Shown here piece by piece: positions 1-64,000 of a stretch of DNA of 64,000 nt. Source of the DNA: Lunatimonas salinarum (GTDB lineage Bacteria > Bacteroidota > Bacteroidia > Cytophagales > Cyclobacteriaceae); NCBI RefSeq assembly GCF_017811155.1, contig NZ_JACVCV010000012.1, positions 62,001 through 126,000 on the forward strand. The letters are read 5' to 3'. The position numbers and the translations under genes are program-made. The notes below the pieces were generated by a model. That model made no database searches and was not told the origin of the DNA. It was given only the letters and a program-made list of their open reading frames with translations. Positions within the stretch are counted from its first letter, which is position 1. Every line of letters starts with the position of its first letter.

Positions 1-498
1 AAATGCCCCTCCACAATGACTGAGGACAAAAAAGAGGCTTACCGTAGCGAAATTAGTACCTACGCCCAACAGGGAGCACCGGTTATCTTTGCCGGTATTC
101 GGTATGGAGCACCATTTCGGATCTCCGGAGGTCCCAGTACCATTGGAAGGGCCGTGATTGTCGTGACTGGAATTGCTTCGAACCAGGATTTTCTGGAGGA
201 GGTGCGTAAAAATCACGAGGTATTGGAGGTACGGGATTACCCCGATCATCACCGATATCGTGCCTCGGATATCAAGGACATGGTAGCGCTGTACAGCAAA
301 CACATCGCCAAGCAGCCATGCCTGCTTACGACCGAGAAGGATGCGGTTAAATTTAACGTGCCTCAATTTCTTCCTTTTTGGACAGAAATCCCCATTTTTG
401 CGTTACCTATGGAGATGGATTTGTCCGAGGCGGACCGACGGATGATAACGACAATGGTTTTGGATACGGTGAAAAAAAAGAACAACCCGGGTGAATAG
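1..498 (+). CDS. lpxK: Tetraacyldisaccharide 4'-kinase, C-terminal part
   Basis: This is the 3' end of LpxK, the inner-membrane kinase that phosphorylates the 4' position of the lipid A disaccharide precursor. The frame is open from base 1 and begins KCPSTMTEDKK, matching the family's typical KCP-x-x-M segment, so the ATG at base 16 is internal and not the start. The later block with VVTGIA, the DHHRY motif and LLTTEKDAVK is the usual LpxK C-terminal region. The 3' end overlaps the next gene by 8 bases, suggesting translational coupling. Roughly half of the protein lies outside the window. The family assignment is confident; the length is unknown. Confidence 0.9.
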   Translation, partial: KCPSTMTEDKKEAYRSEISTYAQQGAPVIFAGIRYGAPFRISGGPSTIGRAVIVVTGIASNQDFLEEVRKNHEVLEVRDYPDHHRYRASDIKDMVALYSKHIAKQPCLLTTEKDAVKFNVPQFLPFWTEIPIFALPMEMDLSEADRRMITTMVLDTVKKKNNPGE

Positions 499-2440
499 CA
501 AGCAGCTCTTATTTTTTCTGTGGATGTTGGCCTTTTGGGGGCTTTCGGCATATGCACAACAAATACCCCAAGGTCAGCAACAGGGGCAGCAAAGACCTCC
601 CCAAGGTGGTGAAGATGGGGACTCTCCGAGAAGAGGACTATTGGACGACTCTACGAAGATGGTGTATGGACCCAAGACGTCGTTGTTTTACTACGAGAAA
701 TTCCTTCGATACAATCGGTTCGAGCAAGTGGAGATAGATACTTCCCTGACTGGATTTCACAACTACGAGCCTGTGGCCAATACCTGGTACAAATACCAGG
801 ATTTGGGAAATTTAGGCAGTGCAGCCAAACCGGTGTTTTATGAAGTGCCCCGGCAGATAGGCCGCAGCTCGGGGTTTCATGCCTACGATATCTACCATAA
901 TTCCGCCGACAGCATCCGGTATTTTAACACCAAATCCCCCTATACCCAGCTCAATGCGTTTTTTGGAGGGGGTAACAGAAATAAGCTTGATATTGCATTT
1001 ACCAGAAACATCACGCCTAAGTGGAATGTAGGGATTAATTTTGGTACCATCCGTGCCCGTAAGATGCTGAACCCTACCCGGCGGGATGACAATATGGTAG
1101 TGAACGATTCCTACTCGTTCCACACGAATTATCGGTCAGACAATGACAAGTATTTCCTGCTTGGCGCTTTCACGCGCATGAAACATCGTGTCAATGAACA
1201 GGGAGGCATCATCCCACCGGAAATAGACAGTACTTCTCTGTACTTTACTTATGAGGACTCAAAGGTCTGGCTTCGGAATTCTCGGGCATCTGACTTAAGG
1301 CAGGAATACAAGATTTATCACCAATATGAAATTTTAAAGGGTTGGCAAGCCTATCATGTATTTGACAAAAAGAAGCAGGAAGTAACCTTCTTCTCCCGTC
1401 TGTCAAGCAGTGATTCTTTGTTTTTCAATTCCAATAGATTTCACTCTTCCGACACCACACTGTTGCATAGCAAACGGGACACCACCAACAACCACCATCA
1501 TTTTTCGGAATGGAAGAATGAAATAGGGTTTAAGGGTGATTTTGGCCCGGTCTACTACAATGCGTACTTGAAATTGCGGACTGGCAGAATGGCGAGCCGC
1601 TTTTTCGAAAGCAATAATTCCTTTACGGAACTTTATCTGGGCGGTGCCCTGCGGGGTGAAATCAATGAGAAATGGTCTTTCGAAGCGGAAGGAGAGTACT
1701 TGGTGCCGGATGGGTACCGCATTCACGGGCTTTTTGTGTCCCCGTTCATTGATCTGAGCTATACCAAGGCCTTGTATCGACCGATGTTGGCCCAAGAGCG
1801 GTATAGGGGCAACCATTTTCGCTGGGACCATTCCTTCTCTAGTATAGGTGTGGACCAGGCGAAAGGGGTGATCAAGGTGGATCTTCCGAATTTTCGCCTA
1901 CGACCTAATTTGACCATCAATCGGATCAACAACTACATTTATTACAATCAAGAGGCGCTTCCTACGCAAGCCACAGGAGAGGCCTTTATGGTCATGCCAG
2001 GAGTGAATTACCACCTCATCCTTTCGGGTAAATTTCATTGGCAGACCGAATTGGTATACACCGCCATTACCGGTGGTGCGGCAGATGCCTTCCGAATCCC
2101 GGATATCTTCGCCAATACCCGCTTCTTTTTTGATGGACCTTTGTTTGATGACAACATCTATGTACAGCTGGGCCTGGAGGGGAGGTACCGCAGTGATAAC
2201 TTGGCAGATGCCTACATGCCCTCTACGCAGCAGTTTTACCTGCAGGATCAGTTCAATGTATACGCCTATCCTGTGGTGGATGTCTTTCTCAATTTTCGCA
2301 TTAACCGTACGAGGGTCCTTTTTAGGTACAATCACCTGAATGCGGGCATGATGGAACAAAATGGGTATTTTGTGACCCCCTATTTCACCGGTTTGAAACA
2401 GAGCTTGGATTTAGGGATCACCTGGGCTTTCTTCGATTAA
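491..2440 (+). CDS. Putative porin (Porin_10-like outer-membrane beta-barrel)
   Basis: A 649-residue outer-membrane protein starting with GTG and overlapping lpxK by 8 bases. Residues 1-23 form a signal peptide ending in AYAQQ. A low-complexity Q/G/P-rich linker follows (about residues 24-45), then a long alternating-aromatic sequence with many Y/F-x-Y strands. The C-terminus ends in the pattern GLKQSLDLGITWAFFD, with a terminal aromatic as in beta-barrels. The size and layout resemble the Bacteroidetes 'putative porin' family. The substrate is unknown. It probably forms an operon with lpxK and the miaE gene 4 bases downstream. Confidence 0.72.
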   Translation: MNSKQLLFFLWMLAFWGLSAYAQQIPQGQQQGQQRPPQGGEDGDSPRRGLLDDSTKMVYGPKTSLFYYEKFLRYNRFEQVEIDTSLTGFHNYEPVANTWYKYQDLGNLGSAAKPVFYEVPRQIGRSSGFHAYDIYHNSADSIRYFNTKSPYTQLNAFFGGGNRNKLDIAFTRNITPKWNVGINFGTIRARKMLNPTRRDDNMVVNDSYSFHTNYRSDNDKYFLLGAFTRMKHRVNEQGGIIPPEIDSTSLYFTYEDSKVWLRNSRASDLRQEYKIYHQYEILKGWQAYHVFDKKKQEVTFFSRLSSSDSLFFNSNRFHSSDTTLLHSKRDTTNNHHHFSEWKNEIGFKGDFGPVYYNAYLKLRTGRMASRFFESNNSFTELYLGGALRGEINEKWSFEAEGEYLVPDGYRIHGLFVSPFIDLSYTKALYRPMLAQERYRGNHFRWDHSFSSIGVDQAKGVIKVDLPNFRLRPNLTINRINNYIYYNQEALPTQATGEAFMVMPGVNYHLILSGKFHWQTELVYTAITGGAADAFRIPDIFANTRFFFDGPLFDDNIYVQLGLEGRYRSDNLADAYMPSTQQFYLQDQFNVYAYPVVDVFLNFRINRTRVLFRYNHLNAGMMEQNGYFVTPYFTGLKQSLDLGITWAFFD

Positions 2441-2444
2441 TAGG

Positions 2445-3056
2445 ATGGATTGGAAAGAGACTACCAAACAAAAAATGTTGCGCCTCCAATTGCCGACCGA
2501 TCCGCGTTGGATAGATGTGGCAAAAATGAGCCTCGCGGATATACTCGTAGACCATGCGTATTGCGAACAAAAGGCGGCTTCTTCCTGTATTTCCCTCATT
2601 GTCAGGTTTCCTGAGCTGGAAAAGTTGGTTGAAGTGTTGACTCCCGTGGTAGCGGAGGAATGGGAACACTTTGACCGGGTAATGAAGCAATTAAAAAAGC
2701 GTGGCATACCCTTTGGTAAACCTAGAAAGGATGAATATGTGGCCAAGTTGCAGCAGTTTATTCGAAAGGGTGGCAGCCGGATGGAGCACCTGACTGAGCA
2801 TCTGCTGATGAACGCCCTTATCGAAGCGAGGAGCTGTGAGCGGTTCAAGATTCTCTGGAAAAACCTCGAAGACGAAGAATTAAAGGCCTTTTACTATGAG
2901 CTGATGGTCTCAGAGGCAGGCCACTATGTAAACTTCATCGACTTGGCCAAAACCTACTACCCCAAGGAAAAGGTGGACAGACGCTGGAGTGAATGGCTTG
3001 CGTTTGAGAAGGAGGTACTGCAAGATCTGGAAATTAGGGGGGACCGCATGCATTGA
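2445..3056 (+). CDS. miaE: tRNA-(ms2io6A)-hydroxylase
   Basis: A 203-residue protein of the MiaE family, a ferritin-like di-iron oxygenase that hydroxylates the isopentenyl group of the modified adenosine at tRNA position 37. Visible di-iron signatures are DHAYCEQKAAS (about residues 30-41), EEWEHFDRV (about 70-78, with the E-x2-H spacing) and SEAGHYVNFID (about 151-161). The length fits the bacterial family. It starts 4 bases after the porin stop, so co-transcription is likely. The family call is firm; the exact hydroxylated nucleoside in this organism is inferred. Confidence 0.88.
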   Translation: MDWKETTKQKMLRLQLPTDPRWIDVAKMSLADILVDHAYCEQKAASSCISLIVRFPELEKLVEVLTPVVAEEWEHFDRVMKQLKKRGIPFGKPRKDEYVAKLQQFIRKGGSRMEHLTEHLLMNALIEARSCERFKILWKNLEDEELKAFYYELMVSEAGHYVNFIDLAKTYYPKEKVDRRWSEWLAFEKEVLQDLEIRGDRMH

Positions 3057-3131
3057 TATTTTACAGATTTTCGTATTATTAGGCTATTAAAATTCGAAAT
3101 GAAGTGAGAAATGTTCTAAACTGAACGATAG

Positions 3132-4376
3132 ATGAATTTGTTCGAAAACATTCAGGAGGCACTACGGTCGGTTCAAACCAACCTATTAAGAACCATTCTT
3201 ACTGGTTTGATCATTGCGGTAGGCATCACTTCCTTGGTGGGGATGCTCACGGCCATTGATGCCATGAAAGCTCAGATAGAGGAAAGCCTTTCTGGATTTG
3301 GTTCCAACAACTTCAATTTGCGGTCTCGTGGCGTCTCAGGAGGTAGGGCAACCACCGCAGGCGTAGCAGAAAAAAATTACGCCCCCATCACCTACCGGGA
3401 AGCGGTCAATTTTCAGCAAAAATACAATGAAAGGGGAATATCCACTGTGACCACCTTTGTGGGAGGCTCGGTAGAGGTAAAGCGCAAATCCAAGAAAACC
3501 AACCCCAATAGCCGAATCACGGGTGGCGACGAACACTATTTTTTAATCAATGGTATCCAAGTAGAAAGAGGACGGAATTTTAGCAGCGTGGAGCAGCAGT
3601 ACGGCAACAATGTATGCATCATCGGAACCGAGATCGTCAAGACGCTTTTTTCAGCGGAAGAAGATCCCATCAACGATTACATTTCTTTCTTTGGACGGAG
3701 GTATACAATCGTGGGCGTGATGGAAGAACAGGGAGGCGTAGGCGGCGATACAGGAGCCGATAGAGCGATCATTATTCCCTTGCTGAATGCAAAGAATCTG
3801 GATACACGGGGTACTTTTCGTTACACGATTACGGTCACCACCTCAGATCCGCTCAAGATGGAATATGAAATGGGTCAGGCTACCGGGATGATGCGAAGTG
3901 TGCGGGGCGATGGCGTAGGGATGGAGGAGTCATTTGAAGTAGTGAAATCGCAGACACTCGGTGAGCGATTAGAAGAGATTGCCGGTTTTTTGCGGATAGG
4001 AGGGTTTGGCATTGGTTTTATCACTTTATTGGGTGCAGCAATCGGTCTGATGAACATCATGCTGGTTTCCGTGACTGAGCGCACCCGGGAGATAGGGATT
4101 CGTAAGGCGCTGGGAGCAACGCCACTTCGAATACGTCAGCAATTTTTAATAGAAGCCATTGTCATATGTATACTGGGCGGTATTTTAGGGGTAATCTTAG
4201 GAATCTCGATAGGGAATGTAGTAGGTAACCTAGTAGGGCCAGGAGGCTTTATTATCCCTTGGCTTTGGATTATAGTAGCGTTCTGTATATGTGTCTTGGT
4301 AGGGTTGCTTTCCGGCTACATTCCAGCGTACAAGGCCAGTCGACTGGATCCTATAGAATCTTTAAGATACGAGTAA
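3132..4376 (+). CDS. ABC transporter permease, MacB/FtsX type
   Basis: A 414-residue inner-membrane permease. The N-terminus ([16 protein letters not shown], then a hydrophobic helix at about 22-42) and a large extracytoplasmic domain (about 43-280) match the MacB_PCD plus FtsX layout. Three C-terminal helices follow the segment [15 protein letters not shown], a hallmark of this family, and the end [16 protein letters not shown] is also typical. Such permeases work with a LolD/MacB-type ATPase and often a membrane-fusion adaptor, but neither is next to it. The partner may be encoded elsewhere. The substrate cannot be told from sequence. Confidence 0.85.
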
Positions 4377-4386
4377 AAGAAATATC

Positions 4387-6078
4387 ATGAATGACCATAC
4401 GTACGATGCGATAGTATTGGGTTCAGGAATCAGCGGGGGCTGGGCTGCTAAGGAGTTATGTGAAAAAGGGCTTAAGACCCTCGTGCTAGAACGTGGTAGA
4501 AACGTGGTTCACAAGGAAGATTATCCAACCATGCATACCCATCCTTGGGAATTCCCGCTAAGGGGTGCTATGCCTTTGTCCGTTCGAGAGGAAAACCCGG
4601 TGGTGTCCCGTTGTTATGCATTTCGCGATGATGCAGATCATTTTTTTGTGAAGGACAAGGAACACCCCTATGTGCAGGACAAGCCCTTCGACTGGATTAG
4701 AGGCTATCAGGTGGGAGGGAAGTCCCTGCTTTGGGCGCGACAGGTTCAGCGATGGAGTAAATACGATTTTGAAGGGCCGGGGAGAGATGGGTTTGCAGTG
4801 GATTGGCCCATTCGATACGACGACCTGGCACCTTGGTACAGCTACGTGGAGCGGTTTGTTGGCGTCAGTGGAAATAAGGACGGATTAGACACACTCCCTG
4901 ATGGCGAATTTTTGCCTGCTTGGGAGATGAATAAAATGGAAAGGGACATTCAGCAGCGAATATTGGCCGCATATCCCGATCGCAAATTTGTAATCGGTCG
5001 CTGTGCGCATCTCACCGAACCCGCCGAACACCATATCCGGTTGGGAAGAGGTCAGTGCATGGCACGAAGCCTGTGCCAAAGAGGGTGTCCTTTCGGGGCT
5101 TATTTTAGCTCCAATGCGGCCACCTTGCCTGCCGCTACATTAACCGGCAATTTGACGGTGCGCCCTCATTCAGTCGTGCACTCCCTGATTTATGACGATC
5201 AAAAAGAAAAAGTAACCGGAGTTCGGGTGATCGATTCCGAAACGCTTGAGGCTACGGAGTATTTTGCCGAGGTCATCTTTGTAAATGCCTCTGCGTTGAA
5301 TTCGAACCTGATTTTGCTGAATTCGACTTCTGATCGCTTTCCAAATGGGCTTGGCAACGACAATGGGTTGTTGGGCAAATACATCGCTTTTCACAATTAC
5401 CGGGGGAGCTTATCTGCCAGTTCAGACAGACATCTGGATTCCTATTATTACGGTAGAAGGCCCACTGCCGTGATGCTGCCAAATTTTAGAAATGTCAAAA
5501 AGCAGGAGATGGAATTTCTTCGCGGATATATGACTTTTTATTCTGCCAGCCGCAAGGGATGGGGTGGGGCAAGAAACGAGGCTTTTGGTCCGGGCTTCAA
5601 AGAGGCAAACTCGGAACTGGGAGATTGGTCCGTTTACATGATGATGCAGGGGGAAACCATTCCCAAAGAAGAAAGCCGCGTTTATCTGGATACAAACCAA
5701 GCGGACAAATGGGGCATGCCTCTTTTGCGGGTAGACGTGGGTTACGACGACAATGATGAAAAATCGTTGAAGGACTTTTTGGAGCAGGGGGCTGCCATGC
5801 TTGAAAAGGCGGGCTGCTATGGTATTACTACGCGCGATAGCAAGCAGGCGCCAGGATTGGATATCCACGAGATGGGTGGCGTACGCATGGGCAGGGATCC
5901 GAAAACCTCACTGCTGAACGGGTGGAACCAAATGCACCTCTGCAAAAACGTGTTTGTAACCGATGGAGCCTGCATGACGTCTACCGGTACCCAAAATCCA
6001 TCCATTACCTACATGGCACTGACCGCTAGAGCGGTGGATTACGCCGTTTCCGAACTGAAGAAGGGCAATATAAAGTAG
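4387..6078 (+). CDS. GMC family oxidoreductase
   Basis: A 563-residue FAD-dependent glucose-methanol-choline oxidoreductase. The Rossmann dinucleotide-binding motif VLGSGISGGWAAKEL lies at residues 10-24 and is followed by an acidic residue in VLERG. A Cys-rich stretch with CxxxCQRGCPFGAY (around residue 230) and the C-terminal HEMGGVRMG plus the FVTDGACMTSTGTQNPS block are typical of the gluconate-2-dehydrogenase/sugar-dehydrogenase-like subgroup in Bacteroidetes. No signal peptide is seen. It follows the permease by 10 bases. The usual small 'subunit 3' partner is absent. The substrate is unknown, probably a sugar or polyol. Confidence 0.87.
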   Translation: MNDHTYDAIVLGSGISGGWAAKELCEKGLKTLVLERGRNVVHKEDYPTMHTHPWEFPLRGAMPLSVREENPVVSRCYAFRDDADHFFVKDKEHPYVQDKPFDWIRGYQVGGKSLLWARQVQRWSKYDFEGPGRDGFAVDWPIRYDDLAPWYSYVERFVGVSGNKDGLDTLPDGEFLPAWEMNKMERDIQQRILAAYPDRKFVIGRCAHLTEPAEHHIRLGRGQCMARSLCQRGCPFGAYFSSNAATLPAATLTGNLTVRPHSVVHSLIYDDQKEKVTGVRVIDSETLEATEYFAEVIFVNASALNSNLILLNSTSDRFPNGLGNDNGLLGKYIAFHNYRGSLSASSDRHLDSYYYGRRPTAVMLPNFRNVKKQEMEFLRGYMTFYSASRKGWGGARNEAFGPGFKEANSELGDWSVYMMMQGETIPKEESRVYLDTNQADKWGMPLLRVDVGYDDNDEKSLKDFLEQGAAMLEKAGCYGITTRDSKQAPGLDIHEMGGVRMGRDPKTSLLNGWNQMHLCKNVFVTDGACMTSTGTQNPSITYMALTARAVDYAVSELKKGNIK

Positions 6079-6128
6079 TTAAGTCGAAAATTCTATATAG
6101 CATTTGCTTGGACACAGCTTGGCTGAGA

Positions 6129-6159
6129 GTCATGTGTATGACGTTACTTTAAAGGTAAC
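6129..6159. other. Two small tandem hairpins downstream of the GMC gene
   Basis: The gap after the GMC oxidoreductase contains two adjacent inverted repeats: GTCAT-gtgt-ATGAC (6129-6142), then GTTAC-tttaaag-GTAAC (6143-6159). Neither is followed by a T-run, so they are not convincing Rho-independent terminators, but they may stabilise the mRNA 3' end or mark the border of the following restriction-modification island. The rest of 6079-6316 shows no gene; a TAATTTTG box at 6284-6291 could be the -7 element for the next gene. Confidence 0.3.
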
Positions 6160-6316
6160 CAGTCTGTTTAGAGAAGGAAACAACATCCATCACAAGACAA
6201 GGACACCTTCGACCTCCTGTTTTTTGTAGGTCACTTACTTAAAATAAAATTCATAAAATACCGGATAGTCAGAGAAATTCACTTAATTTTGTAGCGTCAT
6301 TACAAAGAAATAAATT

Positions 6317-6877
6317 CTGAAAACGCTAATAAAAGATATTACACAGATCCAAACCGGGCTCTTCGCCAAGCCTTCCGGTGATGGCGATTTGGTGTATTTG
6401 CAGTCCCGGTATTTTGACGAAAATGGGGACTTGCATGCTGTTTTGCACCCCGATCTGAAAGCGGAGGAGGTAGCTCAAAAGCACCTGCTGAAACACGGAG
6501 ATGTGCTCTTTGCCGCCAAAGGAACCAAAAACTTTGCGGCTGTCTTTGAAAACCACAACGAACCGGCAGTAGCTTCCACTTCGTTTTTTGTTATAAGGCT
6601 TACCAACAACGATGTATTGCCTCAGTACTTGGCCTGGTTTCTGAATAACCACAGCACGCAGTCACTTTTAAAGGCAAAAGCCATAGGCACCTCCATCCCA
6701 TCCATTTCAAAGCAAGTGCTGGAGCAGCTTGAAATACAAGTGCCGGACCTCAAAACCCAAAACACCATCCTGCAAATCACAAAGCTCCGAAACAGGGAAA
6801 AGTCCCTGAAGCACCAAATAGAATCACTGCGGGAAATCCAAATTCAACAACTCCTCATTAACGCATTTAGTAAATAA
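6317..6877 (+). CDS. hsdS: Half-size type I restriction specificity subunit (HsdS-like, one TRD)
   Basis: The frame opens after a stop at 6311-6313. HsdS-like homology starts at once (KTLIKDITQIQTGLFAKPS, then YLQSRYFDENGDL), so translation must begin near 6317, where the codon is CTG; no ATG is available. The product has about 186 residues: one target-recognition domain (about 1-135) and one helical segment (about 140-180, KTQNTILQITKLRNREK). Normal HsdS has two TRDs in about 400 residues, so this is half a subunit and would need to dimerise, or it is a remnant. It sits one base before hsdM. The family call is good; whether it is functional is open. Confidence 0.7.
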   Translation: MKTLIKDITQIQTGLFAKPSGDGDLVYLQSRYFDENGDLHAVLHPDLKAEEVAQKHLLKHGDVLFAAKGTKNFAAVFENHNEPAVASTSFFVIRLTNNDVLPQYLAWFLNNHSTQSLLKAKAIGTSIPSISKQVLEQLEIQVPDLKTQNTILQITKLRNREKSLKHQIESLREIQIQQLLINAFSK

Positions 6878-6878
6878 T

Positions 6879-8462
6879 ATGGCCAGAATTACCCAGAAAG
6901 ACATAAACGATGCAGTTTGGAAAGCTTGCGACACCTTTAGAGGCAGCATTGACCCAAGCGTTTACAAAGACTATGTACTTACCATGCTGTTTTTGAAATA
7001 CCTCAGCGATGTGCATGACGATAAAATGGAAGGCTACCTGAAAAAGTACAACGGTGATGTGGAACGTGCCAAACGTGCCATGCAGCACGAACGTTTTATT
7101 GTGCCGGAGCACAGCCATTTTAAATTTTTATATGATTCCAGAAATGAGAGCAACATTGGCGAACTCATCAATATTGCATTAACCGACTTGGAAGAAGCTA
7201 ACCGGGAGAAACTGTACAGTGAAGACGGTGCAGGGATATTCCAAAACATTGACTTTAACAGCAGCAAAATGGGAGAGCCAAAAGATAAAAACCAACGCTT
7301 GAAAACGTTGCTGATTGACTTCAACTCAGACAAACTGGATTTGCGTCCTTCGCATTTGGGAGGCGCGGATATCATCGGAGGTGCGTACGAATTTCTAATC
7401 GCAAACTTTGCCAGCGATGCAGGCAAAAAGGCAGGGGAATTTTTTACACCCTCCGAGGTATCCACCCTTTTGGCCAAACTCACCAAAAGCAAACCCGGTT
7501 CCCGTATCTGTGACCCTACCTGTGGTTCAGGATCCTTGCTGATAAAAGCCGGAAACGAAGTAGGCTCCGACAATTTTTCTTTGTACGGGCAAGAAGCCAA
7601 CGGCAGCACCTGGGCCTTGGCAGTCATGAATATGTTTTTGCATGGCTTTGATAATGCCACCATCCGCTGGGGGGATACCATCCGCAATCCCAAGCTGAAA
7701 GAAGGCGACACACTGATGAAGTTTGACACGGTCGTGGCTAACCCTCCTTTTTCCCTGGATAAATGGGGAAAGGTGGAGGATAAAGACGGGGAGAAAACCA
7801 CCATCACTTGGGATCCGGAAACGGACCGATACAATCGCTTCTGGCGAGGAATTCCTCCCAAAAGCAAAGGAGACTGGGCCTTTATCTCCCACATGATCGA
7901 GACGACTTATGAGGGAAGGGGAAAAGTCGGCGTGGTCGTGCCTCACGGAGTGCTGTTTCGGGGAAGTTCAGAAGGGAAAATCCGTCAAAAAACCATCGAA
8001 GAAAATTTGCTCGAAGCCGTAATCGGGCTGCCTGCCAACCTCTTTTTTGGTACCGGTATTCCAGCTGCCATCCTGGTTTTCAACAAAGCCAGAACAGTAG
8101 GGCCGGACACCGAGCGAAGTCGAAGTGTCCTCTTTATCGATGCTTCCCAGCATTACGAAGCGGCCAAAAACCAAAACAAACTTCGTGAGTCTGATATCAC
8201 CCACATCGTAGATACCTATCGGGACTTTCAGGCAGGGAAGTTTCAGCCGGGCGTAGTGCAGGATAAGTATAGCTATGTGGCCACCTTTGACGAGATCAAA
8301 GAAAATGACTTCAATCTCAATATCCCCCGCTATGTGGACACCTTCGAGGAAGAGCCTGAGGTGGATATTGCAGCCGTGCAGCAGGAGATCGATAAGCTAG
8401 AAATTGAATTAAAAGAGGTTCAGGCTGAAATGGATCGGTATCTCAAAGAACTCATGGGCTAA
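6879..8462 (+). CDS. hsdM: Type I restriction-modification DNA methyltransferase subunit
   Basis: A 527-residue N6-adenine DNA methylase. The N-terminal HsdM helical domain (about 1-150) precedes the SAM-binding motif DPTCGSGSLLIKAG (about 210-223) and the catalytic NPPF motif (about 288-291, ANPPFSLDKWG). The C-terminus is a coiled coil (about 490-525, EIDKLEIELKEVQAEMD). It partners with HsdS to methylate adenines. No hsdR lies in the window, so it may act as an orphan modification enzyme. An unusual insert, GPDTERSRS (about residues 408-416), is encoded by a palindromic repeat and interrupts the normally compact NKAR...VLFIDAS segment. Confidence 0.92.
   Translation: MARITQKDINDAVWKACDTFRGSIDPSVYKDYVLTMLFLKYLSDVHDDKMEGYLKKYNGDVERAKRAMQHERFIVPEHSHFKFLYDSRNESNIGELINIALTDLEEANREKLYSEDGAGIFQNIDFNSSKMGEPKDKNQRLKTLLIDFNSDKLDLRPSHLGGADIIGGAYEFLIANFASDAGKKAGEFFTPSEVSTLLAKLTKSKPGSRICDPTCGSGSLLIKAGNEVGSDNFSLYGQEANGSTWALAVMNMFLHGFDNATIRWGDTIRNPKLKEGDTLMKFDTVVANPPFSLDKWGKVEDKDGEKTTITWDPETDRYNRFWRGIPPKSKGDWAFISHMIETTYEGRGKVGVVVPHGVLFRGSSEGKIRQKTIEENLLEAVIGLPANLFFGTGIPAAILVFNKARTVGPDTERSRSVLFIDASQHYEAAKNQNKLRESDITHIVDTYRDFQAGKFQPGVVQDKYSYVATFDEIKENDFNLNIPRYVDTFEEEPEVDIAAVQQEIDKLEIELKEVQAEMDRYLKELMG
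8105..8130. repeat. REP-like palindromic repeat inside hsdM
   Basis: The 26-base element has arms GGACAC and GTGTCC around an inner core GAGCGAAGTCGAA that can extend the stem (CGA/TCG) with a 2-base bulge. Short palindromes with a GAGCGAAGTCGAA core are, from general knowledge, widespread in Bacteroidetes genomes, usually between genes. Here it lies inside the hsdM reading frame and keeps it open, adding roughly eight residues. The identification is from pattern only; a copy count in the genome would settle it. Confidence 0.5.
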
Positions 8463-8464
8463 GT

Positions 8465-9466
8465 ATGGAAAGCAGCAGCATCTTAATCTATCAGACCGAA
8501 GACGGGAAAACCAAAATAGAAACCCGGCTGGAAAATGAGACGGTATGGCTGACCCAAGCCCAGCTTTGTGAGCTTTTTCAAAAATCCAAATCCACGATTA
8601 GTGAGCATATCAAAAATATTTTCGAAGAAGGCGAATTGGATGAGATCTCAGTTGTTCGGAATTTCCGAACAACTGCCGCTGATGGCAAAGGCTACGAGAC
8701 GAATTACTATAATCTTGACGTGATCATCTCAGTCGGCTATCGGGTGAAGAGCCTTCAGGGCACCAAATTCCGTCAATGGGCTACGGCAAGATTGAGAGAA
8801 TACCTGATCAAAGGCTTTACCCTCAATGACGAACTTCTCAAACAGGCCGGAGGAGGGAATTATTTCGATGAACTTCTGGCCCGCATCCGCGACATACGGA
8901 GTAGCGAAAAAGTCTTCTGGAGAAAGGTCTTGGATATCTATGCCACCAGCATTGATTATGACCCAAAAAGTGAGCTTTCGGTGCTGTTTTTTCAGACTGT
9001 CCAAAACAAAATGCACTGGGCTGCTCATGGACATACTGCTGCCGAACTGATCTACAAACGGATCGATGCCTCCAAACCCAATCTGGGTCTGACCAATTTC
9101 AAAGGAGTAAAGCCCACCAAGCAGGAGCTGGAAATCGCGAAGAATTACCTCAATGCCGAAGAACTGAATATCCTCAATCGGATGGTAACGGCCTATTTGG
9201 AATTGGCAGAGCTGCAGGCACTCAATCGCAAGCCGATGTATATGAAAGACTGGATTGCCCGACTGGATGATTTCCTTCGCATGACCGGAAATGAAATCCT
9301 CGATCATGCAGGCAAAATCAGTCATCAACAGATGCTGGAAAAGGCTCAGCAGGAATATGAAAAATACAAAGCGCTCACTGCTTCTGATCTCAGTGAAGCA
9401 GAAAAGCACTTTGTAAATTACCTGGAGACGGAAACCCAAAAACTGCCCAAATCCAAGAAAGACTAA
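8465..9466 (+). CDS. rhuM: RhuM family protein
   Basis: A 333-residue protein of the RhuM ('virulence RhuM') family. The N-terminal part shows the family core: ETVWLTQAQLCELF (about residues 25-38), a helix-turn-helix-like KSKSTISEHIKNIF, VVRNFRTTAADGK, YNLDVIISVGYRVKS and the basic FRQWATARLREYL (about 103-115). The C-terminal half is helical and ends in a lysine-rich tail. RhuM proteins are often found within type I restriction-modification loci, as here, 2 bases after hsdM, and are thought to bind DNA, but their biochemical role is not settled. It is full length by comparison with typical members. Confidence 0.85.
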   Translation: MESSSILIYQTEDGKTKIETRLENETVWLTQAQLCELFQKSKSTISEHIKNIFEEGELDEISVVRNFRTTAADGKGYETNYYNLDVIISVGYRVKSLQGTKFRQWATARLREYLIKGFTLNDELLKQAGGGNYFDELLARIRDIRSSEKVFWRKVLDIYATSIDYDPKSELSVLFFQTVQNKMHWAAHGHTAAELIYKRIDASKPNLGLTNFKGVKPTKQELEIAKNYLNAEELNILNRMVTAYLELAELQALNRKPMYMKDWIARLDDFLRMTGNEILDHAGKISHQQMLEKAQQEYEKYKALTASDLSEAEKHFVNYLETETQKLPKSKKD

Positions 9467-9646
9467 AACCTAACCAACGAACCTATAGATTGAAAACATG
9501 ATTGCAAAGAATTAACTTGCCGAAAATCAGAAATATGTAGAAATACTTTTTTCTTGTCTCTTTGCAGAAAAGTCAATAAATCATTACCCCTTTCATTTTA
9601 ACATACATCCACTACACCTACCACATTGACCACAAAAGCAATTGAT

Positions 9647-9697
9647 AGAAAGTAAAGCGAAAAAATCAGGGTTAAAGGTGAATCAACAGAAAGTAAA
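9647..9697 (+). repeat. Direct repeat of AGAAAGTAAA in the gap before the AlbA_2 gene
   Basis: The 290-base gap 9467-9756 is AT-rich and holds no convincing gene. It contains two identical copies of AGAAAGTAAA (9647-9656 and 9688-9697), 41 bases apart start to start, close to four DNA helix turns. They could be regulator binding sites for the gene starting at 9757 or chance in AT-rich DNA. No clear promoter or terminator is visible in this gap. Confidence 0.2.
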
Positions 9698-9756
9698 TAA
9701 GCCTGGAAGTATAGAAGCGTATTGACCTTTATATTAACACAATCGGCTCAAGAATA

Positions 9757-10377
9757 ATGGAAAAACTTACCCGACATAGCATTCAGTGGTTTTACAACCT
9801 TTTGGCAAAGGGAGAATGCGAAATTCTTGACTTTAAAGAGGATTTGGAAGACAAAATTGCTTTTGGTAAGTCATTGAAAAATTTTGCCGCAAAATACGAT
9901 GAACTTGCTAAAGATGTAGTGGCTTTTGCCAACAAAAAAGGAGGGTTTTTATTTGTTGGCATCGAAGACAAAACCAAAGAAATCAATCCCGAATTTGAAT
10001 ATATCGATACTAAAGTTTTTGAGCTCATTAGACAAATTCAAGATAGAACTGTTCCTTCTATCACTATCAAGCCTCATAAAATCAGCGTTGATGGTAAGGA
10101 AATTTTAGTGCTAGAAGTGCCATTTACTACACAACTTCACAGAACTTCGAAAAGTGAATACCTAATTCGCAGCAACGATGGGAATCGGCCTATTGAAACG
10201 TTTGAAATGGCCACTGTTCAAGCGGAAAAGGGATTGATTATATATGATCAAAAAATCTGGGATTTACCGTTAAACAGTAAAGAAAAAGACAAGCAGGGAA
10301 ATCCAATTCCAGGTTGGCAAGATATAAATAGAAAAAGAGATTTATGGGCCCGTATTTTTCAGGAAAAATTTGATATT
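9757..10377 (+). pseudogene. Truncated AlbA_2 (Schlafen-like) DNA-binding domain gene
   Basis: Residues 1-207 of a continuous frame encode an AlbA_2/Schlafen-type domain: GECEILDFKEDL near residue 20, the conserved VVAFANKKGGFLFVGIED (about 54-71), ILVLEVPFTTQLHR and YLIRSNDGNRPIE (about 142-154). Such proteins normally continue for another 150-300 residues, often with an ATPase-like domain, and commonly sit in type I restriction-modification loci. Here that part is missing and the frame runs without a stop into a signal peptide beginning at 10378. The upstream gene was therefore probably cut by a deletion or insertion that joined two unrelated genes. A product of about 1025 residues is formally possible. 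Confidence 0.75.
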
Positions 10378-12834
10378 ATGCAAAAGGTAAGTTGGGTGTT
10401 TTTTTTGCTGTTGTTTCAAAGTTTTTTGTCTTTTTCTCAAGAAGTCACTTTAGAAACAGACTATTTAAGGGTTACATTTGATGAAAAAGGTCAAATTACT
10501 ACCTTGCAGGATAGGGCATCGGGTAAGGATTATTTGCAGCAGCATTCGCTCGATGGTGCAAGTTTGGTACGTATCCGGGTTGGAGGGGAGTATTGGTTGC
10601 CTGATGCGATGCATGTTTCTGGTAATCAAATTTCGCTAGATTATCCTATTGGAAAAACGGCTCTACAACTAGCTGTAAAGTCCAATCCCAAATACCTTTC
10701 CTTTGAATTGATTTCCGTAAGCTCCGATGTGGCTATTGATTTGATCGTTTGGGGACCTTTTCCTACTACGATCAGCGAGGTGATAGGCGAGTCGGTAGGT
10801 GTGGTGAGGGACAGTGATTTCGCTCTTGGCATTCAAGCGCTCAATGTCAAGACCCTTGGAGGGTTTCCAACGACCGAAGACGATATAGAGCCAGCTTACG
10901 ATATTTTTGAAACGGGTAACCTGACCGATGTCGAAGCAGATTGGCGAAGGAAGAAGTTTTACCGCGGCCAAACCGCTAAACCGATTGACGGGGGCTCCAT
11001 CCTACAAGCATATACCCGAAGCAGGCAGAATGACCGGATTATCGAAAATTGGGGCCACACCCACTACTTAGCCCCAGCTTTTTCGGATGGGGGCATTGTG
11101 GGGAGTAAAATTGCTGTTTTTGGGTGTCCACCTGCTAAGGCTCTGGAAATTATAGGGGAAATGGAACTGGCCGAAGGTCTGCCCCATCCTATGATTGGTG
11201 GAGAGTGGGCAAAAACCGCTAGGGAAGCGACAGCTTCCTACCTTATTATTGGATTTACAGAGGACGATTTGGATCAAGCCCTTGCTTTGACGAAAAAGGC
11301 CGGTCTGAAGTATCTGTATCATGGGCATCCATTTAAGTCTTGGGGCCATTTTCCGCTTATTGAAAAAGCTTTTCCCGATAATTGGGAGAGCATGAAGCGA
11401 AGTGTTGATCGGGCAAGACAGCAGGGTATTTCGTTGGGAGTACACACATTGAGTAATTTTATCCAAACAAACGATCCGTATGTGACTCCAATCCCCGACC
11501 AACGATTGGCTAAGGTTGGAGAAAGTAGTCTTGTCCGGGATTTAGCCGAAGATGCTGATGAAATATTTATTGAATCACCGCTGTTTTTCAACCAAATGAA
11601 AAACAACGCTCTTAAGTCGGTACAGATCGGCGATGAGATCATTCGCTACGATGAGGTCTCGGAAAACCAACCTTGGCACTTGAAGGGATGTATCCGGGGA
11701 GCTTTCGGTACGCGTGCTTCTGCCCACAAGGCGGGGACCAAGATCGGAAAATTGATGGATCATGGATATAAGGTTTTCCTTAGTGATGCAGCATTATCTG
11801 AGGAGATTGCAATCACACTGGCTAACCTATTTAATGAAACTGGTCTTTTACAGATTTCTTTTGATGGCTTGGAAGGGGTGTGGTCAACCGGTATGGGACA
11901 GTATGCCCGGTCTTTGTTTACTAAGACGTGGTATGATCACTTGAACGAAGATCTCAGAGGCAAAGTCATCAATGACGCAAGTAATCCAAGTCATTTCAAT
12001 TGGCACATCAATACCCGTTATAATTGGGGAGAACCCTGGTATGCTGGGTTTAGGGAAAGCCAGACCCAGTATCGATTGATGAATCAGGATTTTTACCGAC
12101 GAAATCTACTTCCTGCCATGTTGGGATGGTTTAGTATGAATTCGCAGACCAGCATAGAAGATACGGAGTGGCTTTTGGCAAGAGCGGCCGGATTTGATGC
12201 TGGATTTGCATTTAACTTAAATCTTAATCAGGTTGCCGAAAACAAGGCGAGTGATGCTATTTTTGATGCGATCAAAACTTGGGAGACTGCCCGTATGGCG
12301 GGAGCCTTCAGCCAAGATCAGAAAAAGCGCATGGAGGATATTAAAAATGAATTCCATTTGAAGCCCGTCGGTCCGAGTGAGTGGAGTCTTTATCAATACA
12401 AGATTGAAAGATACGTTCATGAACAGAAAATCAGGCAGCCAGGCGAGCCGGTCTATTCGGTATTTGAATTTGACAATCCCTACGATGAACAAGAGTTAAT
12501 GTTTATCATCGATCTAAAACTTGGCGATGGAGATAGGAGCTCAAAAATTGAATCCATAAAAGTAGAAATTAACAACTATGCTGAGTTGGAAATCCCCGTC
12601 ACCATGGATCGTGGGCAAGTGCTTAAGCTCGGACGAGCGGGACAGATCGAGCTTTACGAGAAAAATTGGGATCTTGTAAAAACCATTCCGATAGATCGAA
12701 AAATTCCTTTGTTGAAGCGGGGAAAAAACAGTATCTTGATCGATGCCGGATTTGTGACGGATGGCAAAGCTAGCTTGAGGGTGGAGATGAAGACGGAAAG
12801 CAAGCCAGAGAAAGTAGTAATAAGGGATAAATAG
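10378..12834 (+). CDS. Secreted carbohydrate-active-like protein (TIM-barrel-like), unassigned
   Basis: The likely start is the ATG at 10378, because MQKVSWVFFLLLFQSFLSFSQ is a clear signal peptide; the frame upstream codes for an unrelated DNA-binding domain. The mature protein (about 795 residues) starts with a beta-rich region (VTLETDYLRVTFDEKGQI), as seen ahead of glycoside hydrolase barrels. Segments such as GLKYLYHGHPFKSWGHF, QQGISLGVHTLSNF and LLQISFDGLEGVW (residues about 310-500) look like alternating strands and helices with acidic residues at strand ends. The C-terminal ~150 residues are beta-rich. I do not recognise a named GH family. It lies 160 bases before a GH109-like gene, which supports a role in glycan breakdown. 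Confidence 0.6.
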   Translation: MQKVSWVFFLLLFQSFLSFSQEVTLETDYLRVTFDEKGQITTLQDRASGKDYLQQHSLDGASLVRIRVGGEYWLPDAMHVSGNQISLDYPIGKTALQLAVKSNPKYLSFELISVSSDVAIDLIVWGPFPTTISEVIGESVGVVRDSDFALGIQALNVKTLGGFPTTEDDIEPAYDIFETGNLTDVEADWRRKKFYRGQTAKPIDGGSILQAYTRSRQNDRIIENWGHTHYLAPAFSDGGIVGSKIAVFGCPPAKALEIIGEMELAEGLPHPMIGGEWAKTAREATASYLIIGFTEDDLDQALALTKKAGLKYLYHGHPFKSWGHFPLIEKAFPDNWESMKRSVDRARQQGISLGVHTLSNFIQTNDPYVTPIPDQRLAKVGESSLVRDLAEDADEIFIESPLFFNQMKNNALKSVQIGDEIIRYDEVSENQPWHLKGCIRGAFGTRASAHKAGTKIGKLMDHGYKVFLSDAALSEEIAITLANLFNETGLLQISFDGLEGVWSTGMGQYARSLFTKTWYDHLNEDLRGKVINDASNPSHFNWHINTRYNWGEPWYAGFRESQTQYRLMNQDFYRRNLLPAMLGWFSMNSQTSIEDTEWLLARAAGFDAGFAFNLNLNQVAENKASDAIFDAIKTWETARMAGAFSQDQKKRMEDIKNEFHLKPVGPSEWSLYQYKIERYVHEQKIRQPGEPVYSVFEFDNPYDEQELMFIIDLKLGDGDRSSKIESIKVEINNYAELEIPVTMDRGQVLKLGRAGQIELYEKNWDLVKTIPIDRKIPLLKRGKNSILIDAGFVTDGKASLRVEMKTESKPEKVVIRDK

Positions 12835-12994
12835 TGCTTCATTTCCTTGAAATTCTGTTGAGTAGACAAGTTCATCCAGCATCCTGATGGCGACTGGGTC
12901 TAGATTACAAAATATCCGCATTCGAAACCACTTTCGTCATTTTGCCATTAAGGCAGCTATATTGAAGAATCAACATTCAAACGAACAATAACTC

Positions 12995-14410
12995 ATGAAA
13001 ACCAATCGAAGAGATTTCTTAAAACTATCCGGAGTGGCAGGAACCGGATTGGCAGGCGCAGGCCTTGCCGGATTTACCCCCCGAAGCATTGGTGCAGAAT
13101 CGTTTAATCCCCCAAAATGGGAACGCTTCAATATGTCCGGATATGCAGCGCCCAAGTTGGACGTGGTACGTGTAGGACTTATCGGTATTGGTAATCGAGG
13201 TTCCGGGGCTCTGCGCCGCTTGTCCCGCATAGAAGGTGTGGAAATTACAGCCCTATCTGACCTCTACCCTGACCGGGTACAAAAGGGAAATGAAACCGTG
13301 GGAGAGTGGGGGCATAAACCGCATCTTTATTCGGGTGGGCCTGAAGACTGGAAAAAGCTTTGTGATCGCCAAGACGTCGATTTGGTGTACATATGCACCC
13401 CTTGGGCCTTGCACGCCCCTCAGGCAATTTATGCGATGGAACACGGCAAACATGCGGTGACGGAGCTTCCCTCCGCACAAACCCTCGAGGACTGCTGGAA
13501 GCTGGTAGAAACCTCCGAAAAAACGAAGAAGCACTGCATGTTACTGGAGAACGTATGCTACGATTTCTTCGAAATGCTTACATTGAATATGGCTCGTCAG
13601 GGCTTTTTTGGAGAGATACTGCACGGTGAAGGTGCCTACATCCATGACTTGTTGATGGCTAATTTTAGTAAAACAGGGTATTCCAACATGTGGAGGTTGG
13701 AGGAAAATGCCAGTAAAAATGGTAACCTGTATCCCATGCATGGCCTTGGTTCCATCGCCCAGATTATGAATATCAATTATGGGGACAAAATGGATTTCTT
13801 GGTATCGGTCTCTACGGATGATTTTATGATGGGAAAGAAGGCGGAGGAACTGGCACAATCTGATGATTTTTGGAAACCTTACGTAGGCAGGCCCTACCGG
13901 GGAAACCTGAACACCAGTATCATCCGAACCAGCTTGGGTAAAACGATCATGCTACAGCACGATGTCACCTCTCCTCGCCCATATTCCCGTATTCATCTAC
14001 TAAGCGGCACCAAGGGAGCCGCTATGAAGTACCCCGAGCCGGGACGAATAGCCACCGGCCACGAGGGATGGTTGTCACAGGAGGAATTTGCCGAACTGGA
14101 AGCGAAATATACGCCCGAGATTACCAAGCGAGTAGGAGAGATGGCAAAGCAGGTAGGTGGCCACGGAGGGATGGATACCCTCATGGATTGGCGCTTGATA
14201 GACTGTCTTCGAAATGGACTCCCACTGGACATGAACGTTTACGACGCCGCGACCTGGAGTTCGATCGTGCCACTTTCCGGCTGGTCTGTCGCTAATCGGT
14301 CTATGCCGGTAGAGGTTCCTGACTTTACGGCTGGACTTTGGAGCAGCAATAAGCCAATGATGGACATTAATCTGGTGAAGGGTGGAAATACCCTGCTGAA
14401 GATGCGTTAA
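12995..14410 (+). CDS. Gfo/Idh/MocA family oxidoreductase, GH109-like
   Basis: A 471-residue protein with a twin-arginine signal (NRRDFLKLSG, residues 3-12) and an Ala/Gly-rich hydrophobic stretch, so exported folded with its cofactor. The NAD-binding Rossmann motif GLIGIGNRGSGALRRL is at about residues 61-76, followed by CTPWALHAPQA and the HAVTELPSAQTLEDCW segment. The MLLENVCYDFFEM and GAYIHDLL blocks and the overall length match the GH109 alpha-N-acetylgalactosaminidase group, which uses NAD in a redox-assisted hydrolysis. The exact substrate is inferred. It probably works with the secreted protein encoded just upstream. Confidence 0.85.
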   Translation: MKTNRRDFLKLSGVAGTGLAGAGLAGFTPRSIGAESFNPPKWERFNMSGYAAPKLDVVRVGLIGIGNRGSGALRRLSRIEGVEITALSDLYPDRVQKGNETVGEWGHKPHLYSGGPEDWKKLCDRQDVDLVYICTPWALHAPQAIYAMEHGKHAVTELPSAQTLEDCWKLVETSEKTKKHCMLLENVCYDFFEMLTLNMARQGFFGEILHGEGAYIHDLLMANFSKTGYSNMWRLEENASKNGNLYPMHGLGSIAQIMNINYGDKMDFLVSVSTDDFMMGKKAEELAQSDDFWKPYVGRPYRGNLNTSIIRTSLGKTIMLQHDVTSPRPYSRIHLLSGTKGAAMKYPEPGRIATGHEGWLSQEEFAELEAKYTPEITKRVGEMAKQVGGHGGMDTLMDWRLIDCLRNGLPLDMNVYDAATWSSIVPLSGWSVANRSMPVEVPDFTAGLWSSNKPMMDINLVKGGNTLLKMR

Positions 14411-14481
14411 GAATCACGGGGATTTTTGGCTGGGTAACCCATTTGGATTTGAATAGCTGGCTTGTCCGATTATTGCATAAG

Positions 14482-15579
14482 TTAGGCCTTTTCATCATCC
14501 AGTGGGTTAAACAGTCCCTCTATTCTAAGCTGAACACCCATTTTGGGCTCATTGATCTCAAGGTTGGAAATTCCCAGTCCCATGAGCCGCAAGGGCATTT
14601 TAAGTGGTTCTTGGTTGAGTAACTCCTCCGAAAACAACAGGATGTCGGGATTTTGGAGGTATCTTGGAAGGCTTTTACTTCTAGTTTGTTGAGTGAAATC
14701 CTTGTATTTTAATTTCAGGGTAAGTGTTCTCCCTCGAAGTTGATTCTTTCCCATCCGAGCGAGCAGCTCCTCGGCGAGTTTATACCGGGCGGCATGGAGT
14801 TGTTCGCCTAGAAAGAGGTCTTTTTCAAATGTGTTTTCAACACTGATTGATTTCCGATCCCTATTGGGATTGACAGGGCTGTGGTGGATTCCGCGTACAA
14901 TTTCAAAATAATGAAGCCCTGATTTCCCAAATCGCCGGGTAAGGAAATCCAGAGAATATTGCTTCAAATCGGAACCTTGATGGATACCCAGCTTTTTCAT
15001 TTTTTCGGCAGTGACCTTCCCGATACCGAAAAAGCGCTCAATGGGAAGCTTTTCAAGAAATGCAGTGGCTTGGTTGGGTGTGATCACGGCTTGCCCATTA
15101 GGTTTGTTCAGGTCAGAGGCTACCTTTGCCAGAAACTTGTTATAGGAAATGCCAGCTGAGGCATTCAGCCCTATTTCACTTTTGATCTTGGAGCGTATTT
15201 CCGTGGCTATTAGTGTAGCCGAAGGGTTTTTGGGCTTGTTTTCCGTTACATCGAGGAAGGCTTCGTCCAGGGATAGTGGCTCCACTAAATCCGTATATTC
15301 GTGGAAAATTTCCCTGATTTGGTACGATAGTTCTTTATACCGCTCAAAACGAGGTTTTACAAAAATCAATCCCGGGCAACGCAGTGCAGCGATCTTAGAG
15401 GGCATCGCAGATTTAACTCCGAATTTTCTTGCTTCGTAAGATGCTGCTGCCACTACACCTCGCTCCCGATTGCCACCAACCGCCACCGGCTTTCCCCGTA
15501 AATCGGGGTTATCCATTTGTTCTACTGATGCAAAAAACGCATCCATGTCAACATGAATAATTTTCCGGGTGGCTTCCAC
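14482..15579 (-). CDS. dinB: DNA polymerase IV
   Basis: A 365-residue Y-family translesion polymerase. The start is GTG at 15579, since the catalytic motif HVDMDAFFASVEQ begins at residue 9 and no usable ATG lies upstream. The second catalytic block SLDEAFLDVT (about residues 102-111) supplies the other acidic metal ligands. The helix-hairpin-helix thumb (GIGKVTAEKMKKLGI, about 185-200) and the little-finger domain with KSISVENTF follow. The C-terminus ends near LFNPLDDEKA and may lack a clear beta-clamp motif. It is transcribed alone, tail-to-tail with the GH109-like gene. Confidence 0.95.
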   Translation of the reverse strand: MEATRKIIHVDMDAFFASVEQMDNPDLRGKPVAVGGNRERGVVAAASYEARKFGVKSAMPSKIAALRCPGLIFVKPRFERYKELSYQIREIFHEYTDLVEPLSLDEAFLDVTENKPKNPSATLIATEIRSKIKSEIGLNASAGISYNKFLAKVASDLNKPNGQAVITPNQATAFLEKLPIERFFGIGKVTAEKMKKLGIHQGSDLKQYSLDFLTRRFGKSGLHYFEIVRGIHHSPVNPNRDRKSISVENTFEKDLFLGEQLHAARYKLAEELLARMGKNQLRGRTLTLKLKYKDFTQQTRSKSLPRYLQNPDILLFSEELLNQEPLKMPLRLMGLGISNLEINEPKMGVQLRIEGLFNPLDDEKA

Positions 15580-15630
15580 GTCTGAGGGGATAATTACAGT
15601 GGGAAGTTACATGCATCTTTTTAAATTAAA

Positions 15631-15649
15631 AAGCGGGGAAGCCCCGCTT
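15631..15649 (-). terminator. Rho-independent terminator downstream of gdhA
   Basis: A perfect 8-bp stem (AAGCGGGG / CCCCGCTT) with a 3-base loop. On the minus strand it is followed by a T-rich run (TTTTAATTT), the right orientation for ending gdhA transcription. It lies between gdhA and dinB, so dinB probably needs its own promoter. The remainder of 15650-15803 shows no gene or recognisable site. Confidence 0.8.
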
Positions 15650-15803
15650 ATTTGTCTGTCTCTAATTGTTTTTCTCGCATATCGTTATCACAGGTCTATC
15701 AGGGAATCGCTTTTTCGATTAATGGCCTACTAGTGGGTTGTTCTAGTATGCAGCGACTGAATAGTGCCTGTGGAACTTTTTGGGTTCGACTGCTACTGCC
15801 TTC

Positions 15804-17153
15804 TTACCAGCTTCCCTGTGCTACCATGGCTTTTGCCACGCGTTCAAAACCGGCGATGTTGGCTGCATTGAGATAATCCTGTGCATCAAGCGAGTATTTT
15901 TTCATGGTGTCCTGGCAATTTTCATGAATGCCCTGCATGATTACCCGCAGTTCGGTTTCCATTCTGGATCTTGACCAATAACGACCGAGGCGGTTTTGTG
16001 TCATTTCCAGTCCTGAAATGGCTACTCCCCCCGCATTGGCCGCCTTGCCGGGGGCATAGATGATGTTGGAATGTTGCACAGCCTTGATGGCGGCGTCTGT
16101 AAGCGGCATATTGGCTCCTTCCGCAATCAGGATCGCACCGTTTTTACTCAGGTCTTGCACGTCTGACTCATCCAATTCGTTTTGAGTCGCACAGGGGAAC
16201 GCACATTCTGCTGGAATCGACCAGAGACGCTTTTCAGTTCCCTCGTAGTATTTGGCAGACTTGTATTTTTCAGCGTAGCCTGCTATGCTCTCTCGCTTTT
16301 CATTTTTTAGTACTTTTAAAAACGCCAGTTTCTCTTCATCCACACCTTCTTCATCGTGTATAAAGCCTGTGGAGTCAGAAAATGCGACTACCTTGGCCTT
16401 ATCGTGTATTAGTTTTTCGATGGCAAACTGAGATACGTTACCGGACCCGGATACCAGGCAGACTTTATTTGCCAGGTCTTTGTCAACTTCCGCCAGCATG
16501 TATTCAGCAAAGTGCACCAATCCGTACCCGGTAGCCTCTGGACGAAGAAAAGAGCCGCCCCAAAGGGGACCTTTGCCCGTAATGCTTCCCTGAAATTCGT
16601 TTTTAATTTTTTTGAAGGCTCCAAAAAGGTAGCCAATTTCCTTTTCTCCCACACCGATGTCCCCGGCAGGGATGTCGGTGAAATGGCCAATGTGACGGTA
16701 TGCTTCCAACATCCAAGCCTGGCAGAAGCGCATGATCTCCCGGTCTGACTTATGCTTTGGATTAAAATCAGCGCCTCCCTTTCCGGCACCCAAAGGCAGC
16801 CCTGTTAGCGCATTCTTGAAGGTCTGCTCAAAAGCCAAAAATTTCAAAATACTCAAGTTTAGGCTAGGGTGGAAGCGCAGTCCTCCCTTATAGGGTCCCA
16901 TCGCCCCATTCATCTGTACCCGATATCCTCGGTTTACCTGGATTTGATTGTTATCATCTGTCCAGCAAACCCGGAATGTGATGATACGCTCCGGTTCAGC
17001 CATTCTTTCAAATACTTTTTCCTCTAAGTATTTCGAGTTCTTTGACAGTACGGGTTCTATGCTGTCAAAGACCTCTAATACGGCTTGGTGAAACTCCGGT
17101 TCACCTGGATTTCTTTCCTTGATGGAGTTTAAAACATAGTCTATTTTCGACAT
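15804..17153 (-). CDS. gdhA: NADP-type glutamate dehydrogenase
   Basis: A 449-residue hexameric-type glutamate dehydrogenase that makes glutamate from 2-oxoglutarate and ammonia. The catalytic region reads MNGAMGPYKGGLRFHPS (about residues 82-98) and then PLGAGKGGADFNPKHKSDREI (about 119-139), with the conserved lysines. The dinucleotide-binding GSGNVSQFAIEKL lies at about 237-249. The length and motifs match the NADP-dependent anabolic group; cofactor preference is inferred. The gene is monocistronic, ended by the hairpin at 15631-15649. Confidence 0.96.
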   Translation of the reverse strand: MSKIDYVLNSIKERNPGEPEFHQAVLEVFDSIEPVLSKNSKYLEEKVFERMAEPERIITFRVCWTDDNNQIQVNRGYRVQMNGAMGPYKGGLRFHPSLNLSILKFLAFEQTFKNALTGLPLGAGKGGADFNPKHKSDREIMRFCQAWMLEAYRHIGHFTDIPAGDIGVGEKEIGYLFGAFKKIKNEFQGSITGKGPLWGGSFLRPEATGYGLVHFAEYMLAEVDKDLANKVCLVSGSGNVSQFAIEKLIHDKAKVVAFSDSTGFIHDEEGVDEEKLAFLKVLKNEKRESIAGYAEKYKSAKYYEGTEKRLWSIPAECAFPCATQNELDESDVQDLSKNGAILIAEGANMPLTDAAIKAVQHSNIIYAPGKAANAGGVAISGLEMTQNRLGRYWSRSRMETELRVIMQGIHENCQDTMKKYSLDAQDYLNAANIAGFERVAKAMVAQGSW

Positions 17154-17279
17154 CTATGCAGGGATTAATGGGTTTAATTAATAAATTGATGGGGTAAAGT
17201 ATTCGTTAACTGGTTCTGGTTGAAAGGAGTTAAAGCCTCAGGTTTTCAATTAAGCCGGTAAATATAACCAAGATTGTAG

Positions 17280-18536
17280 TTATCGATTCAAAAATACATC
17301 AAAAATTGACTGTGATTTTAATAGGCATTCTTCGTATTCGCTCTCAGGGTTGGCATCTATGGTGACGGCACTTCCTACACCAAAATAGAACCTTCCGCTT
17401 GCGACGTCCATTAGTACACTTCTAATCACTACGTTCCAATCAAAATTCCCCAAATCATCGATGTATCCCATACTTCCTGAAAACCAACCACGTCTGAAAT
17501 CTTCATAATAATCAATCAGTTCCATCGACTTGATTTTTGGAGCCCCCGTCATGCTTCCCATGGGGAAGGTTTTTTCGATGATATCCCTAAAGGTCGCAGT
17601 CTTCTTTAAGCTGCAACTTACGGTGGAAATCATTTGGGAAATTTTTTTAAATCGATACACGCCAAACAGCTCTTCTACTTGGACAGTGCCTATTTGGGCC
17701 ACTCTTGACAAGTCATTTCTCATCAGATCTACAATCATGAGATTTTCAGCCTGCTCTTTCTCACTATGTCGGAGCCTTTCGGCCAGTTGGTCGTCTTCGT
17801 CTTGGGTATTTCCCCTTCTGATACTGCCTTTAATCGGTTGTGCGACTAGTACATTTCCGGTTTTTTTCAGAAAACGCTCGGGTGAAGCGCTTAAGACGTA
17901 CTTGCCATCAACAGCACAGAGACCACTAAACGGCATAGGGGATAACTCATTTAGTCTGAGGTAAAGCTGTATTGGGTCTATACCGGAAAAATCGCCCTCG
18001 TAAGATATACAGTAGTTCATCTCGTAAATATCGCCTGCCCGTATATGCTCTTTGATTTTACGGAATTTTTCAAAATAGCGATCCTTGGATGTTAATGTCC
18101 GAATCACCGGGGAGGTTTTCCATAGGGGAGTTAACGGGAGTCGGAAATCGTTGATGTTGGCAACGATCGCCGCGGCCTCCGGATGATAGATGAGCGCTTC
18201 ATTTTCCGTGAATTCTACCCTTAAAATAGCTCGGAAGAAGAATAAATCAGGACAGGAAAACGTAGCAGGATTTAGGCTTTCGAGCTTTTCGTACTGGTTT
18301 TTTTGATCATAGCTGATGATGCCTCCTATCCATTGCCCTTTCGTATGCGCTATCTGTTCGAAATCGATGGATTCGGAACCTGCTAGCAGCAGGTGCTTAA
18401 ATCCCCCCTTCGGATAGGGGATACTGTTTGAGCAAAAATAGCTAAGGTAGGGGTAGTTACTTTGTGTCCAATAAAGAAGGCGCTTCACCCACATCATATC
18501 CCAAGGTACTCGGATGCCATCTTTTCCACTTTTCAT
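17280..18536 (-). CDS. pabB: Aminodeoxychorismate synthase component I
   Basis: A 418-residue chorismate-binding enzyme of the PabB type, which aminates chorismate for p-aminobenzoate and folate synthesis. The motif AQPIKGSIRRG (about residues 230-240) carries the lysine that distinguishes PabB from anthranilate synthase TrpE. ENLMIVDLMRNDLSRVAQIG and FPMGSMTGAPKIKSMELID are the conserved active-site and magnesium-binding segments. The N-terminal TrpE_N-like region is short. A glutaminase partner (PabA) is not in the window. The start may be a few codons downstream of the ATG used here. Confidence 0.92.
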   Translation of the reverse strand: MKSGKDGIRVPWDMMWVKRLLYWTQSNYPYLSYFCSNSIPYPKGGFKHLLLAGSESIDFEQIAHTKGQWIGGIISYDQKNQYEKLESLNPATFSCPDLFFFRAILRVEFTENEALIYHPEAAAIVANINDFRLPLTPLWKTSPVIRTLTSKDRYFEKFRKIKEHIRAGDIYEMNYCISYEGDFSGIDPIQLYLRLNELSPMPFSGLCAVDGKYVLSASPERFLKKTGNVLVAQPIKGSIRRGNTQDEDDQLAERLRHSEKEQAENLMIVDLMRNDLSRVAQIGTVQVEELFGVYRFKKISQMISTVSCSLKKTATFRDIIEKTFPMGSMTGAPKIKSMELIDYYEDFRRGWFSGSMGYIDDLGNFDWNVVIRSVLMDVASGRFYFGVGSAVTIDANPESEYEECLLKSQSIFDVFLNR

Positions 18537-18564
18537 GCAACGAATTTACGCAAAAGAATAAAAA

Positions 18565-18590
18565 AAGGGCTAACGATACCGCTAGCCCTT
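18565..18590 (-). terminator. Rho-independent terminator downstream of the YceI gene
   Basis: An 11-bp stem (AAGGGCTAACG / CGCTAGCCCTT, one G-T pair) with loop ATAC. On the minus strand it is followed by seven T residues counting the stem end. It ends the YceI-like transcript before pabB, which begins 29 bases further on. Confidence 0.8.
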
Positions 18591-18609
18591 TCGCCATCAT
18601 GTAATCAAA

Positions 18610-19329
18610 TTAATTTGCCTTGATTTCAAAATCAACGCTTACGGTGTTATATATAAATTGGTCTTTAGCTTTGTCTACCGCATTGGCTTCGTCTCCGTAA
18701 GAAAGGCCCCAAGCTGTTCGGTCGATGTTGAATCCAGCTTTTGCAGTCACCGCTCCGTTACTTACAGAAACGCTCGCAGGAAATTTAATGTTTTTTGTGG
18801 TTCCTCTCATGGTTAGATTTCCACTAATCCAGTGAGTAGGGCTATCGGGAGCGATCTCAGAGGCGCTTTTTGGCGTGTTGTCTGTCTCAAATTCAGATTT
18901 ATCCTCGATGCTACCTGCCGCGAAAGGTTCTACCGCCGTGATCTCAAACATGGCTTGCGGATGATTCGCTGCGTCGAAGAAGTCGTCTGATTGCAAATGG
19001 CCCCACAATTTGCCGTGATTTTCCGATCCTGCCTCCAAATCGTGAATTTCTAGTTTTGTAATATCAAAGGTGAAATTACCTGCGGTAACCGCATTGCCTT
19101 CGACTTTCAGGTCGCCAGAGACAATTGGGATGATTCCGTAGTGCTGACCGGCTGGTTTGTATCCCCTCCAGTTTACTGTACTGGCATTGGTATCCAACGC
19201 TAGGGTACTACCGCTTCCCTGAGCAACCTCTGCCGCTTCGCCGGTTTCAACGGTATCGGCACTCTTACCGCATGAAAGCGCTATGAAAGAAAGCGCAAAA
19301 AGATAGGTTGAAATTTTAAATAGTCTCAT
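18610..19329 (-). CDS. YceI-family lipoprotein
   Basis: A 239-residue protein if started at the ATG at 19329, which gives a clean lipoprotein signal (MRLFKISTYLFALSFIALSC, with cysteine at residue 20); an upstream in-frame ATG at 19377 would spoil this. After a short linker, the YceI beta-barrel domain (about residues 40-238) begins with STVNWRGYKPAGQHYG and includes GNLTMRGTTKNIKFPASVSV and FNIDRTAWGLSYGDE. YceI proteins bind isoprenoid-type lipids; some members take part in stress resistance. It is transcribed alone with its own terminator. Confidence 0.9.
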   Translation of the reverse strand: MRLFKISTYLFALSFIALSCGKSADTVETGEAAEVAQGSGSTLALDTNASTVNWRGYKPAGQHYGIIPIVSGDLKVEGNAVTAGNFTFDITKLEIHDLEAGSENHGKLWGHLQSDDFFDAANHPQAMFEITAVEPFAAGSIEDKSEFETDNTPKSASEIAPDSPTHWISGNLTMRGTTKNIKFPASVSVSNGAVTAKAGFNIDRTAWGLSYGDEANAVDKAKDQFIYNTVSVDFEIKAN

Positions 19330-19477
19330 AACTGTTCTTGATAGTTTAATTTGGTCCAGAATTTGATGTATATACACGTAAACTATTATTTGGCGAAAAG
19401 GTTCACTTTATTTGAAAAAAAATTAGATTTGGCTTCTTGAACTCACACACACAGCATATTTAATCATAATCGGAATC

Positions 19478-19990
19478 ATGGCACTCATCAAGAAAGTGAA
19501 CGGAAAATCGCCCAATTGGGGCAATGATTGCTTTATCGCGGATAATGCAACTATTGTAGGGGATGTAAAAATGGGAGACCGTTGCACAGTTTGGTTCAAC
19601 GCAATCATTCGTGGGGATGTCCATGAAATCCGAATCGGCAATCAGACAAATATTCAGGATGGCGCGGTGATCCATTGCACTTATCAGAAGGCGGGGACCT
19701 ATATTGGTAATAATGTATCCATTGCGCACAAAGCAATCGTTCATGGTTGCACCGTGCATGATAATGTACTTATAGGTATGGGAGCTATCGTGATGGACCA
19801 CGCAGTAATTCACGAAGGCTCGGTGATTGCGGCGGGTGCTGTAGTTCTAGGTGGTACGATCGTTGAAGCGAACAGTATTTATGCGGGAATTCCTGCTAAA
19901 AAGGTAAAAGAGACCGGTGAGTTTATGAAAGGCGAAATCGGGAGGATTGCCGGTAACTACCCCATGTATGCAGGTTGGTATGAAACTTGA
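19478..19990 (+). CDS. Gamma carbonic anhydrase-like hexapeptide-repeat protein
   Basis: A 170-residue left-handed beta-helix protein. Hexapeptide repeats run from about residue 20 to 140 (IADNATIVGDVKMGDRCT, then VSIAHKAIVHGCTVHDNVLIGMGAIVM). The metal-binding histidines are visible in VIHCTYQK, IAHKAIVHG and the HGCTVHDN region. This fits the YrdA/PaaY-type gamma-CA group, whose members bind zinc or iron, often with weak or unknown activity. It converges with aceK, whose stop is only 10 bases away. Confidence 0.87.
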   Translation: MALIKKVNGKSPNWGNDCFIADNATIVGDVKMGDRCTVWFNAIIRGDVHEIRIGNQTNIQDGAVIHCTYQKAGTYIGNNVSIAHKAIVHGCTVHDNVLIGMGAIVMDHAVIHEGSVIAAGAVVLGGTIVEANSIYAGIPAKKVKETGEFMKGEIGRIAGNYPMYAGWYET

Positions 19991-19999
19991 TCTTTGAGG

Positions 20000-21736
20000 C
20001 TAGATTCCTTCATTTGGCCGGAACCGGATATTTTCCGGATAAGGAAACGCATGGATAAGTTCTCCTTTTTTTAAGGTGTCTTGAATTTGTTTCCAGTAAT
20101 CTGGATCGAACATGCGTTCGTGGAATTGAAAAAAATGGGCTCGCACATCTGCGCGTCCGATCATAAAGCGTTTGAAATCCTCCGGGAATACATCGTTGGC
20201 CGCAATATCGTACCATGGTTCTGCTGCATAGAGTTGTTCGTAGGACGTTGGTTTTGGCTTTTCCCGAAAATTCATGTCCTTGAGAAACTCGATCTCATCG
20301 TAATCGTAAAAGACGACCCGTTTTTGCCTAGTCACACCGAAATTTTTGGTCATCATATCGCCCGGAAAGATATTGGCTTGTGCTAACTGCAAGATTGAAT
20401 TTCCATATTCCTCGACTACCTGCTTGGCTTCTTCCAAAGAACAGGATTCTAAGTAAAGGTTAAGCGGCTCCATTCGCCGTTCGGTGTAGCAGTGTTTGAT
20501 GATTAGAGTTTTTCCATTTATTTCCAGAAGTGAATTAGCGGTGTTTTTCAGCTCCTTAAGTAGCTCAGGATGTATCCGATCCAATGGGAGGTGAAAGTTT
20601 TCAAACTCGTGGGTATCGGCCATTCTTCCCACTCGGTCATGCAAGGATACAAGCTTGTATTTTTCCTTTACCTGCAGCCGTGTCATGTTTTTGGGCGGAT
20701 CAAAATGATCTTTGATTAGTTTGAAGACGATATTATAGGAAGGTAATGTGAATACCGTCATCACCATGCCCTTTATGCCAGGCGCAAGCACGAACTGGTC
20801 CCCGCTATTTGACAAGTGTTCCAAAAAATCACGGTAAAACTCCGTTTTTCCATGCTTGTTAAAGCCGATTGCATTGTATAGCTCATGAATTTTTTTATTC
20901 TTAATCACCGAGGTTAAAAAACTGATCACCTGGGCGGGCACCTTGATTTCTGCCATGAAATAGGAGCGGGTGTAGCTAAAAATGCCACTCATGATGTTGG
21001 GATTAAAAATAAGTGTATCCACAAAAACCCCTTTTTCGTTATGAACAAACGGAATCAGAAAAGGCATCCACTTTCCGCCAATGTACGTTCTCCCGATCAA
21101 ATAGGCCGCTTTGTTCCGAAAGAAAACGTTTTTTAGAACTTGGATTTTGGTCTCCAGCGAAGGCGCGTACCGCGTGAGGATTACCTCTTTGACTCCGCTC
21201 ACTAAGAATGCAATATCCTCTTCTTTATTGTAATAGGGCACGCCAAAGTCAAAATCTTCAAGCATCTTTCGGAAAATGATGGTAAGATCCCAGGTACCCG
21301 GGTACGTGTGAAAAAGCGACTCATCTGGCTCTAGAGGCTTTCGAATGCGCCCAGGCAGCACAAACATGAGGTCATTATCTATAGACAGGCGGGGAAAAAT
21401 TTTCCGTATGACTGAGTTAAAAAAGGACTCGGCAAGCTCCTCGTCCGGTCTGCCTGCGATCGCCTCGCTGTAACGTGTTTTTAGATCCGACCATAATGCT
21501 TTATCTCCGCAGCGGTCACTCAGTATTTCTTGGCAGTTTTGGATGGTGAGCCGCAAGACGTCCTTATAGAGCCTCAGCCTTTTTTTGTGGTTTTGCTGGA
21601 GTTCATTCCAGTTGCGTTGACGGAAGTTTATAGGGGCTCTTTGTGAAAATTCATTGAATCGGTTAATATAAGACTCATATCCCTTCAGAATTTCGTCAAT
21701 AATTGTGTCCATAAATGGATCTTCAGTAGCCTTCAT
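20000..21736 (-). CDS. aceK: Isocitrate dehydrogenase kinase/phosphatase
   Basis: A 578-residue bifunctional enzyme that phosphorylates and dephosphorylates isocitrate dehydrogenase, controlling flow between the TCA cycle and the glyoxylate shunt. The whole length aligns by eye with E. coli AceK: AESFFNSV, FRNKAA, YFMAEI, the ATP-binding loop APGIKGMVMTVFTLPS (about residues 320-335), DRVGRMADTHEFENF and the catalytic NIFPGDMMTKNFGVTR with FYDYDEI (about 455-485). The start is ATG at 21736; ATG at residue 9 is an alternative. Neither aceA nor aceB is in the window. Confidence 0.96.
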   Translation of the reverse strand: MKATEDPFMDTIIDEILKGYESYINRFNEFSQRAPINFRQRNWNELQQNHKKRLRLYKDVLRLTIQNCQEILSDRCGDKALWSDLKTRYSEAIAGRPDEELAESFFNSVIRKIFPRLSIDNDLMFVLPGRIRKPLEPDESLFHTYPGTWDLTIIFRKMLEDFDFGVPYYNKEEDIAFLVSGVKEVILTRYAPSLETKIQVLKNVFFRNKAAYLIGRTYIGGKWMPFLIPFVHNEKGVFVDTLIFNPNIMSGIFSYTRSYFMAEIKVPAQVISFLTSVIKNKKIHELYNAIGFNKHGKTEFYRDFLEHLSNSGDQFVLAPGIKGMVMTVFTLPSYNIVFKLIKDHFDPPKNMTRLQVKEKYKLVSLHDRVGRMADTHEFENFHLPLDRIHPELLKELKNTANSLLEINGKTLIIKHCYTERRMEPLNLYLESCSLEEAKQVVEEYGNSILQLAQANIFPGDMMTKNFGVTRQKRVVFYDYDEIEFLKDMNFREKPKPTSYEQLYAAEPWYDIAANDVFPEDFKRFMIGRADVRAHFFQFHERMFDPDYWKQIQDTLKKGELIHAFPYPENIRFRPNEGI

Positions 21737-21866
21737 GGTGTCGTTCAGCGTATCAATGAATAAAAAAGAACTTGAAGTACCATCCGTGTAGAAATTGGTT
21801 TTTCCTAAAAGTTGTTTTTTTGCAGAAATAGAATTTATGCTTAACTTTCAAGCAAGTTTATTCAAA

Positions 21867-21900
21867 TTTTGAATAAAACCCAATAGGTTTAATAGGTTTG
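21867..21900 (+). promoter_or_regulatory. Bacteroidetes-type promoter upstream of the 21976 lipoprotein gene
   Basis: TTTTG at 21867-21871 and TAGGTTTG at 21893-21900 match the Bacteroidetes -33 (TTTG) and -7 (TAnnTTTG) elements with a 21-base spacer. Transcription would start near 21905, just ahead of the hairpin at 21908-21938 and about 70 bases before the gene. Confidence 0.6.
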
Positions 21901-21907
21901 ATAAGTG

Positions 21908-21940
21908 AAAAAGGTCTGGGCATTGTTCAGACCTTTTTTT
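21908..21940 (+). terminator. Terminator-like hairpin in the leader of the lipoprotein gene
   Basis: An 11-bp stem (AAAAAGGTCTG / CAGACCTTTTT) with loop GGCATTGTT, followed by further T residues: a textbook intrinsic terminator on the plus strand. No plus-strand gene ends before it; the only upstream element is the promoter at 21867-21900. It therefore sits at the very 5' end of the next transcript, as in attenuation, or it ends a very short RNA. The minus strand also has a T-run, but aceK is transcribed away from it. Confidence 0.65.
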
Positions 21941-21975
21941 ATTTATCGTACTTTGGTAAAAAAAAATGACGTGCT

Positions 21976-22644
21976 ATGCAACGTGGTAATCGATTTTCGG
22001 GATTAGGGACTGTTTTAGGATGTATGCTGATTGTCGCATGCGGTTGTGGACGCAGCGAATCTGAGAAGCAGGCAGACGTCCCAGAGGTAGATGAATTGGT
22101 CGAGCGCCAGCAACTGCTTGAAATCGGTGTAGGCATGTTGTCGGAGTGGATCACCCATTGGGGCAGTCAAGGGTTTGTAGGCGATGCGGCTAGTTTTACC
22201 AAGGTACAGACTATTGCACTCGACCACTTGGAGCGACCTGAAGTAAATCCATTGGCAGGTACCGAGAGTAATTTGGAATCATTTCAATTGTCCAACCCGG
22301 AGGGTTTTGGGGTGATTGATATTTACGACTATAAGGTGAGGATTGACGATGGGGGAGAAGTATTGTACGAACCGGATGCTGAAGTCACTTACTACAAGGC
22401 GAATGGAATGCGAGAGCGCCTCCTGTTTATTGGGCCTTCGGGCTTGTTTGAAGACGCTGTTTGGATCAACGGGCAGACACTATTGGTTGCAGGATATTTC
22501 GAAGGAGATCAGGGGTTTTCTCCCATGCTCTGGCTCGTTTCTATCGATAAGGGTTCCTACGAGGTATACGAAAGTTCCTTTGTTGCGCCCTCTTATGCGC
22601 GACATGCCTACTTAGAGGAAAAGTTCAAAGTCAAACGGGAATGA
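21976..22644 (+). CDS. Uncharacterised lipoprotein
   Basis: A 222-residue protein with a lipoprotein signal (LGCMLIVACGCG, acceptor cysteine near residue 22). The rest is acidic with no domain I recognise. From about residue 95 it alternates strands (YDYKVRIDDGGEVLYEPDAEVTYYKANG, WLVSIDKGSYEVYESS), suggesting a small beta-rich fold. It is the first gene of a likely operon, since its stop overlaps the start of the Nudix gene by 4 bases (ATGA). Its leader holds a terminator-like hairpin. Confidence 0.6.
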   Translation: MQRGNRFSGLGTVLGCMLIVACGCGRSESEKQADVPEVDELVERQQLLEIGVGMLSEWITHWGSQGFVGDAASFTKVQTIALDHLERPEVNPLAGTESNLESFQLSNPEGFGVIDIYDYKVRIDDGGEVLYEPDAEVTYYKANGMRERLLFIGPSGLFEDAVWINGQTLLVAGYFEGDQGFSPMLWLVSIDKGSYEVYESSFVAPSYARHAYLEEKFKVKRE

Positions 22645-23273
22645 TGGATTTGGATACAGTACTCACCAAATTGGCAGCGGCTATGAAGGGGCCCCTTCCC
22701 GGAAGAAAGGGGCAGATGCTGATGGCACCCTTGCCGATGGATGAGGAGCGATTTGAACAAGTCAGCGGTACCCATGTACGTCAGGGGGCGGTTCTTGTGT
22801 TGTTTTATCCGGACGAAGGCGGTTGTATGGTACCGTTTGTCAAGCGTCCCAACTATGTGGGAGTGCACAGTGGTCAGGTTTCGTTGCCGGGAGGCAAGCG
22901 GGATCCGGATGATGAGGATTTAGTGAATACCGCTTTAAGAGAGACTTATGAAGAAATTGGGGTGTCTTCTTCTGAAATAAAAATTTTCGGAAAGCTGTCA
23001 TCGCTGTACATACCGCCCAGTAATTTCTCTGTTTTTCCATTTTTGGGATATACGGAACAAAAGCCGCAATTTAAGCCGGATCCCTACGAAGTTGATCGGC
23101 TAATCACTTGTAGTTTTGAATACTTGGCTAGTGCGAATATCCGAAAGAAAAAGCCGTTGCGATCAGGTTTGACTACGTTGACAGCGCCCTATTTTGATAT
23201 AGACAATGAAGTAGTTTGGGGAGCAACGGCCATGATTTTAAGTGAGCTTCTTTATCTTTGGGATCACAACTAG
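22641..23273 (+). CDS. Nudix hydrolase, coenzyme A pyrophosphatase type
   Basis: A 210-residue Nudix protein. The Nudix box is visible as LPGGKRDPDDEDL followed by ALRETYEEIGV (about residues 77-102), and the variant spacing with DPDDED after GGK is typical of NudL/PCD1-type enzymes that cleave CoA and its derivatives. The upstream segment FVKRPNYVGVHSGQVS also matches that group's signature. It overlaps the lipoprotein gene by 4 bases, so the two are coupled. The substrate is inferred from the family. Confidence 0.88.
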   Translation: MMDLDTVLTKLAAAMKGPLPGRKGQMLMAPLPMDEERFEQVSGTHVRQGAVLVLFYPDEGGCMVPFVKRPNYVGVHSGQVSLPGGKRDPDDEDLVNTALRETYEEIGVSSSEIKIFGKLSSLYIPPSNFSVFPFLGYTEQKPQFKPDPYEVDRLITCSFEYLASANIRKKKPLRSGLTTLTAPYFDIDNEVVWGATAMILSELLYLWDHN

Positions 23274-23339
23274 GCGGTGGCGTGAACCGCAATCAGCAAG
23301 GTCAAAAGCATTTGGAAAAAGAACTAACGAAAATTGTAC

Positions 23340-24596
23340 ATGGAAGAACGGACACCCTTAGTAACAAATGATGCCGTGGTTTTGGCCCTCTTAGTGGCAA
23401 TACTGGGATTTGTTTTTTATTTCTCCTCTAGTCAACATCCGTTTTTTAAAAGGTTTTTTCGTGTTGTTCCCACGGTTCTGCTGTGTTATTTTATTCCAGC
23501 ACTTTTGAATACATTTGGAGTAATCTCCGGAGAGGCTTCAGGTTTATATTTTGTGGCTTCTCGGTATTTGCTTCCAGCATCCCTTGTATTATTGACGCTT
23601 AGTATAGACCTGAAAGCAATTCTAAAACTTGGGCCCAAAGCAGTGACCATGTTTTTTGCCGGCAGTATGGGTATTGTAGTTGGTGGACCATTGGCATTGT
23701 GGGTGGTGTCTTGGTTTGTTCCTGAGGTACTGGGTGCCGAAGGTGCGGAGGAGACCTGGCGAGGTTTGGCTACCATTGCCGGTAGTTGGATTGGTGGAAG
23801 TGCGAATCAGACGTCGATGTTGGAAGTATTTGGAGCAAGTCCGGTGTTATTTAGCCAAATGATTGCAGTTGATGTAATCGTAGCGAATGTGTGGATGGCA
23901 GTGTTGCTTTATGGAGCGGGTATCCCGGAAAAGATAGATCGGTTTTTTAAAGCAGACAATTCGGCGATCGTTGAGCTACAGCAGAAGGTAGAAAAATACC
24001 GTGAAGGAATCATGCGGGTGCCAACCTTATCCGATACCATGGCTATTTTAGGTTTAGGTTTTGGCGTTACTGGTTTGTCTCATTTTGTGGGAGATACGGT
24101 CGGCCCCTATGTGAGGCAAAACCATCCGTATTTAATTCAGTATTCATTGGATAATGCATTTTTCTGGATTGTGATCGTTGCGACCACAGGTGGGTTGTTA
24201 CTTTCCTTTACCCGGGCGCGTAACCTCGAAGGTGCAGGGGCATCCCGGTTGGGAAGTGTGCTGCTGTATATCTTGGTAGCTACGATTGGTATGCAAATGG
24301 ATCTTGCCGCGGTTTTGGAAAATCCGCTGTTTTTTGTCATCGGGATGCTATGGATGCTCTTTCATGTGGCTGTCATGTTATTGGTGGCCTATTGGATCAA
24401 GGCACCATTTTTCTTTGTGGCAGTGGGATCACAGGCAAATGTGGGAGGGGCTGCGTCTGCCCCCATCGTGGCGTCGGCATTCAATCCTTCATTGGCTCCG
24501 GTGGGGGTTCTTTTGGCTGTGTTAGGATATGCTATTGGAACCTATGGTGCCTATATTTGCGGTTTATTGTTACAGTTTGTTTCAAACCTTGGATGA
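23340..24596 (+). CDS. DUF819 family membrane protein
   Basis: A 418-residue integral membrane protein with about ten hydrophobic helices spread along its length. The ATG at 23340 is preferred over the in-frame TTG two codons upstream. Conserved-looking stretches are LTLSIDLKAILKLGPKA, RGLATIAGSWIGGSANQTSM and the C-terminal GSQANVGGAASAPIVASAF. This matches the DUF819 (YjcL-like) family, which resembles sodium-coupled or keto-acid exporters in layout; the transported compound is unknown. It is 3 bases upstream of the ferredoxin gene, so co-transcription is likely. Confidence 0.83.
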   Translation: MEERTPLVTNDAVVLALLVAILGFVFYFSSSQHPFFKRFFRVVPTVLLCYFIPALLNTFGVISGEASGLYFVASRYLLPASLVLLTLSIDLKAILKLGPKAVTMFFAGSMGIVVGGPLALWVVSWFVPEVLGAEGAEETWRGLATIAGSWIGGSANQTSMLEVFGASPVLFSQMIAVDVIVANVWMAVLLYGAGIPEKIDRFFKADNSAIVELQQKVEKYREGIMRVPTLSDTMAILGLGFGVTGLSHFVGDTVGPYVRQNHPYLIQYSLDNAFFWIVIVATTGGLLLSFTRARNLEGAGASRLGSVLLYILVATIGMQMDLAAVLENPLFFVIGMLWMLFHVAVMLLVAYWIKAPFFFVAVGSQANVGGAASAPIVASAFNPSLAPVGVLLAVLGYAIGTYGAYICGLLLQFVSNLG

Positions 24597-24599
24597 GCT

Positions 24600-24836
24600 A
24601 TGGGTAGGTACCGGAAATTTGTGTTTGTTTGTACTGGGTCGGACTGTAAAAAGGCCGGTTGTAAGACCCTGATGAAAGACCTAAAGCAGATCCTGAGCTT
24701 GGATCCACATAGAGGTAGCTTTAAGCTTGTTAAAACGAAGTGCATGGATTTTTGCAAATCGGGACCGGTGATGGTCTTCGAAAATGAAGTGTTTAAAAAC
24801 GGCGAGATTGGAAAATTTAAGGGCAAAATCCAATAG
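24600..24836 (+). CDS. Small (2Fe-2S) thioredoxin-like ferredoxin
   Basis: A 78-residue protein. Its cysteine pattern, CTGSDCKKAGCKTL near the N-terminus and KCMDFCKSGPVMVFE in the second half, fits the thioredoxin-like [2Fe-2S] ferredoxin family, where four cysteines bind the cluster. The length covers only one such domain. It starts 3 bases after the DUF819 gene. The electron-transfer partner is not evident. Confidence 0.82.
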   Translation: MGRYRKFVFVCTGSDCKKAGCKTLMKDLKQILSLDPHRGSFKLVKTKCMDFCKSGPVMVFENEVFKNGEIGKFKGKIQ

Positions 24837-24948
24837 TCGGACACGAAGGGAGGGGGCTTCTAACAATAATTTTTAGCGTAGTGGTATTTTTTAAATCCCT
24901 GATTTAAATAAAATTAACTTATTTTATTACTTTTATCTTTCAAACGAA

Positions 24949-24973
24949 ACCATTGGGTTTGGCGACCAATGGT
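24949..24973 (+). repeat. Inverted repeat just upstream of the hybrid kinase gene
   Basis: A perfect 8-bp inverted repeat, ACCATTGG-(9 nt)-CCAATGGT, ending 22 bases before the ATG of the sensor kinase. It could be a regulator operator or a hairpin in the mRNA leader. No T-run follows, so it is not a terminator. The rest of the gap 24837-24995 is AT-rich with no gene. Confidence 0.4.
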
Positions 24974-24995
24974 GTAAATTCAGCTATTTTTCAAT

Positions 24996-27900
24996 ATGGG
25001 GTTTAAATTTCAAAGTGAGGTGTTGGATAGAAGACTTGGTCATCAGGAGGTCTTTTTGATTTTTTCAGAGGATAAGATTCTTTTTGCAGACGGAGCACTT
25101 GGTTCAGCATGCGATTGGGAGTCTTATTTTGATCCGCAGGGGCAGCTACGCCAAAGGCTAGTCGATTTCTTTTCAGCCCTAGAAGGTCTTGAATTAGATT
25201 CAATCAATGAACAATTTGAAGATTGGTCATCCATGACATGGACGATAGAAGGGCGGCAGATCGATGGGCTGGGTAGGGTTTGTTTTGCACTGGGAAGCAG
25301 AGCGCACGGTGGGCTGCCTGATGCGTTGCCTCCTTTGAGAGTACCTGAATACTCGGATACCGACGAGGAGGTTGGAAGGGGAGTTTTTTTGGATCCGCTT
25401 TTGAGCAATCTTTCCACTCTGTTTCTACTACAGAATTCCCTAACTTATTCAGATGTATTTGCTGAAGGGCTTTCGGTAGTAGGTAGGTACCTGAACTCCG
25501 ATTGCTGTGCGTTGTTTTTGGTTGACCGAGGTAAGAGGATTTTTGAGAGTGGGTATGAATGGCACAGAGACGGCGTAAAAGCACCCAATAAGCCATTTGA
25601 CGGACTGTCCGTTGAAGAAAAGCGAAAAATTTTGGACCGGTTGATCGTAGAAGGTTATTTGGTTTTTTCCTCTATGGGGTACCATAATTCCACTGCGACA
25701 GAACGGCATCAACTGTTAGATGGCGGTATTCAATCCATGATTTTGGTTCCCGTTGTAGTACAGGATGAACTTTTGGGTATCCTCTTTATTTGTAGTTATT
25801 TGGACGGACACAACGCGATGGAGGGCTCGGACAATCTCAATTCGTTGGTCCGATTGGGAGAGGTATTTGGATATGCGATCATCAGTCAACGCGAAAAATC
25901 GACTAGGTTCCGTAATGAGAAACTGTTGCAGGAAACGGAGCTTTTGGCCAAGTCGGGATCCTGGCGATTTTTGAATTCGGAGAAGAAAATTTACCTGTCT
26001 AAGGGGCTTAGGAGACTATTCGGGCTAGATGAGGAGCATGATTCCATGGCGTTGGATGAATTTTTTCAGTTAGTAGGCCCGGAGGAGCGGAAGTTGGTCA
26101 GACAGGAATTGAAAAGGGTCCTTAAAACCAGTCAGGAGGTTTCCGGGGAGTTTCGTTATTTGCTTCCCAATCAGCAGGAGAGGATAATATCCTACCGTAT
26201 ACAAGTCAATCAGCTTACCCCACAAAAGCAGTTGGAGGTTTTTGGCATCTGCACAGACATCACTGAACGGAAGGCCTTGGAAGAGAATCTATTGTTGGAG
26301 TCTCAAATTCTAGCCCAAGTAAATGAGGCCATATTCGTAACCGATTTGTCTTACCAGGTGATCTACATGAACAAGGAGGCTCAGGCGCTTAGTGGGCTGG
26401 AAAGTGGATTCAAAGGTAGTATAGATCAACTGTTTCAGCCGACTAATGCACCTACTGAAACCCTGACATCTCTGGCGGAAAAGTACCTAAAGGATGGTGT
26501 CTCCCAGGATACCCTACGGTTAAAAGATAACAGGGGAAAGGTGTTTGACTGCCGGGCTAATTTTTCTATTATTCAGGGCAAATCAGGCGTACCGATTGGT
26601 TTTTCGTTTTTGGTGGATGATATTACAGAAGACCGCGAGCGTGAGGAGTTGGCAAAAAAGGCCAAATTAATCGTAGAGAAAAGCCCTGCGGTGCTGTTTA
26701 CACTGGATCCGACCAAACACTTTCAGATCACCTACGTAACGGAGAATATCAATCAGTTTGGATACAAGGCCAAAGAGCTTATATTGGAGGGGGTGAGTTT
26801 TTTGGATTTGATACATCCCCAAGACGTTGCGGATTACCTTGCGTCATTCAAACAAAGTGAACAGCCTGCACGGGCGCGTGAGTACCGTATCAAAACCTCA
26901 AGAGGCAATTATTTGTGGGTGGAAGACAAGGTAAGTGAAATCAGGGTAGTTAACGGGGAAATCTGTCGGTACGAGGGACTTTTTCAGGATATTACAGAGA
27001 AGAAGAAAGATCGTGCAGAGATAGAGAAGGTCAAGAACCAATACAGGGTTTTGGCTTCAAATATTCCCTATACCAATGTGTTTCTTATAGATCCAGGCTA
27101 TCGGTACATTGTGGCAGAAGGACCTAATTTTGAGTATTGGGGTCTGGAAAAGGCCTACTTTGAGGGGAAAACAATAAAGGAAGCGAATACCACTAATTTT
27201 GACGTGATTCTGCCGCTTTTTAAGAAGGCCAAAAAAGGCCGGCAAATGGCCACCATGGAGCTGAAATACATGAAGCGGGTTTATCAGCTGATCGCCATGC
27301 CGATTTTTGAGGGCAATGAACTGGAGTATTTTTTGGGTATTATCCGTGATATAACCCGTGAGCGGGCTATACAGCAAGCGCTGGAAAAAAGTGAGCAAAA
27401 ATATCGAAATTTAGTCGAGGAATCTACCGAGCTCATCTTTTCGATAGATACCGAACTGTCGGTAAGCTACGTATCGCCAAATATTAGGCAGTTTTTGGGG
27501 TATGAGACCTTTGAATTCACAGGTGGTGGTTTCTTGGATTATTTGCATCCGGATGACCGGGTGGCCTTGGACCAATTCACTCAAAAAAATCCCCTTTCTT
27601 ATTTTGAGCAAAGGCCCATATTTGACTGCCGAATGCGCCACAGAGATGGTTCTTACCGTATTTTTAGTGTTAGCGGAAAGCTTATTCAAGACGAAAAGGG
27701 AGAAGTGAAGTACTATTCCGGAATAGCTCGGGATAATACCAAACTAAAGGAAACCCAACGGGAGCTTTTGATAGCCAAAGAGCGGGCTGAGAAGGCCTTG
27801 GAAGCCAAATCTCAATTTTTGTCGGTAATGAGCCACGAAATTCGTACACCGATGAACGCGGTGATAGGGCTGTCGCATTTGTTGTTGGAAGAGGATCCAC

Positions 27901-28916
27901 GAGAGGATCAACTGGAAAACCTCCGAACACTTCAGTTTTCTGCTGAAAACCTCCTCGGGTTGATCAACGACATATTGGATTTCAATAAGATAGATTCCGG
28001 AAAGGTCGAGTTGGAGTATGTATTGTTTGAGCCACAGCATCTCCTCAATCGAATCATCCGTTCTTATGCGTATCAGATCAGGGAAAAATCCTTGGAGCTG
28101 CTGCTTGATGTTTCGGACGAACTCCCCCGGCAAGTTATGGGAGATCCGGTGCGCCTTTCGCAGATTTTAAATAACCTGATTTCCAATGCGGTGAAGTTTA
28201 CCAAGGCTGGTAAGGTCGAGATTAAAATGACTCTGGCGAGACAAACCGATAAAGAAGTAACGATCACTTTTCAGGTGATAGATACCGGGATTGGGATACC
28301 TTCCGATAAGTTGGATTACGTGTTTGAAGCCTTTACCCAGGCGAGTTCGGACACCACCCGTAGATTTGGAGGTACCGGATTGGGTCTTGCGATTGTTAAA
28401 AAGTTGGTACTTTTATTAGGGTCGGATATTAAGGTAGCATCTACTGAGGGAAAGGGTACTTCCTTTAGGTTTGACCTTACTTTCGATCTGGCCAAGAAGG
28501 ATTATTCCAAAGGTAAGCAGGAAGTTCAGGTCCTCAAGGATTTGCAAAACATCAGTATTCTGGTGGCAGAAGATAATTTGGTGAATCAGGTTCTGCTTAG
28601 GAAATACCTGACCAAATGGGGCGTAGGAACAATCGAATTCGCCCCAAATGGTCGCGTAGCTCTGGAGCTTTTTGAAGGTGGGGACTTTGATATTTTGCTT
28701 ATAGACCTACAGATGCCTGTTATGGATGGTTTGGAGATGGCAAAGGAAATCCGATCCAAGGAAAAAGGAAAAGGAAAGCGTGTGCCCTTGATAGCCCTTA
28801 CCGCCTCCTCTTTTTCGGAAGTACAAGAACAATTGGGCCAGTCGGGATTGGACGACTATGTCGCCAAGCCTTTCAATCCCGCAGACCTGTATGCGAAGAT
28901 TATCAAATACCTTTGA
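24996..28916 (+). CDS. Hybrid sensor histidine kinase with GAF and multiple PAS domains and a receiver
   Basis: A 1306-residue cytoplasmic sensor with no transmembrane segment. Order: an N-terminal unassigned region (about 1-140); a GAF-like domain (about 145-300); roughly five PAS/PAC units between 310 and 925, each ending in a typical DITE or DITRER-type motif; HisKA with FLSVMSHEIRTPMNAVIG, phospho-acceptor His947; HATPase with NNLISNAVKFT, DTGIGIP and FGGTGLGLAI; and a receiver with phospho-acceptor Asp1237 in LIDLQMPVMDG. Phosphate would pass from His947 to Asp1237 and then to an unknown partner. No response regulator gene is adjacent. The signal is unknown. Confidence 0.93.
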   Translation: MGFKFQSEVLDRRLGHQEVFLIFSEDKILFADGALGSACDWESYFDPQGQLRQRLVDFFSALEGLELDSINEQFEDWSSMTWTIEGRQIDGLGRVCFALGSRAHGGLPDALPPLRVPEYSDTDEEVGRGVFLDPLLSNLSTLFLLQNSLTYSDVFAEGLSVVGRYLNSDCCALFLVDRGKRIFESGYEWHRDGVKAPNKPFDGLSVEEKRKILDRLIVEGYLVFSSMGYHNSTATERHQLLDGGIQSMILVPVVVQDELLGILFICSYLDGHNAMEGSDNLNSLVRLGEVFGYAIISQREKSTRFRNEKLLQETELLAKSGSWRFLNSEKKIYLSKGLRRLFGLDEEHDSMALDEFFQLVGPEERKLVRQELKRVLKTSQEVSGEFRYLLPNQQERIISYRIQVNQLTPQKQLEVFGICTDITERKALEENLLLESQILAQVNEAIFVTDLSYQVIYMNKEAQALSGLESGFKGSIDQLFQPTNAPTETLTSLAEKYLKDGVSQDTLRLKDNRGKVFDCRANFSIIQGKSGVPIGFSFLVDDITEDREREELAKKAKLIVEKSPAVLFTLDPTKHFQITYVTENINQFGYKAKELILEGVSFLDLIHPQDVADYLASFKQSEQPARAREYRIKTSRGNYLWVEDKVSEIRVVNGEICRYEGLFQDITEKKKDRAEIEKVKNQYRVLASNIPYTNVFLIDPGYRYIVAEGPNFEYWGLEKAYFEGKTIKEANTTNFDVILPLFKKAKKGRQMATMELKYMKRVYQLIAMPIFEGNELEYFLGIIRDITRERAIQQALEKSEQKYRNLVEESTELIFSIDTELSVSYVSPNIRQFLGYETFEFTGGGFLDYLHPDDRVALDQFTQKNPLSYFEQRPIFDCRMRHRDGSYRIFSVSGKLIQDEKGEVKYYSGIARDNTKLKETQRELLIAKERAEKALEAKSQFLSVMSHEIRTPMNAVIGLSHLLLEEDPREDQLENLRTLQFSAENLLGLINDILDFNKIDSGKVELEYVLFEPQHLLNRIIRSYAYQIREKSLELLLDVSDELPRQVMGDPVRLSQILNNLISNAVKFTKAGKVEIKMTLARQTDKEVTITFQVIDTGIGIPSDKLDYVFEAFTQASSDTTRRFGGTGLGLAIVKKLVLLLGSDIKVASTEGKGTSFRFDLTFDLAKKDYSKGKQEVQVLKDLQNISILVAEDNLVNQVLLRKYLTKWGVGTIEFAPNGRVALELFEGGDFDILLIDLQMPVMDGLEMAKEIRSKEKGKGKRVPLIALTASSFSEVQEQLGQSGLDDYVAKPFNPADLYAKIIKYL

Positions 28917-28945
28917 CCCGATTATTTGACGTTTGAATGTAGCGA

Positions 28946-29068
28946 TTACTGATCGATGTTGGTTTTCAGCTCTTGTACAATGATAGTCGGCTCGGTATAG
29001 GCTCTCGCTGCTTCGTTTTTTCTGACCTTTGTAGGGATCAATTTAGGTTGATGTCTTTGGTAAGCCAT
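28946..29068 (-). CDS. Possible 40-residue small protein
   Basis: An ATG at 29068 opens 40 codons to a TAA at 28946. The product starts MAYQRHQPKLIPTKVRKN and continues EAARAYTEPTIIVQELKTN: a basic first half followed by a Thr-Ile-Ile-Val strand-like segment. It fills the 213-base gap between the sensor kinase and the outer-membrane protein gene, convergent with the first and divergent from the second. I know of no named family. Its protein-like composition and fit to the gap are the only support; it could be chance. Confidence 0.35.
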   Translation of the reverse strand: MAYQRHQPKLIPTKVRKNEAARAYTEPTIIVQELKTNIDQ

Positions 29069-29114
29069 TTTGATGTAACCTGATTGGATTCATGGATTTG
29101 TTGGATTTTGCGTG

Positions 29115-29122
29115 TAATTTTG
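29115..29122 (+). promoter_or_regulatory. Candidate -7 promoter box of the duplicated outer-membrane protein gene
   Basis: TAATTTTG matches the Bacteroidetes -7 consensus TAnnTTTG. A TTTG at 29097-29100 is too close (14 bases) to be an ideal -33 element. The start of transcription would lie near 29128, so the ATG at 29130 would be almost leaderless and the ATG at 29139 the better start. Confidence 0.4.
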
Positions 29123-29138
29123 CCTCCCTATGGTTGCT

Positions 29139-30446
29139 ATGCGTCTTATCTCCCTTATTTTCGGATGTTTTTTGTCATTTATTCATCTGCATGCGCAAGA
29201 AAGTAGCTCTCGTCGTTCATCGTTATTCATGACCTACGGTACTTCTGGGGCTAACGTCCGGGAGTTTAACGAAATGCTCGCCGAGAAGGGAATTTCTCCG
29301 CTTAGGAATGGATATCGCTCTTTCGGGATGGGCTATCACACCCGTGTCAATGATTTCATTTTTGGTGCCGAGATATACCAAAGTAATGGTCCGAAATCCA
29401 ACTATGGGGATTTTGAGATAGATTATCGTACTTCTCGATTTTACTTTAATGTAGGGTACGCACTTACCGAGGAGGGCAGGGTGCAGTTTCTGCATTATAT
29501 GTCCATGGGAGTGGGGTATATGAACTTTCAAATGCTTAAGGCCAATAGGCCGGATGAATTGGTGGCGATTCTGTCCGATCCTGCTCAAGGGTTTATCCTT
29601 CGCAAAAACAACATTCATAAAGGATCCGAGTATTTGGGTGGATTTCTTACAGAGATTGGGTTCCAATTAGGTTATGATTTGGATATCCCCGCTATGGCAG
29701 AAACCTTATCTGTGATAGCAAAATTCGGTTATTCTTTTAGCCCATTTGAGCGCGCATGGAGTCGAAACGGACTCGCTTTTGATAATATTCAAAGCGGGGC
29801 TTTTTTGAGGGTCGGTGCCGGTATATCCCTTCCAGATCGTAATATCTTTTACAACGATGCTACCATGAGCTTTCATTTCTTTTACGGATCCAATGGGGTA
29901 AGTAATTCTAGATTCAATGAAATTTTACAAAATAACAACTATGAACCACTCCCTGAGGTAGGAGGAAATATAGGCGTGAAAGTTATTGGCGAAAATGCGC
30001 GCACGATGTATGGGCTGGAGGTTTGGAATCTCTCTTCTTTTGGGACGGCTAATGAGGCCTATGCGCAAACGCTAAATGGCATTCGGTTTTACGCCAACTT
30101 GGGAAGACAGTTGTACAAGCGTAAAAACCTGGAGCTTGGAGTTTTGGGTGGGATGGGGTACGGCGGGGTCAGGTACACACTTGAAAGCAGGTTTAAGACT
30201 GATTTTCCAAGACTTTTTGAGGAACCCCTCCATGATGGAACAATCGTGGCGCATGGCTTAATGGCGAAACCAGAGGTGATCATTTCCTATGTTATGCCGC
30301 TTTCGTCACTTAAGCTTTTTGACTTGGTTTATTCCTTGCATGGGGGGTATGAATATCCGCTGGGTAGGTATAACCTGGGAGGTGTGCCTATGAGGGAATT
30401 TATGAAGGGGCCTTATATGCAGGTAAGTGTGGGTGTTCGTCCCTGA
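29139..30446 (+). CDS. Outer-membrane beta-barrel protein with internal duplication
   Basis: A 435-residue protein with signal peptide MRLISLIFGCFLSFIHLHAQ; ATG at 29130 is an alternative start. The mature part contains two similar halves. The first half has FMTYGTSGANVREFNEMLAE followed by KGISPL (about residues 30-55); the second repeats FFYGSNGVSNSRFNEILQ and NNNYEPL (about 246-272). Each is followed by a glycine/aromatic-rich block (FYFNVGYAL against FYANLGRQL). Alternating strands and a C-terminal MQVSVGVRP suggest an outer-membrane barrel built from duplicated units. The function is unknown. Confidence 0.65.
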   Translation: MRLISLIFGCFLSFIHLHAQESSSRRSSLFMTYGTSGANVREFNEMLAEKGISPLRNGYRSFGMGYHTRVNDFIFGAEIYQSNGPKSNYGDFEIDYRTSRFYFNVGYALTEEGRVQFLHYMSMGVGYMNFQMLKANRPDELVAILSDPAQGFILRKNNIHKGSEYLGGFLTEIGFQLGYDLDIPAMAETLSVIAKFGYSFSPFERAWSRNGLAFDNIQSGAFLRVGAGISLPDRNIFYNDATMSFHFFYGSNGVSNSRFNEILQNNNYEPLPEVGGNIGVKVIGENARTMYGLEVWNLSSFGTANEAYAQTLNGIRFYANLGRQLYKRKNLELGVLGGMGYGGVRYTLESRFKTDFPRLFEEPLHDGTIVAHGLMAKPEVIISYVMPLSSLKLFDLVYSLHGGYEYPLGRYNLGGVPMREFMKGPYMQVSVGVRP

Positions 30447-30455
30447 GGGCAGTGA

Positions 30456-31367
30456 ATGTATATGAGCAAGAGAGTATTTTTGATTACCTTGTTTTTATTC
30501 GTCCCAGTTGGACTGCTTCAGTTCTGCGCTGTCTATCGTCCTGTTTTGCCAAAGGAAGGAGATTCGTTAGAGGCTACAAACACATTAGGTACCCTTGATA
30601 CCCTCGCTACCTATTACCCAGGTGTGAAGGGGCTTACCGGGGAGCCCTTGAAGCAAGCATTGCATCGTGCGATTCGAAACCACAAAAGATTTTCTTATGG
30701 TGACCTATGGGAAATTTTGCCGGTTATCGATGGGGATCCGAATCAGGAAGGGAATATTGTCCTGTTGTACTCTCGACGGTCTCAGCCCGTCTCCTTTAGA
30801 GATAGGGGGACCAGGTTTGCTTATGAAGATGCGGGCTACACGTTGATCGATTCGTGGAATAGAGAGCACGTATGGCCTAAGTCGCACGGGTTTCCAAATC
30901 CATCGGATACCGCCTACACTGACCTTCACCACATACGCGCAACTGACCGGTCTGTAAATTCTGCAAAAAACACCCGTTCTTTTCACATGGGTGAGCAGGT
31001 GTATTTTGACAATGGAGGAACAGTGGAGACAAGGAACAAACAGGGTAAGGGCATTTGGAGCTGGGAACCCCCAGACGAAGTGAAGGGAGACATTGCTCGA
31101 ATGCTATTCTACATGGCAGTTCGATACGAAGGTCCGGACTACGATTTGGAGTTGGTGGATTCTGTCCTGCCCCGACAAAACAAAAGGCCACTTTTCGGGA
31201 AGCTATCTACCTTACTGAGCTGGCATGCCACCGATCCGGTAGACGATACCGAACGGCAACGAAACGACCAAATTTTCACCCATTTCCAGGGAAATAGGAA
31301 TCCGTTTATAGATCACCCGGATTGGGTATTTTCAATTTGGTCGTTAGACCATAATGGCAATGAGTAA
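30456..31367 (+). CDS. Secreted endonuclease I family nuclease
   Basis: A 303-residue exported nuclease of the EndA/endonuclease I type. The His-Me finger region reads NREHVWPKSHGF (about residues 134-145) followed by DLHHIRATDRSVNSAKNTR (about 151-169), giving the catalytic histidine and metal-binding residues; FYMAVRYEG is a further conserved block. Signal: MSKRVFLITLFLFVPVGLLQFC, perhaps a lipoprotein with a weak lipobox; the ATG at 30462 may be the true start. It likely digests extracellular DNA or RNA for nutrition. It is 9 bases downstream of the outer-membrane protein gene. Confidence 0.88.
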   Translation: MYMSKRVFLITLFLFVPVGLLQFCAVYRPVLPKEGDSLEATNTLGTLDTLATYYPGVKGLTGEPLKQALHRAIRNHKRFSYGDLWEILPVIDGDPNQEGNIVLLYSRRSQPVSFRDRGTRFAYEDAGYTLIDSWNREHVWPKSHGFPNPSDTAYTDLHHIRATDRSVNSAKNTRSFHMGEQVYFDNGGTVETRNKQGKGIWSWEPPDEVKGDIARMLFYMAVRYEGPDYDLELVDSVLPRQNKRPLFGKLSTLLSWHATDPVDDTERQRNDQIFTHFQGNRNPFIDHPDWVFSIWSLDHNGNE

Positions 31368-31450
31368 CTTGCAGGGGTATTGAAGCCATAGAATCTCCTT
31401 TTTGACGAAAACTTTTGGCGATCATTAGAATTTTTTAACGAAAATCCTGC

Positions 31451-31458
31451 TAATTTTG
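31451..31458 (+). promoter_or_regulatory. -7 promoter box of the methionine operon
   Basis: TAATTTTG matches the Bacteroidetes -7 consensus and ends 6 bases before the 5' edge of the SAM-I riboswitch, which is where the transcript should begin. No good -33 TTTG is found at the ideal spacing, so the call rests on the -7 box and its position. Confidence 0.5.
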
Positions 31459-31464
31459 AGATTG

Positions 31465-31612
31465 CTTATCAAGAAAGACGGAGGGTAGGGCCCGAAGATG
31501 TCTTAGCAACCTGATGCAAACAAGGTGCTAATTCCCGTTCCGGATACTCCGGAAGCAGATGAGCCGTAGGATAATAAAAGTATCACTTTTCTTTCGGTTC
31601 TTTCTTGAGTAG
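31465..31612 (+). promoter_or_regulatory. SAM-I (S-box) riboswitch
   Basis: The 5' edge CTTATCAAGAAAG, the core GGAGGG followed by GGCCCGAAGATG, and TTAGCAACC match the SAM-I aptamer. The P1 stem closes between CAAGAAAG (31470-31477) and CTTTCTTG (31600-31607). The element binds S-adenosylmethionine and lowers expression of methionine genes when SAM is plentiful. No terminator with a T-run lies between P1 and the start codon at 31624, only about 16 bases away, so control of translation initiation is more likely than termination; this last point is inference. Confidence 0.92.
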
Positions 31613-31623
31613 GCAAAGGTTAA

Positions 31624-32679
31624 ATGAACGCTTATTCGATGAAAAAAACCAACTTATTGCTTCGGCAAGCGGAGCGAAAAATCTTAATTCTGGATGGTGC
31701 CATGGGCACCATGATCCAACGGTATTCCCTTACGGAGGATGATTTCAGGATACCTTCCCTTTCCCATATAAAAAAGCCCTTAAAGGGTAACAACGATCTG
31801 CTTTCCATCACCAAGCCGGATATAATCAAAGCGATTCACCGATCCTATTTTGAAGCGGGTTCGGATATTGTTGAAACCAATACCTTTAGCAGTACCTCTA
31901 TTGCTCAGGCAGACTATGGCTTGGAGGATTTGGCTTATGAGTTAAATGTTCAATCGGCCAAGATTGCGAAGGAAGTAGCTGACGAGTTTTCCGCCCTTAC
32001 ACCAGAACAACCTCGCTTTGTGGCTGGGGCGATAGGGCCTACCAATCGCACAGCGAGTTTGTCTCCGGATGTCAATGACCCTGGTTACCGTGCCGTTACA
32101 TTTGACCAACTGGTGGCCGCCTATTCGGAGCAGGTAAGGGGCCTGCTGGATGGGGGGGTAGACATGCTGCTGGTAGAAACCGTGTTTGACACCTTGAATG
32201 CAAAGGCGGCTTTATATGCCATACAGGAAGTTTACGAGGAAAAATCAATACCACTTTCGCCATCGGATGGGGGGATCCCCATTATGGTATCGGGTACCAT
32301 CACCGACGCCTCTGGTAGGACACTCTCTGGGCAAACAACCGAAGCGTTTTTGATTTCGATTTCCCATGTCCCGTTGTTTAGTGTCGGACTGAACTGCGCG
32401 CTGGGAGCCAAAGAATTAAGGCCTTATTTGAAAGTACTTGCTGAGGAGGCCCCTTTTTTGGTGAGCGTGTATCCAAATGCGGGATTACCCAACGAGTTTG
32501 GAGCCTATGACCAAGGACCGGAAGAGATGCGCGATCAAATAAGGGAATTTTTGGAGCAAAACTGGGTGAATATTTTGGGGGGATGCTGTGGTACCACCCC
32601 GGATCATATCAAGTTAATAGCAGAGACGGCCAAGGATTTCCCCCCTAGAAAACTTGTTTTTCAACAAATTGAAGCGTAA
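31624..32679 (+). CDS. metH: Homocysteine S-methyltransferase half of split MetH
   Basis: A 351-residue protein equal to the N-terminal module of cobalamin-dependent methionine synthase. [11 protein letters not shown] lies near residue 23. The zinc ligands are the Cys in [14 protein letters not shown] (about 257) and the Cys pair in [13 protein letters not shown] (about 322-323). It lacks the folate, cobalamin and reactivation modules, which are carried by the gene 5 bases downstream, so the two proteins together form one enzyme. Start ATG 31624; ATG 31639 is possible. Expression is under the SAM-I riboswitch. Confidence 0.93.
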
Positions 32680-32684
32680 ATCAC

Positions 32685-35399
32685 ATGACGAGCAAGCCGA
32701 TAAACATCCACCAATTAAAATTGTCAGGCCTTGAACCCTTGGTGTTTACACCGGAGCTGAATTTTGTCAACATCGGTGAACGAACCAACGTGACAGGTTC
32801 CAAAAAATTCGCCCGGCTAATATTAGAGGGGGACTACGATAGGGCGCTGGAGGTAGCCTTAGATCAAGTGAGAGGTGGCGCACAGATTTTGGATGTGTGT
32901 ATGGATGAGGCCATGTTGGACGGGGAAGCAGCGATGGTGAAATATTTAAACCTTATAGCTTCGGAGCCCGAAATCAGCCGTATCCCCATCATGGTGGACA
33001 GCTCTAAGTTTTCCATTATCGTTGCCGGATTAAAATGCCTGCAGGGCAAGGGCATCGTGAATTCCATTAGCTTAAAAAATGGAGAAGACGAATTTTTAGA
33101 GCAGGCCAAGACAGTTAAGAAATTCGGTGCCGCAGTGGTCGTGATGGCTTTTGATGAAAAGGGCCAGGCAGATACCTACGAACGGAGAATTGAGATATGT
33201 AAGCGCAGTTATGAATTGCTTACCCAGCGAGTTGGCTTTAATCCCCAGGATATCATATTCGATCCGAACATTTTTCCGGTAGCCACGGGAATGGATGAGC
33301 ACAAAATGAACGCGATTGATTTTTTCCGTGCCACCAAGTGGATCAAGCAAAATCTTCCGGGTGCCAAGGTGAGTGGGGGAGTAAGTAACGTCAGCTTTTC
33401 CTTTCGTGGCAATAATCCGGTGAGAGAAGCGATGCATGCGGTGTTTCTCTATCATGCGATCCGACATGGCATGGATATGGGAATCGTCAACCCCACCATG
33501 CTGGAGGTGTATGATGACATTCAAAAGGACCTTTTGGAACACGTGGAAGACGTGATCTGGAATAGGAGGGAAGATGCCACCGAGCGTTTGCTGGATTTTG
33601 CAGAGACCGTAAAGGCAAGTGGTAAAAAGGCCAAGCAAGATGATTCATGGAGGCAAGAGCCCATCGCAAAGCGGATCGAGTATGCATTGGTGAAGGGAAT
33701 TATAGACCATGTGATCGAAGACACAGAGGAGGCAAGGCTTCATTTGGGAGACCCGCTAAGGGTGATCGAAGGCCCCTTGATGGATGGGATGAATGTCGTA
33801 GGAGATTTATTCGGAGAAGGGAAGATGTTTTTGCCCCAAGTGGTTAAAAGCGCCCGTGTGATGAAAAAGGCAGTTGCCTACTTGGAACCATTTATGCCCA
33901 AGGCGGGCGAGGTTGGATACCGTGAAAATGGATCTTCATCTATTAAAAAAATACTCCTCGCCACGGTGAAGGGAGATGTCCATGATATTGGGAAAAATAT
34001 TGTAGGGGTGGTTTTGGCGTGCAATAGCTACCACATCGTCGATTTAGGTGTGATGGTGGAGGCAGAAAGAATTTTGGATGAAGCGGTAGCTCAAGGGGTA
34101 GATATAATCGGGCTAAGTGGTCTGATTACGCCTTCGCTCGATGAAATGGTGCATGTAGCGTCTGAAATGGAACGCAGAGGTCTAAAGATACCGCTCTTGA
34201 TTGGTGGGGCTACTACATCGAGAATACATACTGCTGTTAAGATTGATCCGGTGTACTCCGGTACGGTGGTTCACGTGACCGATGCATCCAAGTCAGTACC
34301 TATAGCCGGAGAAGCTATAAACGAAGGCACGAGGGATGCCTATCGGGTCCAAATCAAAGAAACCTATCGACAGCTGAGGATAGCGCACGAAGCCAAGCAG
34401 GAGCTAAAACAAATGGCTTCCTTTGAAGAAGCAAAATTAAACCCTACACAACTAGATTGGGATGGCTTCACTCCGGTAAGGCCCAGAAAATTGGGAGTCA
34501 CAACGCTTGAGAACATACCCTTGCAAACCTTACGTGGCTACATTGACTGGACGCCCTTTTTCAGTACGTGGATGTTGTCCGGGAAGTATCCTAAAATATT
34601 GGATAATCCGGTAGTGGGCGCTGAGGCTCGGCGCCTATTTGATGAAGCAAACGCCATGTTGGACAGGATCGTGGCTGAAAAATGGCTTACAGCCAAAGCA
34701 GTGATCGGTCTCTTTCCGGTGGTCCGACAGGGTGAAGATGTCGTTGTTTCAGGTGAATTTTCGGGTGATTCACCCCGAAAATTTTCCTTTCTGCGACAGC
34801 AGGGTAAGAAGGGGAAAGGTGTGCCAAACAGAAGTTTGGTAGATTTTATCCACCCGACGGATACTGATTACCTGGGTTGCTTTGCGGTAACAGCCGGATT
34901 GGGTATAGAGGCCAAGTTGGAGGAATTTGCCATCGAAGGGGACGACTACAACGACATCATGTTAAAGGCTTTGGCCGATCGATTGGCTGAAGCCTGTGCA
35001 GAGTATGTACATTTCCTGGTTCGGAAGGAGTATTGGGGTTATTCGCCGGAGGAGACCCTTAGCAATGACGAGCTTATTCAAGAGGCATACAAGGGCATAC
35101 GCCCTGCACCAGGCTACCCAGCCTGTCCGGAGCACTCTGAAAAGCGTACCTTGTTTGATTTGTTGGAAGCGGAGCAACGCATCGGGATTACGTTGACGGA
35201 TAGCTACGCGATGTATCCTACTTCTTCGGTGAGCGGATTTTATTTTGGGCACCCCGAAAGCAAGTATTTTGGGCTAGGAAAGATAGGAGAGGATCAAGTA
35301 ATCGATTATGCTGCCAGAAAGGGCGTCTCTAAGGAACAGGCCGAACGTTGGCTCTCTCCTAATTTGGGATATATGCCAAAGGTTACGGCCGAAGTCTGA
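32685..35399 (+). CDS. metH: Methionine synthase, folate/cobalamin/activation half
   Basis: A 904-residue protein with the remaining modules of MetH. The pterin-binding domain (about residues 20-300) begins [19 protein letters not shown]. The cobalamin cap and B12-binding domain hold [20 protein letters not shown] with the axial histidine (about 435), then [11 protein letters not shown] and [13 protein letters not shown]. The C-terminal AdoMet activation domain (about 590-900) includes [12 protein letters not shown] and [18 protein letters not shown]. It moves the methyl group from methyl-tetrahydrofolate to homocysteine through B12, together with the upstream half. Operon: riboswitch, this pair, metF. 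Confidence 0.95.
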
Positions 35400-35468
35400 C
35401 TGCCCATCACCGTATCACAAAATCAATAATTAGCACCCAACTAGGAACGGCGGAAGTGCCGACAGGTT

Positions 35469-36422
35469 ATGAAAATTACAGAATATATTGATCAGGCGAA
35501 GAAAACGCTCTTTTCTTTCGAAATTTTACCTCCGTTGAAAGGTCAGAGCCTGCACGATATGCTGGCTGGCATTGAACCTTTGATGGAGTTTAAGCCTCCC
35601 TTTGTAGATGTTACTTACCACCGAGAAGAATACATCTACAAACAGCATCCCGGAGGCTTGCTGCAGAAGGTAAGTACAAAGAAAAGGCCAGGTACCGTAG
35701 GGATATGCGCAGCATTGATGAACCGGTTTCACGTGGCACCTGTTCCCCACCTATTGTGTGGCGGGTTTTCAAAGGAAGAAACTGAAAATGCCCTTATCGA
35801 CCTTGAATTTATCGGGGTTCAGAATGTGTTGGCTCTTAGAGGAGATGCCGATAAGTCGGAGGGAAAATTCATCGCTGAGGAAGATGGGCACCGATATGCG
35901 TATGAGTTGGTAAAGCAGATTTCTGACATGAACAACGGCATTTACCTGCATGATGAAACAGAAACAGGCTTCCATACGGATTTTTGCATTGGTGTGGCAG
36001 GTTATCCCGAAAAGCACTTTGAAGCACCCAGTTTAAATTATGACCTAAAGTACTTAAAGCAAAAAATTGATGCAGGGGCGGAGTACGTAGTTACCCAAAT
36101 GTTTTTTGATAACCAAAAGTATTTCAATTATGTGGAAAGGGCCAGAGCTGCTGGAATTACTGTGCCAATCATTCCGGGGTTGAAGCCTATCACCACCCTT
36201 TCGCAGATCGTCAACCTGCCAAGGACTTTTTTCTTGGATTTACCGGATGCCCTGATGCATGAGCTGGATACCTGTAAAACCAATGCAGATGTGAAGGAAG
36301 TGGGGATTGCCTGGGCGATAGAGCAGAGCAGGGAATTGGTGAAAGCGGGTGTGCCTAGCCTTCATTACTACACGATGAGTAAGGCAGATGCTACTTATCG
36401 GATAGCCAAAGCGGTTTTTTGA
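35469..36422 (+). CDS. metF: 5,10-methylenetetrahydrofolate reductase
   Basis: A 317-residue FAD-dependent TIM-barrel enzyme that makes 5-methyl-tetrahydrofolate, the methyl donor for the MetH pair just upstream. FSFEILPPLKGQSL (about residues 17-30) carries the catalytic glutamate; LALRGDADKSEG (about 120-131), CIGVAGYPEKHFEAPS (about 173-188) and QMFFDNQKYF (about 213-222) are the standard blocks. It starts 70 bases after metH and is probably in the same riboswitch-controlled transcript. Confidence 0.95.
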   Translation: MKITEYIDQAKKTLFSFEILPPLKGQSLHDMLAGIEPLMEFKPPFVDVTYHREEYIYKQHPGGLLQKVSTKKRPGTVGICAALMNRFHVAPVPHLLCGGFSKEETENALIDLEFIGVQNVLALRGDADKSEGKFIAEEDGHRYAYELVKQISDMNNGIYLHDETETGFHTDFCIGVAGYPEKHFEAPSLNYDLKYLKQKIDAGAEYVVTQMFFDNQKYFNYVERARAAGITVPIIPGLKPITTLSQIVNLPRTFFLDLPDALMHELDTCKTNADVKEVGIAWAIEQSRELVKAGVPSLHYYTMSKADATYRIAKAVF

Positions 36423-36462
36423 CCCGCCTATCGATTTGTATAAGTCTCTCAAATAGGTAGTT

Positions 36463-37596
36463 TTACCTCCCTTTTTGAGATACCCATTGGTATTTCTTTC
36501 CAGGGAGCGATTTTAACAGCCCTTGAAATTCCAAGCCAAGCAATATGGAAGCAAGGGTAGGAATGGGGATTTGGCATCGCCAGCTTAGTTGGTCTATGTC
36601 CAGTTCTTTTTCTTCGGAGAGAAGCTGCAGGATGCTGCGTTCCATGGGGTCAAAATCATCCAAATTCAGCACGATAGGTGTTTTGGCTGGTTCCTCTTGG
36701 CCTACACTCCAGGAGAATGTATCTGCAATATCCTTTGGACCCATATAGATGGCTGCTTTCATCGTTCGGATTAGGTTGTTACATCCTTCGCTATAGGTTG
36801 ATTGTAGGTTCCCTGGTACTGCAAAAATTTCTTTGTTGTAGCTGAAGGCAATTTCGGCGGTGATGAGGGCTCCGCCTTTTTTGGCAGCTTCCACGATGAT
36901 CAAGGCATCTGAAAGGCCTGCAATGATCCGGTTTCTTTGGGGGAAATTGCTTGCTTTAAGTGGGGAACCCACTTTGTATTCCGAAACGAGGCCACCCCTT
37001 TCCATCATTTGATTTGCGATTTGGACATGGTAAGCCGGGTAAATTTTGTTTACCGGCGTGCCTAGTACGCCAATAGTGGGGAGATTGTGCTGCAATGCCG
37101 CTCGGTGGGCTTCAATATCTATGCCATAGGCAAGCCCACTGATGATGGTAGGTTGATAGGGCGCTAAGTCCTCCACAATTTTGGCGGTAACGGCCTTGCC
37201 GTAGGCAGTGGCATTTCTGGTGCCCACAATGCCTACAGTACGAGCGGGATTGAGGTTTAATTGCCCGCGGGAAAATAGCAATATGGGGGAATCTGGAAAT
37301 GATTTTAAACGCTGGGGAAAGGATTTGTCCAAATAGGTAGTCACTGAGATATCCATCTTCAGTGCTTCCTCCAACAAAGCGTGCGCTGCCCTGAGATAGG
37401 TGGTTTTGTCGGTTAACTGACCCAGCAATTTGGGGCCTACCCCAGGGATTTTGCCAGCTCTTCCTTTTGTCATATTAAAAAACTGCCTAGCAGATCCGCT
37501 GTAACTGACGATATTTTTATAAATCCCGGGGCCAAGTTGGGGGACAAGGCTCAGGGCCACAGCATGTAAGAGGTCTTCATCAATCGTCTTTTCCAT
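36463..37596 (-). CDS. dprA: DNA-processing protein DprA
   Basis: A 377-residue protein from the ATG at 37596 (an upstream TTG at 37617 is also in frame). The N-terminal helical/SAM-like region (about 1-75) has GVGPKLLGQL. The Rossmann-like core reads GIVGTRNATAYGKAV, TIISGLAYGIDIEAHRAAL and FPQRNRIIAGLSDALIIVEA, the hallmark ssDNA-binding and RecA-loading domain. A C-terminal winged-helix segment (about 315-370) follows. DprA brings incoming single-stranded DNA to RecA in natural transformation. It overlaps the MerR gene by 17 bases, so the two are co-translated. Confidence 0.93.
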   Translation of the reverse strand: MEKTIDEDLLHAVALSLVPQLGPGIYKNIVSYSGSARQFFNMTKGRAGKIPGVGPKLLGQLTDKTTYLRAAHALLEEALKMDISVTTYLDKSFPQRLKSFPDSPILLFSRGQLNLNPARTVGIVGTRNATAYGKAVTAKIVEDLAPYQPTIISGLAYGIDIEAHRAALQHNLPTIGVLGTPVNKIYPAYHVQIANQMMERGGLVSEYKVGSPLKASNFPQRNRIIAGLSDALIIVEAAKKGGALITAEIAFSYNKEIFAVPGNLQSTYSEGCNNLIRTMKAAIYMGPKDIADTFSWSVGQEEPAKTPIVLNLDDFDPMERSILQLLSEEKELDIDQLSWRCQIPIPTLASILLGLEFQGLLKSLPGKKYQWVSQKGR

Positions 37597-37930
37597 TGAG
37601 ATTTTCCCTGATTTCAATCAAAAAATGCTTAATCTGATTTAGCCTGTTTATCATTGCCGCTTTGTCGGGAATCTGGTGCAGGTCCCTTTTGATGATATCC
37701 TGTGCCCCCTGAAGCGTATATCCCTTTTCCTTCACAAGATGGTAGATCAACCGGATTTTTTCTATGTCGTCGGTCGTAAACCGGCGGTTTCCTTTCTTGT
37801 CCTTTTTTGGTCGAATGATGTCAAATTCTCCTTCCCAATAGCGTATCAGGGAAGTGGCTACCTTAAAATGCTCAGCAACCTCTCCGATCGAGTAGTATTT
37901 CTTCTCTATGTCACGTTCCCGGTACGGCAA
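37580..37930 (-). CDS. MerR family transcriptional regulator
   Basis: A 116-residue regulator. The N-terminal winged helix-turn-helix reads YYSIGEVAEHFKVATSLIRYWE (about residues 12-33), then RRFTTDDIEKIRLIYHLVKEKGYTLQGA, typical of MerR proteins. The C-terminal part is too short for a metal or drug-binding domain, as in small MerR proteins widespread in Bacteroidetes. The start is TTG at 37930, since no ATG lies between the upstream stop and the HTH. A TAATTTTG box on the minus strand (37947-37954) may be its promoter. The target is unknown. Confidence 0.87.
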   Translation of the reverse strand: MPYRERDIEKKYYSIGEVAEHFKVATSLIRYWEGEFDIIRPKKDKKGNRRFTTDDIEKIRLIYHLVKEKGYTLQGAQDIIKRDLHQIPDKAAMINRLNQIKHFLIEIRENLNGKDD

Positions 37931-37966
37931 ATCTCGATTTTTTTACCAAAATTAATCAATATCAAT

Positions 37967-38020
37967 AAAAAAACCTTTCGGAAAATCCGGAAACATTTCC
38001 TGATTTCCTGAAAGGTTTTT
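37967..38020 (-). terminator. Long terminator hairpin downstream of the M23 peptidase gene
   Basis: An extended imperfect hairpin with outer stem AAAAACCTTTC / GAAAGGTTTTT and a further inner stem (GGAAAATCCGGAAA against TTTCCTGATTTCC). On the minus strand it ends in a run of T residues. It separates the M23 peptidase gene from the MerR-dprA pair. Confidence 0.75.
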
Positions 38021-38052
38021 GCCCCATGTAGGTTCCAGTGAAGCTCTCCGTA

Positions 38053-39030
38053 CTAGGATAGCGATTGGTTTTCCCTTGACGCCAATTCCAAGATTTTGTC
38101 AAACTCAGCTGGTTCCAAATCTTTGAAGAAGTAATTGACAGGGTTCATGTATTTGCCGTCTTTGATAACCTCGTAGTGGACATGTGGAGCCGTGGACGAA
38201 CCCGTATTTCCCACAGTTCCAATTTGGTCTCCCCGTTTTACTCGCTGACCTACCTTTACACCGAAATCATTCATATGGGCATATCTGGTCACAAAGCCGA
38301 ACCCATGGTCAATTTCAATGTGTTTACCGTAACCGCCGAATTCCGTACGCACCGTTTTTACGACCCCATCTCCTGTGACATATATTGGGGTCCCTTTGGG
38401 GGCGGAGAAATCAACACCAGTGTGCATTTTTCGCACTTTAAGAATGGGGTGGATACGCATGCCGTACCCTGAGGCTAATCTATTGAGCTCTTCGTTGTGG
38501 ATGGGCTGAATGGCGGGGATTGATGCCCAGTATTCTTCTTTGTTTAGTGCTGTTTCGGAAAGTTCGTCGTAAGAACGGGACTGTACGAACATTTGTTTTT
38601 TGAGGCTCTCCAGTTTTTCCATCACCGAAATGATCATCTTTTCCTGGTTCAGTCCTTTGTCTTTGATTTCTTGGAAGCGGTCTGTACCTCCATATCCCGC
38701 CCTGCGCACTGAGTTTGGAATCGGTTCTGACTCAAAAATTACTCGGTAGAGGTTATCGTCCCGTTCCTGTAGGTCTTCCATCATGGCGGTGAGGCGGCCG
38801 ATTTCCTGATCCATTAAATCGTAGTACAACTTTAATTCCTTATTTTCCCTTTTCAGTAACAGTTCTTTGGGACTATCAAAATAATGGCTAAAAACGATTA
38901 AAATGCCGACTGCCAACAAGGATGCCAACGATAAAAATCCAAGCGAATTTAAGGTGATATCCCATTTACTGCGTACATATCGTTCGTATTTACACGTCTT
39001 CGGATCGTAATAATATTTTATTCTACTCAT
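38053..39030 (-). CDS. M23 family metallopeptidase
   Basis: A 325-residue cell-wall hydrolase-like protein. One transmembrane helix lies at about residues 30-50 (LGFLSLASLLAVGILIVF), anchoring it in the inner membrane. A coiled-coil follows (about 58-155). The LytM/M23 domain (about 190-300) shows GMRIHPILKVRKMHTGVDFSAP, with the zinc-binding H and D, and HVHYEVI with the H-x-H motif, so the metal site is intact. It probably cleaves peptidoglycan cross-links, acting in the periplasm. It is divergent from alaS. Confidence 0.92.
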   Translation of the reverse strand: MSRIKYYYDPKTCKYERYVRSKWDITLNSLGFLSLASLLAVGILIVFSHYFDSPKELLLKRENKELKLYYDLMDQEIGRLTAMMEDLQERDDNLYRVIFESEPIPNSVRRAGYGGTDRFQEIKDKGLNQEKMIISVMEKLESLKKQMFVQSRSYDELSETALNKEEYWASIPAIQPIHNEELNRLASGYGMRIHPILKVRKMHTGVDFSAPKGTPIYVTGDGVVKTVRTEFGGYGKHIEIDHGFGFVTRYAHMNDFGVKVGQRVKRGDQIGTVGNTGSSTAPHVHYEVIKDGKYMNPVNYFFKDLEPAEFDKILELASRENQSLS

Positions 39031-39129
39031 GTAGTATATTCAATGGTAAAACTTCTAATTTTGTATTCCTTTTGAAAAAAAGGGGCGGAAAGCATCTCAG
39101 AAGGGCTGATTTGCCCGCTCTTAGATCCG

Positions 39130-39162
39130 CAAATATAGACAATTTCCTAACACGATTTCCAA
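39130..39162 (-). promoter_or_regulatory. Candidate promoter of the M23 peptidase gene
   Basis: On the minus strand TATATTTG (39137-39130) fits the -7 consensus, and a TTG (39162-39160) lies 22 bases upstream of it. Transcription would start near 39123, giving a leader of about 93 bases. The spacing is slightly longer than usual, so this is a moderate call. Confidence 0.45.
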
Positions 39163-39186
39163 TATAGTCAAATAAGCAATTAGACC

Positions 39187-41811
39187 ATGCACGCAAAACA
39201 AATAAGAAGCACTTTTATCGAATTTTTTGAATCCAAAGGGCATCAATTTGTTCGTTCTGCACCAATTGTTGTGAAAAACGATCCCACGCTGATGTTTACC
39301 AATGCAGGCATGAACCAGTTTAAGGATTATTTTCTTGGAAATGAGGTGCCAGCAGTTCCTCGGGTAGCTAACAGCCAAAAGTGCCTTAGGGTTTCGGGAA
39401 AGCACAATGATTTGGAAGAGGTGGGCGTGGATACCTACCACCACACCATGTTTGAGATGCTTGGAAATTGGTCATTCGGAGACTATTTTAAAAAGGAAGC
39501 TATCGAATGGGCATGGGAACTGCTTACTAAAGTGTATAAGCTGCCAGTAGATCGCCTGTATGTGACGGTATTTGGTGGTGATACGGGCGATGGTTTGGAG
39601 CAGGATCAGGAAGCTGTGGAATTATGGGCCGATTGGATCGATAGGGACAGAATATTATTTGGATCCAAGAAGGATAATTTTTGGGAGATGGGAGAAACAG
39701 GTCCATGTGGTCCCTGTTCAGAGATACACATTGACTTACGGACAGATAAGGAGCGTAGCAGTCTTGATGGAAAAGATTTGGTGAATCAAGACCATCCCCA
39801 AGTCATCGAGATTTGGAATTTGGTTTTTATTCAATTCAATCGCACCCAAGACGGCTCCTTAAAAGAGCTGCCCGCAAAGCACGTTGATACAGGTATGGGT
39901 TTGGAGCGGTTGGTTAGAGCCATTCAGTGGAAACACTCCAATTATGATTCGGATCTTTTTACCCCGTTCATTGCAAAGGTCGAAGAGCTTTCCGGGATAA
40001 GCTATGGCGATGAGGAAAGCGTGGATATCGCATTTCGGGTGATCGTGGATCATATTCGGGCAATAGCGTTTACCATTGCAGACGGTCAGCTTCCCTCCAA
40101 TAACAAAGCCGGCTATGTGATCCGAAGAATCCTTCGTAGAGCGGTTCGGTATGGGTACACATTTTTGGGCTTTAAGCAGCCTTTTCTTCATAGACTAATG
40201 CCCACACTGGCCCATCATTTCGGAGAAGTTTTTCCGGAAGTATCCGATCAACTGGATTTTGTGTCTAAGGTTATCTTAGAAGAGGAGCAGTCTTTTCTGA
40301 GGACCTTGGAAAAAGGCCTGAAGATTTTGGATTTGATCAAATCGGAGCTCGCACAGTCGGGCAAGCACGTCATTCCAGGTGAACAGGCGTTTGAATTGTA
40401 TGATACCTATGGATTTCCATTGGATCTCACCTCATTGATTGCACGTGAGGGAGGGTACTCAGTGGATGAGGCGGGATTTGCCCAGGCAATGGTACGTCAA
40501 AAGGACCGTTCCAGGGCGGCTGCCGAGCAGGAAACGAAAGATTGGATAATGGTTGCTACCGAAGAAGGTACGGAGTTTGTAGGATACGACCAACTAACCT
40601 CCCAAAGTAGGATCGTCAAATATCGGGAAATCGTAGAGAAAAAGGGTAAGAAGTTTCAACTCGTGTTGGATCGTACACCCTTTTATGCCGAGAGTGGTGG
40701 TCAGGTTGGAGACAGAGGAACCATTTACAGCGATACAGAAACCCTGCAGGTTTTGGACACCAAAAAGGAAAACGAGCTCATTGTTCATCTGGTCGATCGG
40801 ATTCCCGCTGACCCAGAAGCCGTTTTTTGGTGCGAAGTAGACCAGCCAAGGCACCAACAGATTATGAAAAACCATTCTGCTACCCACTTGTTGCAGGCGG
40901 CATTGCGGGCGGTGTTGGGCGATCATGTACAGCAGAGGGGGTCATTGGTAAATGATGAAGTGTTGAGGTTTGATTTCTCTCATTTTGCCAAGATGACCGA
41001 TGACGAAATTGAGCAGGTGGAAGCGATCGTCAATGAAAAAATACGAGATAACATCGGTTTGGAGGAACTTCGGAATATACCCATAGATAAGGCCAAAACG
41101 ATGGGTGCCACGGCATTGTTTGGAGAGAAATACGGTGAGTTTGTTCGGGTGATTACCTTTGGACGTGATTTTTCGGTAGAGTTATGCGGCGGAACGCATG
41201 TTCGGGCTACCGGAAATATCGGGTATTTTAAAATAGTAACGGAAGGTTCCATATCCGCTGGAGTTAGAAGGATAGAGGCGGTGACAGGAAGCCAGGCAGA
41301 GGCCTATGTGAATACGCAGTTAAGGATACTTCGAGAGGTTCAGGAAATGATGAAATCGCCGCGAGATTTGGAGAAGAGTGTGGCGGGGCTTCTCAAGGAA
41401 AAGAGTGAGCTTCGCAAGGAACTCGAGGCGATGCAGCTGCAGGAAGCTTCTCGTTTAAAGGCTAACTTGATTGGCGATATTCAATCCGTAGAGGATATGG
41501 AGGTATTGGTGGCACAGGTTGTATTGCCCCATGCGGATGCTCTTAAAAAATTAGCTTTTGAGCTAAAGAACGAACGAGAGCGGTTTTTGGGTGTGTTTGC
41601 AGCGGATATATCCGGAAAACCGCAGATTGCCGTGGTGATTGCCGAGGAACTGGTGGATGAAAAGAAACTTGATGCTGGCAAGATCGTTAGAGAGTTGGCC
41701 AGGCATATCCAGGGAGGAGGCGGAGGACAGCCGTTTTTTGCGACGGCTGGTGGCAAAAACCTCGCCGGGCTCGCCCGGGTGGAGGAGCAGGCTAGGGAGA
41801 TGTTTTCCTGA
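39187..41811 (+). CDS. alaS: Alanine-tRNA ligase
   Basis: An 874-residue class II aminoacyl-tRNA synthetase. The aminoacylation core reads NDPTLMFTNAGMNQFKDYFLG, KHNDLEEVGVDTYHHTMFEMLGN and WEMGETGPCGPCSEIH. The editing domain has HSATHLLQAALR and the zinc-site CGGTHVRATG (about residues 665-674). The C-terminal C-Ala/DHHA1 region ends with IQGGGGGQPFFATAGGK. The length is normal. It probably forms a transcript with gatB, 83 bases downstream. Confidence 0.98.
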   Translation: MHAKQIRSTFIEFFESKGHQFVRSAPIVVKNDPTLMFTNAGMNQFKDYFLGNEVPAVPRVANSQKCLRVSGKHNDLEEVGVDTYHHTMFEMLGNWSFGDYFKKEAIEWAWELLTKVYKLPVDRLYVTVFGGDTGDGLEQDQEAVELWADWIDRDRILFGSKKDNFWEMGETGPCGPCSEIHIDLRTDKERSSLDGKDLVNQDHPQVIEIWNLVFIQFNRTQDGSLKELPAKHVDTGMGLERLVRAIQWKHSNYDSDLFTPFIAKVEELSGISYGDEESVDIAFRVIVDHIRAIAFTIADGQLPSNNKAGYVIRRILRRAVRYGYTFLGFKQPFLHRLMPTLAHHFGEVFPEVSDQLDFVSKVILEEEQSFLRTLEKGLKILDLIKSELAQSGKHVIPGEQAFELYDTYGFPLDLTSLIAREGGYSVDEAGFAQAMVRQKDRSRAAAEQETKDWIMVATEEGTEFVGYDQLTSQSRIVKYREIVEKKGKKFQLVLDRTPFYAESGGQVGDRGTIYSDTETLQVLDTKKENELIVHLVDRIPADPEAVFWCEVDQPRHQQIMKNHSATHLLQAALRAVLGDHVQQRGSLVNDEVLRFDFSHFAKMTDDEIEQVEAIVNEKIRDNIGLEELRNIPIDKAKTMGATALFGEKYGEFVRVITFGRDFSVELCGGTHVRATGNIGYFKIVTEGSISAGVRRIEAVTGSQAEAYVNTQLRILREVQEMMKSPRDLEKSVAGLLKEKSELRKELEAMQLQEASRLKANLIGDIQSVEDMEVLVAQVVLPHADALKKLAFELKNERERFLGVFAADISGKPQIAVVIAEELVDEKKLDAGKIVRELARHIQGGGGGQPFFATAGGKNLAGLARVEEQAREMFS

Positions 41812-41894
41812 CCGTTGATGTAATTAATGATTGTAAAGATTTGGTTTTGGGTCAAATCTCTACCATTTTTGATCCCCAAATCAGTGAATTGGCT

Positions 41895-43376
41895 ATGATT
41901 GAAGAAAAAAGACAAAGAACCTTAGAACCTGAGGTTAAGCAAAAGTACGAATTGGTCATCGGGTTAGAAGTTCACGCTCAGCTGCTGACAAACAGTAAAA
42001 TGTATACCGCTGATTCCACCATGTTTGGAAACATGCCCAATACCAATATATCAGTCATTACACTGGGCCATCCCGGAACATTGCCAAAAGTTAATAAGCG
42101 GGCTGTAGAGTTTGCCGTCAAAATGGGCCTTGCCTGTGATTCTCGGATTACCCGTAGAAATATTTTTGCGCGCAAGAACTATTTTTATCCCGACCTCCCA
42201 AAGGGATATCAAATTACGCAAGATAAAGATCCCATTTGTGTAGGTGGGAAGGTTCCCATTATCCTCGGCAGTGGGGAGCGGAAAACCGTTGCCCTCACCC
42301 GAATTCACTTGGAGGAGGATGCTGGTAAATCCATCCATTTGGCCGGTGAAGTAGATACCCTGGTAGACTTTAACCGGGCCGGAGTGCCTTTGATAGAGAT
42401 TGTTTCTGAACCGGACATGCGATCTTCGGAAGAAGCATATCAGTTTTTGACAGAGATTAAAAAGCTTGTTAAATACCTGGATATTTGTGACGGCAATATG
42501 GAAGAGGGTTCGTTGCGCTGTGATGCCAACGTCTCTATTCGCCTGCACGGCACCACCGAGTTTGGTAAAAAGGTAGAAGTTAAAAATATGAACTCCTTCC
42601 GGAATGTGGCAAGGGCGATAGAGCATGAGTTTGAACGACAAATTATGCTGGCTGAGAGCGGAGAGGAAATTATATCGGAAACGAGAACGTTTGATGCTAC
42701 GTCGGGTACAACGAGCGGGATGCGAACCAAGGAGGATTTAAATGATTACCGTTACTTTCCTGAGCCCGACCTGAGTCCGGTGGTGGTTTCAGAAGAGTGG
42801 CTAAATGCCATTCAGGTCAGTTTGCCTCCTTTGCCAAGAGAGCTTTTTGAAAAGTTCGTTACAGGCTACGGTTTACCCGAGTACGATGCCGGGGTATTGA
42901 CGGATAGCAAAGAGATCGCCTTGTATTTTGAAGATTTATGTCAATTGACCAAAAATTACAAAGCAGCTTCAAATTGGATGATGGGTCCCATAAAGTCTTA
43001 CCTTAATGAGCTCACCTTGCATATTGTGGATTTTCCGATTAGGCCGGCAGGTATTGCAGCCCTGATCGAACTTATTGACGAAGGAAAGGTTAGTTTTTCT
43101 GCGGCATCTCAAAAAATCTACCCAGAGCTGTTAAGGAACCCTAATAAAGCTCCCTTGGAAATTGCGACCGCACAAAACTTGATTCAACAAAGTGACGAGG
43201 GTTCACTGAAACCTATCGTTGCACAGGTTCTGGCAGAGAATGCGCAAAAGGTTGATGAATACCGTGCGGGAAAGAAAGGGTTGATGGGCATGTTTATGGG
43301 GCAGGTGATGAAGAAGAGCCAAGGCAAGGCAGACCCGAAGGTTGCGTCGAAGTTATTATCCGAAATGTTAGACTAA
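41895..43376 (+). CDS. gatB: Aspartyl/glutamyl-tRNA amidotransferase subunit B
   Basis: A 493-residue protein, started at ATG 41895 because the family core YELVIGLEVHAQLLTNSKMY begins 18 residues later; an earlier ATG at 41841 would add an unusual tail. FYPDLPKGYQITQ, EEDAGKSIH, DFNRAGVPLIEIVSEPDMRS and EEGSLRCDANVSIR are standard GatB blocks. The C-terminal YqeY-like tail includes YRAGKKGLMGMFMGQVMK. With GatA and GatC it converts Glu-tRNA(Gln) and/or Asp-tRNA(Asn) to the amide forms; those partners are not in the window. Confidence 0.97.
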   Translation: MIEEKRQRTLEPEVKQKYELVIGLEVHAQLLTNSKMYTADSTMFGNMPNTNISVITLGHPGTLPKVNKRAVEFAVKMGLACDSRITRRNIFARKNYFYPDLPKGYQITQDKDPICVGGKVPIILGSGERKTVALTRIHLEEDAGKSIHLAGEVDTLVDFNRAGVPLIEIVSEPDMRSSEEAYQFLTEIKKLVKYLDICDGNMEEGSLRCDANVSIRLHGTTEFGKKVEVKNMNSFRNVARAIEHEFERQIMLAESGEEIISETRTFDATSGTTSGMRTKEDLNDYRYFPEPDLSPVVVSEEWLNAIQVSLPPLPRELFEKFVTGYGLPEYDAGVLTDSKEIALYFEDLCQLTKNYKAASNWMMGPIKSYLNELTLHIVDFPIRPAGIAALIELIDEGKVSFSAASQKIYPELLRNPNKAPLEIATAQNLIQQSDEGSLKPIVAQVLAENAQKVDEYRAGKKGLMGMFMGQVMKKSQGKADPKVASKLLSEMLD

Positions 43377-43382
43377 GTGAAA

Positions 43383-44504
43383 ATGACAAATAAAATAGTT
43401 CAAAATTACGTGGTATTCTTGGTGCTTTTTTCCGTAGGTATGTTGTCCTGTGCGGAAAAGGAGCAAGCCTTTACCGGACAGGTTGAGGTTGCCGGCCAAA
43501 TCAAAAATGCACCGGAGGGGGTGTTGGTACTTTCAGAATATACCCAAGAGGGCGCATCTGTACTGGATACGATTGCGTTGGATAAGAACGGTAAATTTAC
43601 CTATCAAGTAAGTCTAGAGGGGCCTACCTTTTACGACCTGAATCTCTTTGACGAAAAGACGATCCGATTGGCCTTGTACCACGAAGATGTGGAGATTACC
43701 TACGATGCAGCTACGGAAGAATTGGAGATTGCCGGAGCGAAGGATACCCAGATGCTGCGTAAGATAGATGATCTGACGGGGGTTTACCAAGAGGAAATTA
43801 ATGCGCTGAATGACGAGTACTACCAGGCGATGGGTGATAGGGATCAGCAAGCGATTCGAGGGATCCAAGAAAAGGCCATGGCACTGGAGTCAAACCATGC
43901 GCAACGCCTCAAAGAGGTGATCAACGGGATGGAAGGTAGCTTTGCGGCATTGGCCGGTCTGGGCATGCTAAATCCCAGGAACGACTTTGCCTATTTGGAT
44001 AGTTTGGTGGATGTGTTGGCCCAGCGATATCCGGATATGAAGATGATCAGCTCGTGGAAGCAGGAGCTGGAAGAACTGAGGGCACTTTCCATTGGGCAAC
44101 CTGCACCTGAAATTGAACTTCCAGACCCGGATGGGAATCTGGTTAAACTATCGGATCTGAAAGGGAAATATGTGTTGATAGATTTTTGGGCTGGGTGGTG
44201 TAAGCCATGTAGAGATGAAAACCCGAACGTAGTGAGACTTTATGAGAAGTACAAAGACAAAGGTTTTGAAGTGTTCGGCGTTTCCTTGGATAGAACCAAA
44301 GATATGTGGATAAAAGCCATCGAGGAAGACGGGTTAAAATGGACTCAGGTTTCGGATCTAAAATACTTCAATTCAGAGGCTGCGGCAACCTATCAGATTA
44401 ACGCGATTCCCGCTACCTATATGGTAGATCCGGATGGAAACATCTTGGCAAAGGATTTGCGGGGCATTACACTCGAAAATAAATTGGCGGAGTTGTTCGA
44501 TTAA
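43383..44504 (+). CDS. TlpA-like thiol-disulfide oxidoreductase lipoprotein (DUF4369 + thioredoxin)
   Basis: A 373-residue lipoprotein: signal MTNKIVQNYVVFLVLFSVGM then LSC. The N-terminal half (about 28-130) resembles the DUF4369 domain usual in Bacteroidetes TlpA-like proteins, followed by a helical segment. The C-terminal thioredoxin fold (about 235-373) has the redox motif WCKPC in FWAGWCKPCRDENPN and the cis-proline region NAIPATYMVDPDG. It probably reduces disulfides in periplasmic proteins. It begins 6 bases after gatB; ATG 43383 is preferred over the GTG at 43377. Confidence 0.88.
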   Translation: MTNKIVQNYVVFLVLFSVGMLSCAEKEQAFTGQVEVAGQIKNAPEGVLVLSEYTQEGASVLDTIALDKNGKFTYQVSLEGPTFYDLNLFDEKTIRLALYHEDVEITYDAATEELEIAGAKDTQMLRKIDDLTGVYQEEINALNDEYYQAMGDRDQQAIRGIQEKAMALESNHAQRLKEVINGMEGSFAALAGLGMLNPRNDFAYLDSLVDVLAQRYPDMKMISSWKQELEELRALSIGQPAPEIELPDPDGNLVKLSDLKGKYVLIDFWAGWCKPCRDENPNVVRLYEKYKDKGFEVFGVSLDRTKDMWIKAIEEDGLKWTQVSDLKYFNSEAAATYQINAIPATYMVDPDGNILAKDLRGITLENKLAELFD

Positions 44505-44530
44505 ATTGTTTTTCAACCGCTGGAAAAATG

Positions 44531-44563
44531 TTTTCCTGAATGTCAAAGAATCTTATATATTCG
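44531..44563 (+). promoter_or_regulatory. Candidate promoter for the 44777-49132 operon
   Basis: TATATTCG (44556-44563) resembles the Bacteroidetes -7 element (TAnnTTTG, one mismatch) and TTTTC (44531-44535) lies at the -33 distance. If it is right, the first gene has a leader of about 205 bases, long enough for regulation. The rest of 44564-44776 is AT-rich and shows no other gene or known riboswitch. Confidence 0.35.
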
Positions 44564-44776
44564 CACCTTGAAAGCAAGGAATCTCACGGACAATTCATCT
44601 AAAGGCAAATTTATGACGGCAGATTATCAATGAATCAAAATTGACTTGAAGCTTAAAACTTAATTATCTAATTACCCGATCACCCAATAAAGTACTTAAA
44701 GGTTTTATATAAATGTAGCCAGCACATAACCCTGGATAAGCACTTTAAATTTCCACACTATCTATTAAAGTTAAAC

Positions 44777-45247
44777 ATGAAAAGAACAAGTTTTAATTTC
44801 CCAATGAACCGGTTGTTAACCATGATGCTGATTGGATTATTGGCATTAGGAGCCTGTAAGAGTAAGAAAAAGGTAGTAGAAGCCGCCCCTGCGCCGGTAC
44901 CCGTAGAGGAACCTGCTCCTGCACCGAAACCTGCACCGCCAGCCCCATCTGCTGAAGAAGTAGCAGCTGGTAAGCTTGAAGGCTATTTTAATGCTATTGT
45001 GAATGCATCAAATGTCAATAGTGCAAACAACACCATTCGTGAAGCACTGGGCATGTTTTCAAATCAGAATACACCGGTATTGATTGTCATTCACGAAGAA
45101 TCGGGTATCAAAGATTATGATGAACCAACGACTATAGACAAGTACTTGAATTATTTAAAGGACACCAAGAAGAACTTGAACTTTATCAGCGATATCCGGT
45201 TAGACGGAAGCGGTAGAGTGACAGAATTAGAACTTAGAAGAAGGTAA
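44777..45247 (+). CDS. Proline-rich lipoprotein of unknown function
   Basis: A 156-residue protein. Signal and lipobox: MLIGLLALGAC, with acceptor Cys at about residue 27; translation may begin at Met10. A Pro/Ala-rich spacer (about 38-60, EEPAPAPKPAPPAPSAEE) would carry the domain away from the membrane. The C-terminal ~95 residues form a mixed alpha/beta domain, including TPVLIVIHEESG and ISDIRLDGSGRVTELELRRR. I do not recognise the family. It is the first gene of a four-gene cluster of exported proteins ending with an LRR protein. Confidence 0.6.
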   Translation: MKRTSFNFPMNRLLTMMLIGLLALGACKSKKKVVEAAPAPVPVEEPAPAPKPAPPAPSAEEVAAGKLEGYFNAIVNASNVNSANNTIREALGMFSNQNTPVLIVIHEESGIKDYDEPTTIDKYLNYLKDTKKNLNFISDIRLDGSGRVTELELRRR

Positions 45248-45274
45248 TTTACAAACGATAAGCTGCAAACAATC

Positions 45275-45853
45275 ATGAAAAAACATATTCTATCCCTACT
45301 TATTCTGTTCATGGCATCCTCAATGGTTGTCGTGGCGCAAAACGACAATATCAGCCCTGCCAGAAAGCAAGCCATTGACTCCCTTGCATTGGAGAAGGTG
45401 AAAGACTTGAGCAAATACATCAGTATCATTGGAAGCAAGGAGACTCAGTTTTCTGAAGCAACGAGAGTGATGGATAGAGCAGAGGAGTTATTTGCGCCCG
45501 ACGCTGAAATGGGTGTTTCTTCGATAAACCGAAGTGAAATCGCTTACTACAAAGTGCGTAGATACTTTGAGCGATTGATGGCACTTAATTACGATCGGGT
45601 GAATATCAGCTGGTATGACATTCATTATATTAGCGACCTCGAGCGGCAGCCTGACGGCCGGTATGTAGGTGTAATTACCATCTATCAGCGATTCGAAGGT
45701 ACTTCCGTGGAAGCTGGATTAAATTACAGAGATACAACTAAAAAGGACATCACAATCTACGTGGAGAAAAAGCAAACACAGATCGCCGGTAGAACCATCG
45801 AGTTTTGGGATGTGATGCTTGGAGACGTGAGGGTGACTGAGACTTCCGCATGA
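45275..45853 (+). CDS. Secreted protein of unknown function, GSxE/NTF2-like
   Basis: A 192-residue exported protein with signal peptide MKKHILSLLILFMASSMVVVAQ. A helical segment with the motif YISIIGSKETQFSEA (about residues 48-62) precedes a beta-rich part with WYDIHYISDLE and VGVITIYQRFEG; the layout suggests a small alpha/beta cup such as an NTF2-like fold (inference). The N-terminal region of the LRR protein downstream has a similar stretch (YLLNTVGSEESLARDK). Its stop overlaps the next start by 4 bases. Confidence 0.6.
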   Translation: MKKHILSLLILFMASSMVVVAQNDNISPARKQAIDSLALEKVKDLSKYISIIGSKETQFSEATRVMDRAEELFAPDAEMGVSSINRSEIAYYKVRRYFERLMALNYDRVNISWYDIHYISDLERQPDGRYVGVITIYQRFEGTSVEAGLNYRDTTKKDITIYVEKKQTQIAGRTIEFWDVMLGDVRVTETSA

Positions 45854-46689
45854 AATTAAAAATTGTTCTGTTATTCTTATTTATTTCATCCTTTCAGCAA
45901 GTTCCGGGGCAAGTATTAAACAGCTCCGGAACACTGAAGGACGATGGTAGGTTCGCAGCATCTACCAAACAAGTCAATCAATTCTTTAGACGATTTAATG
46001 GAGAGGAAAGTAAAGAAGGCGATAGGCGGTATAATCCTGGAGATGAAAATTACCGAAATAGGGAGCTGAGAAGGTCGTTCATCAATATACTTTTCGACAA
46101 CGAAACCTCCGATCTTCCCGTTGAATTAAAACGGGAGTTTCTAAATTATGTAGTCTCCGAGAGTTATCCTCAATACCTTAGCTTTCATGGAGGAGAATGG
46201 TTTGCAGAGGCAACAACCGTTTTTACCTATGGAGGCAGATCGCACGATGTGATATTGTTCTTGAAATTGCAACCGCAGGGACTAGGGTATGAATGGGTAA
46301 TAGAAAATGTACTATTTGATCCATTTAAATCTGCCTTTAACAAGCCGCAAGGGGACGATAAGAAGTTCCTTCATCCTTTGAGTCACGAACTTGGGTTTAT
46401 GAACCTGAGGAAGGCCATTCAGGATGATCCTAAGCCGGAATCCTATACCCCCAAGGAATTCAGGCCGGATTACTTAAGCCTTTTTATTTATGAAATTAAA
46501 AGAGGCGACTTGAAGTTCGTGACGGTAAAGGATGTTAAGTACCATTTCTTTCAAATTGACAAATGGTACTTCGAGCTTTCGCAATTTAACAGACCTGGAT
46601 TTAATACCGGATGGCTGATATCAAATTTGGTGAAACTCTCCGAAGGGGACAAGGAACTAGTTTTGGAATACATTTATGACAATAACTAA
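45850..46689 (+). CDS. Secreted protein of unknown function
   Basis: A 279-residue protein with signal MKLKIVLLFLFISSFQQVPGQ. The mature part starts with a charged region (RRFNGEESKEGDRRYNPG), then FINILFDNE, EWFAEATTVFTYGGRSHDVILFLKLQ and, near the end, YHFFQIDKWYFELSQFNRPG. No known domain is recognised. The start overlaps the upstream stop (ATGA) and the end overlaps the LRR gene by 14 bases, so the three are translated together, suggesting joint action at the cell surface or periplasm. Confidence 0.6.
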   Translation: MKLKIVLLFLFISSFQQVPGQVLNSSGTLKDDGRFAASTKQVNQFFRRFNGEESKEGDRRYNPGDENYRNRELRRSFINILFDNETSDLPVELKREFLNYVVSESYPQYLSFHGGEWFAEATTVFTYGGRSHDVILFLKLQPQGLGYEWVIENVLFDPFKSAFNKPQGDDKKFLHPLSHELGFMNLRKAIQDDPKPESYTPKEFRPDYLSLFIYEIKRGDLKFVTVKDVKYHFFQIDKWYFELSQFNRPGFNTGWLISNLVKLSEGDKELVLEYIYDNN

Positions 46690-49132
46690 AAACATCAAAT
46701 ATTTTTTTGTGGGGTGTTTGTTGCTGGGTTCGCTCAGTGTGCAGGCACAGGATATTCCCGGTTTTACCAAGCAGGAAATCAAAGACTTAGCGCAGGAGGT
46801 CGAAGAGCAAGTTAGGTTTCTTCAGTACCTCCTAAATACTGTGGGAAGTGAGGAAAGCCTTGCCCGAGACAAGGATGTGATCATTCGGGAGAGCTATAAG
46901 AAGATTTTCCGTGACGACAACGTGCAGGTGGAGGATGATCTTCTGCTAGATAGGAAGGTGATTACCAATAAAAATGTCACTGCCTATTTTAAGGATGTGG
47001 AATTTTTTTTCAAAGATGTATCCTTTCAGTTTAAGGTGAAGGAAATAAAGCCTAAACTCAACGATAAGGGAGAACTTTTCTTTGAAGTGGCTATGGACAG
47101 GACATTATCAGGTACAGGCATTAACGGCGAACCAATTGAAAATACTAAAAATAGGTTTGTAGAAGTTAATTTTGACCAGAAATCCAAGGAACTTAAAATC
47201 GCTAGCATGTACACTACAAGGCTAAGCCGCGATGAGGAGCTTACAGAATGGTGGAGTACGTTATCATATGAGTGGGGCAACTATTTCCGGGAGCGATTTG
47301 GCATTCTCGAAGAAGACTCCGTAACCGTAGATGACCTTTATCGGATAAGTGGGATTGATTCATTGGACCTTTCAGGGAATCCCCTCATCATAGACCTTAG
47401 CCCCATTGAGGCACTGAATGAGTTAAAATACATTGATATTAGCCACACCAACATTCGAGAGCTTGCCCCGATCAGCAATGTAACGTTTCTTTCTTACCTA
47501 GATATCTCCAATACGCCTACTGAAGAAATTCAGTTCATAAAGTATTCCGATCGGTTGACTCACCTGAACCTCTCACACACAGGGATTAAGGATATAGACG
47601 ATTTGCTTAACTTGAAAAATCTTGTAGACCTTCGTCTTGCAAATACGAGTTTGTTAGGGTTTGGTGTATTGAATCAATTTGTCGCGCTCGAAAACCTCGA
47701 TTTGGAGGCAAGTGGATTTAATAATATTGAAAATATTAATGGGCTAAAGCGGCTCAAATCCCTTAATTTGAAGGATAACTTTTTGATTAACTTCGGATTT
47801 CTTTCGGAGCTGACCGCATTGGAAGATATTAATCTGGAGGGGACCAATATTCTCGACCTGAGTCCGCTCGCAGAGCTAAAGGAGCTTTGGAAAATAAATA
47901 TAAATGGGACAGAGGTGAGTTCCTTGGCCGCACTGAATGGGTCGGTGAATATTCGGAGAATTTACGCAGATAGGTCAACCATTTCGGAACAAAGTGCAGA
48001 TGAATTTGCAAGGAGGAATCGAAGGATTCTTTTGATCCATAACGTGGAAAATCTCCAAACGTGGTGGGAAACGCTTCCTGAGGGTTGGAATAAGGCACTT
48101 AGCGATCTTTTTCCTAGTATGAATTTTCAAAATCCTTCCATTGAAGAACTTTCTGAGTTGGTTGGGATAGATTCCTTAAATCTTTCCGGTTCGGAAGTGA
48201 CGAATCTTAGGCCGGCGTTAAAGTTTAAGAAAGCATTCTTTTTGTCCATAGATCAGACAAGGGTAGCCGATCTCACTCCTTTGGTAGAGATGAAGACATT
48301 GACCACCCTTAGTGCAAACCAAACCCCCGTGGCAGGCCTAGAACCACTCGGTGGACTAGCTGCATTGGAGCGTCTTTTCCTGAAGGGTACCAAGGTTACG
48401 AATATCGATCCGATAAAAGAACTGGTCAATTTGAGGTACGTGGATATTGACGCAACAGAGGTCGCTGCGTGGGATGCAGAGTCATTGGCAACTATTTTGC
48501 CCAATGCAACGATCGTGTACAGGACAGAAGAACTACATTCTTGGTGGGAATCACTCGATAATCATTGGCAGGATATTTTAAAAAGTCAATTTGAGATTTC
48601 TGAGACGCCTACTTCGGCCCAGTTGCATGCTATGACGGCCCAGGACGGTGTGCGGATAGAGGATTCCGAGGTGTTGAATCTAGAGCCTTTACTGGTCTTT
48701 TTTAATTTAATACACCTCTCAATTCACAATGCGCCCTTGCAGGATATAAGCGCGCTTACTCGGATGGAAAATTTAGGGTCACTGAGAATGTCCCAAGTTC
48801 CGGTCAAAGACTTGATACCGCTTTCAGGTTTACTCTTCTTGGAGGAGTTGGATCTGTCCAATACGGGTGTGGAGGACCTTCGTCCAATTGCAGGACTTAG
48901 TAGGCTGAAAAAGCTAGTGCTTTCTGGAACAAATATTTCCCGCTTGAGGGGATTGGAGACGTTGTACGATTTGCGGGAACTGGACATCGCTAGCACAAAC
49001 GTCAAATCTATCAAGCCTATAATGCATCTTATTAATTTAGAAAGATTGGTTTGTTTTAATACGCGGCTGAATCAGCGGGCTATTGACAATCTGAAAGAAG
49101 CAAATCCTACTTGTGAAGTAAGGTATTATTGA
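46676..49132 (+). CDS. Secreted leucine-rich-repeat protein with three WW-type caps
   Basis: An 818-residue exported protein with signal peptide at about 1-26 (FFVGCLLLGSLSVQAQ). The N-terminal ~160 residues resemble the secreted protein encoded two genes upstream. A motif W-W-x-[ST]-L, followed some residues later by another W, occurs three times (Trp pairs at residues 192-193, 463-464 and 623-624), each followed by an acidic-helical stretch and an LxxLxLS-type LRR block: about 225-440, 495-600 and 655-810. LRR units read LDLSGN, LKYIDISHTNI, LTHLNLSHTGI. A role in protein-protein binding is likely; the target is unknown. Confidence 0.75.
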   Translation: MTITKNIKYFFVGCLLLGSLSVQAQDIPGFTKQEIKDLAQEVEEQVRFLQYLLNTVGSEESLARDKDVIIRESYKKIFRDDNVQVEDDLLLDRKVITNKNVTAYFKDVEFFFKDVSFQFKVKEIKPKLNDKGELFFEVAMDRTLSGTGINGEPIENTKNRFVEVNFDQKSKELKIASMYTTRLSRDEELTEWWSTLSYEWGNYFRERFGILEEDSVTVDDLYRISGIDSLDLSGNPLIIDLSPIEALNELKYIDISHTNIRELAPISNVTFLSYLDISNTPTEEIQFIKYSDRLTHLNLSHTGIKDIDDLLNLKNLVDLRLANTSLLGFGVLNQFVALENLDLEASGFNNIENINGLKRLKSLNLKDNFLINFGFLSELTALEDINLEGTNILDLSPLAELKELWKININGTEVSSLAALNGSVNIRRIYADRSTISEQSADEFARRNRRILLIHNVENLQTWWETLPEGWNKALSDLFPSMNFQNPSIEELSELVGIDSLNLSGSEVTNLRPALKFKKAFFLSIDQTRVADLTPLVEMKTLTTLSANQTPVAGLEPLGGLAALERLFLKGTKVTNIDPIKELVNLRYVDIDATEVAAWDAESLATILPNATIVYRTEELHSWWESLDNHWQDILKSQFEISETPTSAQLHAMTAQDGVRIEDSEVLNLEPLLVFFNLIHLSIHNAPLQDISALTRMENLGSLRMSQVPVKDLIPLSGLLFLEELDLSNTGVEDLRPIAGLSRLKKLVLSGTNISRLRGLETLYDLRELDIASTNVKSIKPIMHLINLERLVCFNTRLNQRAIDNLKEANPTCEVRYY

Positions 49133-49500
49133 GGGGTTGTTATTTTTAATTTTACTTAAAGCCAAGTAGGTATTAATTGCTTTATTTTTAGATTAACTTA
49201 TTTTTTTTTGTTTTTAATTTGGGTCATCAATGATAATAAAAGTTTATATTATTTTTTATGGTTTCTCGGACTCATCGATTAGTTTTTGATGAGTTTAGCC
49301 GATTCGCTTAAATTTTCGGTAAAGCCGAAAAAAAACTCCTGTTTGAGCGCAATTTCTAAAATTATCTTCTTAGCTTTAACTCATAGAAACAGTTGCTAAT
49401 CAGAATTTTCTTGGAAAGCGGTTGATAGGTACGTTCAGATTGAGTTTTAGAATGATAGATTTGTGTTTTGTTGGTGTCCTTTTTAGGATGATCTGACCGA
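49133..49500. other. AT-rich non-coding gap
   Basis: The stretch between the LRR gene and the next cluster is strongly AT-rich. I see no gene. Two small inverted repeats are visible: ACTCATC / GATGAGT (49270-49294) and TTTTCGG / CCGAAAA (49313-49331), the latter followed by A residues on this strand. Neither forms a convincing plus-strand terminator. The promoter for the next genes is at its right end. Confidence 0.4.
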
Positions 49501-49531
49501 TTGTATAGGTCCAAGTTATTTTTCAGGTTTG
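49501..49531 (+). promoter_or_regulatory. Candidate promoter of the 49569-52530 cluster
   Basis: TTG (49501-49503), a 20-base spacer and CAGGTTTG (49524-49531) match the Bacteroidetes promoter with one mismatch in the -7 box. Transcription would begin near 49538, about 30 bases before ATG 49569. Confidence 0.45.
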
Positions 49532-49568
49532 CAAAGTCCCGTATCAGAGAAATAAAATGTATACTGTT

Positions 49569-50687
49569 ATGAAAAAAAACCTTCATTACGTATTCCAGGG
49601 TTTGTTGATATTGTTGTTGGGAGGTGTGTCACTTGGAGTCTTTGTTCAATGTGCTCCTCAGGAGCTGGATTTAATTCCTCCGTTTCAGCAGATCACGGAA
49701 GATTTCGATGAGGTTAACGACCTTCCCGGTGTAGATGATCCAGAGCCTAATATCGAGGACCCTGATTACGAAGACGTTGGTCCTTCGGATGAAGTAGGAA
49801 ATCTTTTAGAAGAGGTGATCCTTTTTTCGGAGGAGGGCAGAGTAATTTCAGAGCCGTCCAGAAAGGCACTTCGTGAGCTAAATGACGTCCTAAAGCAGGA
49901 AAATACCGGTTCTGATTTGCTTGTAAATTTAGACTTGGAATTTTTGATCAAGTTGATGAATCCGGAAAATGAAATCGACTCGGAATTGGAACAATTCCTC
50001 AATGAATTTTTTGCGAAGGCAAATGTGGATATCCCATTGCCGCTAATTCCAGAGTACGGTCAGGTAACTAGCGTGGAAGATATTGCTGCAAGGTTACAGA
50101 CCGAAGGCTCGTTATTGGCCGGCTTGCGCCAGAATAATGGAGGTCAGGGAAATCAAGGCCAGGGGAATCGACCTTCTGATTTATATTCCTCTTGCGTAGT
50201 GGAGGCCAATGAAGCGTTTCAAACAAGATTGGCTGACCTTACCGCACAGTTGATAGAGCAGGAAGACGAAATTAATGGAAATTACCTGCGCAGAGCCTAC
50301 GACGCCGAGGAGCGGCTTATTGAACGGAATATCTTGGTGCATGAACTACTCATGGAGCAATTGGTTGAGCATCAAACCACTATCACTTCGATAATGCAAG
50401 CAGCTACGAGAGCGGTGAACCACGGCGATCATGAGTTGAAGGAAGATTTACTCGCATTTGCTTTGGTTTATGCAATTTATATCAGAAATCAAATGGGTGC
50501 TTGGTACCTCGGTAGCTTGGCGTACAATTATGTTTTTTATGAGGCCGAGTTGGATAGCATCAAAAAGATCCGTGATAATGGCATCGCTGCCATCAAAGCG
50601 CATTATGAGGAAGCAATCGCCCATGCAGAGGCAGTACTAAATAACGCCATTCAAGTTTACTGCCACAATCAGGGTTCTGGGGCCTGA
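49569..50687 (+). CDS. Uncharacterised exported protein with coiled-coil region
   Basis: A 372-residue protein started at ATG 49569, giving MKKNLHYVFQGLLILLLGG then VSLGVFVQC, a lipoprotein-like signal with a non-canonical lipobox; ATG 49557 is an alternative. The N-terminal mature part is very acidic and Asp/Pro-rich (about residues 34-75). A G/N/Q-rich patch (NNGGQGNQGQGNRPS) lies near residue 190. The C-terminal ~165 residues are helical and glutamate-rich (QLIEQEDEINGNYLRRAYDAEE cut here to its core RRAYDAEE), suggesting a coiled coil. No known family. First gene of an envelope cluster. Confidence 0.6.
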   Translation: MKKNLHYVFQGLLILLLGGVSLGVFVQCAPQELDLIPPFQQITEDFDEVNDLPGVDDPEPNIEDPDYEDVGPSDEVGNLLEEVILFSEEGRVISEPSRKALRELNDVLKQENTGSDLLVNLDLEFLIKLMNPENEIDSELEQFLNEFFAKANVDIPLPLIPEYGQVTSVEDIAARLQTEGSLLAGLRQNNGGQGNQGQGNRPSDLYSSCVVEANEAFQTRLADLTAQLIEQEDEINGNYLRRAYDAEERLIERNILVHELLMEQLVEHQTTITSIMQAATRAVNHGDHELKEDLLAFALVYAIYIRNQMGAWYLGSLAYNYVFYEAELDSIKKIRDNGIAAIKAHYEEAIAHAEAVLNNAIQVYCHNQGSGA

Positions 50688-50692
50688 TATTC

Positions 50693-51388
50693 ATGAATTC
50701 CATTCTCAAACATTTGATAGGACTGCTCTTGGTTATTGGGAGCAGTCCTTTGTTTGCCCAGATAGAACTGAACAATGTCAGTGTTGGAACTGGTTTGTGG
50801 AATAGAACCTATGCTGGTGTAGATGAGCGTTCCTTTTTGATCGGGTATGAACAGGCGTCCACTTATGTGAATAGGAGCTTGATTCCGTTTATTTCGGCAG
50901 AATTGAATGTCTGGCAGGGATTTGCCATTGATGCACGGATCGGGTATTGGCGAAAGGTACTGGAATCCCACGGACTCCTCGAAGGTGATTTTCGGATTGC
51001 AGAGCAATTGGATCAACGTATTGTGCCGCTTTATGCTGGAGTGGTGTATAATTTTCCTGATATCATTCCTAAGTACCTCAAGGGATTTGCAGGGGGAGGA
51101 ATTAGCCGCTACTTTATTGACAACCGGTTTTCTAGGAAGGTTGAAGATGGCCTGGGGGATATAGAGGCCGAACCGTTCCGTGGCAACAATTATGGTGTCA
51201 ATGGGAAGGTTGGTATCGAATACCTTTTTCCTGAGTTTGTGAGTCTCGTATTTGAGGCTAGGTACCACCGCGGATTCTACCATCAAACGACGGTACTTTC
51301 AGGGGACTTGGTAAGTCCCGCTACGCAGCGTGTGGATTTGGCGGGCCTCGAATTGGGACTTGCGGTTCGGTACACCATCAGTTATTGA
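50693..51388 (+). CDS. Outer-membrane beta-barrel protein of unknown function
   Basis: A 231-residue protein with signal peptide MNSILKHLIGLLLVIGS plus SPLFAQ. The mature part alternates hydrophobic and polar residues in about eight to ten strands (AFIGY-like patterns, YAGVVYNF, KVGIEYLF, LVFEARYHRGFYHQT), and ends LELGLAVRYTISY with a terminal aromatic, typical of a small barrel. It begins 5 bases after the previous gene and shares a transcript with the YjbH-like gene downstream. Function unknown. Confidence 0.65.
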   Translation: MNSILKHLIGLLLVIGSSPLFAQIELNNVSVGTGLWNRTYAGVDERSFLIGYEQASTYVNRSLIPFISAELNVWQGFAIDARIGYWRKVLESHGLLEGDFRIAEQLDQRIVPLYAGVVYNFPDIIPKYLKGFAGGGISRYFIDNRFSRKVEDGLGDIEAEPFRGNNYGVNGKVGIEYLFPEFVSLVFEARYHRGFYHQTTVLSGDLVSPATQRVDLAGLELGLAVRYTISY

Positions 51389-51405
51389 TAGAACAGGATA
51401 GTAAA

Positions 51406-52530
51406 ATGAGGTTTATTGTTCTTATAGCATGCTGTTTTTTGATCTCCAGGCAGGTGACTGGACAGGAGTCAGTTACTTTGAACCGGCTTAGGTCTGCGGG
51501 ATTTGAACAGGTCTCGACGGCGATTATAGCCAAAGATCAACAGGTGTTTTTTTGGGAGCATAGAAATTTTAGAAGTCCCTACCACAGCTTGAAATGGGCC
51601 CGAAATCATTTAGAAGAGACCGATTCAGTTTTTTTTGTTCCATTGTATATGAATAGACCCATGGGCGTATACGATGCAAATACCTTTCAATATAGTCCTG
51701 TATCTGATGAGATTGCCAATCAGTATAAAAACCTGAATAGGCCTTTTGCCGGCTACCGCTGGAACTTTCGAATTAGCCCGGATTTTTCAGCTAGATTTGG
51801 CGATTTCGAAACCCCTTTCCGGTCTAGAACCAATGTAATTGTTGACACAAGGGTATTTATTTTACCAGGACTTAGTGTGCAGACGGGCATGCTGATACCC
51901 ATTCAAAATAATCTGGGCCAATTTGGTGCCTATGTTCGCCTGTCTCCCAGTCACCTGAATTATTTTATCTCTCCATTTAGGCACCATTTTTTGAGTCTTA
52001 CCGCTGGGACCTTTTTCCAGGATCGCTACGGGGTGGATGTGCAGTACCGGTACGACGATTTTAATAAGCGATGGAATATTGGCGTAGAAGCGTCGCTGAC
52101 GGGTTATTATTTTATTCCAGGTCTAAGTCTCTACACGGAGTCATTGAATCAGCTCAGGATATTGGGAGACATCGAATACCGGGTGATGCCTTGGAATGTC
52201 ACTACCAAACTCAGCATTGGTAGATTTTTGGGAAATGACGACGGTATTCGTTTTGATATAATCAAACAATACGGTCTGATTGATATCGGCTTTTTTGCAG
52301 CGGCTACTCGAAATGGAACCTCCGGTGGCTTTCAATTTGCCTTTCCATTGTTTCCCGGAAAACTACTTAGGGGAAAAGGGTGGGAAATAAGAACGACGGA
52401 AGAATTCCGTTGGGAGTATAATTATACCTATGAAGCTCCCATTGGTAGGAAATTTCGCCTTGGTATGCCGCGTTTGGCGGATGAACTGCGGCAGTACAAC
52501 AGTGAATTTATCCAATCTTTAAAGCGTTAG
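51406..52530 (+). CDS. YjbH-like outer-membrane protein
   Basis: A 374-residue exported protein (signal MRFIVLIACCFLISRQVTGQ; ATG 51406 preferred over an ATG at 51385). After an alpha/beta N-terminal region (about 25-105) with LRSAGFEQVSTAII, a beta-rich C-terminal part carries LSIGRFLGNDDGIRFDI and IGFFAAATRNGTSGGFQFAF followed by PLFP, reminiscent of the YjbH/DUF940 family linked to exopolysaccharide export. The match is by pattern only; the usual YjbEFG partners are not seen, so the role in polysaccharide secretion is inferred. Confidence 0.5.
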   Translation: MRFIVLIACCFLISRQVTGQESVTLNRLRSAGFEQVSTAIIAKDQQVFFWEHRNFRSPYHSLKWARNHLEETDSVFFVPLYMNRPMGVYDANTFQYSPVSDEIANQYKNLNRPFAGYRWNFRISPDFSARFGDFETPFRSRTNVIVDTRVFILPGLSVQTGMLIPIQNNLGQFGAYVRLSPSHLNYFISPFRHHFLSLTAGTFFQDRYGVDVQYRYDDFNKRWNIGVEASLTGYYFIPGLSLYTESLNQLRILGDIEYRVMPWNVTTKLSIGRFLGNDDGIRFDIIKQYGLIDIGFFAAATRNGTSGGFQFAFPLFPGKLLRGKGWEIRTTEEFRWEYNYTYEAPIGRKFRLGMPRLADELRQYNSEFIQSLKR

Positions 52531-52586
52531 TCCAACGCTTTCGTGTCCAATCTAGTTGTCTCCGTCCTGTTTTTAAGCGAGTACGA

Positions 52587-53204
52587 TTACCATTCCGCTA
52601 ATGCCTGATAAACTAAATGGACCGGAAATCCCATAACGGTATAAAAGGATCCCTCAATCTTTTCCACCGCTACGTATCCAATCCATTCTTGGATTCCATA
52701 GGCGCCAGCCTTGTCAAACGGTTTATATCGATGCACGTAATACCGGATTTCTTCCTCTTTGAGCTCTCTGAAGTACACCGTGGCCAGGTCTTCGATCAAA
52801 ACTGTTCTGTTTTGGTCAAAGATTGACACGGCTGTGATTACCTGGTGCTTTTTCCCCGATAGAGAACGAAGCATTTCATGTGCCTCCTGCATCGTTTGAG
52901 GCTTATTTAGGATTAATCCAGCGGCTAGCACTACGGTGTCGGCAGTGATCAGTATCTCTCCCTCTCCGATAACAGAGGCATAAGCGGCAGCTTTTTTTGA
53001 GGCCAAATAAGCCGCTACTTGGGTTCCTTCCATATCTGGCGGAAATGACTCGTCAACGGGTAACGTTTTCACGGTAAATTCGATGCCGAGCCCTTTCAGC
53101 AGTTCACTTCTCCTTGGAGAGTTTGATGCCAAAATGATTTTTTTGTTCGAAAGGCTCAGCTTTCGAAGAGGTGAATCCGTCACTTCGTTTTGCGGGATTT
53201 CCAT
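52587..53204 (-). CDS. maf: Maf-like nucleotide pyrophosphatase
   Basis: A 205-residue Maf-family protein. The conserved N-terminal motif ILASNSPRRSELLKGLGIEF is at about residues 25-44, the catalytic ITADTVV at about 87-93, and GAYGIQEWIGYVAVEKIEG (about 167-185) completes the fold. Maf proteins hydrolyse non-canonical or modified nucleoside triphosphates and are linked to cell division arrest. Its 5' end overlaps accC by 25 bases, so the two genes are probably co-transcribed with accC first. Confidence 0.93.
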   Translation of the reverse strand: MEIPQNEVTDSPLRKLSLSNKKIILASNSPRRSELLKGLGIEFTVKTLPVDESFPPDMEGTQVAAYLASKKAAAYASVIGEGEILITADTVVLAAGLILNKPQTMQEAHEMLRSLSGKKHQVITAVSIFDQNRTVLIEDLATVYFRELKEEEIRYYVHRYKPFDKAGAYGIQEWIGYVAVEKIEGSFYTVMGFPVHLVYQALAEW

Positions 53205-54682
53205 CTGGAATGGGGTTTGTTTTGAATCGGGCTATTAGGTGCGGTTGAAGGTGTATTTTCGGACAGCTCCTTCCAATACACTGCAAATGCGGCCATCAAT
53301 TGCATTTCCTCTTCGCTAAATTTTGGTTGAAGCTCAGCCGGATCAAAGTGGGTTTCCACAAATTTGGTAGTAAACGCACCCGACCTAAACTCCGGATGGT
53401 CCATCACAAATTGGCAAAACGGAATGGTGGTCTTGATACCCGTGATCTTAAATTCAGTCAGTGCCTGTTGCATTTTAGCAATTGCCAACTCCCTCGTTTG
53501 GGCATGTACCGTTAGTTTGGCGATCATGGGGTCATAGTAAATGGGGATTTGCATCCCTTCCTCAAAGCCGTCATCGACGCGTATGCCCGGACCCTTTGGC
53601 GGTGCATAGGTGACCAACGTACCTGTGTCGGGGAGAAACTGGTTTTCAGGATCTTCGGCGTAGATGCGTGCTTCGATAGCGTGCCCGTTGATATGCAGTT
53701 CTTCTTGCGTAACGGAGAGAAGGTCTCCCTCGGCAATTTTGACCTGCTCTTTGACCAGGTCCAATCCGGTAATACATTCTGTAACGGGGTGCTCTACTTG
53801 CAGGCGTGTGTTCATCTCCAAAAAGTAGAAATCAAGGTTCTTGTCAACAAGAAACTCGACGGTGCCGGCTCCGTAATAATTGCAGGATTTGCCTACCAGA
53901 ATCGCTGCATCACCCATTTTCGTTCGTATTTGCGGCGTCAGGATGGGGGAGGGAGCTTCTTCGATGACTTTTTGATGGCGCCGCTGAATAGAGCATTCCC
54001 GCTCAAAGAGGTATACCATATTGCCATGCTGATCACCTAGAAGTTGTATCTCGATATGCTTGGGTGATTCAATGTATTTTTCAATAAAGACAGCAGGGTC
54101 GCCAAAGGCAGATCTCGCTTCTGAGGTAGCCCTTGCCATTTGATCGTCAAATTCTTGCGCATTCCTTACAATGCGCATTCCCTTTCCTCCACCTCCCGCA
54201 CTAGCCTTGATAAGAATAGGGTAACCGATATGGGCAGCGATTTCTTTGGCGTGTGCTACCTCTTCAATCGGTTTGTCCGTGCCCGGTACCAAGGGAATTC
54301 CATAGGCCGAAACGGCCTTCTTAGCTTGCAGCTTGCTCCCCATTATGGCAATCGATTCAGCAGATGGTCCCACAAAAGTGATTCCTGCGGCAGTTACTTT
54401 TTCAGCAAATTCCGCGTTTTCGGATAAAAAGCCATATCCGGGATGTATGGCATCCACTTGCAAGTCTTTGGCAACTTGAATAATCTTGTCCATGCATAAG
54501 TAGGATGCTGAGGCCTGGGCCGCTCCAATGCATACCGCTTGGTCTGCCGCCAACACATGAGGTGACTCTCTGTCAGCTTCACTAAAAACCGCCACTGTCT
54601 GAATACCCATCTCTTTCACAGACCGGATAATCCGTAGGCTAATTTCTCCGCGGTTTGCCACCAGTAGTTTTCGTATTTTCAT
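53180..54682 (-). CDS. accC: Biotin carboxylase (acetyl/propionyl-CoA carboxylase subunit)
   Basis: A 500-residue biotin carboxylase. The N-terminal KLLVANRGEISLRIIRSVKE, the ATP-grasp glycine-rich loop KASAGGGGKGMRIV (about 158-171), the ECSIQRRHQKVIEEAPSP block (about 227-244) and LEMNTRLQVEHPVTE (about 288-302) are all present. The last ~50 residues form a variable tail rich in Ser/Thr/Pro. It charges biotin on a carrier protein, which is not encoded nearby, so whether it serves acetyl-CoA or propionyl-CoA carboxylase is open. Confidence 0.93.
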   Translation of the reverse strand: MKIRKLLVANRGEISLRIIRSVKEMGIQTVAVFSEADRESPHVLAADQAVCIGAAQASASYLCMDKIIQVAKDLQVDAIHPGYGFLSENAEFAEKVTAAGITFVGPSAESIAIMGSKLQAKKAVSAYGIPLVPGTDKPIEEVAHAKEIAAHIGYPILIKASAGGGGKGMRIVRNAQEFDDQMARATSEARSAFGDPAVFIEKYIESPKHIEIQLLGDQHGNMVYLFERECSIQRRHQKVIEEAPSPILTPQIRTKMGDAAILVGKSCNYYGAGTVEFLVDKNLDFYFLEMNTRLQVEHPVTECITGLDLVKEQVKIAEGDLLSVTQEELHINGHAIEARIYAEDPENQFLPDTGTLVTYAPPKGPGIRVDDGFEEGMQIPIYYDPMIAKLTVHAQTRELAIAKMQQALTEFKITGIKTTIPFCQFVMDHPEFRSGAFTTKFVETHFDPAELQPKFSEEEMQLMAAFAVYWKELSENTPSTAPNSPIQNKPHSRWKSRKTK

Positions 54683-54806
54683 AAAAGCGCTTCTAATATC
54701 CCCCCTAGGCCGCTTCTTGCGGTATTGTTGGTTGCGAAAAGGGGCGTGGCTAAACTAACCAAATTTCATCGGTAAACGGAAAGAATCCGCTAAAAGTAGC
54801 AGTTTT

Positions 54807-54838
54807 TTTGCGTCCAAGTGGATTTTGTGTTAGTTTTG
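54807..54838 (+). promoter_or_regulatory. Bacteroidetes-type promoter upstream of the alpha-oxoamine synthase gene
   Basis: TTTG (54807-54810), a 20-base spacer and TAGTTTTG (54831-54838) match both promoter elements exactly. Transcription would start near 54845, leaving a leader of about 53 bases before the TTG start codon at 54898. Confidence 0.65.
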
Positions 54839-54897
54839 AGGGTTAAAATTCAAGCCATTTTGAATTTTGGTTTTGTTATACAAAAACACTTATTGCA

Positions 54898-56148
54898 TTG
54901 GATCTATTCGAAAAGTTACAGACCAACCTAGGCCCTTTGGGCAAGCATTCAGGTAGGTCAGAAGGGTATTTTATGTTTCCGAAATTGGAGGGCGAAATAG
55001 CCCCAAGGATGAGGTTTCAGGGAAAGGAAGTGCTTACCTGGAGCTTAAATAATTACCTTGGTCTGGCTAACCATCCGGATGTAAGGAAAGTAGATGCAGA
55101 TGCTGCGGCCAAATGGGGTGCTGCCTATCCAATGGGTGCCCGAATGATGTCCGGACAGACTGATCTGCACGAGAAATTGGAAGATGAACTGGCCAAGTTT
55201 GTAGGCAAAGAGAAGGCCTATGTGCTTAACTACGGTTACCAAGGAATAATGAGCGTCATCGACTCGTTGGTAGATCGAAAGGATGTGATCGTATACGATG
55301 CAGAGTGCCACGCCTGTATTATCGATGCGTTGCGCATGCACATGGGTAAGCGGTTTGTGTATCCTCACAATGACATGGAAAACCTCGAAAAGCAACTAAA
55401 GCGCGCGGAGAGGCTTACGTCCGAAACCGGAGGAGGTATCCTGGTAATTACCGAGGGCGTCTTTGGTATGACCGGCAATATGGGGAATCTCAAAGATATC
55501 GTGGCGTTGAAGCAAAAATATTCCTTCCGAGTATTGGTGGACGATGCCCACGGCTTTGGTACCATGGGGGCCACCGGTGCAGGTGCTGGAGAGGCGCAGG
55601 GCGTTCAGGATGAAATTGACCTTTATTTTTCCACTTTTGCCAAATCCATGGCAGGCATTGGTGGCTTTATAGCCGGTGATGAACAAGTGATATTGTATCT
55701 AAAGTACAATATGAGGTCTCAGATCTTTGCCAAATCGCTTCCCATGATCTATGTAGAAGGGACTCTTAAGCGGTTGGAAATGCTGAGAACCATGCCGGAA
55801 CTGAAAGAAAATCTTTGGAAGGTAGTGAATGCGCTGCAAAACGGACTTCGGGATAAAGGGTTTAGTATAGGGACCACCACGTCTCCTGTCACGCCTGTAG
55901 TTCTTAATGGTACCGTAGGGGAGGCTGCCACGCTTAGTAAGGACCTGCGGGAAAACTACAACATTTTCTGTTCCGTGGTTATTTATCCAGTGGTACCTAA
56001 AGGGATGATCATACTCCGATTAATCCCCACTGCGGTACATTCCTTGGAAGACGTAAAGGAAACCATTGCAGCTTTCGAGGCGATCAAGGAAAAGCTTGCC
56101 AGCGGCTATTATAATCAAACCGAATTAGCAACTTCATTTGGTGAATAA
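54898..56148 (+). CDS. Alpha-oxoamine synthase family PLP enzyme (serine palmitoyltransferase/KBL-like)
   Basis: A 416-residue PLP-dependent enzyme of the KBL/BioF/SPT class, which joins an amino acid to an acyl-CoA with loss of CO2. It starts at TTG; no ATG is near. TWSLNNYLGLANHP (about 47-60), MGARMMSGQTDLHEKLE, VDDAHGFGTMG (about 215-225) with the PLP-contact Asp and His, and STFAKSMAGIGGF (about 248-260) with the likely Schiff-base lysine are visible. Bacteroidetes often use such enzymes for sphingolipid synthesis, but KBL or another activity cannot be excluded. Confidence 0.85.
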   Translation: MDLFEKLQTNLGPLGKHSGRSEGYFMFPKLEGEIAPRMRFQGKEVLTWSLNNYLGLANHPDVRKVDADAAAKWGAAYPMGARMMSGQTDLHEKLEDELAKFVGKEKAYVLNYGYQGIMSVIDSLVDRKDVIVYDAECHACIIDALRMHMGKRFVYPHNDMENLEKQLKRAERLTSETGGGILVITEGVFGMTGNMGNLKDIVALKQKYSFRVLVDDAHGFGTMGATGAGAGEAQGVQDEIDLYFSTFAKSMAGIGGFIAGDEQVILYLKYNMRSQIFAKSLPMIYVEGTLKRLEMLRTMPELKENLWKVVNALQNGLRDKGFSIGTTTSPVTPVVLNGTVGEAATLSKDLRENYNIFCSVVIYPVVPKGMIILRLIPTAVHSLEDVKETIAAFEAIKEKLASGYYNQTELATSFGE

Positions 56149-56192
56149 CCAAAACATCCCATAAACCTTTATAAACTTTAATACTTTTGTCT

Positions 56193-56369
56193 ATGAGCAG
56201 ATTTAGTGAAATCAAGGACTTGGTAATGTCCTTGGAAGCCGATTTCGAGAAATTCTATGAAAAGAAGAACCAAGCAGCGGGTACTCGTGTAAGAAAAGGC
56301 ATGCAGGATTTGAAAAACTTGGCCCAGGATATCCGCAAGGAAGTACAGGATATCAAGAACGCAGAGTGA
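56193..56369 (+). CDS. Histone H1-like small basic protein
   Basis: A 58-residue protein beginning MSRFSEIKDLVMSLEADFEK; the ATG at 56193 is preferred over a TTG at 56187. It is predicted to be helical, with a Lys-rich centre and end (FYEKKNQAAGTRVRKGMQDL, then IRKEVQDIKNAE). It matches the short histone H1/Hc1-like family found in many Bacteroidetes and probably binds DNA. It lies 44 bases after the alpha-oxoamine synthase gene and is followed by a strong terminator. Confidence 0.85.
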   Translation: MSRFSEIKDLVMSLEADFEKFYEKKNQAAGTRVRKGMQDLKNLAQDIRKEVQDIKNAE

Positions 56370-56370
56370 T

Positions 56371-56408
56371 AAAAAAGGACGGTCAGGTTTTCTTGACCGT
56401 CCTTTTTT
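56371..56408. terminator. Bidirectional terminator
   Basis: A 15-bp stem (AAAAAAGGACGGTCA / TGACCGTCCTTTTTT) with loop GGTTTTCT. It ends the histone H1-like transcript on the plus strand (T-run 56403-56410) and, with its A-run read in reverse, the ABC exporter operon on the minus strand, whose last stop is at 56467. Confidence 0.88.
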
Positions 56409-56466
56409 TTGGAAAAGGGAAGGATTTGGCTGTTTTCCAATCCGATACGGGACTACGAGAATTAAG

Positions 56467-57150
56467 TTATTGTTGGATGATATAACCGTCTTCCATTTCG
56501 ATGATGCGGTCGGTGCCCTTTGCGAATTCCGGATCATGGGTTACGATCAGCATGGTTTGATGAAATTCGGATGCAATCTCTTTAAAAATATTAAACACAA
56601 TATCCGAGTTTTTTTTGTCTAGATTACCGGTGGGTTCATCTCCCATAATGATAAGGGGATCGTTCATTAATGCCCGGGCAATGGCCACCCGTTGTTTTTG
56701 CCCACCGGAAAGTTGGTTGGCCTTTTTCAATGCATGATCCTGCATGTCAAAGATGCGTAGTTTATCCATCGCAATTTGTTCCAGTTCCTCGCGGGGTTTT
56801 TGATCAAGTTTCAGTCCGGGAATCATCACGTTTTCTAACACGGAAAATTCATTCAGTAGGTAGTGAAACTGGAATACGAACCCTATCTTCTGATTACGTA
56901 TGGCAGAAAGGTAATTGGCGGATTTTCCGGTGATCAGCTCTTCATCTATGCGGATTTCTCCTTCGTAGTCGGTATCCATGGTAGACATAATGTATAGCAA
57001 CGTGGATTTTCCACACCCAGATTTCCCCATTACGGACACAAACTCCCCCCGAGTCACCCGAAAACTTACATCCTTCAATACCCGTGTTTTGTCGGGGCTA
57101 TAAAAATACTTATTTACGCCATTGGCTTCCAATACAGGTTTTTCTTTCAT
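56467..57150 (-). CDS. ABC transporter ATP-binding protein, LolD/MacB type
   Basis: A 227-residue ATPase. Walker [10 protein letters not shown] (about residues 42-50), the signature [15 protein letters not shown] (about 146-160) and Walker [14 protein letters not shown] (about 164-176) are intact, and the TGNLD ending is typical of LolD/MacB/FtsE-like exporters. It is the last gene of a three-gene minus-strand operon after the adaptor and permease, with a 108-base gap before it. Confidence 0.93.
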
Positions 57151-57258
57151 AATACTTTAGGCATGGTAGATGGAAAAAGCCTGGTTTCCTTTCGACAGAA
57201 ATAGGCGCTGATAAACCTCTCCGTATTCAACGGGCTTGTTCTTGCCGTCGATGCTTTA

Positions 57259-58518
57259 TCATTTGCCGCGGATGATCTCCACGGGATCTACACCACTGGC
57301 CTTCCGTGCAGGGAAATATCCCGCAAAATAGGTGGTGATCAAACTGAAGATCCCCCCTATCACATAGTATCTTGGATTAAAGTCCACCGGGTAGGTTTTT
57401 ACCGTAGGAAGGGCCTCTGTTTCGAAGGGGATTCGCTCTATCCCTAGGCCGGCCAAAAACCCAAATACCAGACCAATAGCCCCTCCAATTATACCAATCG
57501 TCAGTGCTATTGCGATAAAGATGCGGTTTACGTCGGTTCCGGAGAATCCAATAGCCTTTAAGATGGCAATGGTATCCATTTTTTCATAAATCATCATGTT
57601 CAATATATTGTAAATGCCGAAACCAGAAACTACCAGTAGGGTAATTCCAACCGCGTAGCTAATCAACGAACGCACTTGTGTCCCCGTTTCAAATTGGGCG
57701 TTTACTGTCTGAATGTCGTCTGCATCGATCCGAAAGATGTCCCGGTACTCCTCGGCCATAGAAGGAGCGAGGTTAAAGTCGTTTAATTTTACCTGAATAT
57801 CCGTTATGAAAGAGTTTGTTTCTCCCAACATTTTTTGTACCGTACTAATGGAGGCGAAGCTTTGCACGTTATCCAAGTCGCCGAGACCGGATTGAAAATA
57901 ACCCACTACCTTGAGTTGGACACGATTACCCTGTGAAGTGGTCGCCTGAATAACGTCTCCTATGGCGGCCATCATCTTATCAGCCAGACCTTTGCCTAAG
58001 ATAATGCTGTTGGAAGTATTTTTGAGATCCAAGTAATTGCCTTCTGTCACATAGTCTTCGAAGGCAAATAAGCGGGTTTCAGCTTCCACATCAATCCCGT
58101 CGATCACGCCCGTTATGTCAATGGTTCCCACGTTAAAGAACACTTGCGCCGAAAGTTTCGGGGCCACCCCGAGCACCCTCGGATCTTCGTTTAGCGTACG
58201 AATGATCGCTTCGTTGTTGTATAAGTGCTGCCGGGAGGCTGTGGGCTTGATAGAGCGGATGATGTGATAGTAAGCGTCGAATCGCTCGTCAGACTCGATG
58301 GGCTGATTTGGACTTGGTTTTATGTCATTATAAAAACGGATGTGGGGCGTTCTGTTTAGAATCAGGCCATCCAATAATTTATTGAGTCCGTTCATAAAGC
58401 CCAGTAGCGCAACAAACATCGTAATACTGAATACCACTCCGGTCGCTGCAATGGCTGTTTGCTTAAACCTCGCAATCATCAAAGATCGCGCAATGTGGAA
58501 AATCAGATTTAGCTTCAT
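57259..58518 (-). CDS. ABC transporter permease, FtsX/LolC type
   Basis: A 419-residue inner-membrane protein with an N-terminal helix (about 18-40), a large periplasmic domain (about 41-285) and three C-terminal helices. The segment MIYEKMDTIAILKAIGFSGTDV after the second helix and the end PARKASGVDPVEIIRGK match the FtsX family. It overlaps the adaptor gene by 4 bases (ATGA). Together with the adaptor and ATPase it would form a MacAB-like tripartite exporter. The cargo is unknown. Confidence 0.9.
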   Translation of the reverse strand: MKLNLIFHIARSLMIARFKQTAIAATGVVFSITMFVALLGFMNGLNKLLDGLILNRTPHIRFYNDIKPSPNQPIESDERFDAYYHIIRSIKPTASRQHLYNNEAIIRTLNEDPRVLGVAPKLSAQVFFNVGTIDITGVIDGIDVEAETRLFAFEDYVTEGNYLDLKNTSNSIILGKGLADKMMAAIGDVIQATTSQGNRVQLKVVGYFQSGLGDLDNVQSFASISTVQKMLGETNSFITDIQVKLNDFNLAPSMAEEYRDIFRIDADDIQTVNAQFETGTQVRSLISYAVGITLLVVSGFGIYNILNMMIYEKMDTIAILKAIGFSGTDVNRIFIAIALTIGIIGGAIGLVFGFLAGLGIERIPFETEALPTVKTYPVDFNPRYYVIGGIFSLITTYFAGYFPARKASGVDPVEIIRGK

Positions 58519-59603
58519 ATGCCGGGTTTTTTTACGGCGGTGTTTTTATCTATACCAGAAAGAATCTCCGCCTTCTGATAGTCTTTTAACCCAATCTGGA
58601 TTTCCAACGTATCGCCATCCGTAGTCAATACGAATTTGTCCGAAAGAATAAATGACCTGGGAAGAACCAAGGCATTTTCTTTGGTCTGTATAAGTATATT
58701 CGCTTCCAATGTCAGGTTTGGGTACAGCGTGTGAGGTTCGTCAACGAAAACTCCCTCCACGGTAAAGCTTTTGCTGCGTTCATCCATTAGGGGATTGATC
58801 TTGGACACCACTGCTTCAAAGGTCTTTCCACGATAGCTATCCATCGTAACCAAGATTCGCTGTCCCCGTTTGACTTTGGCGATGTCAAATTCGTCTACCT
58901 GCATTTCCAGGATAAATTCCGTATCGCTGCCCAATACGGCCAATGGGGTTTGGGCATTCACCATTTCTCCCTTTTCTTTCAAAAGGGCGTAGACCAGGCC
59001 CTTTACTTCACTCTTGAGGACCAGTTCGCTCTCAAGGGCGGTAGAAATCGCCAGATTGGTAGCGGCACTTCTTTCGTTAAATTCCAGTTCCCTCTTCAGC
59101 TCGACATAGCGGAGTTGGAGCCCCTCATACGTGGCTTTGGAATTTTCAAAAGCCAATAACCGCTGTTCCAATTCAACGGCGGTACCGATTCCCTGACTGC
59201 TTAGCCGCTCTTGCCTTCTGTACAGAAGGGAGTCATTGTGGTACTTTGTTTGGGTATAATTGATGCTGATTTCCAAGTCCTTTAGCTTACTCTCGTTTGC
59301 TTTCCGGTCTGCAAACGCGCGGTTAAGCGCTGCGTTTTCCCGGCTTAACTTGGTCGATTGGTTGTATATGGAAAGAATTGGCGTGCCGACTTCTACCGTG
59401 TCACCTTCTGATACAAATAGTTCCTGAACAGTACCGGTAGCATTAACGTAAGCTTGGTATTGGTATCGGGCCTTAATCAATCCAGAAGCAAAAACGGATT
59501 CCGATAGGTTTTCTATTTGCGGATATGTCTGTTCTTCCGAAGACCCGCAGGAAAACAGGAAAAACCATACCAAGTGCCCATAATGCAAGCTGTTCAATTT
59601 CAT
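58515..59603 (-). CDS. Periplasmic adaptor (HlyD/MacA-like) lipoprotein
   Basis: A 362-residue membrane-fusion protein. Signal: MKLNSLHYGHLVWFFLFSC, acceptor Cys at residue 19. A biotinyl-like half-motif (GTVQELFVSEGDTVEVGTPI, about 58-77) is followed by an alpha-helical hairpin (about 85-195) and the second half-motif (SEVKGLVYALLKEKGEMV). The C-terminal beta-barrel follows, with YRGKTFEAVVSKINP. It is the first gene of the exporter operon and would link the permease to an outer-membrane channel encoded elsewhere. Confidence 0.9.
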   Translation of the reverse strand: MKLNSLHYGHLVWFFLFSCGSSEEQTYPQIENLSESVFASGLIKARYQYQAYVNATGTVQELFVSEGDTVEVGTPILSIYNQSTKLSRENAALNRAFADRKANESKLKDLEISINYTQTKYHNDSLLYRRQERLSSQGIGTAVELEQRLLAFENSKATYEGLQLRYVELKRELEFNERSAATNLAISTALESELVLKSEVKGLVYALLKEKGEMVNAQTPLAVLGSDTEFILEMQVDEFDIAKVKRGQRILVTMDSYRGKTFEAVVSKINPLMDERSKSFTVEGVFVDEPHTLYPNLTLEANILIQTKENALVLPRSFILSDKFVLTTDGDTLEIQIGLKDYQKAEILSGIDKNTAVKKPGI

Positions 59604-59752
59604 GCTGACCAGTTTTATAGGGTGAATTTAGCGTTTAATGGACAGACTTTATAACAATTCATTGGAAATTGAGGGCATTTGAATTTAAAAGTTCCCAAAC
59701 CGGTTTTGCAATTGAATTGGGTATTGGTAACGGGTTGTTTTTTTCCGTGTTC

Positions 59753-59784
59753 GTTGATCGATATTCGGTATTTGCTGACTTTTG
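59753..59784 (+). promoter_or_regulatory. Candidate promoter of ppsA
   Basis: GTTG (59753-59756), a 20-base spacer and GACTTTTG (59777-59784) resemble the Bacteroidetes promoter with one mismatch in the -7 box. Transcription would start near 59790, about 60 bases before the ATG. The rest of the divergent gap 59604-59850 shows no gene. Confidence 0.45.
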
Positions 59785-59850
59785 TCCTGTTTTATTAGAA
59801 AGTTTGGAGTTAAATTGATGCCTATTAGCACACTCCCAAAATAACCTGAT

Positions 59851-62217
59851 ATGGCGACCTTCACGATACCATTTGACACGATCCGAAATACCGAGGTTTC
59901 CTCTGTGGGGGGCAAAAACGCTTCCTTGGGAGAAATGAGGCATGAATTGACTCCCTTGGGTATTCAAATCCCGGACGGATTTGCCACGACGGCGGAAGCC
60001 TTTAGGGACTTTTTGGCTCAAAATGACCTTTCCGAAAAGCTGACCAATCAGCTTCAAAAGCTGGATACCCGCCAATTGAGCAACTTGGCTGAAATAGGAA
60101 GCGCATGCCGCTCCCTGATTGCCTCAGGAAGCTTTCCGGAAAGGATGAAGCAGGATTTTATCTCGGCCTATCGTAGACTGTCCCAAGGTGAGCCCATTTC
60201 CGTTGCTGTCAGAAGTTCTGCTACCGCTGAGGACTTACCTACGGCCAGCTTTGCCGGGCAACACGACAGTTTCCTTAATATTCAAGGGGAAGAAAGCCTG
60301 ATCGCCGCTATTCATCGCTGTTATGTCTCCCTCTTTAACGACCGTGCCATCAAATACCGGATCGACAACGGGTTTGATCACATGCAGGTGTACCTTTCGG
60401 TGGGCGTTCAGCGCATGGTTCGCTCCGACCTGGGCAGTGCGGGAGTCATTTTTTCCATCGATCCGGAGACCGGTTTTGAGAATGTGATCTACCTCACCTC
60501 AGCTTGGGGATTGGGTGAGAATGTGGTTCAGGGTGCCGTAAACCCTGACGAGTTTTATGCGTTCAAGCCATTCATTGGCAAAAAGGGCATCTCCAGCCTG
60601 ATTTATAAAAAAATGGGTGAAAAGGCCCATAAGATGGTCTATTCGAGCGGTGGCGAAAAATCGGTGGTAAACATCAAGACCAGTCCGGCTGAGCAAAACA
60701 GCTTTTCCTTGAATCCGCAGGAAGTAGCGAAACTCGCAGCTTGGAGCCTTCGGATCGAGCAGCATTATGGACTTCCCATGGATATCGAATGGGCAAAGGA
60801 CGGCTTGACCAGCGAATTGTTTATCGTGCAGGCTCGGCCGGAAACGGTTCACGGACAGAAAAAGGACATAACCATCAAGGAATATAAGCTGCATGAAAAG
60901 GTTCCGCCATTGACCAAGGGAAAGGCGGTGGGCACTGCAATCGCAAGCGGTCCGGTTTGTATTGTCAAGTCACTTGCGGATTCGGGTAAAGTGAAGGACG
61001 GTGACATCATCGTGGCCGATATCACCAATCCCGATTGGAACGCGATGTTGCGCAGGGCAATCAGCATTGTAACCAACAAGGGGGGAAGGACCAGCCATGC
61101 GTCGATCGTAGCCAGGGAACTGGGAATCCATGCAGTGGTCGGAACGGGCGATGCCACGGAAAAGCTAAAGGATGGGCAGATGGTTACCGTATCGTGCATA
61201 GAGGGAGATGAGGGAATGGTGTATGATGGGAAGCTGGATTGGTCGGAGAGGGAGGTGAATTTGGGAGTTATGGAGCCTACTGCCACCAAGCCAATGTTTA
61301 TCCTGGCGGATCCGTTTAAAGCTTTTCGGCTATCTTTTTATCCCAACGAAGGAGTGGGCCTGCTCCGCATGGAGTTTATCATAACCAATACCATCCGTAT
61401 TCATCCCATGGCCTTGGTAAACTATGCCATGCTTCCGGAGGGAAATGATAAGCGGGCAATCGCGGCGATTACCCAACACTACGGGGACAAGAAGCGCTAT
61501 TTTGTGGAGACACTCTCGGAGCATTTGGCCATCGTGGCGGCTGCATTCTATCCCAAAGACGTCATTATCCGAATGAGTGATTTCAAGACCAACGAATACG
61601 CCCAACTGATCGGAGGAAAATCCTTCGAGCCGGAGGAAGAAAACCCCATGTTGGGTTTCCGGGGTGCCTCTCGGTATTATAATGAGCGGTACCGGGAAGG
61701 ATTTGGGCTGGAATGTGAGGCGGTCCGGGTGCTGCGGGATGAGCTCGGTTTCACCAATGTGAAGGTCATGATCCCCTTCTGCCGCACGGTGGAGGAGGGC
61801 AGGAGAGTGCTGGAGGTGATGGCTGATTTTGGATTGGAGCGTGGGAAGAATGGGCTGGAGGTCTATGTCATGGCCGAGATACCCAGTAATGTGGTATTGG
61901 CGGAGGCCTTTTCGGAGATTTTTGATGGATTTTCCATAGGATCCAATGACCTCACCCAACTTACCTTGGGGATAGACCGGGACTCGGCCATTGTCGCCGA
62001 TCTGTTTGACGAAAACAACGAGGCTGTCAAGCGCATGCTTGCATCGGTGATCCGTACGGCAAAGGAGAGGGGAAGAAAAATCGGACTGTGCGGGCAGGCA
62101 CCCAGTGACCATCCCGCCTTTGCGCAGTTTTTGGTGGAGCAGGGAATAGACAGCATTTCCTTTAATCCAGATGCATTGCTTAAGGGGATAGAGAATATCC
62201 GACACGCCGAATCGTGA
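59851..62217 (+). CDS. ppsA: Phosphoenolpyruvate synthase
   Basis: A 788-residue three-domain enzyme that converts pyruvate and ATP to phosphoenolpyruvate, AMP and phosphate for gluconeogenesis. The N-terminal ATP-binding domain has VGGKNASLGEM (about 19-29) and VRSSATAEDLPTASFAGQHD (about 117-136). The central phosphohistidine is in GGRTSHASIVARELG (about 410-424). The C-terminal PEP-binding barrel ends with IGLCGQAPSDHP carrying the catalytic cysteine. The length fits PpsA rather than pyruvate phosphate dikinase. Together with aceK it suggests growth on C2/C3 compounds. Confidence 0.97.
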   Translation: MATFTIPFDTIRNTEVSSVGGKNASLGEMRHELTPLGIQIPDGFATTAEAFRDFLAQNDLSEKLTNQLQKLDTRQLSNLAEIGSACRSLIASGSFPERMKQDFISAYRRLSQGEPISVAVRSSATAEDLPTASFAGQHDSFLNIQGEESLIAAIHRCYVSLFNDRAIKYRIDNGFDHMQVYLSVGVQRMVRSDLGSAGVIFSIDPETGFENVIYLTSAWGLGENVVQGAVNPDEFYAFKPFIGKKGISSLIYKKMGEKAHKMVYSSGGEKSVVNIKTSPAEQNSFSLNPQEVAKLAAWSLRIEQHYGLPMDIEWAKDGLTSELFIVQARPETVHGQKKDITIKEYKLHEKVPPLTKGKAVGTAIASGPVCIVKSLADSGKVKDGDIIVADITNPDWNAMLRRAISIVTNKGGRTSHASIVARELGIHAVVGTGDATEKLKDGQMVTVSCIEGDEGMVYDGKLDWSEREVNLGVMEPTATKPMFILADPFKAFRLSFYPNEGVGLLRMEFIITNTIRIHPMALVNYAMLPEGNDKRAIAAITQHYGDKKRYFVETLSEHLAIVAAAFYPKDVIIRMSDFKTNEYAQLIGGKSFEPEEENPMLGFRGASRYYNERYREGFGLECEAVRVLRDELGFTNVKVMIPFCRTVEEGRRVLEVMADFGLERGKNGLEVYVMAEIPSNVVLAEAFSEIFDGFSIGSNDLTQLTLGIDRDSAIVADLFDENNEAVKRMLASVIRTAKERGRKIGLCGQAPSDHPAFAQFLVEQGIDSISFNPDALLKGIENIRHAES

Positions 62218-62300
62218 GGAAAACAAATTCGAAATGGGTAAAAAAACAGCGTTATCCTGTTTTGTTTATGCCATTTGCAATGACGCAGGGCAAACTTCTA

Positions 62301-63167
62301 TCACCTGCTTTCCAAAAACCCATTCATATACCAAATGTGGGGAGCGGATATCAGTGAAACCAACACAAAAAACAGCAGGGTCAGCTCCTGTGTGGTATTG
62401 GTTGGATATAAGATAACAAGTATAATGCCCATTCCAATAATGCTAACCGCCGTAAAGGGTAGCATTCGTAGGAAAAATTGGCTTAACCGGTTGTCGCCTA
62501 GGGAAAATTTTAATGATTGATATTCCTCTGCCATACTCGGAAGTGCATGCCAAAATCCGAAATAAAGGATAAAGCCAACCAATAATGGAAGGTGGAATAA
62601 CAGCGTTCCCAGGGTCAGCATCTCGGCCAAGTAAATGTGGTAATGGATCTGTTTGTTTTTACGTAGTAAAAAAGCTACAGCAACCACACTGGTGCCAAGT
62701 AACAGTAGTCCAACGTCATAAAACCTGCCAATAGCCACTATCGGCGATAATATGGTTTCCGTTTGCTCGAAATTTCCAAGCAAAATTGCGCCAAGATAAA
62801 ACGCCCCTGTACCGAGATAGCAAAAGCCTTTCCCGATCAGCAACCTTTCACGTAGATAATGACTCTGGCCAAAGTGGTATGCGGACATGATCAGGAAAGC
62901 GAACAGGGCAAGCACGGGGATCATAGTCCAAATGAATAGATAGAGTATAATTATCCCGAGGTATTTTAATATAAACCTGGTCAGATCCCGTCGTTGGATA
63001 TGGGGATTAGCCAATAGATGATCCAGGGCGCCATGTGGGATCCCGACCGTAAAAAGAACAAGGGCAAATAGAATCCATTCAAAGGTCTGATTGCCTTCAA
63101 AAAATACCAAATACAGGCCCGCAATGATGAAACCTACTACTTTGCCCCAAATATCAGTGTTTTTCAT
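62301..63167 (-). CDS. blh: Brp/Blh-family beta-carotene 15,15'-dioxygenase
   Basis: A 288-residue integral membrane protein with about eight hydrophobic helices. Conserved histidine motifs of the Brp/Blh family are visible: GIPHGALDH (about residues 42-50), SAYHFGQSHY (about 94-103) and GFWHALPSM (about 204-212), which bind the catalytic iron; PHIWYMN is near the C-terminus. The enzyme splits beta-carotene into two retinal molecules. It overlaps the lycopene cyclase gene by 14 bases, so the two are co-translated. A rhodopsin gene is expected elsewhere in the genome. Confidence 0.93.
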   Translation of the reverse strand: MKNTDIWGKVVGFIIAGLYLVFFEGNQTFEWILFALVLFTVGIPHGALDHLLANPHIQRRDLTRFILKYLGIIILYLFIWTMIPVLALFAFLIMSAYHFGQSHYLRERLLIGKGFCYLGTGAFYLGAILLGNFEQTETILSPIVAIGRFYDVGLLLLGTSVVAVAFLLRKNKQIHYHIYLAEMLTLGTLLFHLPLLVGFILYFGFWHALPSMAEEYQSLKFSLGDNRLSQFFLRMLPFTAVSIIGMGIILVILYPTNTTQELTLLFFVLVSLISAPHIWYMNGFLESR

Positions 63168-64000
63168 AGTCCAGAAGCGATTTAATGAAAATCGGGAATT
63201 TCAGTCGAGACAGGATCTTGATTTCTTCCAACAAGCTGCTTTCCTCGTTTAGGAATTTTAATACCTCAGGTCCGGAGTTGGTTTGGAAAAGATTCATGAA
63301 TACACCGGGTAATTTTTTTGGCCATTTTCTGGCTATGTTGAGCAAAATGTTGTCATAGAAATTGTATTTGGGTTTTCTTTTCAGGGTTGTCATCGCCGAC
63401 AGGTTTTCTTCCTCCAGGCAGGAAACGATCCGCTGGCAATGTTTTTGGATGTTGTAAAAGGTATAGCCTGTACTTGGCTTGCTCCACCCTGCCAACGTGC
63501 CCATGGGAATGATGTGTTCAAATCGGTAGGCTGACAGTTCCTGAGTGGTCATGGGGATACTTCCTTGCTCCCGAAAGATTACTTCATAGGCTTTCTGGCC
63601 AACGTCATTTCTGATAAAGCGATCAATCATCTCTTCCATCTGGCATTGGTCAAGTTCTTGGTCGCTAAATGTGGTGTATTCCACCAGTGCCTCGGTGGAT
63701 GAAAACGGCAGAATATAAAAGAACTCCGTTTGGTTCTGAGTATTCTGCAAAAAGTCCATGAGGACTACGGTATTCGGGTCGAAGCAGGGTGCCGTGGTTT
63801 TGACCTTCCAACCTACGAATACCTGTTTTAAAATGGGTTTTGAAGTAGGATTCAGTGAAAAGTTTGGTATGGAGTTGAATACTTTTTTAGCGTGAAAAAT
63901 ACCGTAATTCGCTGTCTGAACATAGGCCCCTTCATCGGTTTCGGCGCACTCCACCACGCTGTCTTGAAGAAGTTCGATGTGGGGGAACTTTTTCAGAAGG
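63154..64000 (-). CDS. crtY: Lycopene beta-cyclase, C-terminal part
   Basis: The frame is open to the right edge of the window (…FPHIELLQDSVVECAETDEG), so the 5' part is missing. About 282 residues remain. ILKQVFVGWKVKTTAPCFDP, VLMDF, FFYILPFSSTEALVEYT and the YRFEHIIPMGTLAGWSKPS block, followed by GYTFYNIQKH, match bacterial lycopene cyclases (CrtY/CrtL family). The enzyme closes both ends of lycopene to give beta-carotene, the substrate of the overlapping blh gene. The N-terminal FAD/NAD-binding motif is outside the window. Confidence 0.9.
   Translation of the reverse strand, partial: LLKKFPHIELLQDSVVECAETDEGAYVQTANYGIFHAKKVFNSIPNFSLNPTSKPILKQVFVGWKVKTTAPCFDPNTVVLMDFLQNTQNQTEFFYILPFSSTEALVEYTTFSDQELDQCQMEEMIDRFIRNDVGQKAYEVIFREQGSIPMTTQELSAYRFEHIIPMGTLAGWSKPSTGYTFYNIQKHCQRIVSCLEEENLSAMTTLKRKPKYNFYDNILLNIARKWPKKLPGVFMNLFQTNSGPEVLKFLNEESSLLEEIKILSRLKFPIFIKSLLDYEKH

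Follow-up and report, generated by a model that had tools for sequence, protein, structure and literature searches.

Four co-retained exported-protein genes in Lunatimonas salinarum and its relatives, a candidate periplasmic assembly with predicted NTF2-like domains

Four exported-protein genes (O1 to O4) that are retained together across related genomes form an undescribed unit in the window, which is the whole 64,000-nucleotide stretch of Lunatimonas salinarum DNA analysed here (contig NZ_JACVCV010000012.1, positions 62,001 to 126,000). We regard the chances as about even that their products are subunits of one lipoprotein-tethered periplasmic complex, a proposal that draws on gene order, conservation, co-retention, the profile relatedness of three members and the predicted fold of O2. 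The features, in positions of the window, are as follows:

44556-44563, + strand: -7-like element TATATTCG, a possible promoter read in the sequence within the 272-base upstream gap
44777-45247, + strand: O1, lipoprotein; C27, then KSKKK, a Pro-rich spacer and an apparently O2-related C-terminal domain (about residues 66-156)
45275-45853, + strand: O2, unanchored exported protein; predicted NTF2-like fold; most conserved of the four
45850-46689, + strand: O3, exported protein of no known family
46676-49132, + strand: O4, exported protein; apparently O2-related N-terminal domain (O4N, about residues 25-180), then WW modules and LRRs

The tandem of four exported-protein genes described in an earlier note was recovered with all four open reading frames, and the overlaps given there, 4 bases between O2 and O3 and 14 bases between O3 and O4, were exact and are largely kept in relatives. 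Of 34 primary relatives, in which start codons were chosen automatically by a script, 33 have O2 beside O3, and 23 of these show an overlap of precisely 4 bases; an O3/O4 overlap is present in 31 of the 34 and measures precisely 14 bases in 19. The overlaps are not due to chance. The downstream genes at 49557-52530 were rejected as operon members, being unmatched in all 80 named loci and 40 family stretches. Upstream of O1, the element TATATTCG is a putative counterpart of the -7 consensus of the phylum, and its motif is found again at L032 and L085, both from the same genus. A transcription start near 44570 would possibly yield the leader of about 205 bases that had been suggested before O1; the element fits such a leader, although conservation does not extend over the entire gap (16 sequences, mean column identity 37%, zero invariant columns). 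Rfam returned nothing at the gathering score across 43300-52600, and a conserved leader RNA was rejected as far as column identity in the 16 sequences and the Rfam search reach.

The four proteins lie outside the known systems with which they were compared. Searches of Pfam and NCBIfam bore out the absence of a recognisable enzyme domain in O1-O4, naming only the LRRs of O4 (above the Pfam cut-off), and O2 and O3 have zero sequence family matches below E 1e-3 in Pfam, NCBIfam or PDB, the O3 of the window being unmatched in Pfam. PADLOC, which covers anti-phage defence, gave zero matches at E <= 0.01; neither the T9SS sorting domains TIGR04183/TIGR04131 nor any named T9SS family in Pfam or NCBIfam matched O1-O4 at E <= 1; and O4 falls far below internalin cut-offs (143.6 bits vs 1600 for InlA). 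Membership of the unit in T9SS cargo, internalins or defence systems was rejected on these results. The open-access literature searches made listed no description of the unit, whose standing as undescribed is supported.

Homologues that rarely occur together, or that belong to a characterised system, had been set beforehand as findings against a new unit; neither was encountered, and 79 of the 80 named loci (the best 80 of 540 matches) hold all four genes, the 80th ending at a contig edge. The unit is carried by 56 of 241 order-level genomes, 53 with all four genes, one without O2 and two without O4, and the remaining 185 have zero strong matches to any of O1-O4. The gene-neighbourhood check proposed earlier thus came out in favour of a unit, as the four profiles return nearly identical genome lists (O1 56, O2 55, O3 56, O4 54; union 56), even with genes on separate contigs. 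These counts rest on genome and contig lists compiled by hand and on strong-match cut-offs of E <= 1e-30 for O1, 1e-78 for O2, 1e-90 for O3 and 1e-50 for O4N, the next weaker matches lying at 5.5e-5, 9.1e-64, 7.5e-80 and 9.6e-16, respectively; when weaker O2 matches of the paralogous type are counted, O2 is present in 84 of 241. The genes are spread over more than one contig in 15 of the 56 carriers, and three genomes (G542, G489 and G531) have all gene places at least 11 kb inside their contigs. All ten O4 genes read from split-gene genomes encode three WW modules and LRRs. In both genomes that lack O4, a contig end falls no more than 0.9 kb from O3; G628 (89% complete) has O1, O3 and O4 without O2; and locus L058 lacks O2 beside O3, its genome G063 having an O1-O2 pair elsewhere (L196). 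Within the family, strong O1, O2 and O3 matches occur together in 61 of 98 genomes, and O3 is absent from 36 of 98; the system is therefore dispensable for the family. Full stretches were read for only a subset of the 62 family genomes in which O3 is matched.

An alternative is that the genes are mere neighbours, co-inherited without joint function, and the upstream alaS-gatB-TlpA block is likewise kept in 36 of the 80 named loci (the best 80 of 540, some cut by contig ends). However, that block was not found in other loci whose upstream sequence spans 8 kb and which keep O1-O4, and the co-retention of genes on separate contigs already contradicts such an explanation, which we consider scarcely credible.

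O2 is outside every library family searched, as is O3, yet it is held tighter than two housekeeping proteins encoded nearby: its mean identity over 11 loci is 89.9%, against 80.5% for GatB and 72.2% for AlaS in the same loci. Of seven genes compared within two same-genus pairs, it also has the lowest dN each time (0.013 and 0.018); dN alone is quoted because dS is saturated between same-genus loci. The AF2 model of O2 (pLDDT 89.8, pTM 0.78) predicts an NTF2-like alpha+beta fold, in which helices at the N-terminus pack on a long curved sheet. Structure comparison gave Z >= 8 in 759 of 999 aligned chains and a best Z of 13.7 against NTF2-like chains (rmsd 2.6 over 130); Foldseek alone gave modest scores (best E 6.7e-4). 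Dehydratases and isomerases are found among NTF2-like proteins, so O2 could be an enzyme by which the operon modifies a lipid or glycan of the envelope, the other three proteins serving as targeting subunits. LinA, scytalone dehydratase and ketosteroid isomerase are among the folds closest to the O2 model, and the very high conservation of O2 would suit an enzyme; however, no catalytic family is matched by sequence and fold likeness does not show function, so that we hold this role to be very unlikely.

As judged by profile comparison, the O1 C-terminus and the O4 N-terminus appear to be related to O2, and so to the NTF2-like superfamily. An iterated search mixed the O2 and O4N profiles, and the claim is therefore drawn from direct profile comparisons only; the hhalign values are single pairwise comparisons rather than database searches. 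O4N against O2 gave probabilities of 85-88, dropping to 60 in one direction with paralogues included, whereas O1 against O2 was weak with O2 orthologues alone (12-59) and reached 82-86 with paralogues included; eight control families stayed at or below 1.3. No reliable relation of O3 to the other members was found (hhalign probability <= 20); its AF2 model (pLDDT 83.2) has a best Z of 3.9, with several weak NTF2-like and VirB8-like rows, and nothing at E <= 0.001 in Foldseek. With the four genes retained together across many related bacteria and one small building block seemingly common to at least three of the proteins, the products probably assemble into an undescribed envelope machine.

The export signals ascribed to all four proteins were found, as the lipobox of O1 (C27), detected in 34 of 35 rows, and as N-terminal signal-like segments of O2, O3 and O4, judged by eye. 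O1 is indeed a lipoprotein, but the Pro-rich stretch by which it had been characterised is not its conserved part: many relatives carry a Lys/Glu/Ala-rich spacer in its place, and three features persist: the lipobox, the basic start resembling KSKKK, and roughly the last 90 residues. According to PMC5080379, the Bacteroidota surface lipoprotein signal is K-(D/E)2, Q-A-(D/E)2 or similar, right after the lipidated Cys; it was defined in other families, and divergent signals exist. In contrast to K-(D/E)2, a pair of acidic residues between +2 and +6 is seen in 0 of the 34 lipobox-bearing O1 rows; the script pattern restricted the residue at +2 only, and a single Glu stands at +6 in four of these rows. 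A surface site for O1 is accordingly not favoured. The suggestion of one surface or periplasmic assembly is supported in its periplasmic form, the surface form losing ground by the signal test; a periplasmic site, physical contacts, subunit roles and the existence of a client are what we infer.

In the proposed complex, O1 would carry a lipid anchor, seated most likely in the outer membrane's inner leaflet, with its C-terminal domain held off the membrane by the flexible (Pro-rich) or helical spacer. O2 would be the conserved NTF2-like core, binding the related domains of O1 and O4, and O3 may cap or bridge the assembly. O4 has three WW-x(5-6)-W modules (at 192, 463 and 623) with internalin-type LRRs after each, and these LRR blades could be the arm that binds an envelope client. 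The paralogous modules suggest, by analogy, that both arm and output may be exchangeable, with TPR or Ig-like arms often near T9SS cargo and, in one locus of the paralogous form, a transmembrane Ser/Thr kinase replacing O1.

The paralogous modules have TPRs or other tails in place of LRRs, and they bear on whether the unit belongs to T9SS. A sorting-domain protein lies within three ORFs in 18 of 33 paralogous loci, compared with 3 of 39 LRR-type loci; ten tails built the sorting-domain models, nine of them from loci counted in this same comparison, in which the paralogous count excludes L194, L195, L196 and L199, L175 has no labelled ORF, and L165, L166 and L169 fall in neither group. Among downstream giant-protein tails, six of seven pass the TIGR04183 cut-off and the seventh is short by 0.2 bits; PorP/SprF lies beside L060, L196 and L204; and SprA_N occurs in 54 of the 56 unit-carrying genomes. 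A place for O1-O4 in T9SS is nevertheless unlikely in our judgement, although it is the best of the alternatives. The three nearby cargo genes of LRR-type loci are all on the opposite strand (five of 39 loci have cargo anywhere in the stretch), SprA_N is found in 217 of 241 order-level genomes regardless, so that its correlation with the unit is uninformative because SprA is nearly universal, and G567 (99% complete) and G637 (62% complete) have all four genes without a SprA_N match. Two weak T6SS links were also seen: the paralogous module L176 adjoins PAAR and TssC genes, and a TssJ model matched one of 40 O2 rows (E 0.029).

The unit might instead be a periplasmic sensor or sequestering module, in which the O1 domain signals the state of O2-O3-O4 via an unlinked partner, and paralogues do so directly via a Ser/Thr kinase. 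In L060 the slot of O1 ahead of O2-O3-O4N-TPR is taken by such a kinase, which has a hydrophobic stretch around residue 291. The kinase tails of L060 and L204 score 17.0 and 18.7 bits against the O1 domain, exceeding all 500 shuffles each, with hhalign probability 87 for the pair, a link that also speaks for the proposed complex; the tails are unmatched by the O2 profile, which speaks against it, their scores being reached by 152 and 86 of 500 shuffles. An O1-like kinase tail should be periplasmic. The L204 kinase adjoins a PP2C phosphatase and a TPR protein whose N-terminus is O4-like, which suits signalling. Against this, a gene for cytoplasmic output is missing from the window unit, the kinase tail was found in two of 98 family genomes (with two further candidate matches, E 4e-4 and 9e-4) and was not found in the window's genome, and O2 and O3 are unmatched in the genome of L204 (G030); we consider a sensor distinctly improbable. 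The C-terminus of a membrane protein in L207 was rejected as O1-like (12 of 500 shuffles reach its score). Its neighbour, L207:9682-10281, does match the profile of O2, with a score of 12.2 bits that none of 200 shuffles reaches.

Should a lipoprotein-tethered complex be confirmed, a large group of environmental bacteria would have a periplasmic assembly of a new type, and the kinase-linked forms would offer a concrete path for inward signalling by surface proteins. We put forward more tentatively, at somewhat less than an even chance, a new class of envelope adaptor with a shared NTF2-like periplasmic core, swappable anchors (a lipoprotein or a transmembrane Ser/Thr kinase) and swappable arms (LRR, TPR or Ig-like), in which the LRR form stands alone and the others link T9SS surface proteins to the interior.

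Among known systems, PorP/SprF-associated T9SS cargo loci host some paralogous modules, whereas PorP/SprF and a cargo gene are absent among the four members of the window unit. T9SS PorK/PorN, as presented in PMC10202324, is an outer-membrane lipoprotein with a soluble periplasmic partner, a logic similar to that of O1-O4; however, O1-O4 match no T9SS component family in Pfam or NCBIfam, and LRR-type loci are rarely near T9SS cargo. The repeats of O4 match LRR_4 and internalin LRR models, but unlike internalins O4 has an apparently O2-related N-terminal domain and WW modules between LRR blocks, and scores far under the cut-offs. Several proteins of the NTF2-like superfamily serve as oligomeric hubs or as components of secretion machinery in the periplasm. 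Most of the mature O2 model aligns with this superfamily (including LinA, ketosteroid isomerase, the CaMKII hub and the VirB8-like CagV; Z 13.7-11.2 in the top 50 rows), at just 3-17% identity in those rows and with no sequence family match; the difference from it is that a single exported set appears to have related domains in three or more of its proteins.

The four genes lie in tandem on one strand of the window, as follows:

44777-45247, + strand: O1, lipoprotein
45275-45853, + strand: O2, exported protein
45850-46689, + strand: O3, exported protein
46676-49132, + strand: O4, exported LRR protein

The positions and product classes given in the earlier note were recovered, as were its overlaps of 4 bases between O2 and O3 and 14 bases between O3 and O4. 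The signal segments of O2–O4 were judged by eye, and O2 and O3 were exported proteins without an assigned family. The genome containing the window is 5.46 Mb in size, and the nearest named relatives of the locus, among the best 80 of 540 stretches, were two Lunatimonas loci with O3 identities of 93% and 88%. Between O4 and maf (49133-52605), the window also has genes for a lipoprotein (judged by eye), for a probable beta-barrel supported by a weak match, and for a protein with a YjbH domain. These genes were absent from both Lunatimonas loci examined, where the maf region begins within about 80 bases of O4; either gain in the window or loss in the two loci may account for this stretch of ~3.4 kb.

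Of 98 same-family genomes, 62 had a match in the O3 search, and 40 stretches, each of up to 20 kb, were taken around these matches; 6 were paralogous loci and the other 34 were primary relatives. O1, O3 and O4 occurred in order and on the same strand in all 34 non-paralogous loci, and O2 was present in 33, of which 23 kept the exact 4-base O2/O3 overlap; O3 and O4 overlapped in 31 of 34. The named collection yielded 540 candidate stretches in which a relative is encoded; of these, the 80 best were retained. All four genes were present in 79 of these best 80, in agreement with the unit proposed from the window, and the 80th was interrupted by a contig end. Family and named loci show linkage and not independent co-occurrence, because O3 was their selection criterion.

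Independent co-occurrence was evaluated by searching the same 241 order-level genomes four times separately (O1, O2, O3 and the O4 N-domain) and tallying the results. Strong matches were found in 56, 55, 56 and 54 genomes, respectively; their union comprised 56 genomes, and 185 of the 241 lacked any strong match. O2 was missing from genome G628, and O4 from G626 and G663, in both of which O3 lay <0.9 kb from a contig end. The genes were spread over more than one contig in 15 of the 56 genomes carrying the unit; fragmentation could explain part of these cases, perhaps including G674. In G542, G489 and G531, every gene place had 11 kb or more of contig on either side, and 10 O4 genes from split-gene genomes retained three WW modules and LRRs. 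Fisher's test gave p <1e-49 for co-occurrence, a value computed ignoring phylogeny and not to be taken as a probability. Within the family, strong O1, O2 and O3 matches occurred together in 61 of 98 genomes, O3 was absent from 36, and G027 had O2 and O3 without O1. At phylum level, 11 of 395 genomes gave an O2 profile match: 6 belong to the window's own family, 2 to the order (of the paralogous type, going by score) and 3, all weak, to one other genus.

We propose that O1–O4 would constitute a tethered periplasmic adaptor, with O1 as anchor and spacer, O2 as core, O3 as bridge and O4 as arm. In 11 loci that also have the upstream genes, the identity with the window averaged 89.9% for O2, 78.5% for O1, 69.5% for O3 and 59.4% for O4, compared with 80.5%, 72.2% and 62.9% for the upstream products GatB, AlaS and TlpA-like protein. 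Against two same-genus loci, dN was lowest in O2 (0.013 and 0.018) and second lowest in O1 (0.017 and 0.041), with 0.035 and 0.078 for GatB. O2 is therefore the most tightly conserved of the four and O4 the most variable, as would be anticipated if they were core and recognition arm, respectively. Profile comparison related the O4 N-terminus to O2 (probability 85-88, dropping to 60 in one direction with paralogues included) and the O1 C-terminus to O2 (82 and 86 with paralogues included), the latter link depending on the paralogues (12 to 59 with O2 orthologues alone); among eight control families drawn from these loci, the highest probability was 1.3.

The earlier note left the assembly at the surface or in the periplasm, and the periplasm is now favoured over the surface by three features. 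First, at locus L060 a Ser/Thr kinase gene immediately precedes O2, and its product has a hydrophobic segment near residue 291 followed by an O1-like tail; a tail behind a membrane segment is expected in the periplasm, suggesting that the O1 domain acts in that compartment together with its partners. Second, the O1 residues after the lipidated Cys are mainly basic; two acidic residues at +2 to +6 occurred in 0 of 34 rows and a single Glu at +6 in 4. Surface lipoproteins of related bacteria require an acidic signal at this place, although divergent signals exist (PMC5080379). Third, the family search detected no T9SS sorting domain in O1, O2, O3 or O4. Action as a sensor is one main rival to the adaptor, and kinases carrying O1-like tails bear on it. 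Locus L204 (5778-12787) holds in one block PorP/SprF, a membrane Ser/Thr kinase with an O1-like tail, a PP2C phosphatase and a TPR protein, whose N-terminus scored 13.5 bits against the O4 N-domain profile (reached by 0 of 200 shuffles); the block is possibly a T9SS-linked phosphorylation path. Against the O1 domain model, both kinase tails (L060 and L204) outscored all of 500 shuffles each; neither matched the O2 model, and family searches of the L204 genome gave no O2 or O3 match. Among the 98 family genomes, G030 and G027 carried the kinase tail, and two further hits were weak.

The other main rival is participation of O1–O4 in T9SS cargo handling. The paralogous survey covered 40 further stretches (family, order and phylum), some of them LRR-type or O1-O2 loci, and the 6 paralogous loci. 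The paralogous loci carried O2-like and often O3-like genes; many adjoined an O4-like N-domain that, instead of LRRs, was fused either to TPRs (as in L060) or to tails with weak Ig-like matches (L063 and L172). A T9SS sorting-domain protein was no more than three ORFs away in 18 of 33 paralogous loci versus 3 of 39 LRR-type loci. In the 10 neighbouring tails checked, 7 of 8 type A candidates passed the TIGR04183 cut-off, with L197 just under, and 2 tails passed for the type B domain. Other settings were also observed. At L176 (4735-10697), O2-like, OmpA-domain and O4-like genes lie directly upstream of genes for PAAR and TssC, which belong to a type VI secretion locus. The gene immediately 5' of the O2-O3 module and T9SS cargo gene at L190 (10285-11499) encodes a caspase-domain (Peptidase_C14) protein. 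At L196 (4128-10225), in genome G063, whose main locus is without O2, an O1-O2 pair is divergently oriented and has PorP/SprF and a type B T9SS cargo gene as neighbours.

Neither O2 nor O3 had a naming match with E <1e-3 in Pfam, NCBIfam, PADLOC or PDB sequences, and the best family match of any O2 alignment row had E 0.0022. No description of an O1–O4 system appeared among the records listed by searches of an open-access library, which takes in few subscription papers; an earlier description is possible. The O3 model was fairly good (pLDDT 83.2), with no clear match in the fold search (best Z 3.9) or relation in profile comparison (probability at most 20). The O2 model was confident (pLDDT 89.8); Foldseek returned 842 matches, 2 with E <= 0.001, and the rows shown were mostly NTF2-like. 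Realignment gave Z >= 8 for 759 of 999 chains, with a best Z of 13.7.
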